From contig NC_058337.1 of NCBI RefSeq assembly GCF_905475395.1, positions 7,676,983 through 7,740,982 of the forward strand: a stretch of 64,000 nucleotides of DNA. Reading direction: 5' to 3'. The position numbers and the translations under genes are program-made. Numbering within the stretch: position 1 is the first letter of the stretch; each line of letters opens with the position of its first letter. This DNA comes from Chrysoperla carnea. Taxonomy: Eukaryota > Arthropoda > Insecta > Neuroptera > Chrysopidae. The notes under the pieces are model-generated. The model ran no database searches, was not told the origin of the DNA, and saw only the letters and a program-made list of their open reading frames with translations. Below, piece by piece: positions 1-64,000 of the stretch.

Positions 1-20
1 AAACTCACGCACGGAGCGAA
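1..20 (-). repeat. R1 MITE, right-hand tip only
   Basis: The window opens inside a copy of the R1 family: the terminal motif ending CGCACGGAGCGAA followed by TA matches the ends of the full copies at 6958, 15410 and 41641. Confidence 0.8.
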
Positions 21-1420
21 TAAACAAAAACAAATTATAATGGATTACCTTAAGTCTAATTAAGATTGAGCCACTAGCTAAATTTATATAACCTTAACAC
101 AAAACGAAATCATTTGAAATAAAAAATAAAAAAAATTACTTTACTCTTTTATTTTAAACAAACGATTAATAATAATAATATGTGTGTAAATGTCGATCAA
201 AGTAGCAAAAATTTTAATTTGAAATGTTTAAAATGAATATAAAAGTAATTTGTTAAAAATGTCAGTAATTATTCATATAAGTTTATTCATATATGAAGTA
301 CCTAATCAATTAACTTGCATGAAATTTAATGTTATTTAACTAACTAAAGTTTTAAAAAAAAAAGATTCAACAGCTAAAACCACAAAAGGAATTCTTTTTA
401 ATTATTTATTGATTCAACACAACACACCAACAAAATTCATTAGGTAGCCGCTGCGTACATTAAGTGAATTCTTTCTTAATACTGTAGATAATTTTAAATC
501 TTTACTTAAAAATCTCGTGTCACAGTGTCTGTGCATAAAATTCTTCGAAATGGCTTGCCTGATTTTAATGAAACTTTTTTTTGTGCCTTCGGTATAGGTA
601 TGAGAATAGGTCGTAAAGTATGTTTTTACTATCCTACACCCTCAGTCTAAGGTAGTGAAAAGGGGAATGATAATTATTAGTTAGTCTAGTTATTCCTCTC
701 ACAAGTAGTATGTTAGGAATGCTTCTTTATAAGTCGAAAACCGGAAACCTCAATAAACAGTTTACATGTAAGTATATTAGTAAGAAAGGATATTTTGCAA
801 TTCATCTCTTAAGGCGAGCAAATAGGGGACATAGGTCTAAATGTCCTAGAAATAAGAGTAAAGTTTGTACTTAGCAGGCAGGCTAAGCGAGAAAGGACTC
901 AGCGGATGGGCTAAGCAATAGCGTCAGCTATTTATGAATAATTGTAGCTACCGATATTAATTTAGATTAATAATCGCTGATAAGAAGTTATAATCTAATT
1001 TTTTAAATGTAGGTGAAACGGAGTTCACGGGGTCAGATAGTTAAAAATAATATAATAACAGTGATTAGTTAAGCAGTACCAAAAAATTATTATTTTATAA
1101 AATTGCAAAATGAAAGGAGAAAGAGGGAAAACCTAATTTAAAAACGTGACTTAATTTTTTATCACTTCAGGAACTGAAAAGTGAAGTTAGTAGAAATACC
1201 TATGCAAAATATGAAGGTTTAAAACTACTAATTAAACAAGGAAGGAGGAAGATACTTTAAAAGTGACGTCATTATTGAGTATCGCCATAGAGATTACATA
1301 TAAAACTCTGTTTTGAAAGAAAGAGACTGGAAAACAATCTTTTAATGTTTATATCTTCTTTGCTTTTTAATAAATTTTAATTTAACTTTCAAATTTTGTT
1401 ATAGTATTAAGTCTTCTTTT
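21..1420. other. Gene-free AT-rich stretch
   Basis: No open reading frame of note and no recognisable gene. A block at about 515-690 (cACRGTSTKTG-type start, then a GTAGGTATGAGAATA-like motif, then a CTAAGGTRGTGAAAA-like motif) resembles 41237-41400, so part of this stretch is an old dispersed repeat. A run of C lies at 1489-1502 just inside the next element. Confidence 0.6.
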
Positions 1421-2021
1421 CAGTGCAGGATTTACCTCTGACGGAGCCCCAAGCAACCTCAGGTTTTTGGGGCCCTCATTGTAAAATACGCCCCCCCCCC
1501 CCGATATTTCAAAATAATGAATAACTAGTTAATTTTGCATAATCAATATATTTTACAGTTAACTTATAATTTACTATCTAAATTACAACTTTTTTCTACT
1601 TTTCTCAGTCGCAAATTGATGAATGACATCATCAAAGTCAAGTTTTTCAAGCTTGTCTTTTTCGATAAACAGTAACCCTAAATCACTAATTTTTTCTTGA
1701 CACATCGATGAGCATAAATAATTTTTGACGCGTTTTAATGCGCTGAACGATCTCTCCCCTGTACTATTAGCTATCGGTATTGGAAGGAATAGCCTGATGA
1801 GGCATTCAACATTTGGAAACGCTGAAAACAGTTCATCCTTGAAAATGATTTGGTACAATATATATATTGTTGGCATGGATTTTTTCTTTTTTTCATATGT
1901 TTTTTTTTTTTTTTTTTCAAATTTTCGAATGTGTTTTATAAAATTTTCCATTTTTTGGGGCCCCTGTCCAAGCGGGGCCCCAAGTAATTGCTTCCTTTGC
2001 TTCCCGGTAAATCCAACACTG
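1421..2021 (-). mobile_element. hAT element, internally deleted, with 8-bp target duplication
   Basis: The ends are imperfect terminal inverted repeats: CAGTGCAGGATTTACC at 1421 and its counterpart GGTAAATCCAACACTG ending at 2021. The element is flanked by a perfect 8-bp direct repeat CTTCTTTT (1413-1420 and 2022-2029), the hAT hallmark. GGGGCCC-rich subterminal sequence is present at both ends. At 601 bp it is far below autonomous length and keeps only the C-terminal part of a transposase (next entry). Orientation is taken from that coding remnant. Confidence 0.9.
1583..1951 (-). pseudogene. hAT transposase C-terminal (dimerisation) fragment, ZMYM1-like
   Basis: The 122-residue reading frame contains the hATC signature: residues reading PIANSTGERSFSALKRVKNY, then a segment on the model of lsDLgLLfIEKDkLEKLDFDDVIhqFA. 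This is the C-terminal dimerisation domain of hAT transposases of the ZMYM1-like group. The DNA-binding zinc finger and the rest of the catalytic RNase H-like fold are missing, so it cannot be functional. The first ~30 residues are lysine-rich low complexity. The frame ends near the left terminal repeat, where a C-terminus is expected for a minus-strand transposase. Identity comes from recognised family motifs, not a search. Confidence 0.8.
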
Positions 2022-2370
2022 CTTCTTTTACATTTTTATGGATAATGAGGCAAATTTGATATCTACCCAATTTAAATTTAAGTATTCTATAAAAGAAATT
2101 ATTATAAAGTTCCATCACTGGTACAAAACCAATAGCTGAATATCGTTGAAGATGAAAATGAATATAAAAAAAAAAAACATGTTGTGTTGATTAAAAGTCA
2201 ATAATTTGAAATAATAATTAATCATTCAAACATATTAATTAATGTATCTAATTTTTATTTTTATTTTGTTGTGTCAAGTCGAATGAGTCACATCATTCAA
2301 ACATTTCAACCAGATCGCATGGTTTTAGTTCTTTGCGTACTTTAGACTTATTATTTTATACTTATTTATT

Positions 2371-2401
<31 letters not shown>

Positions 2402-2982
2402 AGATAGAGTTTTAATAATTTTATAATATTTTATTAACTTTTTGTCGCCAAACTTCGATCACACTCAATAATTTCAAATAAAAATCATGACTATCTATCT
2501 ATTTATTTAAGTATTTATTTGGAATTAATTAATTTATTTAATCTATAGACAATTAATTTTACACGGTTTATTTTTATTTTATTTATATCGGACATTAAAA
2601 ATCTGAACTTTAAGATCTTGGAACCAATAAAGACCCGCGTCTTGTCACAGCCACCAAATAAAACAAAAAAAGTATTCAATAACGGATTAATTTATTTTAT
2701 ATTTCGTGGGCATGTGTAAAAACTATCACAGACAAATAGGCAAACCCACCTTCATGATAATAAATGCATGGCGTTTATTACAATATTAGTATGGTATATT
2801 GTCGTAAGATGCATAACTGCCTTACTACTATACTCTTTAACGCAACGTTTCAAAATCGTTTATTGTTTCTTCAAGCGTTCAAAATATATACTATTAACGA
2901 TGGCTGTTCATGTCTTGCCACGTTACATAATTATTATTTATACTAGTCTACATTTAACTTGCACTAAAAGAAATAAAATAAA
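2022..2982. other. Gene-free AT-rich stretch
   Basis: Very AT-rich sequence with ATT/TTA-rich runs around 2380-2400. Two short overlapping frames near 2764-3001 have no recognisable content. No repeat family identified. Confidence 0.5.
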
Positions 2983-3074
2983 GTCTTTGAGCCGGATCTG
3001 AACCAGCGACATTTGGATAACTATTGATTTTAGTTTCCAAAGTCCACCGCTGTACCAACTGCGCTACCGATGGT
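2983..3074 (-). pseudogene. tRNA-Tyr-like sequence with intron, decayed
   Basis: Read on the minus strand it shows an A-box-like TAGCGCAGTTGGT, a D arm, a GGTGGACT anticodon arm and a T arm GCTGG/TTCAGAT/CCGGC whose five stem pairs all form (one G-T). The order and wording match eukaryotic tRNA-Tyr. The stretch between the anticodon-loop start and TCCA is about 18 nt too long for a loop, as expected if the tRNA-Tyr intron is retained. However, the anticodon position reads TTG instead of GTA, T-loop position 58 is G rather than A, and the acceptor ends do not pair. It is therefore a pseudogene, or the head of a tRNA-derived repeat. Confidence 0.65.
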
Positions 3075-3254
3075 TCGAATAAATTCAGTCTAAATTTTTT
3101 GATCACATATTTAATTAAATGTGATAATATTATGACATATGAGTATTAGTATTTCATAGTAAATTTATTAATTAATTAATTTTAAGAAAACTTTTCGTCA
3201 TAGAAAATTGTTATGTTAATTAATTAATTCTAGACAATCTTCCATTAATTATTT

Positions 3255-3546
3255 AGCAACCCATTATACAATTTACTGGGATTGTTCGCGTCAGTCTTAA
3301 GAATAATGTTGTCTTCAAGATGGATGTGAATCATCTCGTTGATATTACGCTTGAGATATCGAAATGATGTTTAGCCAATGCAGCCTTCTGGGGCTTTAGG
3401 AAGTTAATCAGTTTACAATCATACGCGTGTTGGTATACCCACTTATGTAGCACTAGTTTTGTTTGTCCTATGTATACTTTGTCACACTCGCATGTAATCT
3501 TATAAATCAATTCCGACTGTATATCTCTCGGAACGTTGTCTTTCAA
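3255..3546 (-). pseudogene. Penelope-like element, GIY-YIG endonuclease fragment
   Basis: The frame 3331-3546 encodes a YKITCECDKVYIGQT core followed by a spaced histidine and ALAKHHFD. This is the pattern of the GIY-YIG endonuclease domain at the C-terminus of Penelope-like retroelements. After the stop, a shifted frame continues with INEMIHIHLEDN and LKTDANNPS to about 3255, also typical of that C-terminus, so the copy carries at least one frameshift. No reverse transcriptase domain precedes it, so this is a short truncated piece. Confidence 0.7.
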
Positions 3547-3560
3547 CTTTCGTCAATAAA

Positions 3561-5181
3561 TGTCCAATCGTTTTTCGATTATAAAACGTTTTCGAGTTTT
3601 CGAAAGTATTTCAAACTATTTCTAGATAGGCACAGACAAAGTGCATTACAAGAAGCAAACAAAAACTAAATGCGAATTAAGAATTCATAAAACCATGGCG
3701 GAATTAGTGAACCAATATGTAAGGATTAGAGTAGACATGGGCGAGTTATTTTAAGTTATCATTGTTATAACTTTATTGTGTGTCTCTTTATTGAAGTCCG
3801 CATTGCTCATAGAAAAGGAAACGAGACGGGTATACGACTCTTCTACTTACCTCAGTTTCTCTAATAGTAATGAATTAGGTAGAAAAAAATATATTGTCTC
3901 TCTGTCTTACTCGTATGTTAAGTTAGGAGTCCGAGGGACTCGTAAGTCACGTTTGCCCATGCCTGGCTTAGAGCTCTTATAATTGAAGACGATAGTTGTG
4001 CACATAAGACCAAGAAACATGTGGCCTCGCAAAGGTAGCTTTTAATAAATTCAGATCTTCACTGGCAAACAAAAACATTTCTAAGAGAACAAAGATTTGG
4101 GCGCTAAGATGTTTTTGTGTGGCGTTACAAACTTGGGACTAAACTTAATATACTATGTATATTTCATATATACATGGTATAAAAATTAAGAATTAAGAAG
4201 ACTATGCCAACAGCGAGACAACAACCTTAAAGTAAGTACCTAAGTACGTCATATTAAAGTCTTTACCATAACAGTACATAAATAATTGAACAGCTAAGTA
4301 TATAGTTTGGATCTTAAAGTACAGTTCAATACAGTACCTACAGTAGGTAACATAAATCCAATATGGCTGTGTACAATAAATAAACATTAATAATAAATAA
4401 TAAGACCAATAATAATACAAAAGAGAACAAGCAAGCAATAATAAAAAGAAATAACAAAACAACAGTACCCAACTAATAAAATAAATAAATATATATAAAA
4501 AAAAAAATGATTAGAATTACTTTTATCCCTTTTTTTTTGTATGTATCTTTTAATAACAATTATATTACATTTACAACTAACATTCATATCCAATACCTTT
4601 TAATTGAATTGAACCCTTTACCCACACACCTTTACCCCTCCATGTACACCGTCCCCCCAAGTAAACACTTTGCAATATAAAGTGTAATATAATTGTAAAT
4701 TGTAAGCATATAATGATTGACTCCGCCTCCAGTAGGTGGGATTATTTACTTGGTGTATGTTTGTTTAATAAAATTCAAATACAACATTGAATATATAAAT
4801 TGAATTCAATTCAACATCAAACATAAACATTTACCACCACACACACTCTCACATATTATAAATCGGTTTCACACATACTCACATACATACATATACTCGT
4901 TACTCGGTTTAATCCGGTACATTACGGTTCGTTTTTTTGTTTAACGTTCGTTTTATTTTCCACACTAAACGAATGAACGAACGAAGGACGAACGTGTACG
5001 ATGATGATGATGATGTTTTGAAGCAGACTCTCTCTTAATTTAATATCCAAGTGTATATTACATTGTTTTTCAATATTATCATCTCATGCATGATTATATA
5101 TATATTGTTCTCTTTTATTATGTTGTATATAATTGAATTGATGTAAGTAAGATAGCAGTACTTGTATTGATTTTTTTTTTG
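3561..5181. other. Gene-free stretch with R2 tip and low-complexity runs
   Basis: No gene recognised. At 4122-4183 lies a solo R2 tip on the minus strand: the TTGGGACTAAACTTAATATA motif plus the terminal hairpin. The rest is AT-rich with short GA/GAT runs near 4980-5015. Short frames at 4202-4593 are low-complexity tyrosine/leucine strings and not convincing. Confidence 0.5.
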
Positions 5182-5719
5182 TATACCATGTATATATGAA
5201 ATATACATAGTATATAAAGTTTAGTCCCAAGTTTGTAACGCTTAAAAATAATGATGTTCATAAAATCACCTAATTAGTCCATTTCCGGTTGTCCGTCCGT
5301 CTGTGGACACGATAACTCAAAAACGAAAAAAGATATCGAGCTGAAATTTTTACAGCGTACTCAGTGACGTAAAAAGTGAGGTAAAGTTCGTAAATGAGCA
5401 TCATAGGTCAATTGGGTCTTGGGTCCGTAGGACCCATCTTGTAAACCGTTAGAGATAGAACAAAAGTTTGAATGTAAAAAATATTCCTTATCAAAAATTA
5501 AACAACTTTTGTTTGAATCATTTTTTCGTAAACATCATTGTTTACCCGTGTGGGGGCCAATTAGGCGGAAATTTTATAATATGTACTATATACTTGATTA
5601 TCAGTTATGTATGTGTCACATGTTTGTATGTGTAATGTGATAAAGAAATCAACACTGACTATGCATGGTATTTCAACAATTAACTCAGTCAATTGTTTGT
5701 TTTCACTTGTTTTTTTTTT
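5182..5719 (+). repeat. R2 family element, near full length
   Basis: Begins with the terminal palindrome TATACCATGTATATATGAAA and ends TTTTCACTTGT. It shares the whole R2 order: TTTAGTCCCAAGTTTGTAAC, the GTCCGTCCGTC run, GATAACTCAAAAACG, GGTCCGTAGGACCCATCTTG, TTTACCCG, and the CAATTAACTCAGTCAATTG subterminal inverted repeat. No coding capacity. A poly-T run follows directly. Confidence 0.85.
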
Positions 5720-6957
5720 TTTTTTTTTGTTTTGTGTTCAATATGTGAGAAATCTTTGTTAAAATAATTAATGAATTATGTTTTTGTTCACTTTAAATAT
5801 TATAAATAAGGATATCAACCAAATTGATTATTATTATGTTTTATTTTATAAAATTAACTGTGTTCTTTACACTTTAATTTTATGAATCTATAGTTTTATT
5901 ATTATTTAAATATACTGAACAAAGAACATCTGTTCTCTCATTGTAAAGTTTTTTTATAGAATTTAATTTCTAATAACGTAATTCGTATAATTTAATCTTT
6001 GACATTATTTTAAAAAAAATGGAGGAAATTACTAAAACATTATAAACGATCATTTCTGAAAATCAGTACCAAAAGACGAAATAATCTGATATACCTATTC
6101 GCACCGTGTGTGAGCTTTATTGGAGGCGTTTCAATGGTAACGATACACTACTTTATTATTTATAGACAAATACAGATCAATGCTTATCTAAATGTCGTGT
6201 TACTACGGTTTGTTTTAATTTAGGTAATGTGATTTATATTATTTATTAACGATAATTCTAATTATTTTTCTCACAAGCAGTATGTTATGAATGTGTGTTA
6301 CGGAAAATTCGAAACAATTGTTATAAAGCTAACAATTGTTATAATTGTTATAAGCAAATATAGTATAATATATTTTCCTACAAATAAAATATCATGGAAT
6401 GAATATTACCTATCTTAGGTTTTCTATGAATTTTCATTAAGTTTACACAAAAATTAATATCGAAATAGTTCTTGACTAAGCCTGCTATAGTTGCACACCT
6501 TTCCTTTCCGTATACATTTTCCCTATCCATTTTTTTAGGCATGCTCTGTAAAACGTTTGTGTTGTTTAAAAAAGGCGAATCAATTGAATTGAATAATATA
6601 GTCACATCAGTTGGTTAACCTTACCAAGGACACTACAGCCCGGGATGAGCCTTTTATATTTGCATCCGGCAGCGCGATTTAACTAGTTTGTACTTCAGTA
6701 GTCCGATGTTAGCTGATGCTAGCTGATGTTAGCTGATGCTATTATTAGCTGATGCTATCATGTATCACTGGGTTAAAGCGTAATCAATTTCGTACGCAGT
6801 ATGCATAAAGGTAACGGGTTCGTTTTCTACCGTCAAAACAAAAAATTTATTTTAATTAATGGTATGAAGGAGATGTATTTATTCAAAGTCTCAAAATATT
6901 TGAGGAGCTGATAAATATAATTATCAACGGAAAAGGTGGTAAAACACATATATGGTA
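5720..6957. other. Gene-free stretch with partial R1 and short tandem repeat
   Basis: No gene. An R1 left tip occurs at 6098-6160 (TTCGCACCGTGTGTGAG, then the GGTAACGATACACTAC block) and breaks off into unrelated sequence that resembles 41410-41450. At about 6711-6765 a 10-bp unit TAGCTGATGY is repeated four to five times. Everything else is AT-rich. Confidence 0.5.
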
Positions 6958-7344
6958 TTCGTTGTGAGCGTAGTCATGGTAGGGACAATAAAATCGATGC
7001 CAGCGCTTCCAGTGAACAATTTTGGCGTTAAAGGAGCCTGTTATTACTAATTTGCAGTTCTTTACATGTTAATGTTATAGAAATGTCAAATTAAAATTAT
7101 TGTAAAACACGAATTAATTAAACTTAATGCATTAAAAATTGTGAAAATAAGAAATCAAATTGCACAAATATTATTTTTCAAATGTAAATTATCATAATTA
7201 TTTATTTAAATTTGTGAGACAATAATATTTAATTTTCAATGTAAGTCTTAAATGCAATCCATACAATTATATATGCATCCATACAATTCTATAATTAAAG
7301 CAGTGTATCGTTCCCATGGAAACGAAACTCACGCACGGAGCGAA
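6958..7344 (-). mobile_element. R1 MITE, full length
   Basis: 387 bp, flanked by TA on both sides, with imperfect terminal inverted repeats: TTCGTTGTGAGCGTAGTCAT on one side and the complement of TTCGCTCCGTGCGTGAGT on the other. Nearly identical to the copies at 12659, 15410 and 41641. No coding capacity. The TA flanks and short inverted repeats suggest a Tc1/mariner-type parent, which is inference. Confidence 0.85.
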
Positions 7345-7346
7345 TA

Positions 7347-8818
7347 TCGCAATGGACTCTATGGTGTTTCTCTCGTAGACAGTCAATATAACCTTACCCC
7401 TAATATGGTCACTTCGAAAATTTGTACTTTTAAACTTTGTACACAGGTGATTTGGGTTATTGGCCTTTACATGATCCATTAACCAGTGAGTAATATGTAT
7501 TTTCTCACTTGATTAAAATAGTTTTAGGTACAATATTTATATACATTCAGTCATTTTTTTTCTAGTTAATAAAAGTCAAATGTTGTACACCTATAATAAA
7601 ATAAAATACAAATAATTTAAATGATTGTAAACTTAGATATGAATGATGAGAGATAGATTTAGATTGGTCTTAAGCGTATAACAAATATAATTAAAACATA
7701 AAAATATAATTTAGTTGCCAAATTACAAAAAAAACATAACATAACAAGAGAAGTTTTTTATTTTTAAGCATGAAATTATAGTTTTTTATAGTTATATTAT
7801 ATTTAGTTTTAGTTTTAGTGTTGTTGATAATGTCATTAAATTAAAAAAGACACTAATAAAAAGTCAAAAAAAAAAAAAACACACACCATCCTCACCACAA
7901 TCACAAGAAACATTATTCTTGTCAAGAGACAAATATCTACCTTTTTACTTTACTATAGTTTGTGTGGAACTATTTTTTATTTTTGGATAGAATTGAATAA
8001 GGACATTTATTTATTTTATAGTATGAGGAGTATCTACCTTTTTATATACATCGTGTCTAGAGTTAAGTTGGCTAAACTTTTTTATTATAAGGTTTAACGA
8101 AAAAATTGTTTGTTTACGTTAAATTAAAACAACGTCTTTTATGACGTAATTTGTTTTTTTACTAAGAATCTAATGTTTTCTTGGAAAAATATAATAAAAA
8201 TAAAAAAAGTAGGATTTGATCAAACCAATCAAATACTTTTTTAAAATGTTTTTTCAAAATGATAGAATCCAATTGAAATCAGTTCATATCCCTTCTTTAG
8301 TTTAATATTATTGAATGAAATATTCTAATATCAACTGATTATCATTGGCTGCTGGTTATCGAATCATAGTCAGTGAATGAACAAATTTATCAATTTTTGC
8401 CATACCTGTAGCGCCCAAACTAGGGCTCAAATGCAAAATTGGTAAATGACATTTTCCTTCGTCTTTATGAGCTTATTCTGTAGGCCAACGATCTGCAGTC
8501 AATAACAGAACACCCTGTATATAGTTAAGGTATGATTATTATTTTGATATGAATGTGTTAGGTACCTATGTATATATATAAGAAGATAACAATCTAACAA
8601 AAAAAATAAAAAATAATAATAATAAAAATATTTAACAAAACACCAAAACTTGAATTTAATCAAATAAAAAACATTAACAAACCATTTCAAGGAATTTATT
8701 TAACATCTGTATCTATCTAACCATGTAGTCTAGTCGACGAAGTTACAAATGGTGAAAAATAGAGATAATGCCTTAAAAATATGTAAGATAGCTCGGTTGG
8801 TTTGGGAATGATATCTAG
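7347..8818. other. Gene-free AT-rich stretch
   Basis: AT-rich with homopolymer runs (A-run at 7866-7880). No recognisable coding sequence on either strand and no copy of the R1 or R2 families. A lysine/tyrosine-rich frame at 8499-8690 is compositional. Confidence 0.5.
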
Positions 8819-8994
8819 AAAAATGTGCCGGGAGTGTTTTTTTAGTACATAAAAAATTGCAAAAGTTATAAACAATTAAGGATGAAAAAAAATTTCGCCA
8901 ATATTTCATAAAATAATTATATTTTCTTAAAGAAGAGGCAATTTACAATAAAAAAATTTGGAAAACGGTTGACCCTGCAGGTCATCCCTGTAAC

Positions 8995-9464
8995 TTCCCG
9001 CTAAGTATTGACTGATCAAAAATTTCATAGACGTTTGATAAAACACTATTTTTTAAATTTTCAAATCGCGATAACTTTAGAATGAATAAACCGATTTTCA
9101 CGCGGTTGGGACATTCGACGCAGTTTTTGAAGCTTCATGAAGAATCTTTAAGTTTCAATTGATAGAACAAAAAATTTTGAGGTTATTCCGAAAAAACGCT
9201 TTTTTGGGTTTTCTTTCGTCAACGATAACTCACGAACGAATCAACCGATTTTGACCGGACTGGTGGTGATCGACGTGGTTTTTTGATGCTGAGAGTTGAT
9301 TTTTTGATGTTTTTTTTGCAGTTTTTTTGAGATTTCTCGAAATCTATCGGTTCGAATCGGTCCAAATAGGCCTCAAAATCTAAGTTTGATCAAGGCCTTT
9401 CGAATGGCACCAACCGCGAATCGGACAAGCCGTTCAAAAGTTATGAGAGGTTTACATACATCCA

Positions 9465-9511
<47 letters not shown>

Positions 9512-9643
9512 ATACAGCCATACAGACCCTCGCGGAAGTAGTCAGGGAAGCTTCCTGACACCTTAAAACGTCGAGATCTGATGAAAACTCGATTTTGGCA
9601 AAACGGAGTGAAAACAATAACTTCCCTATTTTCTTAGCGGGAA
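8995..9643. mobile_element. Nested short inverted-repeat element with (CA)n
   Basis: Bounded by TTCCCGCTAAG at 8995 and CTTAGCGGGAA ending at 9643, an 11-bp perfect inverted repeat. The interior includes GATAACTCACGAACGAATCA-type sequence and a CA microsatellite at about 9464-9505. No coding capacity. Its position inside the 8819-9956 element shows it inserted later. Confidence 0.65.
9464..9505. repeat. (CA)n microsatellite
   Basis: About 20 uninterrupted CA units flanked by CTCACA variants, inside the nested element. Confidence 0.9.
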
Positions 9644-9956
9644 TTCGAGAAAGTTTTATTAATTAACAATGGTCTGACTTGTTGAAAAATTAACTTTAAG
9701 ATAAATTTCCAACGGTACTCAATTCTTTAAAGTATTCAGAATACCTACACAATAATTTTTGCCAATTTTTAAATTAATATTTAATACTTAAAAAAAATTA
9801 CTTAGTGTAAGATACTCGTTTTTGACGATATTACAACAATCTAAAAAATGACGCAAAAAAACCTATTTTCAGCATTAATGCTTTTTTTTCGTCCTTAATT
9901 GTTTATAACTTTTACAATTTTTGTGTGTGGTAAAAAACGCTTCCGTCACATTTTTT

Positions 9957-11300
9957 ATATATATATATATATATAAACAAATGTGGACAGACACATTTAA
10001 TATCGAAATTTTTATTTTAAATATAGTTGGAATGAATGAATATTTGCTATTATTTGCTAAATATGATTTTATTAAATCTTGTAAAATAGAATTACATTAT
10101 ACCTAACATAAAACATGTTCACCCGTCGGAAGAGGAAAACTCTATTCTCAAAGTGGTAGCTGGTAGATAGGTAGGTATGTTTTACTTTCCTTATAATAAA
10201 GCGAATAAATTATTTCATTTGTAAGAAATGCGAACATTTTTGGAAGTTGAACTTTGTAACGATTATCAAAAGTAAAACTCCTAAAATTCTGAAGTTACAA
10301 TAAGACTTATAGTCTAGTCTATCTATTTTGTATAAAATATCAACTAGAAGCAATTATATTACATAAAAAAATTGAAAAAATAATTAATATAGTGTTTCAA
10401 AATGTTTCACAACTGATTTTCGACCGATATTCCGCATGTCATCGATCAATTAATCAAGCGCGCAATATCCGTACATATTCAGGCAACTATTAAAGAAAAT
10501 TTTAAGCACAGACGCGTTTATAAAAAAGCACGCGTATATGAGCTATTGGAATTTAAAGAAACATGGCTTTTGGTCGATAAAAGCGGTTTTTACTCGAACT
10601 TTTCAATATTTTTCAAATTTGCAAAAACGATCTTCTTGGGCATATTAAGGACAAACTTTTCACTAAGGGTCGTTTAAAAATATATTTTTTTCAAAGAGAT
10701 ATGGGCGTTTCAAAAAAAATGCAATTTTTAACAATAAATTTTTTATTTTATAATTTTTTGACATCTAACTGGGCTAGATCGATTCGAAATTATAAAAGTT
10801 ACGCATTTTTTGTTCGAAACTTTTTTTTATACAAAGCGTATTTTTTTAAAAAAACCTAAAAAAACTGTTTTCGAGCAACTTTGGCAGCCATTTTGAATGA
10901 CATCCCGTAATTTAAAAGTGTAAAAAAATAGTGCATTGAATTCTACGGAAAATTTACGACTTTTAACATGTATTGGTTTGCTGTATCTTGACTATGGCTC
11001 GAAAAATTTAGATTGACCAGTCTATTAATCAAAACTCCAATTTTATCAGGCAAAACAAGACTCGATTGAATAATACCAAGCTTGAGAATATTTTGCAAGA
11101 CCAACGCCAAGACTATAACTCATATCTGCTAGAACAAGACATATTTTTGCAAGATCAATAACAAGACCAAGACTAAAACTTATAATGCAAGACCAATTTC
11201 AAGATACAATAGTCAAGATTAAGTTTAAGACCAAGATAACTACGGTCTTGGTCTCGCTTATCTTTAAAAGTGATCAACTAAATTAATATATATGTATCTA
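9957..11300. other. Gene-free stretch with CAAGAC-rich block
   Basis: A TA run at 9955-9975, then AT-rich sequence. From about 11045 to 11260 the motif CAAGACCAA and close variants recur many times without strict periodicity. No recognisable coding sequence. Confidence 0.5.
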
Positions 11301-11689
11301 TTCGCACCGTGCGCGAGTTTCGTTTCCATGACAACGATACACTACTTTAATTATAGAATTGTATGGATGCATATATAATTGTATGGATTGCATTTAAGAC
11401 TTACATTGAAAATTTAATATTATTATGTCACAAATTTAAATAAATAATTATGATAATTTACAGTTGAAAAATAATATTTGTGCAATTTGATTTCTTATTT
11501 ACACAATTTTTAATGCATTAAGTTTAATTAATTCGTGTTTTTCAATAATTTTAATTTGACATTTACAATAACATTAACATGTAAAGAATGTCAAATTAGT
11601 AAGAACAGCCTCCTTTAACGCCAAAATTTTTCACTGGAAGCGCTGGCATCGATTTTATTGTCCTTACCATGGACTACGCACACAACGAA
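11301..11689 (+). mobile_element. R1 MITE, full length
   Basis: Flanked by TA; starts TTCGCACCGTGCGCGAGTTT and ends ACTACGCACACAACGAA. Slightly more diverged from consensus than the copies at 15410 and 41641. Confidence 0.85.
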
Positions 11690-12658
11690 TAGGTAGATAC
11701 ATATAGGTATCTATAATAAATGATCCAATAATTTTGGTATCCAAAAGGAATGCTTTGTAAATATCTACAAGTTAAGTTGCTTTTGTTCTTCGATTTAAAT
11801 ATTCACTTGTTAAACATTTAAGTAGGTAGTTAGTTGCCTAGTTAAACCTATATAGGTATAGGTATAATGGGTAAAGGAGTTGATTGATAAAACAAATTGT
11901 TTTACAAATTGTTTAAACTATAGGTAATCACCTATAACTAACTGACTCAAGATGTAGAACCCAAATACATAAATGGAAACAATACAATGTGTATTTTTTC
12001 ACAACTATTTTTTATAATCAGGCCCGGATTTACCATGCAGACATTGTAGGCAGTCGCCTACAGCGGCAAGAATTGAGGGGCGGCAAATTTTAGCGAAAAC
12101 TTCGAAAACTTGTTCAATTCGCGGGAATTGAATTTCCCGCCTGGTTTGTTGGCACGCGTACCAGCATCAAAAATGGAAAATGTCTGAATCGAGAAAAAAA
12201 TCGATTTATAGAGTCATCTCGACACTGACTTAATATCGAATATTCGATAAGTTTCTATATAATCATGTTGATTTCTCCTATACGTGTTGTGAAATAAAAC
12301 ATAACCTCCTCTATGATTATTTACGAACATTGGCTGTCGAGAATTCATTGTGTTAATTCATTGTCAACAATACGTGTGTCAAAAATTTTCGATCATGTTT
12401 TAACATCAATTGAATTTTATGTAACATAATTTTTTTTTAATAAAATTATTTATTCAGATTTTTAACAAATACTTAATAAGTCAAAGATAATAATTTCCAT
12501 ATTACAGGTTTACAAAATTCATTGTGTTATAATTATAGCTTCGACTTGATTCCGGCGGTTAAGTCACAATAAATCTTTGAACATAACACGCAAATTCCAT
12601 TATTATAACAAAACATTTACCTATTATTTATAAATAAATTAAAATTAAAAATTAATTA
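11690..12658. other. Gene-free stretch with solo hAT-like end
   Basis: No gene. At 12019 a CAGGCCCGGATTTACC motif, followed by a GC-richer block to about 12100 (GGCAGTCGCCTACAGCGGCA), resembles a hAT terminal repeat of the type seen at 1421. No matching opposite end was found, so it is a truncated relic. Confidence 0.45.
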
Positions 12659-13044
12659 TTCGCTCCGTGCGTGAGTTTCGTTTCCATGGTAACGATACAC
12701 TACTTTAATTATAGAATTGTATGGATACATATATAATTGTATGGATTGCATTTAAGACTTACATTGAAAATTTAATATTATTGTCTCACAAATTTAAATA
12801 AATAATTATGATAATTTACATTTGAAAATAATATTTGTGCAATTTGATTTCTTATTTTCACAATTTTTAATGCATTAAGTTTAATTAATTCGTGTTTTAC
12901 AATAATTTTAATTTGACATTTCTATAACATTAACATGTAAAGAACTGCAAATTAGTAATAACAGCCCCCTTTAACGTCAAAATTTTTCACTGGAAGCGCT
13001 GGCATCGATTTTATTGTCCCTGCCATGACTACGCACACAACAAA
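12659..13044 (+). mobile_element. R1 MITE, full length
   Basis: Flanked by TA; begins TTCGCTCCGTGCGTGAGTTT and ends ACTACGCACACAACAAA. Near-consensus copy in the same orientation as the one at 11301, about 1 kb away. Confidence 0.85.
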
Positions 13045-13045
13045 T

Positions 13046-13477
13046 AGTCCATACGCGGGATAGGACGTTTCGTAGGAAGTAAAACCGGGATAAGTGAACG
13101 CAGTGTTTTTTGAAGATTTTAACAATTCAATTGTTTAAATCACTGTCACTCAGAAACTATCGATAGTAGCGACATAACTTTCGCAACAACAAAATTTCCA
13201 TTTTTGGGTACTATGTTTTACTAATTATAGCACGTTATTATAATTTGTTTACTGTTTGGGAAGTAAAACTAAAAAAAGTGCAACAATTTCAAACGAACCC
13301 AAAACCCGACGATGTGTGACCTAGGAAACTAAAGTTTGTTTAATCGATTCAGCTTGCCATGAATTTTGAGAATATTTAGAAAATAATTTACAAAACCTAT
13401 CAATTAATATTTTTTGGTCCAAGTTTATGATTTTCATTCAAAAAACTGAGTTGTGAGTTATTAGAATAAGTTAAATA
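13046..13477. other. Gene-free stretch
   Basis: Unique-looking AT-rich sequence without coding potential or a recognised repeat. Confidence 0.5.
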
Positions 13478-14022
13478 TAACAAGTGAAACCAAACAATTG
13501 ACTGAGTTAATTGTTGAAATACCATGCATAATCAGTGTTGATTTCTTTATCACATTGCACAAACAAACATGTGACACATACATAACTGATAATCAAGTAT
13601 AGTACATATTATAAAATTTCCGCCTAATTGGCGCCCTCGCGGGTAAACAGTGATGTTTATGAGAAAATGTTTCAAACAAAAGTTGTTTAATTTTTGATAA
13701 GGAACATTTTTTACTATTAAATTTTTGTTCTATCTCTAACGGTTTACAAGATGGGTCCTACGGACCCAAGACCCAATTGACCTATGCTGCTTATTTACGA
13801 ACTTGACCTAACTTTTTACGTCCTGAGTGCGCTGTAAGAATTTCAGCTCGATATCTTTTCGTGTTTGAGTTATCGTGTCCACAGACGGACGGACGGACAA
13901 CTGGAAATGGACTATAATTAGGTGATTTTATGAACACCTATGACAAAATTTTTTTCCTAGCATCATTATTTTTAAGCGTTACAAACTTAATAACTTAATA
14001 TACTAAACTTAATATACTATGA
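13478..14022 (-). repeat. R2 family element
   Basis: Minus-strand copy starting ACAAGTGAAACCAAACAATT and running through the GGACGGACGGAC block to AACTTAATATACTATG. The hairpin end is rearranged: the AACTTAATATACTA motif is repeated and the final palindrome is lost. Confidence 0.8.
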
Positions 14023-14900
14023 AAAAAATAGACAGAACAAAAAAGCACAAAATGGTCTTACAAAAGAACATGCGTATAATTAATCATTCAAACCAGCAAA
14101 GACGTAGCAATTCTGAGTAACAAAGAAAGCGCTGTATTTATAATATACGAAGATACGATAGGAACATAGTTCCTACCGGGTGCCCGGCGACACCTCAGCC
14201 CGTCTCTTTCAATTTAAACAAATTTAACTAGATATGCTCGATACATCCATCACTGGATAATGTATTTTATAAAATAATTGTAATTTGATATCGATATGCA
14301 TTTAAATTTATTTATAAAAAAAAAAAAAAATAATATTTTTTTCTTTTTCCTAAAAATATACCTAAATTTAAGTATTAAAAAAAAACAAACTATGGTCGTT
14401 TGGTCATAATAATAACATCTTAATAAAATTTAAAATTTATGAATAAATATTTATATTTAGTTTTTGACAGATTCATTAATTTATTCTTTAAATACCTACA
14501 CTCGTTCGTTCTTTAGTTATTTATAACAAAAATGTATTTCAACATCAGAGTTTTTAATCAGACAAATTTATCCAAAAATGAATAAAAACATAAAAATAAT
14601 AATTTTTATTAACCGACTTCAAACAAAAACGGAGGAGGTTATCAATTCGACTGTATTTTTTTTTTTTATGTTTGTTACCTCAGAACTTTTGACTGGGTGA
14701 ACCGATTTTGATGATTTTTTATCTGTTTTTGTGCCAGTTCTGATTTTGGTCCAGTTCTGACAACGGCATCCATGAGAAAACCATAAAAGTCTTAAATTTG
14801 CATTAAGTATGCACGACAAGAGGACGAATAACTCAATATCACTTCGATGATTCTATTTTTAGTGACAAAATAGTTAGTATACTTCAGATTCACTAAAAAT
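14023..14900. other. Gene-free stretch with dispersed-repeat fragment
   Basis: AT-rich. At 14610-14800 lies a block starting ACCGACTTCAAACAAAAACG, then GGAGGAGGTTATCAATTCG, resembling a dispersed repeat I recall from other insect genomes (recollection, not searched). No gene. Confidence 0.45.
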
Positions 14901-15230
14901 CACAAAATAAAAAAAACTTTTAACAAAAAGAAAACCGACTTCAAAAGGAAAACTTTTCCAAAATATATTAAAATGCACTAAAAAGTAAAAAAATAATGAT
15001 AATATAATGTAGTTAAAATTATTGTTATTTTTGGAGTCGGTGTCAGCCAAGGAAATAACTCTGACAGAACAGTTTGCTACATTAGCTTGGCTGACACCAA
15101 CTCCAAAAATAACAATAATATTAACTCCAGTATATTATCATTATTTTTTTACTTTTTAGTGCATTTTAATATATTTTGGAAAAGTTTTCCTTTTGAAGTC
15201 GGTTTTCTTTTTGTTCAAAGTTTTTTTTAT
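14901..15230. repeat. Foldback element F1, copy 1
   Basis: A long palindrome of about 330 bp. The arms read outward as GAAAACCGACTTCAAAAG / CTTTTGAAGTCGGTTTTC, with blocks such as AATGCACTAAAAAGTAAAAA inverted on the other side. The central ~60 bp is flanked by GGTGTCAGCCAAG and CTTGGCTGACACC. A second copy lies at 57797-58110 with the centre in the opposite orientation. Confidence 0.85.
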
Positions 15231-15409
15231 TTAATTTTTTTTTTTTTAATTCAATCCAAATTTTATATACTTTTTTCTTTTTTTTTTTAAATATAATTCT
15301 GTTTGCATTGTCCTAAAAAATAAAATAACCCACCAAAATTTACTTTCAATAAAATTTTGAGTGTTTGCAGAATTTTGGTAGTAGAATTATAGTAAGCATA
15401 TTTATTGTA

Positions 15410-15796
15410 TTCGTTGTGTGCGTAGTCATGATAGGGACAATAAAGTCGATGCCAGCGCTTCCAGTGAAAAATTTTGGCGTTAAAGGGGGCTGTTATTACT
15501 AATTTGCAGTTCGTTACATGTGAATGTTATAGAAATGTCAAATTAAAATTATTGTAAAACACGAATTAATTAAACTTAATGCATTAAAAATTGTGAAAAT
15601 AAGAAATCAAATTGAACAAATATTATTTTTCAAATGTAAATTATCATAATTATTTATTTAAATTTGTGAGACAATAATATTAAATTTTCAATGTAAGTCT
15701 TAAATGCAATCCATTCAATTATATATGCATCCATACAATTCTATAATTAAAGTAGTGTATCGTTACCATGGAAACGAAACTCACGCACGGAGCGAA
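15410..15796 (-). mobile_element. R1 MITE, full length
   Basis: 387 bp between TA dinucleotides; near-identical to the copy at 41641 and in the same orientation. Confidence 0.88.
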
Positions 15797-15852
15797 TAGG
15801 AAATGAAACATTTCAGGTGGAAATTTAATGGAGCAATATGATTTTTTTATAG

Positions 15853-16777
15853 GACCCAACTAAAAATGTTCCTAAGAATGTCTGGACCAAAATAATCTTG
15901 ATTACAAAGTATACTTTTACCATGCGTGCGTGCTTATAGAAGATCCCTCAAGCTAATTTCGCTTAAAAAATTAATGGATTTTATAATTTGAACTATTCTA
16001 AGTATTTTTTGTCTCATAAAATGTTTTCCTATAACTCACCGTTTTTCAGATACAAGTGGTTTAAAAAACAAAAATTTCATTGATGAAAAATTTGATGAAA
16101 ATTTGATAGTTTAGAAATTAACGATTATTGCCTGGTTTCGATCAAATATTTGATTTGAAACTTCTTGTATCTTATGTTTTGAACTATTTTAAATCAATTT
16201 TATCTTTTGACTTTTTTTCCCCACAAATCATCGTTTTTGAGATATCAAAATTAGAAGAAAAAAATTCACATTTTTAAGCTAAAATTTTGATAAAATATTT
16301 GAATTATAAACGATTGAAATTTTTATTATGATCTATTTTTAGCACTTTTCTCGCCGTTTTCGAGAGATATACAAGCTTTAAAAAAAGTGTCAAACGCTTA
16401 AATTAATGCTAATATCACAAAAACGCTAAAAATAGTTGGGCGACACAATTTGTTGAAAATTATCCAAAAAATAAGATACAATAAGTTAAATCGCACATTA
16501 CCTAATCGTTAATTTCCACAATATCTAATTTTCATTTAGTTTTTTTTTTAATTACTTCTATCTCCAAGACGATAAGTTTTAAGAAATAATGCGACGAGGC
16601 AAAAAGTGCTTAGTATAATCCAAAATATAAAGAGTTTTCTCAAATTTCATGATTTTTAAGCAAAATTAGCTTGGGCGAACTTCAAACGACGCGCCCGCGC
16701 TCGCATGCTACGGGCAAACTTCTTAATCAATATCATTTTGATCTACACATTCTTCAGGAACATTTTGAGTTGGATTT
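15853..16777. repeat. Imperfect foldback element, ~0.93 kb
   Basis: Left arm GACCCAACTAAAAATGTTCC matches the complement of the right end GGAACATTTTGAGTTGG. Further inward, CAAGCTAATTTCGCTTAAAA pairs with TTTTTAAGCAAAATTAGCTTG and AGTATTTTTTGTCTC pairs with GCAAAAAGTGCTTAG. The interior is low complexity with GATATC-type motifs. No coding capacity. Confidence 0.7.
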
Positions 16778-16900
16778 GTTGGAATGCATTTTTTAAAAGA
16801 ATTCCTAGCATACAATTCTCGATTTTAATGTGAAAAATCTGAAGAACATTGCTCTTGTGAGCGACTAAAATACACTTATTTACCTAATCAAGTGATGAAA

Positions 16901-17052
16901 TTATCACTCATTTATTCAGCTAGATTCGTTAATCAAAAGTATTAGTTAGAAAATAATATAGTTAAGAAAATTGAGCTTATCACTCCTTTATTCAGCTTGA
17001 TTCGTTAATCAAAAGTATTAGTTAGAAAATAATATAGTTAAGAAAATTGGAT
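16901..17052 (+). repeat. 76-bp tandem duplication
   Basis: Two adjacent copies with start-to-start spacing of 76 bp, each beginning TTATCACTC and ending GTTAAGAAAATTG, differing at a few bases. Confidence 0.85.
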
Positions 17053-17278
17053 AAAAACCGATTTTTTCAAAATCGGAGCCGGTTGTGTTAAATAAAAAAT
17101 GCAAATTAATCCAAAATAAAATATCGCTGTTGCATCAACCTGTAATTGCAATGTTGACGGATGTATATTAATTGACCGTCGGGTAGTCGCGGCATATTCT
17201 TAAATTATGCTCAAAATCGCTACTTATTACAGCAGATGATTTAGTGCCTAATATTTAATAAAAACAAAATTGACCTAC

Positions 17279-17966
17279 CTCCAGGAAATCTATGTGGAAA
17301 TATTCGACCATGCCGTGATAATAACCATGGATACAATGGATAACTATCTCTTGGTGGTGTATGATGTGCACCCAATGGACCACCAGGTTGTCCATGTGGT
17401 GGAAAACCATGTTGACTATTTGATAGCGCTGCCGCCAATGCAGCACTTTGGAAATGTGCAGCAATTGCAAAAGGGTGCGATGAACCATGATTATGCATCA
17501 TTTCCGGTTGTAATTTTGGCATTAAACTGGGATCATATGTAGGATTTGGTCGTATCAATGAATGTGCTGGTATACCAGGCACCATTATTGGTGGTTTAGG
17601 TGATGGTGAACCATTCGATCGATTATGATGGGTTGCATTTGGTGATGTGGATGAGGTAAGTGATGTTGGAATTGAGGAATTTTGTAAGGGCGAATGTCTA
17701 CCTGCACTATTGTTATTATTATTATTATTTGGTGAAAATCGTTCATGGTTTCGGTGGATATCACTTTGTTGTCTTGTATTTGGAACTAATGTATGATTTT
17801 CCGCACTACTATGATCACTATTTGGTGATATTGGAGCACTACTTTCAGAATAATTAACAGGTGATGGTTGGGGTGATGATGTTCCACCCACAATTGAGTC
17901 AATTGAAAATCCAATTTTTGGTTTTGATGGTACAGCCACAATTGGTGTGGGTGCGAGTGGCATCAT
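17279..17966 (-). CDS. ems: empty spiracles / E5-class homeobox gene, first coding exon (partial gene)
   Basis: This exon encodes the N-terminal 229 residues of an Emx-class homeodomain transcription factor. In insects these proteins pattern the head and brain. An Eh1-like repressor motif GFSIDSIVG lies at residues ~19-27, then a Ser/Pro/Asn-rich linker with a seven-Asn run (~82-88), then a His/Ala/Pro-rich part. The exon ends with the hexapeptide region YPLYPWLLSRHGRIFPHRF (~208-226), which in ems and E5 precedes the homeodomain. Start ATG is at 17966 (second Met next to it). The exon closes in phase 1 at a consensus donor, CTGGAG|GTAGGT, at 17279. The homeodomain exon is not visible between 1 and 17278, so the first intron must exceed 17 kb. 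The paralogue E5 shares the hexapeptide block, so ems versus E5 is unresolved. Confidence 0.85.
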
Positions 17967-19465
17967 GATTTAGTTCACTTTGACCCCACACAAAAAACAC
18001 AAACAAAATATTTTCTTTGGTTTACAAAAAAAAACATAAAAAAAAAAACAAAATTAAATATCAAAAAAAATTAAGTCTCACTGTTTTATATCCATATTTT
18101 TCACTTGAATTATTAATTCACTTCAACACACAAAACATAACACACAGATTTTGAATTTTGATTGTGTTAATAATTGTTAATAAAATTGTCATTCCGTCGC
18201 GTCGTTTACTTTTCAGATCGATCAATTAATTTAATTTAATTAATTGTTAATAGATAATACACCACTTAAATCACTTAATTCAGGTATTAATCCATAATTG
18301 AGCACTAATTAGAGGGGGTGTTAATTAATGAGATGTACCGTTGCCAGAATGTCTATCCAAAAAAGGGTGGCCTCACAACAAATTAACAACTAATACAGTT
18401 TATATGAGTGTTACTAGTTTGCTATCTGGCACAATAATAAGTATAATAAACTGGTAATACTACTTCAGCCACTTAACACCACACACACACACACACATGC
18501 TAGTGTTGGTGGGGGGAGTCACATACACACACATAAATAAAATAGGGCGGCTCTCTTTGCATTAATGTATGTGTAACATAAAATGTTTGAAAAGAGGGAT
18601 ATGCATATTGTAATTGGTTGAAATGTATAATTACATTGTTGTCATGACGACTTAACGTCACTTGATGATTGGTTGTAACTTGGATATTTTAAATAAGTGC
18701 AACGCCTTACACCCCTCACTACCGATATATATATAGCACAGGCCATATAGGTATATATGTTTTGTGTGTGTGTATATTATAAATTTTATTAAAGTGGATG
18801 GATAATCTGGTATTAAAAATTAAAAATAAGATTAATGATTTTTTTAAATGTATTTAATATGATGTTGTTGTTTAATAATAAATAAATAAATAAATGGATT
18901 TTTGATTAAATAATAATTTTTAGTGTTCTCATCTATATTTTTTTATTTTATTTTATTATTTTTTTTAACCAAGTTTACTACACACAGTTTATTAGATCCG
19001 CCTATTATTATTTTGTTATGCGCACGCATACAGGTGGAGCTACACCAAACACAAAACCAACAGTTTGCAGTGTACTATAGTACGATTTATTTATATCTGT
19101 ATAGGTTAGGTTATTAAATAAATTTATACTTTTAACTACTTTATTTATTTTTAACTATGTGTTAAATTGATTGTACTTTTACATTTTAATAATAATATAT
19201 TTTATTATCTAATATTTTCATTGATTCGATATCTCTCTCTTTAATTTATTGTTTATAAAACATATGTTTTTCTTTTTTTTTTTTATCCATGACTTTCTTT
19301 TATTCTCATAAAAACGGTTTCCATCATTTTGTCGTCTCAAACTAATTAAGTGTTTTTCATGAAAATTGATATTGTGAATACAGTGAATATTGATTAAGTG
19401 TCCTCGAATTTACTAATAAGTGCTTATAATTGGGATTTTAAACGAAATTTTTTGAGAAAAAAAAT
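17967..19465 (-). other. Upstream region of the ems-class gene
   Basis: Lies 5' of the homeobox exon on its strand, so it holds the 5' UTR and probably promoter sequence, though I cannot assign a start site. A CA run occurs at 18480-18498, a short TG run at 18769, and several TTAATTAATT-type blocks around 18220-18260. No coding sequence. The right part (18900-19465) is T-rich filler. Confidence 0.5.
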
Positions 19466-20520
19466 TTTTTTTTTTTTTTTTTTGGTATCCTAATATTCTA
19501 TTATCAGTTCCTAAAGGAACTATAAATAGGTCTGATGTATAGATAACATGAACGGCAACTACCCAGTGATAGTCACCTAATAGAGTTTATAGTATGTGAA
19601 CTAGGTATAATTAAAACTATTTACGTAAATCTAAATCTTAAATCTAGAACACTTTATCTATTTAGTCTATTTACTCTTTCACTATTGTCTAAGAGATTGA
19701 TTACTTCAACATTTGGGTGCCTTTCAAGGCGAGTCAAGTAACTTTCACTGAACCGCGCACTGTGGGCACTTCAAGACTACGGTGAATGTCGTCATTACGC
19801 ACGTACCAGGGAGATTCACTAATTGTTCGTAACACTTTTGATTGAAACCGTTGAATAATTTCGATGTTACTGTTGCTAGCAGTTCCCCATACTTGAATCC
19901 CATAAGTCCACACAGGTTTTAAAATTGTTTTATACACTAGCACTTTATTGTCTAATGATAACTTTGATTTATGACTTAACAGCCAGTAAAGTTTCGAAAA
20001 TTTTAAATTTAATTGTTTTCTCTTGGACCAGATGTGTTTGCGCCAAGTAAGCCTTCTGTCTAAGTGAATTCCCAGGTATTTCACTCCGTTTGCCTGTGGA
20101 AAACTGACATTGTTCATTTTTACAGCTGGACAAGTTTCTCTTCTTAAAGAGAATGTTACTTGAACTGATTTTTGTTCATTTACTAGAATACGCCACTTTT
20201 GTAACCAGTTTTGTATTTTATTTATACTATTTTGTAGTCTTTGTGAAGCTACATTTGGGTCCACGTCTGTGGATAATATTGCAGTATCATCTGCAAAAGT
20301 AGTTATGGTATTTTTTCCGTCGGCTGGTAAGTCCGCGGTATATATCAAGTAGAGAGTTGGGCACAGAACGCTGCCCTGTGGAACGCCAGATTGAATAGGA
20401 AACAAGTCAGATAACTCTTCTTAAACTTTGACCTGAAAATGCTGATCTTCTAGATAAGATTTCAAAATACAATAATATGTACTTATGGAAGATGTTGTAA
20501 ATGTTTGAGAAAAATGGAAA
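19466..20520 (-). pseudogene. Jockey-clade LINE, 5'-truncated reverse transcriptase with poly-A tail
   Basis: The main frame (19734-20405) carries reverse transcriptase motifs SGVPQGSVLCPTLY and FADDTAILS, followed by a thumb/connection region ending HRSLEVPTVRG. Upstream, the same frame continues to ~20510 (ILKSYLEDQHFQVKV) across a TAA. Downstream, a +1 shift after 19734 restores the usual jockey C-terminus (LERHPNVEVINLLDN). A T-run at 19468-19482 is the poly-A tail of this minus-strand element. Endonuclease and gag regions are absent, so it is a dead 5'-truncated copy. Its 5' edge abuts the foldback element that begins at 20529. Confidence 0.85.
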
Positions 20521-20528
20521 GATCATAT

Positions 20529-21135
20529 ATACACGGTGGGTCAATGGGGTAGGTAGTTAACCAAACAAGAAATAACGACAAAAGTTGTAGAGGTTGATGG
20601 GGGCATCATGTTCTGATATCAGATTGGTCCTAGCTAGCTAGACGGTAAGAGATAGAATAACACTTTAAATTAGAAAGTTGATCCTCATAAAAAGCTAACC
20701 ATTTTTCGAAAAACGTTAGCTTTCGGAGGAAATGCGACAAAAAAATATGTCATTATTGCATTTAATAGAAAGAAAATACCCTTTAAGTCTATAAATATTG
20801 TAGGTTAAAGTCATGGACACAGATGAATGTTCTCTATTGATACATATTTTTAGGTTGAATTTTGTCCGAAAGCTGACGATATTCGATTAAATGGTTTAGA
20901 TGAAAAGTGTTAGTTTTCTTATTAGGATCAACTTTCTAATTTAAAGTGTTATTCTATCTCTTAACATTTGGGATCTAAATTAACTTTTAAAGCAACCCAA
21001 AGAACTAAGTCCACTCTGGTGCCAGAACATGATGTCCTCCATCAAACTCTATAACTTTTGTTAAAGTTATTTTTTGATTTGTTAACTACAAAACAAGCTA
21101 TTAGCCATTAGAGATTAAAATGACTCACCCTGTAT
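20529..21135. repeat. Foldback element with ATACACGGTGGGTCA termini
   Basis: Ends are ATACACGGTGGGTCA and TGACTCACCCTGTAT. Inner arms are inverted too (TAATTTAAAGTGTTATTCTA against TAGAATAACACTTTAAATTA; ATGATGTCCTCCATCAA against TTGATGGGGGCATCAT), giving an imperfect palindrome of ~607 bp. No coding capacity. Confidence 0.75.
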
Positions 21136-21535
21136 TATTTTATAAAAAAACTGTTTTTATTTTTTGGTAATTATAAAGTTACAGACAGTTTTAAAAGAAC
21201 TTTTCAAAAAAGAAAGAAAACGCCGGACAAAAAAAAACTTTGTAAAACATCGTTGTGACGGAATAATGTTAATTGAATAGTATATACTGTGTACAATTAT
21301 TAATTAACATTATGACGTTACACCATCTTTTACCATTATTTATACAATTTCATATCTTATTTTCACAATTCAAGTTTAATTAATTGCTATATTTCAATAA
21401 TTTTAACTAGGTATTTACTATTTACATGTAAAGAATTGAAATAAATTAGTCATTATAGCTACCTTAACGCCAAAATTATCCACTACAAGCGCTGGCGTCT
21501 ATTGGATTATCCCCACCATGACTACGCACCCAACG
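21136..21535. repeat. Partial F2 foldback arm merging into a degenerate R1
   Basis: 21155-21310 matches one arm and centre of the foldback at 45680-46032 (CAGTTTTAAAAGAACTTTTC, then AATGTTAATT). From about 21290 to 21533 the sequence is a strongly diverged R1 right half ending AAGCGCTGGCGTC and GACTACGCACCCAACGGA. Confidence 0.65.
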
Positions 21536-21977
21536 GATGTATGTAAGTAAAAATTGTAGGTATATATATGTAAGTTACACCGACCGATAGAAAAATATTT
21601 TTACTTGTATTACAGCTTCAGTGATGTACGTGGCGTACTTATACGTATTATGGTGATTGCAACTCTTCCAACTTTTTGAATCGTTATATCTCAGAAACGG
21701 TGGCTCTTAGGAAAAAAAGTATTGAGACATTTTTATCTGATCTACAATTTTTGTCAGTTAATTCTATGATAAAACTTACCGTTTTGCTCAAAATCACGAA
21801 AAACTCGTTTTTGTGATATTTGACCCCGCGTAAATTTTTTTAAACGTCTCGGATCGATGTGGACCTTTTAGATTTCATTTATGATTGTTATACTTACCGG
21901 GTACGGTAAGCAAAACAGTGGTGTTTTGCTTACCCATTTCAGCCGGGTACGAATTATTGTACCATCACCCATATTTT

Positions 21978-22520
21978 TATACCATGCATAAAAATGTAAT
22001 ATTCAAGGTATACTAAGTTTAGTCCCAAGTTTGTAACGCTTAAAAATATTGATGCTACGCATAAAATTTGGCTATAGGTGTTCATAAAATCACCTAATTA
22101 GTTCATTTCCGGTTTTCCGTCCGTCCGTCCGTCCGTCTGTGGGCACGATAACTCAAAAACGAAAAAAGATATCGAGACGTAAAAAGTGAGGTCGAGTTCG
22201 TAAATGAGCATCACAGGTCAATTGGGTCTTGGGTCCATAGGACCCATCTTGTAAACCGTTAGAGATAGAACAAAAGTTTAAACATAAAAAATGTTCCTTA
22301 TCAAAAATTAAACAACTTTTGTTTGAAACATTTTTTCGTAAACATCACTGTTTACCCGTTAGGACGCCCATTAGGCGGAAATTTTATGGTATGTACTTTA
22401 CTTGAATATCAGTTATGTATGTGTCACATGTATGTATGTGTAATGTGACAGTCTAATCAACACTGTCTATACGTGGTATTTCAACAATTAACTCAGTCAT
22501 TTGTTTGTTTTCACTTGTTA
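21978..22520 (+). repeat. R2 family element
   Basis: Full-length copy with a mutated terminal palindrome (TATACCATGCATAAAAATG), the complete internal order and the TTTTCACTTGT end. A short deletion removes the GCTGAAATTTTTACAGCG block. Confidence 0.82.
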
Positions 22521-22591
22521 TATTTAATTTGACTGGATAAATAACAATAGAGGTACTTTAATTAGTAGCTAACTACATTGATTTTGTAATA

Positions 22592-23353
22592 TTACAGTGC
22601 TCTGATTATAGTTTCAGGCCTGATGTTATTGAAGGCTACTTCAATGTCTAACAACGCTACCAAAGTGTATTCCTTATGAGTCAATGATTTTTCTATTGTA
22701 CCCACAAGTGAATGCAGAACTGTCTCGACAGACTTGCTCTTACAGTACGCATGTTGTGAATAGGATATGTTCTCATGCTTTTGCGTATGTGTACATCCAA
22801 GAGCCTCTCCAATGTCTTGAGTAGAAATCATAAGCGGTTTATGGGTCGAAAGTCCTTGGGGGTACTTTGTGAGGCTATAAAAACGACCTTGACCTGTCTC
22901 CTTTTTTTGGGAATGTGAGTCAAGTCTACACAGGCCTTGTAGATGACTTCCAGCCACGGTGTCATTCTATTAGAAATCGCTTGCATTTCTGCTGGGATGA
23001 TGCCATCTAATCTTAGCGATTTGCATGGCTGAAACAAGGAGATAGCCCATTTGATCTTTTCTTTATCGATCAGCGCTTGGGCGTAGTTATACGAATTAGC
23101 TGCAGCCTCTAAGCCATCATATTCCCGCTGCTCTTGGCCAAGGAAATGGTGATTAACTAGAATACTCCAGAGTACCCAGGCTTGATATCGTCCATTGGCC
23201 AGTGATAGGCTCTTCCAGATATCCTGGAGCCACTGGACTTGAAGAGAGAATTTTTCTTAGTCGGCTCGCCTCCGAGGTTGCCTCAATTTTCTCGCAGAAG
23301 TCTGCCCAAGATGTCCTTTTTGCGAGCCTTAATGTTTTTTTGAAAGTATTCAA
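22592..23353 (-). pseudogene. R1/I-clade LINE reverse transcriptase fragment, multiply frameshifted
   Basis: Three minus-strand frames in succession encode parts of one reverse transcriptase. 23153-23353 is the linker upstream of the domain. 22828-23037 holds KSLRLDGIIPAEMQAI and a DFRPINR motif. 22592-22957 holds the HKEYTLVALLDIEVAFNNIRPE stretch around catalytic motif A. This wording is typical of R1-like insect LINEs. Motif C and the C-terminal domain are absent and the frames shift at least twice, so it is dead. Confidence 0.8.
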
Positions 23354-24119
23354 GCTGGCCTTAAAGGCAAACTTACTATAAATTAATCTAAATTGGAATA
23401 ATAAATAATAAAATTAGCTTACCTGAGACAGAAGATTAATTAATTATCGCTGCGATAGCATAAATACTTGTAGTTTACATTCTATCCGCTAGGTTATATT
23501 ATTCTATGCAGTGAAGTTTACATTATTTAAGTATTTCGGTACCGAATTCAGAAGTCATGAGCACAAATAGTGAGGGATTCACTAATTTGATAGCGAATTA
23601 ATTTAAGAGAGTAGGTACATTTTAGTAGAACCATAACCTTACTTAACGCAATCAGAATGCAAATATGAGCTCAAGCAAGAAATCACCCATCACATCCACC
23701 ATTGTCTATTTAAAATATGCTTATTCGCATGGAAATTTGAATGAAAATTTCTCCACTAAAATATCGGTGATAATAGAAATCGTAGATAATAGAGAGACTC
23801 GGTGCAAATGTGTTTGGTCTCTAAGAAATCACAGCATACTTCTTATCTTATCTTAACGCTTACCTTATTAACAAGTCAGTCTAACTCATTCTTAAACAAT
23901 TTGTTGATTATTTTTTCAATTTCTGTTAACTATGTATAGATATTTATATGATAAAAACGAATTGAACACTTTACAGCGTTCGAAATAATGGTTAAATTTT
24001 GTTTGTATTATTTAATAACTCGTTAGATATTCAAATTTACACAGCGTGTCAATTATTACTTAACTTAAAACAATCCTTGAACATACCTATATAAACTTAA
24101 AATGGAAAGATACAGCAAC
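23354..24119. other. Gene-free stretch
   Basis: AT-rich; no recognised gene or repeat. A 63-residue frame at 23665 has no recognisable content. Confidence 0.5.
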
Positions 24120-24210
24120 TAACTTCTGCCTACACGGCTTTGCTCGTGATAATGATTCATTTCAATGGATTTATTCCATATATGATTCATTTAGAGAATC
24201 GTACTTTATC
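24120..24210 (+). repeat. Short dispersed repeat, second copy at 63838-63940
   Basis: Contains CTTTGCTCGTGATAATGATT and then TCATTTCAATGGATTT. The complement of the same blocks occurs near the right edge of the window. Confidence 0.6.
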
Positions 24211-24514
24211 AAACTTATCCGCTATATCTACGACTCATAATATAGACAATGCCAGCTTTGAAGGATCACATTCTATTCTTCAATCAGTTTGTCCTCGCAT
24301 AGCCCTTCCTCTAAAAATTCACCTTATTGCCATCCTCTTGGAAAATAACGCGACCTTCGGCTTGCTTAAATTAAAGAGCGTCTTGATTATTCGCTGGTTA
24401 TGGACTATGTGGTGTCATATTAAATTTAATATGGCGGCTTCTAAAGGATATAAAGTTATGATAGCACTTTTCAAATATGTATAAGTTATACTTTCTCACG
24501 AAATTATAACAACA

Positions 24515-24945
24515 CTAGCTGGGAACTACCCGCTTTGCTGGGCAACATCCCCACTTGCACCCCTCCCTCCACATTTCCTTGCGTTGGATAACAGTTTTGT
24601 AATGTACAGGTCATGCTCTTTTATTTGATACCCCACTTAGGTATATTTGTAAATATTCGATATTTCCTTCCCACTTTCTCGCTGCACCTTTCTACCCTCC
24701 GAAGATTAAAAAAATTTCTAAATGTAATTTAAAACATTCTGACCAAGTTTTGAACTATTAAAAGCCATAATTGAAAAATATGAATTTTTTATTCATGAAC
24801 ACCCCCGCAACCCCCCTTGTGGGTGGAATTTCGTAAAATCCGCTCTTAGCTGACCTCTACTTGGCAAAAGGAATATTCCTGCCAAATTTCTACGTCTCTA
24901 GGTCTTATAGTTCCAGAGATATCGTGATGAGTGACTATCTATATC
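24515..24945 (+). repeat. Dispersed repeat beginning ACTAGCTGGGAACTACCCGC
   Basis: Opens with a GC-rich hairpin-prone head (CCCGCTTTGCTGGGC) and ends in a block with TTGGCAAAAGGAATATTCCT and GTTCCAGAGATATCGTGA. I recall similar sequence from many insect genomes; single copy here, class unknown. Confidence 0.5.
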
Positions 24946-25000
24946 TATAGAAAGTCTCCTATATATTTATAGAATAGATATGCACCCCAAAATGGTTTAA

Positions 25001-25289
25001 ATAAAATAAAGTTCGAAAACTAAAACCCCGACAATTACAGAATCGCGCTCTTTAAAGTATGAAAACAAGATAATATTTTCATCTGAAATTGTTATGATAA
25101 GTAAAATCGTCATTACAGTCAGGGGACCTCTAAGATTAAACAGTTTTTCCACAGGATCGAAAAGAGGTCCCCCGACTGTAATGACGATTTTACTTATCAT
25201 AACAATTTCAGATGAAAATATTGTATTCATACTTTTAAGAGCGTGATTTCTGTAATTGTCGGGGTTTTGGTTTTCGAACTTTATTTTAT
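25001..25289. repeat. Foldback element, ~289 bp
   Basis: Almost perfect palindrome: AATAAAGTTCGAAAAC at the left and GTTTTCGAACTTTATT at the right, with GTCATTACAGTC / GACTGTAATGAC nearer the centre and a spacer of ~35 bp. The long arms would form a very stable hairpin if transcribed. Confidence 0.88.
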
Positions 25290-25759
25290 TATGTTTCTAA
25301 CTTCAAAATTGACCAAATTTCTTACAAACTGTCAATCCTCATTTTGATCCTTTAAGGGATGAATTTCCCTTGTTAGTGCACACATTCGTCATTTAAGGAA
25401 CATGTTTACAATATTTGATGCTTCTAGACCCACCGATTTCATCTTTGCGTTAATCGGCCAGTCAGTTTTATATATATATAATATCTGGATGACCGAGTCA
25501 CTAATAGAAGACCGTTTTAAATGTCTCCACACAAATACCAATTTGAATGTCCCGGTAATGTATTTTATTTCATTAACTACGATATACACCAATAGATGTC
25601 AGGAAGAGTTATAATTTGCATTGCCGGTTTCAGTTTTTCATGAAAAGACGGATAAAACGGCGTTTTTTTAAAAATGAAATTGCTAGATCGACTTATCGCC
25701 CCAAAAAACCCCTACATACTCATTTTCATGAAAATCGTTGCAGCCATTTCCAAGATCGT

Positions 25760-25804
<45 letters not shown>

Positions 25805-26299
25805 AGAATTGCTCGTTTAAATATATAAGATATAGATTGACACACCGTATCTTAATTTTGTTTTTTTTTTCCTTAGTGGGATAATTTTGTAAATTACCAT
25901 GATAATAATACCCGTTGGCTAGAATTTATTATAACTAAACTACAAATTAACAGCCAAACAGATCGCGAACGAAGCAAGAAACCAACAAATGACTATTATT
26001 AGCATCGTGTTTGGAGTGGCTGAGGCTGCTTTACTAAAGATATTTTATTTAAGTATTTGTAAATTTAAGTTTTTGTTTTTTATTATAATATAGTTACTGT
26101 AGGTACAGTATATTTTCGATTCGTGATGTTTATATAATATTCCTCTGACTTTACTTCTTATTTCTCAATGCTTACTTATTTACTTGTATCTAATTATATT
26201 AGTTTAACAGATTCTAAAGATATTAAAAAAGCAACAACACTTCGAATATCACAAATTGTTAAAAAAAATTGTGAATAGCAGAATTTATTAAAATAAATA
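25290..26299. other. Gene-free stretch with (TA)n
   Basis: A dispersed-repeat tail at about 25610-25835 contains a TA run of ~23 units (25756-25801) followed by ACAAGAATTGCTCGTTTAAA. Short overlapping frames at 25389-25614 on both strands lack recognisable domains. The remainder is AT-rich. Confidence 0.5.
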
Positions 26300-26960
26300 T
26301 TAAGGATGTATGAGCATGACAACAATGTTTGATTTAAAGGCTCAAAATTTGTTTGTAGGTAGTCTTTTACTCAAAGAATATGTGGTTAAAATTTCAGCTT
26401 AGGTAACCGTGCAAATTTTTAAGAAAAAAGTCATTAAAAATCGATATAAAATACATTGGCTCTTATGGAGGAATCTCAAAAAACGACATATTTTGGAAGT
26501 TTTTGATAATTTTCCTTTGGAATGAATGAAAACAAATTAAAAAAAAACTTTTTAACAGAAAGTAAACATATTAGCAATGAATTAGAAAAGAAAAGAACTA
26601 AGTGTCTCCGTCCTCCGTCCAGTGTCCATATAAGGGATGTAAGAGCAGGGTAGATTAAGGGTTGAAATTATTTTTATCTTATTTTCAACTTTGATGATGA
26701 ATTTTGTTATAACTTCATGAATGTAGACGAAAAATAAGAATAAAATTTTTCGATATGTGTCTTGGTTTTCGAAATATCGAAAGCTAAATAATTAAACAAA
26801 ATTTTCAATTTTCGATATTTTGAAAATTAAGCCAGATATCGAAAAATTTTATTCTTACTTTTCGTCTTATATCGTCAAGTAATAATATTAATTTATCATC
26901 AAAATTGAAAATATCTATTTTTAAATTTGTGCCCCCACTACCATGCTCATACATCCTTAA
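26300..26960. mobile_element. TTAA-flanked inverted-repeat element, ~653 bp
   Basis: TTAA at 26300-26303 and 26957-26960 encloses terminal inverted repeats GGATGTATGAGCATG and CATGCTCATACATCC. A related motif AAGGGATGTAAGAGCAGGG lies inside at about 26634, and 26680-26900 is itself an imperfect palindrome. No coding capacity. TTAA is the piggyBac target site, but the termini do not start with the usual CCC, so the class is open. Confidence 0.65.
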
Positions 26961-27587
26961 GCGTTGTAAAGAGAAAATGTCTAATTCATAGTGTGGCTTG
27001 CGATGAGTCTCGACCCGCAGAAAATCCGGTAACGTGGTGCTTGACTTAAGTTTTCACAATATTTAACACAGTGCATTGTCGATTTTTAAACAATTGTTAA
27101 AAACCATAACTGATTGATAGAATGAACTGTATTGTTTTAAAATAATTTTAGGTAGAGTAGATAGATAGGTATACTTACTTACACTTAAATATACAACATG
27201 TATAACTAACTATACAATAATTCCATTAAGTTGAAAAAACATATAATTAGAATTTCAAAAAACCAGTTCCCTATTTATTATAATGATTATGTGAAGACTA
27301 TAATTTAAAAAGTTTATCTAAGTAAGTATACACCATCCACGTTTGTTGTACACGGTAAGAAATTTTTATCGCCGATATCACTATGTCAGTTTAGCCGTGA
27401 ATGAGTATGAGTATGAGTATGGAAGTTAGCGGGCCATACTCGAGCATCGGGTTTCGATCACAATCCGGATGTGATTTCACAAACATCCTTATATGAGTGG
27501 AACTCTACTTTATCGAGATGATTCACGATGCTCCAATCTGTAAGCAGCAAGTATGAATCGTTGTTAGGGACACAACTCTATTTATAA
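26961..27587. other. Gene-free stretch including a segment duplicated at 31 kb
   Basis: No gene. The segment 27455-27582 recurs in inverted orientation at 31003-31128 (see that entry), and the AAGCGTTGTAAAGAGAAAA motif at 26960 recurs at 31474. Confidence 0.6.
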
Positions 27588-28231
27588 TTAATGATGGCAC
27601 ACTTGACGAGAGCGAATTCGCGATTTCGAAGAAGCATAGCATTTCAGGTCATCCATGCAGAATGAATGAGTTACCTGATGCTTCTTATTTGTCGGGAGGC
27701 CACAACGATAACCTGATTCTTCGCGCAAGCGCAAGAACAGAGATGCAGAATAGAAGCGGGCTAAGACTGTCACCTTCATGAAGATGTGTGTGTGCAGAAG
27801 GTAAAGGTTTTTACCACAAACTAGACACAGTATCCATGGCAGGCACCTAGTGGTTCTTTCTGCCTATGATAGCAAGAGACTCTTCGTCAGCTGTAACAGA
27901 TATTAGAGCCGCCTGTGCTGCTAAATGAGTATTCCAGAAACGTGTGAAACAAATAACGCTAGTAGCCATCAATTTCCTCAATTGAAGGTGGATTCTCTTC
28001 GATAGTAGAGCTGTCGCAAATAAACGGGAAGGGTTCGAGTGATCTTGTTCCACGAATACACTTCTCCCGTTTAAGTAGCTTTTTTGGGACGAGAGTTAGT
28101 GCACGCATATTCTCAATGTTTCGCTGCTGGATAGTGAGCAGGATATCCTCGAAGCAATGGTTCAGAGCACTTAGCCAAATAGACCCTTGTACTCTATCCC
28201 CGCTACGCTTTTCAGTGGCTATTATAACCAA
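27588..28231 (-). pseudogene. R2-like LINE remnant (weak)
   Basis: The frame at 27588-27779 contains QVTHSFCMDDLKCYASSKSR, which reads like the F/YMDDLKLYA catalytic motif of R2-type LINE reverse transcriptases. Upstream frames (27847-28053 and 27959-28231) include ENMRALTLVPKKLLKREKC; I cannot match these to a domain. Stops and frameshifts throughout; not functional. Confidence 0.5.
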
Positions 28232-28240
28232 CTGATGTAC

Positions 28241-28560
28241 TGAAACCCAGGATCTGTCTAGGGCTGAGTTTCCTAATTTCTTCTGGTTCGACTAGGGCCG
28301 GACCAAACCATTTCCTTCGCTGCTGTATGAGCGCCGGGCAGTAACACAGAGAAAGTGGATCGATGTTTTTTCTGAATTTCTGCATCTGTCACACGCGGGA
28401 GATTGTCTTTTTCCAATCTGATGTTGGAACTTGTTCAGGTTATCATGTCCTGTGAGTAATTCTACGATGACTCTAATATCAGCTCTGTTTAGTTTCAAGA
28501 TCTCCTCGGCTCTGTTACCGAGCGAGTTTCCTTCACCCAACAGGGTTTCTTTTAGCCGTG
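28241..28560 (-). pseudogene. R1-clade LINE C-terminal (post-RNase H) fragment
   Basis: Encodes ILKLNRADIRVIVELLTGHD, then NLNKFQHQIGKRQSPACDRC and IHFLC: the conserved CDRC...H...C segment at the C-terminus of R1-like insect LINEs. It lies upstream, not downstream, of the reverse transcriptase piece at 22592-23353 on the same strand, so the two are separate insertions. Confidence 0.75.
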
Positions 28561-28970
28561 AATACTCGATGAGGTTTTGATAATATTGATTTGCTATTAA
28601 ATTTTAAACATAGATAATTTTACCATTAAATGTATCGGAACATGAACAACAGCTGGAACGCATGATCCAATGTCAGTATGAGCTTCAGGCTCATACAAAC
28701 TGGTCATATCCACAATACTTCTGGCGAATAGGACTATTTAACACTGTAATGTCACTAGTGGTACTAATGGTATATCAGCAATATTTATTAAAATGACAAA
28801 ATAGGTTAAGAATAATAGAGTGACGAGCAGTGCGACAAGAAGCAAAGCGTTTAAACCTATACTGAATAGGATCGTAATTAAATAATGCGAGAAAAACAAG
28901 TAGCATTGCGTCACTTCAACGTAGTATGGTACTCAAGACCTTACTGTCGAGTTGAACTTACTATTTACTA

Positions 28971-29188
28971 TTTCGTTTGTCTGCTCTTTCATTGGCACGA
29001 ACGACTGTTACGTTTTGCAAGGAATTGCCCTTCATCGATTACTTGAATAATTATTTAACGACGCGTTGGGTTGAGGTGAGTTCCACGTTTACATGGGCCT
29101 CGTACTTCAAGAGAAGGGCCGGATTGTATGGTACAACCCGTCCGTCGTGGGCCTCAATATCGTTTTGTTTGGTCTTAAGGTGACTCAT
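28971..29188 (-). pseudogene. Helitron Rep/helicase fragment with two in-frame stops
   Basis: Reading from 29188 leftward, about 73 codons encode RVVPYNPALLLKYEAHVNVE followed by VVK, stop, LFK, stop, SMKGNS and then VTVVRANERADKR. The pattern VVPYNPxLLxKYxxHxNVE...VKYLFKY..KG is the conserved region after the Helitron_like_N domain of Helitron transposases. Both stops are TAA where the family has tyrosine (TAY), so two independent point mutations suffice. A further piece after a frameshift reaches about 28870. No PIF1 helicase part is seen. Confidence 0.65.
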
Positions 29189-29361
29189 ACATTAATTACG
29201 CTATAACCTGATAACAAATAAAATTGGATAACAAATTTTGGGTTGTTTTATATTGTTGTCACGTAACTCTCCTTGAATTCGATGCATTCTTCACGACCCT
29301 GTAAAGAATAATATCAGATACTTGAGTATCTGACCCTATACGATACCAGTATTGTAATAAA

Positions 29362-29690
29362 CACCATACATTTCTTACCGTGTAAATATAGTACTGTGTA
29401 GCATAGTGTTGTAGTATTCGCTCCGTGCATGAGTTTTATTTCAGGGAATTATCATAGTAATAACACACCACTTTATTAATATAATTTTATGAATGGACAT
29501 ATAAGTCTATGGATTTTATTTTTGTTCACCATACATTTCTTACCGTGTAAATATAGTACTGTGTAGCATAGTGTTGTAGTATTCGCTCCGTGCATGAGTT
29601 TTATTTCAGGGAATTATCATAGTAATAACACACCACTTTATTAATATAATTTTATGAATGAATAAGTCTATGGATTTTATTTTTGTTTTA
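29362..29690 (+). repeat. 165-bp tandem duplication containing an R1 head
   Basis: Two adjacent copies starting CACCATACATTTCTTACCG at 29362 and 29527, differing mainly by a 6-bp deletion in the second. Each carries the R1 left end TTCGCTCCGTGCATGAG. Confidence 0.85.
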
Positions 29691-29900
29691 CATTAAATAG
29701 TTAATACTATTTTTTAACAGATTTAAATAAGTAATTATGTTAATTTACATTTAAAAATATTATTTATGCAATTTCGTCTCTTATTTTCACAATTTCTAAT
29801 GCAACAAATTTAATTAATTGTTATTTTTCAATAATTTTAATTTGCCAATTAATATAGCGTTTAATATATCATTTAATATACCAATTTACATGCAATATAA
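29582..29900 (+). repeat. Degenerate R1 copy
   Basis: Continues from the second tandem copy through diverged R1 interior (AAATAAGTAATTATGTTAAT, CTTATTTTCACAATTTCTAA) but lacks the right terminal repeat. Confidence 0.65.
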
Positions 29901-29919
29901 TTGAAAATTAATCATAAGA

Positions 29920-30509
29920 CAAGTGAAAACAAACAATTGACTGAGTTAATTGTTGAAATACCATGTATAGACAGTGTTGATGCGCAATCGTTTGTTTTTT
30001 TGACGTAACGTAAATAACAAAAGAAATCCACTTTTAAATAGACACACACACAACTGATATTCCTATATTAATACATACTATAAAATTTGCACCTAATTAA
30101 CGCCCTCGTGGGTAAACAGTGATGTTTACAAAAAAATGTTTCAAACAAAAGTTTTTTATTTTTTGATAAGGAACATTTTTTACATTTAAACTTTTGTTCT
30201 ATCTCTAACGGTTTACAAGATGGGTCCTACGGACCCAAGACCCAATTGACCTATGATGCTCATTTACGAACTTTGCCTCACTTTTTACGTCCTGAGTACG
30301 CTGTAAAAATTTCAGCTCGATATCTTTTTTCGTTTTTGAGTTATCGTGTCCACAGACGGACGGACGGACGGACAACCGGAAATGGATTAATTAGGTGATT
30401 CTATGAACACCTATACCAAAATTTTGTTCGTAGCATCAATATTTTTAAGCGTTACAAACTTGGGACTAAACTTAATATACTATGTATATTTCATATGTAT
30501 ACATGGCAT
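29920..30509 (-). repeat. R2 family element, near full length
   Basis: Starts ACAAGTGAAAACAAACAATT and ends with the terminal palindrome before ACATGGCATA. Has a TTGATGCGCAATCGTTTG replacement in the segment where other copies read TTGATTTCTTTATCAC. Confidence 0.85.
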
Positions 30510-31002
30510 AATAACAGCGCTGTGGTCAGTTTACTATGCTCCCTGCCAATACATAGTATTTAGTACAGTATATATAGTAAGATGAATCAACTGCAGTAAA
30601 CCTTTATTAAGGTATATTAGCCAGGTAGTTTTCAACTTTTATCTAATCTGTCTTTAATAAATATTATGCTTTATTTATTCAATATTATATTTGTTTCTAT
30701 ATAATTAATAATAATAACAATCACAATCATAGTTATAGATGTTATAATATGTAAAACTATTTAAGTTTAATCAAAAAATATTTAAATAATTATTAATTCA
30801 CACGCAATAATATTTACTAATACATACTAGATAGACAGGTAGATATAATCTTTTTGAGTACACTGGTATGTACCTAGGTATTATATGATGACATTAACAT
30901 TCCAAATTCATTTCTTTTAAATAAATTAAATGTCTATTAATTAATTATTATTATATATCTCTATAAACTACCAGCCCTTCATCAAAAGGAAATTATAAAC
31001 AG
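30510..31002. other. Gene-free AT-rich stretch
   Basis: No coding sequence. The right end, 30943-31000 (CTACCAGCCCTTCATCAAAA), recurs as a direct repeat at 31503-31560. Confidence 0.5.
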
Positions 31003-31128
31003 AGTTGTGTCCCTAACAACGATTCATACTTGCTGCTTACAGATTGGAGCATCGTGAATCATCTCGATAAACTAGAGTTCCACTCATATAGGGATGTTTA
31101 TGAAATCACATCCGGATTGTGAACTGTG
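31003..31128 (-). repeat. Inverted copy of 27455-27582
   Basis: Near-identical on the opposite strand; shared blocks include TTGTGTCCCTAACAACGATT, GGAGCATCGTGAATCATCTC and GAAATCACATCCGGAT. The two copies are about 3.4 kb apart. Confidence 0.85.
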
Positions 31129-31720
31129 AAGGAAATCTTAGACTAAAAATCAGAATTGTCTGAGACATAAATATATAAGGTCCGTGCCACTAATTTGCTT
31201 ACCATACCCTGCACCCTTCTATTCTCTTGGTTCCATCAAGTGGACAATATAAAAGGTAAAGGAATTTGGCAGAGGCACTCGCAAACGCATGAACATCTAT
31301 TGTCGTTTGCACCCACGTATTTTTGTATCCCGAAACTACCTCCCACTTCACCAAAGCTGAAGAGATATCCTGCCCGTGTGATGATAGGATAGATTTAGTT
31401 ATAGCTTGTCAAGACACTACTAGTTCTGTCGCTCGCAAAATTATATATAGAAATTAAGTATCTACTCACGTCTTAAGCGTTGTAAAGAGAAAAGGTCTAA
31501 TTAATAGTAATTATTATTATATATCTCTAAAAACTACCAGCCCTTAATCAAAAGGTAATTATTAATTGTATTTATTTTGAAGTCCTGATAAAATAGATAA
31601 AATTGAAGCTGTAAACGTAAAATGCGTCCCTGAGTACATACCTGCCTAAAATATTTCCTTCTTTGTCCTGAAAGGTCCTGTGTATAAGGTATACTTTTTT
31701 ATGTGAACACTTAGACACAA
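31129..31720. other. Gene-free stretch flanked by direct repeats
   Basis: A 65-residue frame at 31195 lacks recognisable content. The block 31503-31560 duplicates 30943-31000, so the ~500 bp between them looks inserted. Confidence 0.5.
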
Positions 31721-32076
31721 TTAAGGAAGGTCCCTCGGCAATAATAGAAAAAATAAATCAGTAGATAAGGATCCGAATTTTTAATATGTTATAGTTCACG
31801 AAATATATTATTGTATAAAACAAAAATTTGGGTATCTTACCGTTCAATTAAGAGAGTTTTTATTAATTAAAAATACACTAAATAACATACCACCCTCATA
31901 ACAGGTTATGTTATTTAGTGTATTTTTAATTAATAAAAACTCTCTTAATTGAACGGTAAGATACCCAAATTTTTGTTTAATACAATAATATATTTCGTTA
32001 ACTATAACATACTAAAAATTTGGATCATTATCTACTAATTTATTTTTTTCTATTACTGGCGAGTCACCCTCCTTAA
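31721..32076. repeat. Foldback element with TTAA ends, ~356 bp
   Basis: Both ends are TTAA. The arms are near-perfect inverted copies (ACCGTTCAATTAAGAGAG / CTCTCTTAATTGAACGGT; ACACTAAATAACATA / TATGTTATTTAGTGT) around a ~15-bp loop. Confidence 0.88.
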
Positions 32077-32286
32077 GAGTATTTCTTTATAACATTAATT
32101 CGTTTTTATCATTGCTATTTTATAGAAGAATCTTTAGGAACATAGTTTTATTATTATTAATAACCTTTAGTTGGGAGATAGTAAACAGTGTTTTGGCTAG
32201 GAACCTGCAAAATTTTGACATTCAAAAGTGCTAATGCTAATAAAGGTTTTTATTGTTAAAAATTATGGGCGTCTCTAGCTTCTAAT

Positions 32287-32849
32287 TTTTATACTATGTA
32301 TATATGAAATATACATAGTATATTAAGTTTAGTCCCAAGTTTGTAACGCTTAAAAATAATGATGCTAGGAAAAAATTTTGTCATAGGTGTTCATAAAATC
32401 ACCTAATTAGTCCATTTCCGGTTGTCCGCCCGCCCGTCCGTCTGTGGACTCGATAACTCAAAAACGAAAAAAGATATCGAGCCGAAATTTTTACAGCGTA
32501 CTCAGGACGTAAAAAGTGAGGTCAAGTTCGTAAATGAGCATCATAGGTCAATTGGGTCTTGGGACCGTAGGACCCATCTTGTAAACCGTTAGAGATAGAA
32601 CAAAAGTTTAAATGTAAAAAATGTTCCTTATCAAAAATTAAACAACTTTTGTGGGAAACATTTTTTCGTAAACATCACTGTTTACCCGTGAGGGCGCCAA
32701 TTAGGCGGTAATTTTATAATATTTACTATACTTGATTATCAGTTATGTATGTGTCACATGTTTGTATGTGTAATGTGATAAAGAAATCAACACTGACTAT
32801 GCATGGTATTTCAACAATTAACTCAGTCAATTATTTGTTTTCACTTGTT
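32287..32849 (+). repeat. R2 family element, full length
   Basis: Complete copy with an intact terminal palindrome (TATACTATGTATATATGAAA) and the TTTTCACTTGT end. Confidence 0.88.
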
Positions 32850-33404
32850 ATTATTACTGTTAGTTAAATAATGACTTACAAACAGTGTCCCACAAAAAAA
32901 GTTCATATAATCATATTATCTCTTAATTAAGTAATATTCTAAATTGAAACATTTTTATTGTATGTAAAAATGACTTAAATTAGTCATATAAAAGATTTTT
33001 ATTTTAGATGAACAACTTTTTGAATTAAATTGAACGAACATATAAACCATGTCGTTAGTTTTTATTTTCACATCATTAGTATAATTTTACTTTTTTTTTT
33101 TTTGGGTAAAATCTGATGGTATCATCTTGAATAATAATGCCATTCCTTTGATTCAATTCTACCACGTATTAATATAATTATATTATTATTGAAGATGCCT
33201 TAACATTTTTATGACATTACCAATTATATTAAAATCACGTTCACTGCACATATCAGTGCGTTAAAAATTATATTTACTTAGTTTAAACAATGTTTCAACA
33301 TTTTTGTTTGAATTCTATCATTGCATCACTTCAAATTTTTCAATTTCTACAAAAAAAATAAAGTTTATATTCTTCTAAACATAAAAATCTCTGTATAACA
33401 ACTT
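32850..33404. other. Gene-free AT-rich stretch
   Basis: No coding sequence or recognised repeat. Confidence 0.5.
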
Positions 33405-33471
33405 CCCGACTAGAAATTGTCCCAGTACTTATATTGGGGCCCGCTTGGGATTTGTTGGGGCATGGCCCAAT

Positions 33472-33873
33472 AGGTCTATCCCAATTGGGATCCGATTGGG
33501 AACCTTTTGGGATAGCCCAATGTAAAAATTGGCGATTTTATAAAAGTTTTTCCCAACTGGGGCCTATTTGGTTACTTATTGGGAAAGCCCAAATTAAATT
33601 AAAATAGGTCTTTCCCAATTGGGATCCAATTGGGAACCTTTTGGGATAGCCCAATGTAAAAATTGGCGATTTTATAATAGTTTTTCCCAACTGGGGCCTA
33701 TTTGGTTACTTATTGGGAAAGCCCAAATTAAATTAAAATAGGTCTATCCCAATTGGGATCCAATTGGGAACCTTTTGGGATAGCCCAATGTAAAAATAAG
33801 CGATTTTAAATAGTTTTTCCCAACTGGGGCCTATTTGGTAACTTATTGGGAAAGCCCAAATTAAATTAAATGA
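33472..33873 (+). repeat. 134-bp tandem repeat, three copies
   Basis: Copies start at 33472, 33606 and 33740 with AGGTCTWTCCCAATTGGGAT and contain CCTTTTGGGATAGCCCAATG and CCCAACTGGGGCCTATTTGG. Copies are nearly identical; the third loses a few bases. A shorter diverged relative follows at 33925-33965. Confidence 0.88.
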
Positions 33874-34597
33874 TAAACACAACGGTTTAATTGTTTTAGT
33901 GGGACCTGGTTGGGAACACGTTGGGATAGCCCGATGTAAAAATTAAATAATCTTTACTCTATTTTTACCGGATTTTGAAAAATTTGATTGCTTTGAATAA
34001 AGCAAATATATATGTTCTTAATCTTAGTACAGTTAATTGATTTAAAAAATTTCCTACTTTATTAAAAACAATCATAATTTTTCAATTAATTTTTTTTGTT
34101 TAAGTTGTTTTTTTATAGTAAGTAAATAGTTATAAATTTAGAAAAAAAATAATTTCCCTAAAAAAGTTTTAATTGAAAACGCTTTACTTCACTTTTAACT
34201 CTGTACTTTTTATAAACTTTTTACATAATCTATTTTTTTCTCTTAATATTATTCTGTTATTCCTATTTTCCTTCTATTTGCATCAAAAGTATCAGTTGTT
34301 CATTTTTGAATTTTCCGCGTTTTATTTATTTAAAACATTTCACCAGATGGCGCTACGAGAAGTTTTTTATTTGTCATAATAAAAACACATCGAGACACAC
34401 GGTCGAGTTTGAATCGAAAATAAGTGATTTTTTTATAGTTTTTTTTTTTGTATTTTAATTTATAAAAATTCAGCATCATACTATATCATAAAATTTTTTA
34501 AGTGCATTTACGTTTAATTGAATTTTATTATTTTGACATATGTGTAACGAACATTTTAAGAGTAATTTTAAATGTCAATTGGAGTTTGGAAATTGAG

Positions 34598-34890
34598 GTT
34601 ATGTAAAATGTGAACTTGACGTTTACGGATCAGAAGATGTGAAACGCACTAGTTTTTATTCAAGTATACAAGGTAAAAATTTCGATCACAAGTTATATTG
34701 TAATTATTAAAAAAAATAGTTCTTTCATTATTAATTTTTTTTAAAAATTATTATAGATGTCTTTATTAAAAAACTAGCTTCCAGTCCCGAAAACCCACTA
34801 GACGATAAAGAAATTTTGAAGGCAATGACAGCAGTGATACAAGGTGCTCGAGATTGGGATGGCCGTCGTCTTCTTCGTTTAAAAAAATGA
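34598..34890 (+). CDS. Unknown protein, C-terminal two exons (candidate)
   Basis: I do not recognise this protein. The second segment (34757-34890) follows an acceptor TTATAG and encodes 44 codons to a TGA; it includes ASSPENPLDDKEILKAMTAV and then GARDWDGRRLLRLKK, with balanced, protein-like composition. The first segment ends at a donor, ACAAG|GTAAAA (34672); in matching phase it encodes KCELDVYGSEDVKRTSFYSS. Joining them gives an uninterrupted frame across an 84-bp intron. AATAAA follows 43 bp after the stop (34933). The upstream limit is uncertain: no start codon in frame, and 34598 is simply the nearest AG. It could be element cargo, the tail of a host gene the element surrounds, or chance. 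Confidence 0.45.
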
Positions 34891-35399
34891 TCATTCTATT
34901 GACTGGATCTATTGTATTTTTATAAATTTATAAATAAAAAAATTTGCTTGGTAATTTCCAGTTTATTTTTAATTTGCAGCTATAGGCTACATCATGATTG
35001 TATTAATTAACAAGGGGCAAATGATTTACAATAAGGTAAATTAAGCGGGAACAGACCGGGATTATTCGATTGGGAACCCATAGGGCTTGCACATCGGGAA
35101 CCTATAGGGACTGCCCAATCGGGAACCAATGGGGATCGCCCCATCGGGTCCCAAATAAGTTTCTGCGTTACAGCCCAATTTGGGGTCCCAATTGGGCAAC
35201 CAAGCTGGGTCCCAAGTGGGAGCACGTGAAAATTTCTAGTCGGGTTAAATGCGAATTTTTGGGAAATTTTCATTAGTTTTATTTGTCAAAATTGTGATTA
35301 TTTTAAAACTCCCCAGGCTATAGTATTTTATAAAATCTTTAATAGCTGGTTAAATTTCTCGAGATTTTCATAAAAACCACTAGGTCCTATTCGCTGAAA

Positions 35400-36130
35400 C
35401 AAGGAAAGGGCTAGAAAAAATGATGAAACATTTATTAATTTAGTAAAATGAAACATTTTAAACAAAGAAGTGAAAAATTACACCTATTATTGACAAATAG
35501 TCACGCTAACGCCATAAATCTAAAAGGGAAGCCGCTTGAATATGTGAAAAACTACATATACTAAGGTAAACAAATATCATTCGAAGATAACAATGAAGAA
35601 CAAGAGATCGAGTGCCGTATTAACATATTAACTGGAAAAGTTTTGGTCCCTAAAGGAAATCCTGAAAGGGCAATTTGCGCTCCACCTGAAAAAAATTGTT
35701 TTAGATACCTATATTCTTCCTACTCTCACATACGGATGTCAAACGTGGACGTATAACACCAAAAGCAAATCAAAAATAGTAACATGCTAGAAAGCAATGG
35801 AAAGGAGCGTACTAAAAATAAGAAAATCGCAAAAGGTAAAAAGTGAACAAATCAGACGAGAAACGAAAGTTATAGATGCCCTAGATATGCCCTAAGCCAT
35901 ATCTAGGAAAAGTGGCGGTTGGTAGGACACAAAGGACGATGCAGAAACTATATATAGACATTTGAGACAACTAGGTATGTAAGACCAACGGGTAAAAGAA
36001 GAAGGGGCGTCCCAGAAAAAGGTAGATAGAAGATATAAAAGCTATGACAGGAAACGATTGGAGAAAGAAAGCTATGGACAGAGAGGTCTGGAAAAAGATG
36101 GAGAAGGCCTACACCTGAGAAGGAGTTTCG
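35400..36130 (+). pseudogene. RTE-type LINE C-terminal fragment, heavily frameshifted
   Basis: Successive plus-strand frames give LKGKPLEYVKNYIY and GKQISFEDN, then ILPTLTYGCQTWTYNTKTKS, then QKAMERSVLKIRKSQKVKSE, VRPTGKRRRGRP and WRKKAMDREVWKKMEKAYT. These are the conserved C-terminal blocks of RTE-like LINE polyproteins. Many frameshifts and stops; the upstream catalytic part is absent. Confidence 0.78.
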
Positions 36131-36970
36131 ATTATTATTCGTGGTTATTAGCATTTTATTATTTAAACAATTATTAAAAGAGATATCGATCTGAAAGTCA
36201 ATAATTATATGGTAATAGTCGTATAAGTCGTTGACGGTAAATGATACAAAAAACATTATTGAACAAAAATGATAGGAAATTTAATTATCTACAATAAAAA
36301 AAAATAACATTTTCGGTCTAAAGTTCACGATTACGAAGACATAGGCCGAAACGCTTTTTCAAAATACCGGCACATCCGCATTCGATTCTGCACATTTACA
36401 TTCAGTACGTGATACTGAACCTAATTAAATAAAATAAATTACACCTTTAATGTAATGCAGGAAAAAATTATTTATAGTCTGTAGTAATAGCACAACAAAT
36501 TTCATAAAATACCAACTTCACATATTTTGAAGGTGGTAACCCAAAAGAGATAGATATGTGAACTGTTCAAACAAGTCATTTTAATTTCGTCTGTCAAAAT
36601 CTAATCGATTTTAAACCATTCCTTAATTGATTTTAATTTTAACCATTGTGTATTAACGATATATTCGCAAATAAAACTTTTCGGCTAACACACACAAATT
36701 GAAAAATTTAATATACCAAAAATTTTGGATACTTCTGATGATGAACAATAACCATGAATTAAATTTAATGATAATAGCATGTAGCATATGACATTTACGG
36801 CTGATTAGTCGTGAAGATATTACTATTACTATTACTATTTAATTCAATTTTGTTGATTCTTATCAAAAAATAACAAAATTCATGTAATCACCACACAACG
36901 TCTATATACATACTCAAGTTATCTTTTTCACACAGGCATGCACACTCTTCGAGCTACTTACAATTAAAAA
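36131..36970. other. Gene-free stretch with a block shared with the Mic60 intron
   Basis: No gene. 36400-36485 (TTACATTCAGTACGTGATAC, then CCTTTAATGTAATGCAGGAA) is homologous to 61020-61105. The frame reads AHLHSVRDTEPN before a stop, close to the tail of the frame at 60815-61084. ATTACTATT units at 36820-36838 form a short tandem run. Confidence 0.55.
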
Positions 36971-37401
36971 CAAGTGAAAAAAAACAATTGACTGAGTTAA
37001 TTGTTGAAATACCATGCATAGTCAGTGTTGATTTCTTTATCACATAACACATACAAACATGTGACACATACATAACTGATATTCAAGTATAGTGCATACT
37101 ATAAAATTTCCGCCTACTTGGCGCCCTCACGGGTAAACAGTGATGTTTACGAAAAAATGTTTCAAACAAAAGTTGTTTAATTTTTGATAAGGAACATTTT
37201 TTACATTTAAATTTTTATTCTATCTGTAACGGTTTACAAGATGGGTCCTACAGACCCAAGACCCAATTGACCTATGATGCTCATTTACGAACTTGACCTC
37301 ACTTTTTACGTCCTGAGTATGCTGTATCGAGTTCAGCTCGATGTCTTTTTTCGTTTTTGAGTTATCGTGTCCACAGACGGACGGACGGACAACCGGAAAT
37401 G
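36971..37401 (-). repeat. R2 family element, truncated
   Basis: Starts ACAAGTGAAAAAAAACAATT and stops after the GGACGGACGGAC / CAACCGGAAATGGA block; the hairpin end is missing. Confidence 0.82.
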
Positions 37402-37544
37402 GAATGGAAATGAGAAGAAAAAGGTAGAGAAGGGGATAACAGAGTTCAATATTGATACAAATTAGTTGAAATTAAAAAAATGACTTGACATTTATTTTTA
37501 TACAAAAAGTGGCGCATTATTTTACGAATTTTAGTTTTAACTTT

Positions 37545-38285
37545 TGAATGAAATTTATTGCAAATTTAATGTTCTACAAATTAGTTAATCACCATTTTTA
37601 ACCGTTAACTATATATTTAGCAATAATCACATTGAGAAAAGTTTGGAGCGCTTTAAAATTAAATCCTATGTGTTATACAGAAAAAAATATTGAACAAAAG
37701 TTATAAAAAATGTTATTCTCTACGAAAATGATCCCTACTATTTTTTTGGTACGATTTCGAACGGCTCCCGCCCGTTCCGCCAACTTGGATTTACATTTGG
37801 GTTTACATTTGTGAGATACCCCTGTATGATATTCCAACACGAAAAAATTTTTTACAGTAAATTGTAGAAAAAAATTACCTGGTTATTGGAATATAGCTCT
37901 TAAACTACGATTGTACGACAAAAAGTTTTTAATGAAATTTATTGGAAATTGTATGATCTAAAAATTTATTTATTACCATTTTTCATGTACCATGAACCGT
38001 TAACTATATATTTAGTAATAACCATATAAAGAAAAGTTTGGAACGGTATAAATAAAAACCCTTGCATTATACAGAAAAATTTTGTTAATAAAAGTTATAG
38101 AAAATGTTATTCTCTATGAAAATGAGCGATATTATTTTTGTATTACGATGCCCGGTTCACAAGATATTTGATAAACGTGTTCTCCAAGATGACGGCTAAA
38201 GCTCACGCCCCTCCGTCCCGCCAACTTGGATTTACACTCGGAGGATACCCCTAAACATATTCCAACACGATCAAAATTGTATTAT
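37545..38285 (+). repeat. Diverged direct duplication, two copies ~395 bp apart
   Basis: Copy A (37545-37845) and copy B (37940-38270) share in order AATGAAATTTATTG, CCGTTAACTATATATTTAG, GAAAAGTTTGGA, GTTATTCTCTA, CCCGCCAACTTGGATTTACA-like and ATTCCAACACGA. No coding capacity. Confidence 0.78.
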
Positions 38286-38574
38286 GAAACTGCAGTAAAT
38301 GATATTATAAAACTACTTTTTTTGCTCTGACTATTGGGGTATTTGTAATCTGCATTACAGTGCATATAGAGGTAGAAATAGATTTAAACAAAACAAACAC
38401 AAAAATTCAACTACAATTGATTATTAACTAAACAATTTAGTATTGGTCTAAGAAACGGTATAAGGTCGAACTTCACCTGCCTGATAACCAGATGAGAAAT
38501 ATTTTTGTGAAATTTTATTGATTTTTAAACGCTCTTATCACAGTTCTATCAAAAAGTGATCATGCCTCTTTTAA

Positions 38575-38857
38575 ATTAAATTAATTATAATCAATTTTTA
38601 CCATGAACGGTTTTGTTCATACAAACCTATACCATTATTATCGTAATTAAATTATCTTTCTGATACCAATTTCAATTGGTTAACAGATCGATTTAGTTAT
38701 ATTGACTAACCTGTTCATATAGTATCAACAGATCTAAACCGATCTGTCAACAAATCGAAATTGGTATTAGAAGAAAAACAATTTAATTACGAAAATAAAA
38801 ACCGTGCTTGCTTGAAAAAAACCGTTAATGGAAAAAATTGATTAAAATTAATTTAAT
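38575..38857. repeat. Foldback element, ~283 bp
   Basis: Left TTAAATTAAATTAATTATAA and right TTAAAATTAATTTAATTAA, with ACCAATTTCAATTGG / CGAAATTGGTAT and CTGTTCATA-centred pairing inside; imperfect palindrome. Confidence 0.7.
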
Positions 38858-38860
38858 TAA

Positions 38861-39411
38861 CAAGTGAAAACAAACAATTGACTGAGTTAATTGTTGAAAT
38901 ACCATGCATAGTCAGTGTTGATTTCTTTATTACATTACATATACAAACATGTGACACATACATAACTGATAATCAAGTATAGTACATATTATAAAATTTC
39001 CGCCTAATTGGCGCCCTCACGGATAAACAGTGATGTTTACGAAAAAATGTTTCAAACAAAAGTTGTTTAATTTTTGATAAGGAACATTTTTTACATTTAA
39101 ACTTTTGTTCTATCTCTAACGGTTTACTAGATGGGTCCTACGGACCCAAGACCCAATTGACCTATGATGCTCATTTACGAACTTGACCTCACTTTTTAAG
39201 TCCTGAGTTCGCTGTAAAAATTTCAGCACGATATCTTTTTTCGTTTTTGACTTATCGTGTCCACAGACGGACGGACGGGCGGACAACCGGAAATGGACTA
39301 ATTAGGTGATTTTATAAACACAAAATTTTTTTCCTAGCATCATTATTTTTAAGCGTTATAAACTTGGGACTAAACTTAATATATTATGTTTTCATATATA
39401 CATGGTATAAA
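38861..39411 (-). repeat. R2 family element, near full length
   Basis: Complete minus-strand copy from ACAAGTGAAAACAAACAATT to the ACATGGTATA end; part of the terminal palindrome is deleted. Confidence 0.86.
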
Positions 39412-39526
39412 AATAGCCATGAACACTTTTCGATATAAAAACTATGCTAGTAGTGTTTAAAAATCTCTTTAATAGTGTCTTATTTGATTATCAGATGGGT
39501 GAAGGTCGACCTTATACCATCTCTTT

Positions 39527-39994
39527 TACTATATCTATAAACAAATACACATCCATAAAATAGATATTCATTATTATGATGGATACAGAAGAGAAGGACA
39601 CTACAGCCCACCTTCTCATTCTATCTCAATACAGCACCTATCGCTGACTTCCAATCTAAACTAAACTAACGAAACGAAACTGTATTCATGAGAACAAACG
39701 AACACAGAGACCAGGACGTTAGATAAACAAACTGTGGTGGGTACGGCTTTTTGGGACATCACCAATTACTTTCTGTTACCACCTTTAGTATACTAAACTG
39801 GAATTAGCAACAGAATGAGAACCACGTCTTCAAGATGATTGAGGAGGATAATAAATGACGAAGCATGATTATTGGTGCGTATTTACAGCATAATAATTGT
39901 AGACATGTATTACTAACCTGTAATACATGTCTACTTAAAAATATTTCTTGCAGATAAAACAATATCTAACCATTTTTCAGAATTTTTATACAGA
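39527..39994. other. Gene-free stretch with a perfect hairpin
   Basis: At 39899-39934 GTAGACATGTATTAC is followed after six bases by its exact complement. Otherwise no gene and no known repeat. Confidence 0.6.
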
Positions 39995-40434
39995 ACTAGC
40001 TTGATACCCGCCCGCTTCACTGGGCTTATAAGTAAAAACCACCGTTTTACAGCCTCCAGCTGTCTTGATCTCACTTATTTCCCTTTCATAACACCCGAAG
40101 GGATTTTTTACACAGCTGAAATATATGCAGTTTTCAATTTTTTAAAGTGAAAAATGGTTATATTTCATTGAGTGTATCAGATAAGATGGCCATGAATTTT
40201 TTGACATTTACCATTTTAAATTTTTACAGAAATCTTTAGTTTATGGTTCAAAATGATGATCATAGATGGAGTAGTAAAATATCAGATTAAATTTAATTTT
40301 TTTAATATTAAAAAAAAAAATATCCTTATTAATTATAAGGATAAAAGGAGGTAAGTGAGATCAAAAGAGGTGGAGGCTATAAAGCGGTGGTTTTCACTTT
40401 TAAGTCCAGTGAAATGGGCGGGTATCAAGCTAGT
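39995..40434. repeat. Foldback element with ACTAGCTTGATACCCGCCC ends
   Basis: About 90-bp arms: ACTAGCTTGATACCCGCCC at 39995 and GGGCGGGTATCAAGCTAGT ending at 40434, followed inward by matching AAAACCACCG and GATCTCACTTA blocks. The right arm and the sequence after it (to ~40580) also occur, reversed, at 56235-56640. Confidence 0.82.
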
Positions 40435-41640
40435 ATCTTTATAAATTTTAGTTCATGTGTTATTCTGATGTATGAGCTACATTATTGTTCAGTTTCATTC
40501 ATATCCATTCAAGCGTTTTTGCGTGAAAGCCTAACAAACATCCTTACTTTCACTGTATTATATATAGGAAGTAATTCAACAAACTATAACTAATGAAGCA
40601 GCTGACTTCCATCAATACGATCATACGCATTGAATACCATGCTCTGGTATTGGGTTTCTCTGTCAGTTTTTTGAATATTGGATTGTTGTCTTTGTTAATC
40701 TTCTCTGTGAAGCAAAAACGTGATGATCTAAGATTCCCACTTATATTATTACTAGCGACCCGCCCCGGCTTCGCACGGGTGCAATGCTGATACTAAATAC
40801 ACTACAGAAAAACTGTGAACGTTGTATATAAAAACATAGCGGCCCGCTCTGGCTTCGCACGGGTATAAAATATATAGCCTATGTGATTAAAATCAATCCA
40901 GTAGTTTTGATTTATTCATTACTGCCCGTGGCCCGCACGCGTTAAATTTGGAGTAAAACAATCCCCCTTTCCCTATACCATGAAGATTTCCTGCTATCTT
41001 TTGAATATCTAAATTCATACACTACATTTTTACTTATTTACTTTTTACGACATCACATTAGAAACCTCAAAAATAGCAGTACTTCTCCACTATTTAATGG
41101 ATGTTATTATACATATAAACCTTCCTCTTGAATCATTCTATCTATTAAAAAAAACCGCATCAAAATCCGTTGCGTAGGGACAGAGAAAGCGACTTTGTTT
41201 TATACTATGTAGTGATGATACAATATAGAAAAATTTCCTGTCACGGTCTTTGTGGTTAAACTCATCTGAAACGGTTGAGCCGATTTTAAAGAAATTTTTT
41301 TGTACATTCAGTAGGTATGAGAATATTTCGTACAGTATTTTTCATACTCCTATCCCCACCCTAAGGTGGTGAAAAAGGGAATGATAGTTTGTATATGGAA
41401 ATAATATGTAAATAATTTAATAGACAAATATAGATCAGAGTTTGCTAAAATGTCAATGCTGCATCAAATAATTAAAATGAATGAAGCTGTATGCGTCTGG
41501 TGGTCGCCATATTGAATTTTCATTAATGCAATATCTTCAGTAAAACTCGTAAGGCTAAGACAAATCGATTGACACCTGAATCATCGAAATCGGCCCACAC
41601 GTTTGGTCTCCAATATGCCATGTACCTAAGAACACACATA
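40435..41640. other. Dispersed-repeat-rich gene-free stretch
   Basis: 40440-40585 matches 56235-56370 in inverse (ACATCCTTACTTTCAC / GTGAAAGTAAGGATGT). 40751-41215 opens ACTAGCGACCCGCCCCGGCT and repeats a CTTCGCACGGGT motif at 40850, a dispersed repeat type I recall from other arthropods. 41237-41400 resembles 515-690. No gene. Confidence 0.55.
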
Positions 41641-42027
41641 TTCGTTGTGTGCGTAGTCATGGTAGGGACAATAAAATCGATGCCAGCGCTTCCAGTGAAA
41701 AATTTTGGCGTTAAAGGGGGCTGTTATTACTAATTTGCAGTTCTTTACATGTTAATGTTATAGAAATGTCAAATTAAAATTATTGTAAAACACGAATTAA
41801 TTAAACTTAATGCATTAAAAATTGTGAAAATAAGAAATCAAATTGCACAAATATTATTTTTCAAATGTAAATTATCATAATTATTTATTTAAATTTGTGA
41901 GACAATAATATTAAATTTTCAATGTAAGTGATAAATGCAATCCATACAATTATATATGCATCCATACAATTCTATAATTAAAGTAGTGTATCGTTACCAT
42001 GGAAACGAAACTCACGCACGGAGCGAA
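41641..42027 (-). mobile_element. R1 MITE, full length
   Basis: 387 bp between TA dinucleotides; near-identical to the copy at 15410. Confidence 0.88.
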
Positions 42028-42278
42028 TACAGATTGATAAACACAGTACCACTCCTTTGCGTTGCTTAGTCGGGTAAAAAGTAAAGATGTCCTAGAAGTT
42101 TCGATATCGTTTTTCGGGATGAAAACAACAACTCTCTACGAAAACAATTATAAATATACTGTAATACAATGTATTTAAAGACTTGTATGACAACTTTTCA
42201 TATTTAAAGCCAGTTAAACAATTGACATGTGCTTCACTTTTAGCTTCAAGTTGTATACTGAATATATTTTAATAGTGA

Positions 42279-42415
42279 ACAAGTGAAAACAAACAATTGA
42301 CTGAGTTAATTGTTGAAATACCATGCATAATCAGTGTTGATTTCTTTATCACATAACACATACAAACATGTGACACATACATAACTGATAATCAAGTATA
42401 GTACATATTATAAAA
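42279..42415 (-). repeat. R2 family element, short terminal fragment
   Basis: Only the ACAAGTG end through TACATATTATAAAA is kept. Confidence 0.8.
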
Positions 42416-42772
42416 CGTTATAATTTATTGCTTTAACCCATAGATCAAAAGCTCGCTTCGGCGCTGGGTAGGTTTTGAAGGAGGATATAAATACTACCTA
42501 AATCTCAATTTTCAAGGAAATCGACCTTGATTCAAAGTTGCTATGTAAACTACCTACTGGACTTGTTTCTTTCTTTTCAGATTTTATTTAACGCAGTCGG
42601 ATTTTTTATTTTTTTTATTATTTACTTTATTTTAGACTTTTTAACTTGTATATATTTTTAGCCCCCTTCTAATTTCCTTTATTTTGATACACTACTCGAT
42701 AGGTTTTGTTAACTTTTTTTTCTTAACCTATTACTATTCCACTTCAAAGATCATAAATTGAAAAAGAAAAAA

Positions 42773-42865
42773 TGGTGACTGCTGCTGGATTCGAACTCGG
42801 AACTAGTAATCACTAAAATAATTACAAAATGGTAGCGCCTAAACGACCACAGCCATTTACCACAC
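42773..42865 (-). pseudogene. tRNA-like sequence, possible SINE head
   Basis: On the minus strand GAGTTCGAATCC is a good B box, and TGGCTGTGGTCG about 55 bp upstream could be an A box. The acceptor ends pair poorly and no clean anticodon arm forms. It could be a decayed tRNA or the 5' part of a tRNA-derived SINE. Confidence 0.4.
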
Positions 42866-43866
42866 TTGAAGAAAAAAATAAAATAAGATATATATTTAAC
42901 AAATGTCATTTATTTTTCATAACTTTTTCGCTTTTTTTCAAGGTTTAGCAACCGAATTACCGTCTGGCAAATTAATTTTAGGTTTTTGTATACTTAAATA
43001 ACATAATATTAAAATAACAGACATAATAAACTTCTTTTAAAATTTAGTATTATGACCTGTACATTTAGGCTGCGCAGTACTAAACGCAACCACTTCCGGC
43101 AGCCAGACCGCCCAAGCTCTAACAGAAAGAACAAGGGGAACAACATATCATAAAATCATCAATAATAAAATTCTCTCTCGAAAACGTTGCGAGCTCCTAT
43201 ACTATAATATGATCATATATTAAATTGATGTAAATCAATGCCTACAGAGACATCTAGTTGTGTAATCAGTAAGATTTGAAACTAAACTGCATAGCTGAAT
43301 CAAATAGAGCTACCTGTTGGAATTACAAACAACTAATATCTCATTGAAAATATTTAAATTGATGGTAATTTCGAAAATATTTTATTTCATTTTATCACTG
43401 TTAACGCCTTTATCTTGTAAAACACAAAACTGGAAATATTTATACATAGTAAACCCGGTTTCGTTCCTTCATGTAAAGTTTTACTGTGATAGTATTTGTT
43501 GACAGCGGGTGGTTTCTAATAATTAATGACTAAAATTTAAATAATATTATATCGCAATATTTATTAATATAAATACAAAGTAAACACATTAAATTAACCA
43601 TATTACTATAAATCGATATAATTATCAATTGTATGCTAGACAGTTCACAAGTTTTATATAATTTATTGCACGTACAAATAAAACAAAAATTTCATACATA
43701 TAACCAACAACCTGGAACTGGAATTTCAATACATTAAATAAATTAAAACAACAAAAATTGACAATAATTTAAAAAAAACAATACGTAATTTAGTACTTAA
43801 TTATTCAAGTTTTATCAAACTAGATAACTTTAATCAAACAAATTTAATTTAAGTAAATAAATTAAA
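42866..43866. other. Upstream region of the FAHD2-type gene
   Basis: AT-rich. A frame at 43317-43502 has no recognisable content. The last ~150 bp should contain the 5' UTR of the next gene; no clear core promoter motif is visible. Confidence 0.5.
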
Positions 43867-46800
43867 ATGGTAGTAAATATGAATAAAATCTTTTTTAATT
43901 CAAAAAAGCTATTAAATTCAAGTGCAGCAATAAAACAACTGTTACTCAATACTCGTGATCAGAAAAGAAATTTTTCAGTCTCAAGTTGTTTAAGTATGCG
44001 TTTTGTACAATATACAGTAAATGGTGGCCCACAACGTTTAGGTGCCCAAATTTGTACTGGAGGTGATATTTTTGATATCAGTGCTGTTGATTCAACAATA
44101 CCAAATTCTTTGCCAAAATTTTTGGCCGCTGATAAATCTGTTCATGAACGAGCTAAAAGGTATAAAACAATTAAAAAAATGTAGTATACAATTATTTCTT
44201 CATTATTTTTTCATAGAATCGTTGCCGCAGCTTCTTCTTTGGTTTATTACAAAGATGTGAAACTTCTTTCACCGGTCACACATCCAGATAAAGTGGTATG
44301 TGTAGGATTAAACTACAGTGGTCATTGTGAGGAACAGAATAAGCCCTTTCCTAAAGAACCTACAGTTTTTAGCAAGTTTTCATCAACCATATGCGGTCCA
44401 ACTGATGATATAGTTTTACCCAGCGTTTCGACGGTAACTATCATTTATTATACGGCAAGGATATTTGGACACTATCGTGTATCTAACGGCTATCTAACTT
44501 TAACGCTTCTAGAAAAAAGCTCCTAGAACGTTAGGTAAAAAACCAAATTTAATGCATTTTTTACGTAGATTACGAATTTGTTGTCATGGCTGATAAAAAA
44601 ATAGTTTTTCCCTGTGATTGTGTTCATTCACTGATCCATAGGTTAGCCATGCCTTTAATGGGGTCGAGTTAGTACAGGCCTGCGGGTTTTTGTTTAACCC
44701 TGTGATTGCTTTCATTCTTTTTTTTCAACTTCAGAAAATCTGAGAATAGCTCAAAAAATTGGATAATATTCTCTTAATGCTAATTATCTACTCGTTCACG
44801 CTAAACACACGATACTGTCCGAATAACCTTACCCTTTCTTATAAGTTTAGCCAGAACCGTAAAAACTTGTAAAAATAATGAATTATCCTAATAATTTTGG
44901 ATCTGATACTCCATTAAACGAGGATTAAACCTCCAAATTCTTTCCTATAGCTCCGATTATATAGTTCCGAATGGTGCTATAGTTTCGAATAAGTTGTATA
45001 GTTCCGAATGGTGCTTTTTCCCAGGAGGTGGTAGTCGTCTATTCTAGAAAGTGGAAAAAGTTATAGTGAAAATAACAATGGCTATCCAAAGAGAGGCGAA
45101 TTCTAAACAAAAAGCATATTTCGAAAAGTCAACACTTTCCGAATTTTTGGCGATTGTAATTTCCTATTTTTCATTAAAAAATTCACCAAAAAAGAAACTA
45201 TGTACAGAAAATCAAACTTATAAATAGAGGAAAAGATTACTATTTCATTCGTTTTTGTGCGATATTTGTTGAGATACAGCTAGTTGAAGACAACTACCGG
45301 CAACAACTATTGGAGTATTTAACGTTAACTAACTGAAAATTTTTACGTTTTTTGAAAAAAGTATGTCGTACACTTTTTATACCATGTATATATGAAATAT
45401 ACATAGATATGAAATATACATATGATGCTAGGAAAAAAATTTTGACATAGGTGTTCATAAAATCACCTAATTAGTCCATTTCCGGTTGTCCGTCCGTCCG
45501 TCCGTCCGTCTGTGGACACGATAACTCAAAAACGAAAAAAGATATCGAGCTGAAATTTTTACAGCGTACTCAGGACGTAAAAAGTGAGGCCAAGTTTGTA
45601 AATGAGCATCATAGGTCAATTGGGTCTTGGGTCCGTAGGACCCATATTGTAAACCGTTAGAGATAGAACAAAATATTTTACAAAAATGGAAACATTTTAT
45701 AAGTTTTTTTATTTTTTTTTTTTTTTTGATAATTTTAGAATTACAGGCAGTTTTAAAAGAACTTTTCAAAGGAGAAACGTAAACGCCCGACAAAAAAAAT
45801 GTTCGTAAAAGATCGTGTAACGTCATAATGTTAATTAATAATTGTATACAGTGGATACTATTAAATTAACATTATTACGTCACAACGATGTTTTACGAAC
45901 ATTTTTTTTTTTATGGGTGTTTTCGTTTCTCTTTTGCAAAGTTTTTAAAACTGCCTGTAACTTTTATCATGAAAAAAATAAAAATTAAAAACAGTTTTAT
46001 TATAAAACTTATATTTGATCTTTCCATTTTGGTCCTAAATCCCAATTACTCCATTTCCGTTAAAATCAAGCTAAAATTTGTATAGTCAGCTCAGAACGTA
46101 AAATGTGAATCGGAGTTCGTAAATAAGCAACATATGCCTTGGATACGTAGGACTCACCTTCTAAGCCGTTAGAGAGAGAATGTTTAAATGTAAAAAATGT
46201 TTCTTATAAGAAAATTGACAACTTTTGTTTGAAACATTTTTTTAAGCATCATTGTCGAAACTTTTTTGGCCATTTTCTCCAAAACTATAAATTATAGAGA
46301 GTTTATGCAGATAGCTTCAACTAGTGGACTTGTGAAAGACTCGAAAAACGAAAAAAAAATTCGAGAAAATACTTTCAAAACCTTTTTAATTTTCCTAATT
46401 TATTAAAAATAATACAAACAAACATTAAATTAAATACCTCCTATACAGGGTATTTATATAATTAACTCAGTTAATTGTTTGTTATCACTTGTTTATAACT
46501 TTTGTAATTTTTATCACAACCTCTTAATTTGTGCTCGAAAAGTTTCTAAGCATAATTCCGATTCAAATGACACCTTGATCATAATTTTCCGAGAATCAGA
46601 TAAGGTGCGTTCCAAAATGATACTTATTGATTAGATTAGTTAGTACATTTTAGTTACTAATTTTTTTTTTTTTACTTAGAGAGTTGATTATGAAGTTGAA
46701 TTGGCTGTAATTATTGGTAAACAAGGTAAAAATATTCCTAAAGCTAAAGCTTACGATCACGTGTTTGGATATACAATCGCACAAGATATCACTGCGCGAG

Positions 46801-48978
46801 ATTGGCAAAAACGAAATGGCGGTCAGTGGTTACTAGGCAAAGCAATGGATACATTTTGTCCATTGGGACCGGCTGTGGTTACAAAAGAAGTTATCGACGA
46901 TCCCCACAATTTAGATATTAAATGTACTGTTAATGGACAAGAGAGACAGTGTGCAAATACAAATGAGTTGATATTTAAAGTTGATTTTATAATTTCCTAC
47001 TTATCAGAGTAAGTAACCTTTATTTATTTTTAATTTTTAAAGGTAAAATTAAGGTTTTAAAGGTACTTACTGATGCAGTCAACGCTTTTTGGAATATACG
47101 TCTATATATTTAGTGAGTTGCATTTAAGATGAAGACACCGTCATATTTTCGTTATTTATAGGAATATGGTTTTTAAATTTTTAGTATACTGGGTAATGGG
47201 TCTCAATTTTTAAGATAATTAACCGAAATCTGAACTTTATACTCAGCTCACTACAAATTGACAAATAGGGCCGATTCTTAATATTTTGCCTTGCTTCAGA
47301 GATGATTTTCATGACAAAATTCACATTTTTAATTTTTTCATTATTTCATTAATTCATTCCATAGCACACTAGTTATCAAAGTTTTTAACTTCCCACTATA
47401 ATAGGAAGTTATTGTAATGAGTCCGATTTTCGAAATCGTAATTTTCAACATATCCTTACGATTTATGGTTTGTACGTGGCATTAACACCAATTTGGAGAA
47501 GGAGTATGTATGTGAGTGTGTACATACGTACGTCCGTAAACATTTTTTTCGTCGTCGATATCGCGCGAACAAAAAATGATATCGACTTCGTTGAGGGGTC
47601 GATCGATGCGTAATAAAGGCAATATGATTCGAAAAGAATTTCATCCTGAATTTTGTAACTGGTGGTTTTTTTAGGTCTCTGATTGCGAATATGGCGATAA
47701 AAAAGATCCAGAGCGCACCTGGAGGTTGGTGCGCGTTGGTATCGAACGTTTTTTTCTATAAAGACCATTTTTGTTCAAATTGAATGAACAAACGCACAAA
47801 AAGCTAGATTTTTCCTATCAATGACTGTCTAAACTATTCGCTTTACAAAAAAATTTTCAAACAAATTGTATGCATATTTATAAAGAACAACTTTCTAATT
47901 TAAAGCGTCCATCTAATATTTGTTATTAATCAAAGTGAGGTTTTAATTGAAATTCGTTGCCGGTATAAGATGTGTCCCTTTGAAGCATTTTTCTCGATTA
48001 AATTTATTTATCGAGTTTCGAGTCAGTCAATTAAAAATGACATTCTGTATAAGGTGTGAGTGTCACCCGCGGAAAATATTATTTTTGCCCGGAGCGGCTA
48101 AATAGCTAGATAGGGCCCTGGATTAGGAGTGTTATGAAGATCGACATTATACCTTCTCTCAGACTATTAGTAAGTGTTTTGTATCAGAACACGAGGCAAA
48201 GAGAAATTTTAGTGTTTTGCAAATAGGAAAATTTCAAATTATGATAATTCAAAAACGGTCAGGGAATTTTTCTTATCAACATGGAAGTCAAGGAATTTCA
48301 AATTAATTTATTCGATTGCCATCTTGTGTTTATGATTCGGGAAAATTTCAAAAAAATGTGAACCAGGTCGTTACACACGGTGGGATTGTTTGGGTTTTGA
48401 GAATCAAAGTCCATTTTTGTGTCGTCTTAAACCATACGTTTGATTTACAATGTCTTAAAATGAGGTCGCGTTCAGAGTTTTGGAAAAGTTTTTTTCTGGA
48501 CCTTATAGAATTAACTTCTTGACAAATAGTGAATGAATATCATAAAATGTACTCTTACTATGAAAAATAGTTTCTTGTCTTTATTAACTTTATGTCCTAG
48601 CATGATGAACAAAAGTTTGAACCCTTCACCTTGGGATGATTCCTGGACACGGGCCTGATGTGAGCAAATGTAGAAAACTGCTATTTGTCGAAAGTGTTCA
48701 GATTGTTGGTCATAGTAGCTCACAAACGAATAATTGTAAATTACGTCAGTAAATCGCGTTGAGATTTAATCACTAAATACACTAATAATTTACTAGATTT
48801 ACAATAACACCTTCGATTTTTTTCTAGGTTATTTACATTATATCCAGGTGATGTAATTTTAACAGGGACACCTGCTGGAGTGGGTGTGTTTAGAAATCCT
48901 CCTCTATATTTACAAAAAGGTGATGTAATTGAAAGTGAAATTGAAGGTATCGGAAAAATGATAAATAAAGTAGTTTAA
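43867..48978 (+). CDS. FAHD2: Fumarylacetoacetate hydrolase domain-containing protein 2 (FAHD2-type), complete, four exons
   Basis: Exons 43867-44159, 44217-44433, 46680-47008 and 48828-48978 join in frame through GT-AG introns into 990 nt (329 residues plus TAA), close to the usual ~310-330 for this family. The N-terminus (~45 residues) is rich in Lys, Asn, Ser and Arg and looks like a mitochondrial presequence. The FAH-fold catalytic domain starts near VVCVGLNYSGHCEEQN. DYEVELAVIIGK supplies the two metal-binding glutamates and AQDITARDWQ the aspartate. PGDVILTGTPAGVGVF and the KGDVIESEIEGIG tail are textbook family motifs. Substrate is unproven; relatives act on acylpyruvates or oxaloacetate. 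A second Met lies four codons in. Poly-A signals follow the stop. Intron 2 carries an R2 fragment and a foldback. Confidence 0.93.
45379..45673 (+). repeat. R2 family element, truncated, in FAHD2 intron 2
   Basis: Terminal palindrome partly duplicated (GAAATATACATA twice), then the R2 order up to GAGATAGAACAAAA. A detached R2-like end (AACTCAGTTAATTGTTTG) lies at 46460-46491. Confidence 0.8.
45680..46032. repeat. Foldback element F2, in FAHD2 intron 2
   Basis: Palindrome of ~353 bp: AAAATGGAAA at the left and TTTCCATTTT at the right, TTACAGGCAGTTTTAAAA / TTTTAAAACTGCCTGTAA, GTCATAATGTTAATT / AATTAACATTATTACGT inside. Half a copy lies at 21155-21310. Confidence 0.82.
47393..47780. repeat. Dispersed repeat in FAHD2 intron 3
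   Basis: Begins with the hairpin AACTTCCCAC/TATAATAGGAAGTT, then GTCCGATTTTCGAAATCGTA and a GC-richer block with GATCCAGAGCGCACCTGGAG. I recall similar sequence in other insects; only one copy in this window. Overlapping frames on the minus strand show no domain. Confidence 0.45.
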
Positions 48979-50431
48979 AATAAAGTGTAAAGAATAAATG
49001 TTGGTTTTTTAATTTTAATCATGTACAATACTTAAAAATGATGTACTTAAAATAAATAATCACCCTACGCATTATACAATAAAACCAAATTAATTAGAAT
49101 TTTAACTTCTTTTAATTTAAAATTATTTCCTGTATATAATCCATTTTCATTTTCATTTATCCAATAGAAAGAATAATTCACGCCTAAAGGTGTAACCTCA
49201 TGAAGAAGCTTGCCTTAAAATTTACTAATCCGACTAGAATGTCTCGTGATAATAATAAAAGTTATTAACTTTTCTTTTTTTTAAAGAACAGCAATAGATC
49301 TTTTTCATGAAAAATTGAAATACTTTTTGTTTTTATGAAAATTTAGGTAACTCGAAAATTACGCATTTTTAAAAATAAAAACACTATGAAAAAAATGGTT
49401 AAAAAGTCATCATATTTGAAATAATTTAAAACTATTTTTATTGGCTAGTAGCCCATGATGTCAATTATTAAGTATTTCATATTTTCACACTGTCTTGACA
49501 TAGTTTGTATGTATCTTATTTATTAAATAACACGTTTATTTTCAATTTTACAATTCTACAATTTTAGTTCTTATCAATTATTTCCTAGGATCAATATTTT
49601 TCGATTTAGACCCGAAAAAAGGGGGTCGTGATTATTGTTTGTTACATAACTCGTTTATTTTTAATTTTACACGAAAAATGGTTATTACCAAAGTTTTTTG
49701 AAATTGAATTTCCTACACTTTTAATCCTTATCATTTTTTTCTTAGGATCGATATTTTTTTTTGGACCTAGTGTCAGAGCGAGTACCACCGACTTTCCTTA
49801 GCTTCTGGACGACGTCATCTATAGTTGTGATGAAGACTAAGATGGCCCCAGCTTGGTCCTGCTTGGCCCAGTAACCAGTATAGCTGACTAAAAAGGAACG
49901 GCTTCGCACTACACTAAATAAATGTCATATCTTACATTGGTCTCAGTGTATTTCGGAACGTACCCTTAGATAGAGGCTAAAGTAAAAAAGTGTTCAGCTG
50001 CTAACATCAAATACCAGTTCTGAAATTGACCAGAATGTGTAGCAAAAGGGGGATTGATGTTTAGATATCTATCCTATTTTTATTGCTTTGCGCACTTCTG
50101 TTAAAACTTGGAGGGTAGAGGGAAGGAGTACAATCTTACATGATCTTTTGACTCAAAAAGTGTCCACAAAATAGCATTTAATAAAAGGGCTATAATGGCG
50201 CTCGTGTAGCGGGAAAAGTGTAATTGTACAGGAGAGTGAGAAATCATTATACAAATGTATTATACAGCTTTATACTCCGTCCTTACTTTTCCTATGTCTA
50301 TGATGTACATACATGGTCCTCTCTGAAACAACAATGCCATCTTAATTTATACACCAATATGAATACCTCTGATATGAGTTAAATTTGGAAAAAATTATTT
50401 GCAGGATCGGGCCCGTTTTTTTGTGTAGGAC
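48979..50431. other. FAHD2 3' flank and gene-free stretch
   Basis: The first ~110 bp is the FAHD2 3' UTR (AATAAA-type signals near 48980-49000). 49530-49770 holds a diverged direct repeat (TTTATTTTTAATTTTAC and CTTAGGATCGATATTTTT-type blocks twice). No gene recognised. Confidence 0.5.
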
Positions 50432-50703
50432 ATCCCTGATAAAAAAGTCCGATTGAATTCCGATTCAAATTTCCAATTCATTCCGATTGAATTCTAATTC
50501 AATCCTATAGAATCCAATATGAAATTTTCAATTCGATCCCATTTATGAATTGCGATCAATTAAAAATATTCGATTAGTTCTATTGGATTGAATCGGAATT
50601 CAATCGGAATGAATTGAAATTTTTTTTCCAATTAAACCCGATTCATTCCGATTGGTTGAATTGGAAATTTCCGATTCATGAATCGGATTTTTTTATCAGG
50701 GAT
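50432..50703. mobile_element. Palindromic MITE, ~272 bp
   Basis: Ends ATCCCTGATAAAAAA and TTTTTTTATCAGGGAT. The interior is made of GATTGAATTCCGATT-type repeats that are themselves inverted. No coding capacity. Confidence 0.78.
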
Positions 50704-51302
50704 AATATTAATATGTATAAATCAGGAAACAAACTTAAAATAGCTGGATTTAGCCGAAAAGGGGTGCGCCGGGGGTGAAAAGGGATAACAAGTGGTTTTT
50801 AGCGATTTGTGGCTAAAGTATTTATTTTTTTAAGAAAATTTTACACAACATTTTATAATTATGTTGAATAATTTATTTATATTAATAATTGGCGCGAAAT
50901 GATATAAAACTGTCGCTGTTTGATTTTGATCACATGACCAAAACTCTGATAGTAGGTTATCTCTAAAATGCCAGTACTTGCAGTAGTAAAATGGTAGTGA
51001 TTTATGACGTTTTATGACATCATTAATTCCTTTAAGGGCTGACGCCGTAAACTGCTCTTATGAAGTCTAATGCAAGTATTGTCGTAGATGCGTCACTGCG
51101 GCTGCAACTTGAAGGAGTTGATAAGTTTTGCTAGAAACCTTCAGCTTTCCTTGTTTTAAATAAGGTATGGACTTCAGCATTACCATCAAGCATCAATTAT
51201 TAAAATAGAATTTCTACTTCTTCAATTTTTTTTTTTAGCTAATAGGCTTAATAGAATATCGCGATTACTCATTTTACTTCACTTCAGTTTTTAAATATGA
51301 GT
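50704..51302. other. Distal upstream region of the zinc-finger gene
   Basis: No gene. 50860-51020 (TTGGCGCGAAATGATATAAA, TAAAATGCCAGTACTTGCAG) has a diverged copy at 56750-56945, so it belongs to a duplicated promoter-proximal unit. Confidence 0.6.
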
Positions 51303-51760
51303 CATGGAGGTTATAAAGAAGGAGAACGATCGCTATAGAAAATATTGTCCCAAAATATGGACAAAATAAGTGAGGCGCTGGGATCGCTAAGTTGTCTCAT
51401 TAAAAGCGGGCTGTTGTGCGCTAATTTCAAATGATCTATCAACGTTTAATATACTTGTATATAATATCATTCAAAGGAAAAAAAAAGCAAATAATGAAAT
51501 TATTATTAATTATTATTATTATTTACTAATGAATAAATTATCTATTCTGCTTTATAAATTTATCTATACTACTTTATAAATTTGAATGGTACTAATTTCA
51601 TCTACTTTTACTCATAAACAGCTAACTTCGCAGATATTACTTCTTGATCACAGCGCGGCTGGTGGCTGAAAAATGAACTATAAAATCTACAAACTTTCAG
51701 GGACAGACGCGCTAATGCTTTAGCGCGTAGCGATCGTTCTCCTTCTTTATAACCTCCATG
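51303..51760. mobile_element. hAT-like non-autonomous element, 458 bp
   Basis: A perfect 33-bp terminal inverted repeat begins CATGGAGGTTATAAAGAAGG at each end. It is flanked by 8-bp direct repeats differing at one base (ATATGAGT at 51295-51302, GTATGAGT at 51761-51768). CA...TG ends and an 8-bp duplication fit hAT. No transposase. It sits ~0.6 kb upstream of the zinc-finger start codon. Confidence 0.78.
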
Positions 51761-52376
51761 GTATGAGTCAGACACGTGTGTCTGCATTTGGCAGTGCGCA
51801 GTGTATCGGAAGTCTACAACGGAACGAATTTCTCTCCAGTAAGCAGGGCTGCCAGATTGTATAATCGGATACAAAAGTGTATAATATGGTTATTTTATGT
51901 ATCCAGTTGATATAGCGGATTGCTTCGTATAATTGGATACAAAAATAAAAATTCAAACGTCAAGCAAATTTTGTGAGAGTTAAAATACCGATTTGAGATA
52001 ACGAGAGATCGAACATTTCTTAATCGAAATTGTCGCTTTCTGAGTAATATTCGTTAGCATTACAAGTAAACGTAAAAGTGACTTTTTAACCCAGCGCCAC
52101 TTGCTACTGGAACTGTTTACAGACTATTTTTTAACAATTTTGTCGCTTTGTATAATGAGATTTGATTCTGTATAATTTCAGTGGCCGAGCGGTATAAAAT
52201 AAGTTGGCTCTACTGGCTCTGTCTACTGGCTCTCGCAGTGTAAAATAGAACGTACCCTAAGATACTTAGCCTCCATACTTAAAAATATTGCGAATGGCGT
52301 TCTTTGTAAATTGCATAGAAGTAATATCAAACCTTTTTGGTAAATTGTCATAATTTGAGTGAACCGAATAAAAGAA

Positions 52377-53795
52377 ATGGAAAATAATTTATTTGATAAT
52401 GTAAATAATCATTCTTTTATCGATGAAGAAAACTTTAAATTTAAAAAAGAGTTACACAGTGAATTTATTATTAAAAATGAAATATTTGATGAAAGTGATT
52501 CTATGGAACATGAATCAATTAAAGAAGAAAATAATACAACGGAAGATCATGAAATAATTAAAAAGGAAATACTAGAAGAAAATGTTACAGCAAAACACAA
52601 ACGGATTGATTTTAATGAAGAAGTTTCCATGGATAAATATAAAAAAATTAAACTTGAACATCAATTAAATACAGAATTTATTATAAAAGATGAAATATTT
52701 GATGAAAGTGATTCTATGGAACATGAATCAATTAAAGAAGAAAATAATACAACGGAAGATCATGAAATAATTAAAAAGGAAATACTAGAAGAAAATGTTA
52801 CAGCAAAACACAAACGGATTGATTTTAATGAAGAAGTTTCCATGGATAAATATAAAAAAATTAAACTTGAACATCAATTAAATACAGAATTTATTATAAA
52901 AGATGAAATATTTGATGAAGATGATTTAGAACATCAATCAATTCAAAAAGAAGACAAGAATATTTCATGTGACGTTTGTCATGCAAAATTAGCTGATCAA
53001 TACCGTTTAATTGAACATAAACGAATACACACTGGAGAAAAACCTTTTTCTTGTGAAGTTTGTGATAAATCATTTACTCAGCGAAAACGTTTAACAGCAC
53101 ATAAACGGACCCATACTGGAGAAAAACCTTTTTCTTGTGAAGTTTGTGATAAATCATTTACTCGGCGAAACAATTTAAAAAGACATAAACGGACTCATAC
53201 TGGAGAAAAACCTTTTCCTTGTGAAGTTTGTGATAAATCATTTTTTCACAAAGAAGGTTTAGAGTGTCACAAACGGACTCATACTGGAGAAAAACCTTTT
53301 TCTTGTGAAGTTTGTGATAAATCATTTTTTCACAAAAAAAGTTTCGAGTATCACAAACGGACTCATACTGGAGAAAAACCATTTTCTTGTGAAGTTTGTG
53401 ATGAATCATTTACTCAGCGAAGCAATTTAACAACACATAAACGGACTCATACTGGAGAAAAACCTTTTTCTTGTGAAGTTTGTGATAAATCATTTACTCA
53501 GCGAATCAGTTTAACAGCACATAAACGGACTCATACCGGAGAAAAACCTTTTTCTTGTGAAGTTTGTGATAAATCATTTTTTCACAAAGAAGGTTTAGAG
53601 TATCACAAACGGACTCATACTGGAGAAAAACCTTTTTCTTGTGAAGTTTGTGATAAATCATTTATTCAGCGAACCAATTTAACAGCACATAAACGGACTC
53701 ATACTGGAGAAAAACCTTTTTCTTGTGAAGTTTGTGATAAATCATTTACTCGGCGAACCACTTTAAAAGCACATAAACGGACTCATACTGGATAA
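52377..53795 (+). CDS. C2H2 zinc-finger protein, single exon, 472 residues
   Basis: Probable sequence-specific DNA-binding regulator. Starting at ATG 52377 (the first in frame), residues 1-~190 are acidic and Lys-rich and contain a 71-residue unit present twice and a third time in part. Ten C2H2 fingers follow from residue 198, each 28 residues, joined by TGEKPF linkers; the finger consensus is CEVCDKSF-x5-L-x2-HKRTH. Finger 1 (CDVCHAKL) is diverged. The frame stops at TAA 53793-53795 where the next linker should read TGEKP, yet four more fingers follow in frame (next entry). No ZAD, BTB or KRAB domain is visible. Intact coding and a uniform array suggest a recently active gene. Target and partners unknown. 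Confidence 0.88.
   Translation: MENNLFDNVNNHSFIDEENFKFKKELHSEFIIKNEIFDESDSMEHESIKEENNTTEDHEIIKKEILEENVTAKHKRIDFNEEVSMDKYKKIKLEHQLNTEFIIKDEIFDESDSMEHESIKEENNTTEDHEIIKKEILEENVTAKHKRIDFNEEVSMDKYKKIKLEHQLNTEFIIKDEIFDEDDLEHQSIQKEDKNISCDVCHAKLADQYRLIEHKRIHTGEKPFSCEVCDKSFTQRKRLTAHKRTHTGEKPFSCEVCDKSFTRRNNLKRHKRTHTGEKPFPCEVCDKSFFHKEGLECHKRTHTGEKPFSCEVCDKSFFHKKSFEYHKRTHTGEKPFSCEVCDESFTQRSNLTTHKRTHTGEKPFSCEVCDKSFTQRISLTAHKRTHTGEKPFSCEVCDKSFFHKEGLEYHKRTHTGEKPFSCEVCDKSFIQRTNLTAHKRTHTGEKPFSCEVCDKSFTRRTTLKAHKRTHTG
52461..52949 (+). repeat. 213-bp coding tandem repeat (2.3 copies)
   Basis: Copies begin at 52461, 52674 and 52887 (GAATTTATTAT). The first two differ at only about two bases in 213, both near the start; the third is partial. 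The unit is 71 codons, so the frame is kept. Confidence 0.92.
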
Positions 53796-54161
53796 AAACG
53801 TTTTTCTTGTGAAGTTTGTGATAAATCATTTGCTCAGCGAAACAATTTAATAGCACATAAACGGACTCATACTGGATAAAAACCTTTTTCTTGTGAAGTT
53901 TGTGATAAATCATTTTTTCACAAAAAAGGTTTAGAGTATCACAAACGGACTCATACTGGATAAAAACCTTTTTCTTGTGAAGTTTGTGATAAATCATTTA
54001 CTTGGCGAACCACTTTAAAAGCACATAAACGGACTCATACTGGATAAAAACGTTTTTCTTGTGAAGTTTGTGATAAATCATTTGCTCAGCGAAACAATTT
54101 AATAGCACATAAACGGACTCATACTGGAGAAAAACCTTTTTCCTCTCAAACTTGTCGATAA
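53796..54161 (+). pseudogene. In-frame continuation of the zinc-finger array past stop codons
   Basis: Four further fingers (11-14) follow in the same frame with intact Cys and His: [42 protein letters not shown] and [14 protein letters not shown]. Three more TAA codons, at 53877, 53961 and 54045, lie exactly 84 bp apart and, like the one at 53793, replace the Glu codon of the linker. The last linker is intact (TGEKPF) and the frame ends at TAA 54159-54161 after a diverged SSQTCR. Fingers 10-11 and 13-14 are near-identical, so a 252-bp unit was duplicated. Either a decayed C-terminus, or an extension reached only by stop-codon readthrough. Confidence 0.8.
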
Positions 54162-56734
54162 ATCATTATAATTTTTTTTTTTTTTTTTTGGTGATTAAAT
54201 GCGTTATTTTAAATGAAAATGTTCGGATATAATGCAGTCATGTTAGGATTTCACCTCAGAGTGAGAGATAATAATCTGCCCTTCATTTTGGTGTTCCTTA
54301 AGTGGTCTCAAAAGTCTCATAAAATCTCGCGTCTGCGCCGTAAATTATTCAAGGCCAATGTTTACAAAAATCAGTTTTTCGCGTTTATCTCGGTTTCTAT
54401 TGCTCCAATGGTGTTAACATTTATTATGAAAACCGTAGAGCATAAAATTTACGACAAATTTTGTTCACAAAAATTATTCATACAACCAACCGTATTTTTT
54501 ATTATTTTAAAAACAAAAGTAATAGTTTTCCTTTTCTCCTTCTTCATCGTCGTCATCTTCCGGGCATGTGAAAATGTCTTTTTCATTGTCATCATCTTTG
54601 TTGTTTCTAGGCCTATTAGAATTTGCGTTGCAAATGCACTCTCTTCATCATACTTACGAGTAAAAAGTATTATCTTAAGTAAAAAAAAGTAAAATAAACC
54701 GTAAGACAAATTTTTTATTTTAAACTCACACTTAAACGTAACTAAGAACGCTCTCTGTTAAATTACCTCTCAAACAAAGAAAAAAATCAAAATCGGTTCA
54801 TCCGTTAAGGAGCTACGATGCCACATACAGGCACACATAGCGGTCAAACTTATAACACGCCTCTTCGGGGGTTAAAAATCGAGATCACAATTTTTTAATA
54901 GGTAAACTTTTCCGTATATATTTGAAACATTCTATATATTTTTGTAATTTTTCATTCACTATCTCGGAAATTCGAGCTTTTTATGCTTTTAATACTCCAG
55001 GAGCTCCACTAATCTGTGGATACTTTTAACCTGCTCTGTAATAAATGGGCTGGTTTGAATGAAAGTGATATAAGTTAAAAATTTGCAAATCTGAGATTGC
55101 TTCAAAAAGGGCTTCCTTTTAGCTCCTCTGTTCAGTACACTGATATACATAAACACTAGATAGTGGACGGCCATTCTTCCAGCGTTAGGCACTGTGTCGA
55201 GCTTAGAAGCCAATTAAGTGAGATATGCGCGCACGTTTTACGCCCGGAATTCAAATTTCTAAATGAACAATCCAAGCACTTGTGCTGTTTTCTGTAAAAC
55301 ATCGTAGATTAGATGCATACACATCATGGACTTTGTAGTATACATAGACTAAGCATCGCCTATATATCCGTACAGTGAGAAGCGTGCCAACATCCGAGGT
55401 AGTTGCTTTGGTCAGCTAAAGACATTTATAAAAAAAATACATTTATCAAAAGAATATAAGGACATTTATCAAAGAAATATACATTGAATGTCAAATTTTT
55501 ATATCACAAAAAAAATTCTTATCACGTATCATTTTACATTTTTCTTACGAATCTACAATGGATTTGACCCAAGCAATTACCTCCGATGTTAACACGCTTA
55601 AAATCGTTTGACACTCAGTCTATGTAACTGTAATGTCAATGATATACATACATATACATCGACCAGTAAATAGCAGTGAACACCGGCGAGTGTATCTATA
55701 TAGCCTAAGAGCCCATAAGATATTTCTTCCTCGATACCTCACAATGCTTCTAAGCTGTACACAAACCCCCACTATCCAGTGTTTATGTATACAGTGCAGC
55801 AGTGGTTCAGTATGATAGTCAATAGCTTTTTAAGTCAAAAACAGCTGTAGTACTGTAAATGAAAGTGGTACATGTCAAATAGTAGTGTGACAAGCTATTA
55901 TTTCATGTGTTAGGGACCATACCAGTGTTTAAACGATATTTAGGTGTTTTTGTTTTTCAGTTTTAGTGCTTTTGTGAACAATACAATATAAGACATAGGA
56001 AAATAGCCAAATATTATCAATTTTTATTTGTAATTTGTTGCTTAAAACATAAGAAACTATACTCAATACAAAAGTATGTATTTTTTTTGTAGAAAATTAT
56101 GTAAAATAAATACCTTCAAAGAATACCACTTAACACTTTCTTTCATAAACCCTTGTAACAATCAGAATGAAAGTGGTGTAAGCCACTCAAAGCTGTTATA
56201 ATAAAACCTAAATATATGTTTTATGCTCAATGTCAATCCCTATATATTATAAATGTGAAAGTAAGGATGTTTGTTTGTTACGCTTTCACACAAGAAACTA
56301 CTGAATGGATTTGAATTGAAACTGTACAACAATATAGCTCTCATACATCAGAATAACACATTATAATTTATAAAGATAAATTAAAAAAAAAAAAAAATTC
56401 AATTCAATTGGACATTTTGCTCTATGATTATAATTTTGAACTATAAATTCAAGATTTCTATAAAAATTTAAAATAGTAAATGTAAAATAATTAATCTCCA
56501 TCTTTTCTCATATACTCAATGAATTATGACTATTTTACACTTAAGAAAATTGAAAACTATGCAAAACAATCCCTTCGAATGTTATGGGAGGAGGATAAAT
56601 GAGATCCAGAGAGCTGCAGGTTATAAATCAATGGTTTTTATACCCTGTATATATGTAATATATATCAAGGTATATTAAGTGTAGTCCTAAATTTTTAAAG
56701 CTAAAAAATATTGATGCTATGAAAGTTTTATTAA
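54162..56734. other. Gene-free stretch between zinc-finger gene and its flank duplicate
   Basis: A poly-T run follows the array (54171-54190). The 159-codon frame at 54213-54692 is hydrophobic and Phe/Ile/Val-rich with no domain I recognise; its complement carries a GAT/GAA-rich acidic run, and I do not accept it as a gene. 54780-54880 (AAAATCGGTTCATCCGTTAA, CTTATAACACGCCTCTTCG) looks like a LINE 3' end. 55010-55080 resembles 57272-57345. 56235-56640 is the inverted relative of 39995-40585. An R2 hairpin fragment lies at 56640-56720. Confidence 0.5.
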
Positions 56735-57185
56735 ACAAAATTTTACTATACATTTTATAATTATGATGAATATTTAATTTACATTAATAATTGACGCGAA
56801 ATGTTATAAAACTGACGCTGTTTGATTTTGATTACTTGACCAAAGCACTGATGTGACTGAGAGCACCTTGACTCTAAAATGCCAGTACTCGCAATAGTAA
56901 AATGACGGTGATTTATGGCGTTAAATGTCGTCATTATTTCCCTTACAGTACTGTGGCAGTGTACTAGAAGTCTATAACGGAACGAATTTCTCTACCGTCA
57001 GAGCACTATACAGTGCTCGTAGTGTAAAACGGAGCGCGCCCTAAGATGGACCTCCTTACCTCTACCCTTCATACTTAAATATTATCTTAAACAATATGGC
57101 GAAACATTGGTGAACTGACATAATTTGAGTGAATCGAATAAAGAAAATAATCTTTTTAATCAATGAATGTTGAAACCATAAGATA
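56735..57185 (+). pseudogene. Decayed duplicate of the zinc-finger gene's 5' flank and start
   Basis: Matches 50850-51025 and then 51790-52400 in order: TTGACGCGAAATGTTATAAA, TAAAATGCCAGTACTCGCAA, AACGGAACGAATTTCTCT, CATAATTTGAGTGAATCGAA. At the position of the start codon the ATG is lost (AATAAAGAAAATAATC) and no zinc-finger coding follows. The insertion at 51303-51760 and its surroundings are absent from this copy. A long poly-T follows (57187-57210). Confidence 0.75.
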
Positions 57186-57796
57186 GTTTTTTTTTTTTTT
57201 TTTTTTTTTGTTAATTACTTAAAAAGGTTTAAGTGATAAGATAACGTACATTATATTTATAATTTTAAAATACATCTATGGATACTTTTTGCCTGTCCTG
57301 TAATAAATGAGCTGGTTAAAATGCAAGTGGTATAAGCTATTGATTTTCACTGATAACATTAGCCTGAATCTTTATCCATTCTCTAGTTATAAGCAATAGA
57401 GGATATTAATGTATTTTTTAATTCATTGTTTACACCGTTATAACAGTAAAAAATATAAATACTGTTTATAATTAAGTGTATGCTATAATTAAGTGTAAAC
57501 AAATACTTAAAAAAGAATAATTTTGAGATATTTAAACGCAGTCCTTTTAGCGCTCCCTGTTTATGACGTATTAATACGTGATCTGTCAGTTTTTGACACT
57601 TCAATGTACTGTTTATTACAGGTGTAATACCCACGGATGTAGTAATTTTAGTATATATCCATGGTAATATCATACAAAATATAAATTTTTAATACCATAC
57701 AGTATGGACTAAGAGCCAGCGCCTGCCAGACATACGTTAAAGTATAAAAGCTGAATTTTTTTATGCGTATTCTCGCTCAAAAAAAAATCAAAAAAG
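57186..57796. other. Gene-free stretch
   Basis: AT-rich with a poly-T run. 57272-57345 (CTGTAATAAATGAGCTGGTT) is related to 55010-55080. A 96-codon minus frame at 57383 shows no domain. Confidence 0.5.
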
Positions 57797-58110
57797 AAAA
57801 AAAAAGAAAACCGACTTCAAAAGAAAAACTTTTCCAAAACAAATTAATATGCACTAAAAAGTAAAAAAATAAGGATAATATAATGTAGTTACAATTATTA
57901 TTATTTTTGGAGTCCGTGTCAGCCAAGCTAATGTAGCAAACTGTTCTGTCAGAGTTGTTTCCTTGGCTGACACCGATTCCAAAAATAACAATAATTGTAA
58001 CTACATTATATTATCCTTATTTTTTTACTTTTTAGTGCATACTAATTTGTTTTGGAATAGTTTTTCTTTTGAAGTCTGTTTTCTTTTTGAAGTTTGTTAA
58101 AAGTTTTTAC
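57797..58110. repeat. Foldback element F1, copy 2
   Basis: Same arms as 14901-15230 (GAAAACCGACTTCAAAAG, AGTAAAAAAATAAGGATAAT) with the central spacer inverted relative to that copy. It lies ~0.2 kb beyond the 3' end of mRpL35. Confidence 0.86.
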
Positions 58111-58284
58111 TATAAAAAGTTGATAAATAAATAAACTGGATGTTGATATTGTAAATAATTTGATTGTATTTACATGGCAACTCAATTTTCAAAATATAAT
58201 TATGTATAATTAAAAAAAACAAAATGCTAATAATATATCCAATTTAAATTTCATGAAATAATTATTTTAAATTCTAATAATAAA

Positions 58285-59034
58285 TTAAGGTAAAGGTTTA
58301 CGTCGTGTAAAAATCCATTCCTCTCGTGTGTGATATGCTTCGTAAGGATCATCCACGTAATACTTCGGTCTTTTCCAATATTTGGTAACCATTTTATCAA
58401 GCAGTGTCGACTGTGTTGCATTTACAAAAACATGTTCCCGTAAACGTTTTCTTAACGCAGGAGATTTTTTCCATAAATGTTTGTGTCTTCCAGCTCGTGT
58501 TCGAATCCAACCACCCCAATTTAATCGATAAAATCTTTTTAAAGCTGCTTTAACTGTTTTACGTTTTCCTTTTTGTAACGAAAATTTGGTCACGGTACGA
58601 ATTGTCATATTATTACATAATTGAATAACTTTCGGATTATTTAATAAATTTACTGATACTAATTGTGAATTATATGTGGGCCTATTCGATTGTGTTTGTA
58701 ACATCGAAAAATTTCTCGGTGCGGTACTTTCAAATGTAATTGGATGATTGGGAACTCTGGTAACATTTTTTACAATTTGAGAAAACCATACGGAATGTCT
58801 ACGTCCTAAAATTAAAAAAAAAAATATTCTAAAAGTGTACCAAATGCATCATAACATAACCTTAATAGTAGGTGATTTAAAACAACTGAAAATAATTAAA
58901 ATGGAAATATAAAAAAAAAAAAATAATTTTTTAAATCAAATTAGGAAAATTATTAATGAAAGAATTGTCATGAATAAAACTAGTTGTAAATTAAAAAATT
59001 TATTCGTACCGCAATTTAAAACTGCACGAAACAT
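58285..59034 (-). CDS. mRpL35: Mitochondrial large ribosomal subunit protein bL35m, complete, two exons
   Basis: Exons 59010-59034 (25 nt, starting ATG) and 58285-58805 join through a GT-AG intron into 546 nt, 181 residues. Exon 1 encodes MFRAVLNC; the split codon gives Gly and the frame continues [14 protein letters not shown], a basic mitochondrial presequence. The bL35 domain follows: [20 protein letters not shown], then [12 protein letters not shown] and [20 protein letters not shown], the K/R-rich block that binds large-subunit rRNA. The C-terminal extension [20 protein letters not shown] is typical of the metazoan mitochondrial form. Length matches insect homologues. Its start codon lies 104 bp from that of Mic60 on the other strand. 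Confidence 0.93.
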
Positions 59035-59138
59035 TTTGACACTTTAAAACGATACGACAGACTTCCGGGGGATTGTGTTCAGTGGTCAATTTTTTTAATT
59101 ATTTTTTTTAGGAACCCGGATTTTACTAATCAAAAACA
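59035..59138. promoter_or_regulatory. Bidirectional promoter region, mRpL35 / Mic60
   Basis: Only 104 bp separate the two divergent start codons, so both transcripts must start within it or inside it. No TATA box is evident; the sequence is T-rich on one side (TTTTTTTAATTATTTTTTTT-like) and slightly GC-richer near ACTTCCGGGGGATTG, an ETS/NRF2-like ACTTCCGG site (59060-59067). Confidence 0.6.
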
Positions 59139-62100
59139 ATGATCACAATTTGCCCAAAAATTCCAAAAACCTTGTATAATAAACATTTCAAAGTGAGTTT
59201 TTTTTTTAAAATATCTTTTAAATTATTCAAAACTGATATATATTATAGGTTATCGCCTATTATGTCATACGTCTTTTAATTGGATATTTTGAGTACTTAA
59301 ATTTAAAATTAAATTCAAATTATTTTTAGCTTCATGGAAACAATGCATTAAAGTGTTACAGTCTACATAGAGAATATTCTCAAAAAGTTTCATCTTCCTC
59401 TAAACCGGTATCGTTAGGAGGGTATTATGCCTTCGGCACATTGACACTTATCGGTGGTGCTACGTTGTGTTACGCTAAATATGATGATCAGTTTCGTAAA
59501 TATTTAAAAGGTAATGTGCCCTTTACTGACGATCTTATTAAATTCATATTCCAAGAAGAATTGACTTACGAACAGCGATATCAAAATATTCAAAACACTG
59601 TTTCCAAATATATACCAAGCTTCTTGTCTACACAAACTCCGGAGTCTACTTTAACATCAGCATCCAAATCAAAGATTGTGCAAGAATTTCCTGAAAAGTC
59701 TGGAAGTGGAAAGGCAGGTTAGATCAAATTTTATTATGTGACTAAACACGCATTTAGACAATTATTTTTTAAATAAATTTTTACGTGAATTAACTTTGCA
59801 TGTGAGTTTAGATTTTAGTTTTTTTCTTTTGTCTTTTTTAAATCTAGCAGATTCAACACCTAAAAATTTAGAAGCCAAATCAACAGTTGTTTCAATGCCA
59901 ATAGATCCTATTTTGGAGCCATATTCAAAAAGGTCTGAAGATAAGGAAACTTTAAAAGTTGCAGAAGAAGGTATTGTGATTTTAATAAAGTTTATTTATT
60001 TCAAGTTTAAACATTATGGAATAAGTGTGCTTTTTTGTTAGGAATAAGCTACAAAAAGTGGCTATTTGAATGTTTATTATACCATGTATATATGAAATAT
60101 ACATAGTATATTAAGTTTAGTCCCAAGTTTGTAACGCTTAAAAATAATGATGTTAGGAAAAAAATTTTGCCATAGGTGTTCATAAAATCACCTTATTAGT
60201 CCATTTCCGGTTGTCCGTCCGTCCTTCCGTCCGTCTGTAGACACGATAACTCAAAAACGAAAAAAGATATCGAGCTTACTCAGGACGTAAAAAGTGAGGT
60301 CAAGTTCGTAAATGAGCATCATAGGTCAATTGGGTCATCTTGTAAACCGTTAGAGATAGAACAAAAGTTCAAATGTAAAAAATGTTCCTTATCAAAAATT
60401 AAACAACTTTTGTTTGAAACATTTTTTCGTAAACATCACTGTTTACCCGTGAGGGCGCCAATTAGGCGGAAATTTTATAATATGTACTATACTTGATTAT
60501 CAGTTATGTATGTGTCACATGTTTGTATGTGTAATGTGATAAGGAAATCAACACTGACTATGCATGGTATTTCAACAATTAACTCAGGCAATTGTTTGTT
60601 TTCACTTGTTGTAAAATTAGAATTCCACCTAGCTGAAACAAATAGAGTTATGTACAGCGGCAAGCGTCAACGTTATTTTTTATAAAATGAGCGACATAAA
60701 AATTTATTAATATTGAAAGTTGATATTTCGAGATATGCATACTAAATTAATAAAAGTAATTCTCTAACCTTAAAAAAGAGAACACATGGTAATGTTGAAT
60801 AAACCGTAGCAATAATGACTGGTCAATATGATTTTCGAGGTAACAAAACCGAAAAATGTCCAGAAGGTCGAAATTTAATAGTACAAATCCCATTTTTACG
60901 AGACCGGACACAAACTGTTCGTATGAGGGTGCAGAAAAAAGTCTATTGGGTCAAAAAGTGTGGTCTACGCGTATGTGCGCACTTACAAGTTCGTAGTAAC
61001 CAATCGTTCAGAAAAATTGTGCAATTACATTCAGTAAGTGAAACTGAACTTATTGAAATAAAAAAAATAACTCCTTTAATTTAATGCAGAAAAAATTCTC
61101 TGTAGTCTGGTATATATCTCCATAATCGAAGTAATTTGTGTTTAAAATGAATAAAACTTATTATTGAGTAAGAATATTCTATTCTTTTATTATTCCAGAA
61201 GTAAGAAAACCAGAAGTCAAACAAATATCTGTAGCAGCCAAACCAAAGCACATTGTTAATATTGAAAAAGAAATAAACGAGGTGTCTGGGACCGCATTGA
61301 AATCCTATGGATTAGCAGTTACATCCTTACGTAATTTTACTAGAGATGTTGACACTTTAGTAGAACAAAATTTTGAAAGAGTTGATTCAAAAGTATGGCA
61401 TAATTTAAAACTATTATCCGAACAAAAAAATCAGGCAATCGAAAATGCAGAAAAAAATGCTAAAGAAGCGCAAGAAACTATTCAGATGTATAAGAAAATG
61501 TTTGAACGTAAAGATTTGAAATTGGATGACGAAAATTTAGCCTCAACAATGCAAGCTATTAATCGTGCTGAAAAAGAGCTAAGAGAAGTTCAAAATAGTT
61601 ATAATAAGGAAGTGCTAAATGCTAAAATCACTGAACGCTTCTGGGATAAAGTTGAATATGCTCGAAAACAATACCAAGAAGAATTGGGAATTTTATGCCC
61701 ATCGATTAAATTAGAAGATACTAAATTGAATTTGTCTGAAGGTGAAATAGATTTGTTCATTTTACACACACAGAAGAAGATTCAATATTTACAAAAAGAG
61801 TTAGCTAAATTAGATACAAAACGTGAATATGAATTAGAAAATGCAATTCAAAAAGCTAAAGAGTCCGGTAATGTAGACCCCTTGGTTGAAGAAGAATTGA
61901 AAATTTTATTGGATCGTGAAAAACGACAATTAATGGAAGTTTTCCAGAAAAAGGTTATAAACTAATAAAATTACATGCTATAATACAATGAATAAACCGG
62001 AAAATAAATAGGGAAGCAGCACCGATTTTAATGAAAATTCTTGTAATGTGTTTATAGAACCCCAAGGAACGAACATTCAGCCAACTTAACCGAAATGACT

Positions 62101-63081
62101 CTGAAATTGAACTTTTTGCCACAAAAACGGAAAACTGAGTATTTATCATCCAAACTGTTATCTAGGTGGTATTTTTGGTCGCTGATTACGAATCTGATAT
62201 CAGATTAACGGATTCTGCTACGTATTCCGAAAAAACCGTGCCATTTTTGGCCAAGAATTTAACTTTTTTGGCACAAAAACGGCAAACTAAGTATTTCTCG
62301 TTCAAATTTTATTCTAGGAGGTATTTTTTGCCGCCGATTACACGGAAACTATGACATGTAGTCAACGAACAAAAAAATCCCTTAGTTTGCCGTTTTTGTT
62401 CAAAAAAGTGGAATTTCGGATCAAAAATGGTACGATTTTTAGAATACATGACAAAAGTTGAGTAATCTGATATCGAATTCGTAATCAGCGACCAAACATA
62501 CCAACTAGATGACAGTTTTACGCCTAAAAGAGCATTTTTTTAAAATTTGAGCTGCATATGCTCTTCGCTTGAGCTCACGCCCCCTTATGACTAGGTTAAG
62601 TTGGCTGAATGTTCCTTGGGGTCCTATATATACAAGTTTCATTAAAATTTTGGTGTTGCCTGCCAACTTTTTCTATGCATCCTGGCTTATTAGTTTTACT
62701 ATTATTTTTATGAGGAAACTAAAACCAATTAATTGTTATAGGCGCTAGAAGTTCAAGCAAACGCGGAAAGAGACATCAAGGCACAATTAAAAAGACAATC
62801 TGAAGCGCACAGTGATCATCTAAATGATGCCATTCGATCCAAAGAAAATGAATTAAAGCGCTCCTTTGATCGCCAGTTGAACGAAGAAGTGTTAAAAGCT
62901 AAATTAGACTACAAAGCACAATTAGCAGCAATGGTGGGTCGATTGAAAGGTGTTGATAATGCTCTGAAAGGTATTTATTTATGTTCATATTTATTTGGTT
63001 TTTTGTGTGGATCAAAGTGTTTTTAACATTTACTCCTTAATTATTTCTTGCTACAAAAAGATTTGGACGAAGAGTTGCAAG
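59139..63081 (+). CDS. Mitofilin: MICOS subunit Mic60 / mitofilin, 5' part (gene continues past window)
   Basis: Inner-membrane protein that holds cristae junctions. Exons: 59139-59192, 59330-59717, 59851-59970, 61199-61953, 62742-62970 and perhaps 63061-63081, all GT-AG and in phase (about 515 codons to 62970). The N-terminus is a presequence. One transmembrane segment lies at ~48-66 (YYAFGTLTLIGGATLCYA), followed by KYDDQFRKYLKGNVPFTDDL, characteristic of insect mitofilin. A Ser/Thr/Pro linker follows, then a long coiled coil (from ~residue 195) ending QLAAMVGRLKGVDNALK, the conserved entry to the C-terminal mitofilin domain, which lies outside the window. Intron 3 holds an R2 element and an unexplained frame; intron 4 holds a foldback. 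Confidence 0.92.
60079..60609 (+). repeat. R2 family element in Mic60 intron 3
   Basis: Full-length ends with an intact terminal palindrome (TATACCATGTATATATGAAA) and the TTTTCACTTGT end; two internal deletions (the GCTGAAATTTTTACAGCG block and the CTTGGGTCCGTAGGACC block). Confidence 0.88.
60815..61084 (+). other. Unassigned 89-codon frame in Mic60 intron 3
   Basis: I do not recognise it. From ATG 60815 it encodes a basic protein with four cysteines, including RNLIVQIPFLRDRTQTVRM and KKVYWVKKCGLRVCAHLQV, ending HSVSETELIEIKKITPLI. Its 3' third and following sequence are homologous to 36400-36485, where the frame is broken. That makes it more likely part of a dispersed repeat or a retrocopied gene end than a Mic60 exon. 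No signal peptide. Confidence 0.4.
61990..62694. repeat. Foldback element in Mic60 intron 4, ~0.7 kb
   Basis: ACCCCAAGGAACGAACATTC at the left and GAATGTTCCTTGGGGT at the right, with CAGCCAACTTAACC / GGTTAAGTTGGCTG and GGTCGCTGATTACGAAT / ATTCGTAATCAGCGACC inside; two shorter inverted GCAAACTAAG / CTTAGTTTGC blocks at the centre. Confidence 0.82.
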
Positions 63082-64000
63082 GTAAGTTCCCAATATATCG
63101 TACACAAATTTTATCCACATAAAATAATATTGAAAAAAAATTAGTAAAGTTACATTTAGGGTGTCCATCCATTCACTTTCGAATTCCGATATTTCATACT
63201 TTAGAAAAAAAAGATGGCTGCCGAAAGATCTCCATAATTATGTTGACATTAAACACTTTCTATACAGGGTATTTCAACAATTAACTTGTTGTCAATTGTT
63301 TTTCACTTATTTTTGACCAATATTTTCTCTTCAACAAAAAGTTGTATGTATATTTTATTTCGGTAAATTGTTAAATTTCATAAGAAGTAACGAACAGTTT
63401 CCTTTTTGCGTATTGATATTTTTCGTATTTGGCAAAATTTCGAACTCAAGTAACCAAAGGTTAACTAAATCCGGGAAGACAGACCATTTTGCGTTTGTGT
63501 CTATCGATTATTAACAAATTAATTTTTTGCAACAAAATCTGTCATCAACTTAAAGTTTAATTTAATTAACGCTCAATTTTCTAACACATCGATTACTTTC
63601 TAGTTTACAAAATTTTAATTTTTATCTGTTCTCGCGAATTTTCTGGTAGTTTTTCTTTTCTTATGGCATGTTATTTTCAAATATACCCTCAGAAATTTTT
63701 GTGCAGCTCAAATTACTGTATTACAGCTCAAATTATTTTCATCATTTATAGTTCACTTAATATAAGCCGGAAAAGTGGTGGAACAGTTCTGATTTCAAAA
63801 ATTCTTGTTTGTACGTGTTCCTTAGACCTTCAGGAACATTCGTAACTAAACTAAATGATTAAATGATTCACTTAATGAATTATTTATGAAATCCATTGAA
63901 ATGAATCATTATCACGAACGAAGCTGTGGGTAAAAGATAGTTTTATTATATTTTATGTATTTTTCGATTTAGTTTCTAGTAGTTTCTAGTAGAAATTCTT
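63082..64000. other. Mic60 intron sequence to window edge
   Basis: No further exon recognised. 63262-63320 holds an R2 terminal fragment (GGTATTTCAACAATTAACTT). 63838-63940 is the inverted copy of the repeat at 24120-24210. Confidence 0.55.

Follow-up and report, generated by a model that had tools for sequence, protein, structure and literature searches.

Four phased in-frame TAA codons in a zinc-finger array of Chrysoperla carnea: a gene end very probably multiplied with its repeat unit

A ten-finger gene and the array behind its stop

The window analyzed here is a stretch of 64,000 nucleotides of the Chrysoperla carnea genome, starting at position 7,676,983 of the contig designated C1. It harbors a gene that appears to encode a ten-finger C2H2 protein, with translation very probably terminating at the TAA at 53793. 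Further fingers lie in the same frame behind this codon. The features of the locus, and its relation to two paralogs termed L039 and L040, are as follows.

52377..53795, plus strand: gene for a ten-finger C2H2 protein, a 472-codon frame from the ATG at 52377 to the TAA at 53793-53795
52461..52952, plus strand: in-frame tandem duplication in the N-terminal part, 213-bp unit in 2.3 copies
53793..53795, plus strand: first TAA, in a linker, then AAA CGT; same junction in L039 and L040
53796..53876, plus strand: post-stop finger 11 (KRF...AQRNNLIAH), same sequence as finger 14 except at the linker codon
53877..53879, plus strand: second TAA, then AAA CCT
53880..53960, plus strand: post-stop finger 12 (FHKKGLEYH), 1 base from finger 8
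53961..53963, plus strand: third TAA, then AAA CCT
53964..54044, plus strand: post-stop finger 13 (TWRTTLKAH), 1 base from finger 10
54045..54047, plus strand: fourth TAA, then AAA CGT, adjoining the inherited 3' end
54048..54128, plus strand: post-stop finger 14
54129..54161, plus strand: decayed finger 15, first Cys lost and frame shifted; same wreck in L040
54193..54682, plus strand: 3' flank common to the window and L040, 9 of 490 bases differing

The list of open reading frames opens the same frame at the GTG at 52359 instead of the ATG at 52377. Fingers 1-10 are preceded by an acidic N-terminal part in which no Pfam domain was found. The protein belongs to the C2H2 class, with ten tandem C-x2-C-x12-H-x3-H units and TGEKP-type linkers before the first stop (Pfam zf-C2H2, E 4.7e-50), and the 472-aa protein matched 12 Pfam families at E of 0.01 or less, neither KRAB nor ZAD being one of them. 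L039 lacks the 213-bp duplication; in L040 a 120-bp repeat is present in four copies. In fingers 2-10, the codons at positions that we take, by convention, to contact DNA showed a pN of 0.524 versus a pS of 0.245 (36 pairs summed), and the codons outside both the helix and the first linker codon showed a pN of 0.010 versus a pS of 0.097 (also 36 pairs summed). The coding units before the stop behave as a live finger family. Judged from the sequence, the gene would not be classed as a pseudogene, its main frame of 472 codons being intact and its stop being the stop of the paralogs.

The window also contains an open frame with a reverse transcriptase match on the minus strand (19737-20405; PF00078, E 8.6e-15) and an open frame with a Mitofilin match (61282-61965; PF09731, E 1.7e-14). 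Three tandem arrays, each with 97% matches, are located at 33469-33870 (134 bp x 3), 29362-29687 (165 bp x 2) and 16901-17049 (76 bp x 2). A dispersed repeat of about 100 bp occurs on both strands at nine places in the window (lowest bases 5428, 13658, 22237, 30127, 32568, 37148, 39038, 46148 and 60336), and also in L039 (169-269).

The four TAA codons at 53793, 53877, 53961 and 54045 occupy the GAA position of the HTG-E-KPF linker. As originally predicted, they are in frame at intervals of 84 bp, each replacing the Glu of the linker behind one of fingers 10-13, and all Cys and His residues of fingers 11-14 are retained. Each of the four post-stop stretches on its own matched zf-C2H2 (PF00096, E 2.8e-8 to 8.1e-6). 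The same prediction described a normal linker and a final stop after finger 14. The GAA linker is present; the simple end is not, since a wrecked finger 15 intervenes, with its first Cys changed to Ser and its frame changed just before the TAA at 54159-54161. Outside the linker codon, fingers 11 and 14 match at all 81 bases, and between fingers 10 and 13 there is a single difference in 81. These are therefore not four separately preserved fingers. Two kinds of stop unit were distinguished, those at 53793 and 54045 continuing with AAA CGT (Lys-Arg) and those at 53877 and 53961 with AAA CCT (Lys-Pro). The proposal that one G-to-T change, copied by tandem duplication, had given three or four of the stops thus holds as to the copying, but plain copying of one unit is insufficient to explain all four.

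Paralogs and stop-bearing linkers across the genome

We searched the genome (559 Mb, 337 contigs) with the array and obtained at least 64 matching places, the best 40 of 615 candidates having been scored. The window, L039, L040 and 20 regions around places among the matches listed, 23 stretches in total, were compared, and they contain 31 open frames with at least three fingers. Three loci outside the window are relevant here.

L040: C1, about 11.39 Mb, minus strand; with L039, closest paralog among the matches listed
L039: C1, about 12.95 Mb; with L040, closest paralog among the matches listed
L052 array: C1:83248000-83257000; TGA in place of a first Cys

The linker spelling CAYACNGGN-GAR-AARCSNTTYNNNTGY was found at 1,732 places genome-wide, and the same spelling with TRR for GAR at 6. 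Stop-bearing linkers thus make up 6 of 1,738 of this spelling, all of them with TAA, four in the window gene and one each in L040 and L039. A looser linker spelling returned the same six TAA places versus 1,583 with GAA, and a backward-pattern control gave no places in each of the four linker-spelling searches. Among linkers of the two spellings searched, the stop accordingly appears as a private mark of a three-gene subfamily, and its confinement to three genes would be explained most simply by one mutation before these genes parted. An exact-pattern search for relatives gave no places in either viral_contigs or genome_contigs, which are viral and prokaryotic collections and little informative in this respect.

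The open frames of L039 and L040 both end in HTG-TAA-KRF, the TAA and the adjacent CCT-to-CGT (Pro-to-Arg) change being those seen at 53793 and 54045. The frame of L039 is lost within its first post-stop finger, and no complete in-frame finger is left behind the stop. In L040 the stop is followed by one intact finger, a Cys-to-Ser wreck, a further frameshifted finger with stops, and a relic THTRKI-stop. Six of the 31 open frames that have at least three fingers terminate in HTRKI-stop, and this ending is therefore probably an old end of the family. The wrecked finger of the finger 15 type is common to the window and L040, and a frameshifted last finger is common to L039 and L040; at least one of these two decays would therefore predate the split of the three genes, unless sequence was later exchanged among them.

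The three genes appear to have parted recently, as indicated by the 3' flank (9/490) and by the other shared blocks outside the arrays, which are about 96-98% alike. Changes in the N-terminal part are few, with synonymous and non-synonymous counts of 1 and 5 between the window and L039, 1 and 2 between the window and L040, and 0 and 3 between L039 and L040. L040 is one base short near its start, which breaks its first frame. The DNA at 48235-50433 is about 96.9% like the DNA 3' of the L039 gene but in the window is located upstream of the gene, and 48235-50028 is about 96-97% like the corresponding L040 DNA; the gene and the flank block are thus in swapped order in the window relative to L039 and L040.

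Complete in-frame fingers within 250 codons behind the stop were found in 3 of the 31 open frames, those of the window, L040 and L052. In L052 the TGA is followed in frame by the rest of the interrupted finger and two complete fingers, and then by an HTRKI end. The cases of L052 and L040 indicate that the window is not alone in having an array truncated by a stop. A multiplied stop was seen in the window gene only, among the 23 stretches compared.

Origin of the repeated stop

We consider it very likely that the stop is an inherited gene end lying inside a copied repeat unit, and that its repetition reflects ordinary repeat evolution rather than a hidden longer protein. A GAA-to-TAA change in a linker, most simply a single event, would have occurred in the ancestor of the three paralogs. 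The ancestral array would have been ended early by this TAA, and the fingers behind it would have begun to decay, as the tails of both paralogs have. As the stop is part of a tandemly repeated 84-bp unit, unequal exchange could subsequently have duplicated it in the window copy together with the neighboring units, leaving four stop-bearing units in what would be an untranslated tail. One such duplication is visible. Fingers 10-11 and fingers 13-14, including the TAA between the members of each pair, are separated by 252 bp, and only 1 of 165 bases distinguishes them (95% interval 0.0002-0.0333), which marks the post-stop fingers as young copies; we read this as a 252-bp shift between fingers 10-11 and fingers 13-14 that included the stop. 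Since the stop at 54045 adjoins the inherited 3' end (finger 14, then the wrecked finger), it is probably in the original position, and the stop at 53793 would then be its copy and would now be the first stop met by the ribosome. The sequences themselves show the shared stop, the decayed paralog tails and the 252-bp copy. Termination at 53793, a single origin, how many exchanges took place and in what order, and the absence of a protein product of the tail are what we infer from these comparisons.

Several observations count against this explanation. The CCT-type stops (53877 and 53961) do not follow from simple duplication alone; they could have arisen by an exchange with its breakpoint in the six bases that separate the two differences, by a back change, or by a second GAA-to-TAA change. 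The body of fingers 11 and 14 has its nearest source at least 5 bases away among the units compared. The intact first post-stop finger of L040 also stands against it.

The original prediction had offered, as one possibility, that the C-terminus was being pseudogenized by the spread of a stop-bearing unit. The spread is upheld, but the presence of the TAA-AAA-CGT junction in L039 and L040, with 6 of 6 stop-bearing linkers confined to the three genes, suggests that the stop is older and was already the gene end. Given that the gene would have ended at this stop even before it was duplicated, it is mainly a non-coding tail that would have been rebuilt by array rearrangement.

A series of independent stop mutations, arising in place in a 14-finger protein now becoming a pseudogene, is an improbable alternative. 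Two TAA units with CCT and two with CGT do imply more than one event. However, no stop was found outside the three genes among 1,738 linkers of one spelling, and the same stop with the neighboring CGT ends the frames of both L039 and L040. The consensus unit allows 15 one-step changes to a stop, so that, if these nonsense changes were equally likely, the probability of three independent repeats of the first one would be about (1/15)^3. About equally improbable, in our estimation, is a graded UAA ladder giving 10 to 14 fingers or, less boldly, a tail of untranslated but intact fingers, kept in reserve, from which unequal exchange could bring units back into the coding array. An assembly error, with mis-stacked or mis-called copies, appears slightly less likely still: tandem arrays can assemble poorly and fingers 11 and 14 do not differ outside the linker codon, but the same TAA occurs at two other loci on the same contig, about 3.7 and 5.2 Mb away, and single-base differences as well as the CCT or CGT codon set the copies apart.

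The least likely reading is that of leaky or programmed readthrough of the UAA ladder, by which the gene would produce isoforms with 10 to 14 fingers, as the original prediction had proposed. In its favor, no further interruption of the frame occurs between the stops, all Cys and His residues are kept, L040 also has one intact finger behind its stop, and a near-cognate insertion at the stop would leave a usable linker. In the two paralogs, however, the downstream frame is not conserved, being broken in L039 without a single complete finger and in L040 after one. Frameshifts and lost Cys or His behind the stop in relatives were named in that prediction as the result that would speak against it, and the paralogs show such decay, with L040 keeping one intact finger first. 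All four stops are UAA followed by A and lack the leaky context (TGA, 3' C) for which we used PMC5100048 as a yardstick; in the available part of that study, TGA prevails among mosquito and fly readthrough candidates, and readthrough was lost more often at TAA and TAG. A stable RNA structure accompanies readthrough in some cases only; here folding of the 120 nt downstream of the first stop did not surpass that of shuffled sequences (z 0.61), whereas the value for a coding stretch from this array was -2.75. The argument that the post-stop fingers show no other decay is uninformative, because the units are very young copies: with duplicated pairs this near to identity hardly any decay is expected, whether the tail is translated or not, and the youth of the copies explains the preservation of the post-stop fingers.

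Comparison with known systems and implications

The preferred reading, an inherited stop multiplied with its unit, can be set beside several described cases. Mouse Gm8935b, described in PMC5363842, is a KRAB zinc-finger gene that arose by retrotransposition and carries a premature stop. It resembles the window gene in that a C2H2 array is cut by an in-frame stop and finger sequence is left behind, and tandem duplication of finger units is reported for its family. It differs in that its mutation density rises sharply 3' of the stop, whereas the post-stop fingers of the window are fresh copies; in addition, the stop of the window gene stands in four units and its protein has no KRAB match. PRDM9 shares 84-bp C2H2 units, and PMC5048142 mentions both degenerate 3' fingers and cases in which a stop interrupts the 3'-most fingers, but its accessible portion mentions no repeated in-frame stop per unit, and the likeness is one of array features only. 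The fly and mosquito readthrough genes, so far as the available part of PMC5100048 describes them, are like the window gene in that an open frame continues behind the stop; they were identified from conservation of the frame downstream and mostly have TGA, whereas the window gene has TAA and its paralogs have broken frames. Within the same genome, L052 has a stop with in-frame fingers behind it, like the window gene, but this stop is single, at another codon and not copied. Among the papers on stops in finger arrays that we consulted, we recognized none describing an in-frame stop repeated from one finger unit to the next, although such a case may exist in print.

The tail of the window gene would in all likelihood represent ordinary array evolution with an unusual look, in which an inherited terminal stop lay within the repeat unit and was multiplied with it. 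This suggests that the exchange by which finger arrays are remodeled can also multiply a stop contained in a repeat unit, and that a stop multiplied in this way can leave an intact-looking open tail that mimics readthrough. Cys and His residues kept behind a stop in a young tandem array are accordingly no evidence of translation, which calls for caution in gene annotation and in screens for readthrough.
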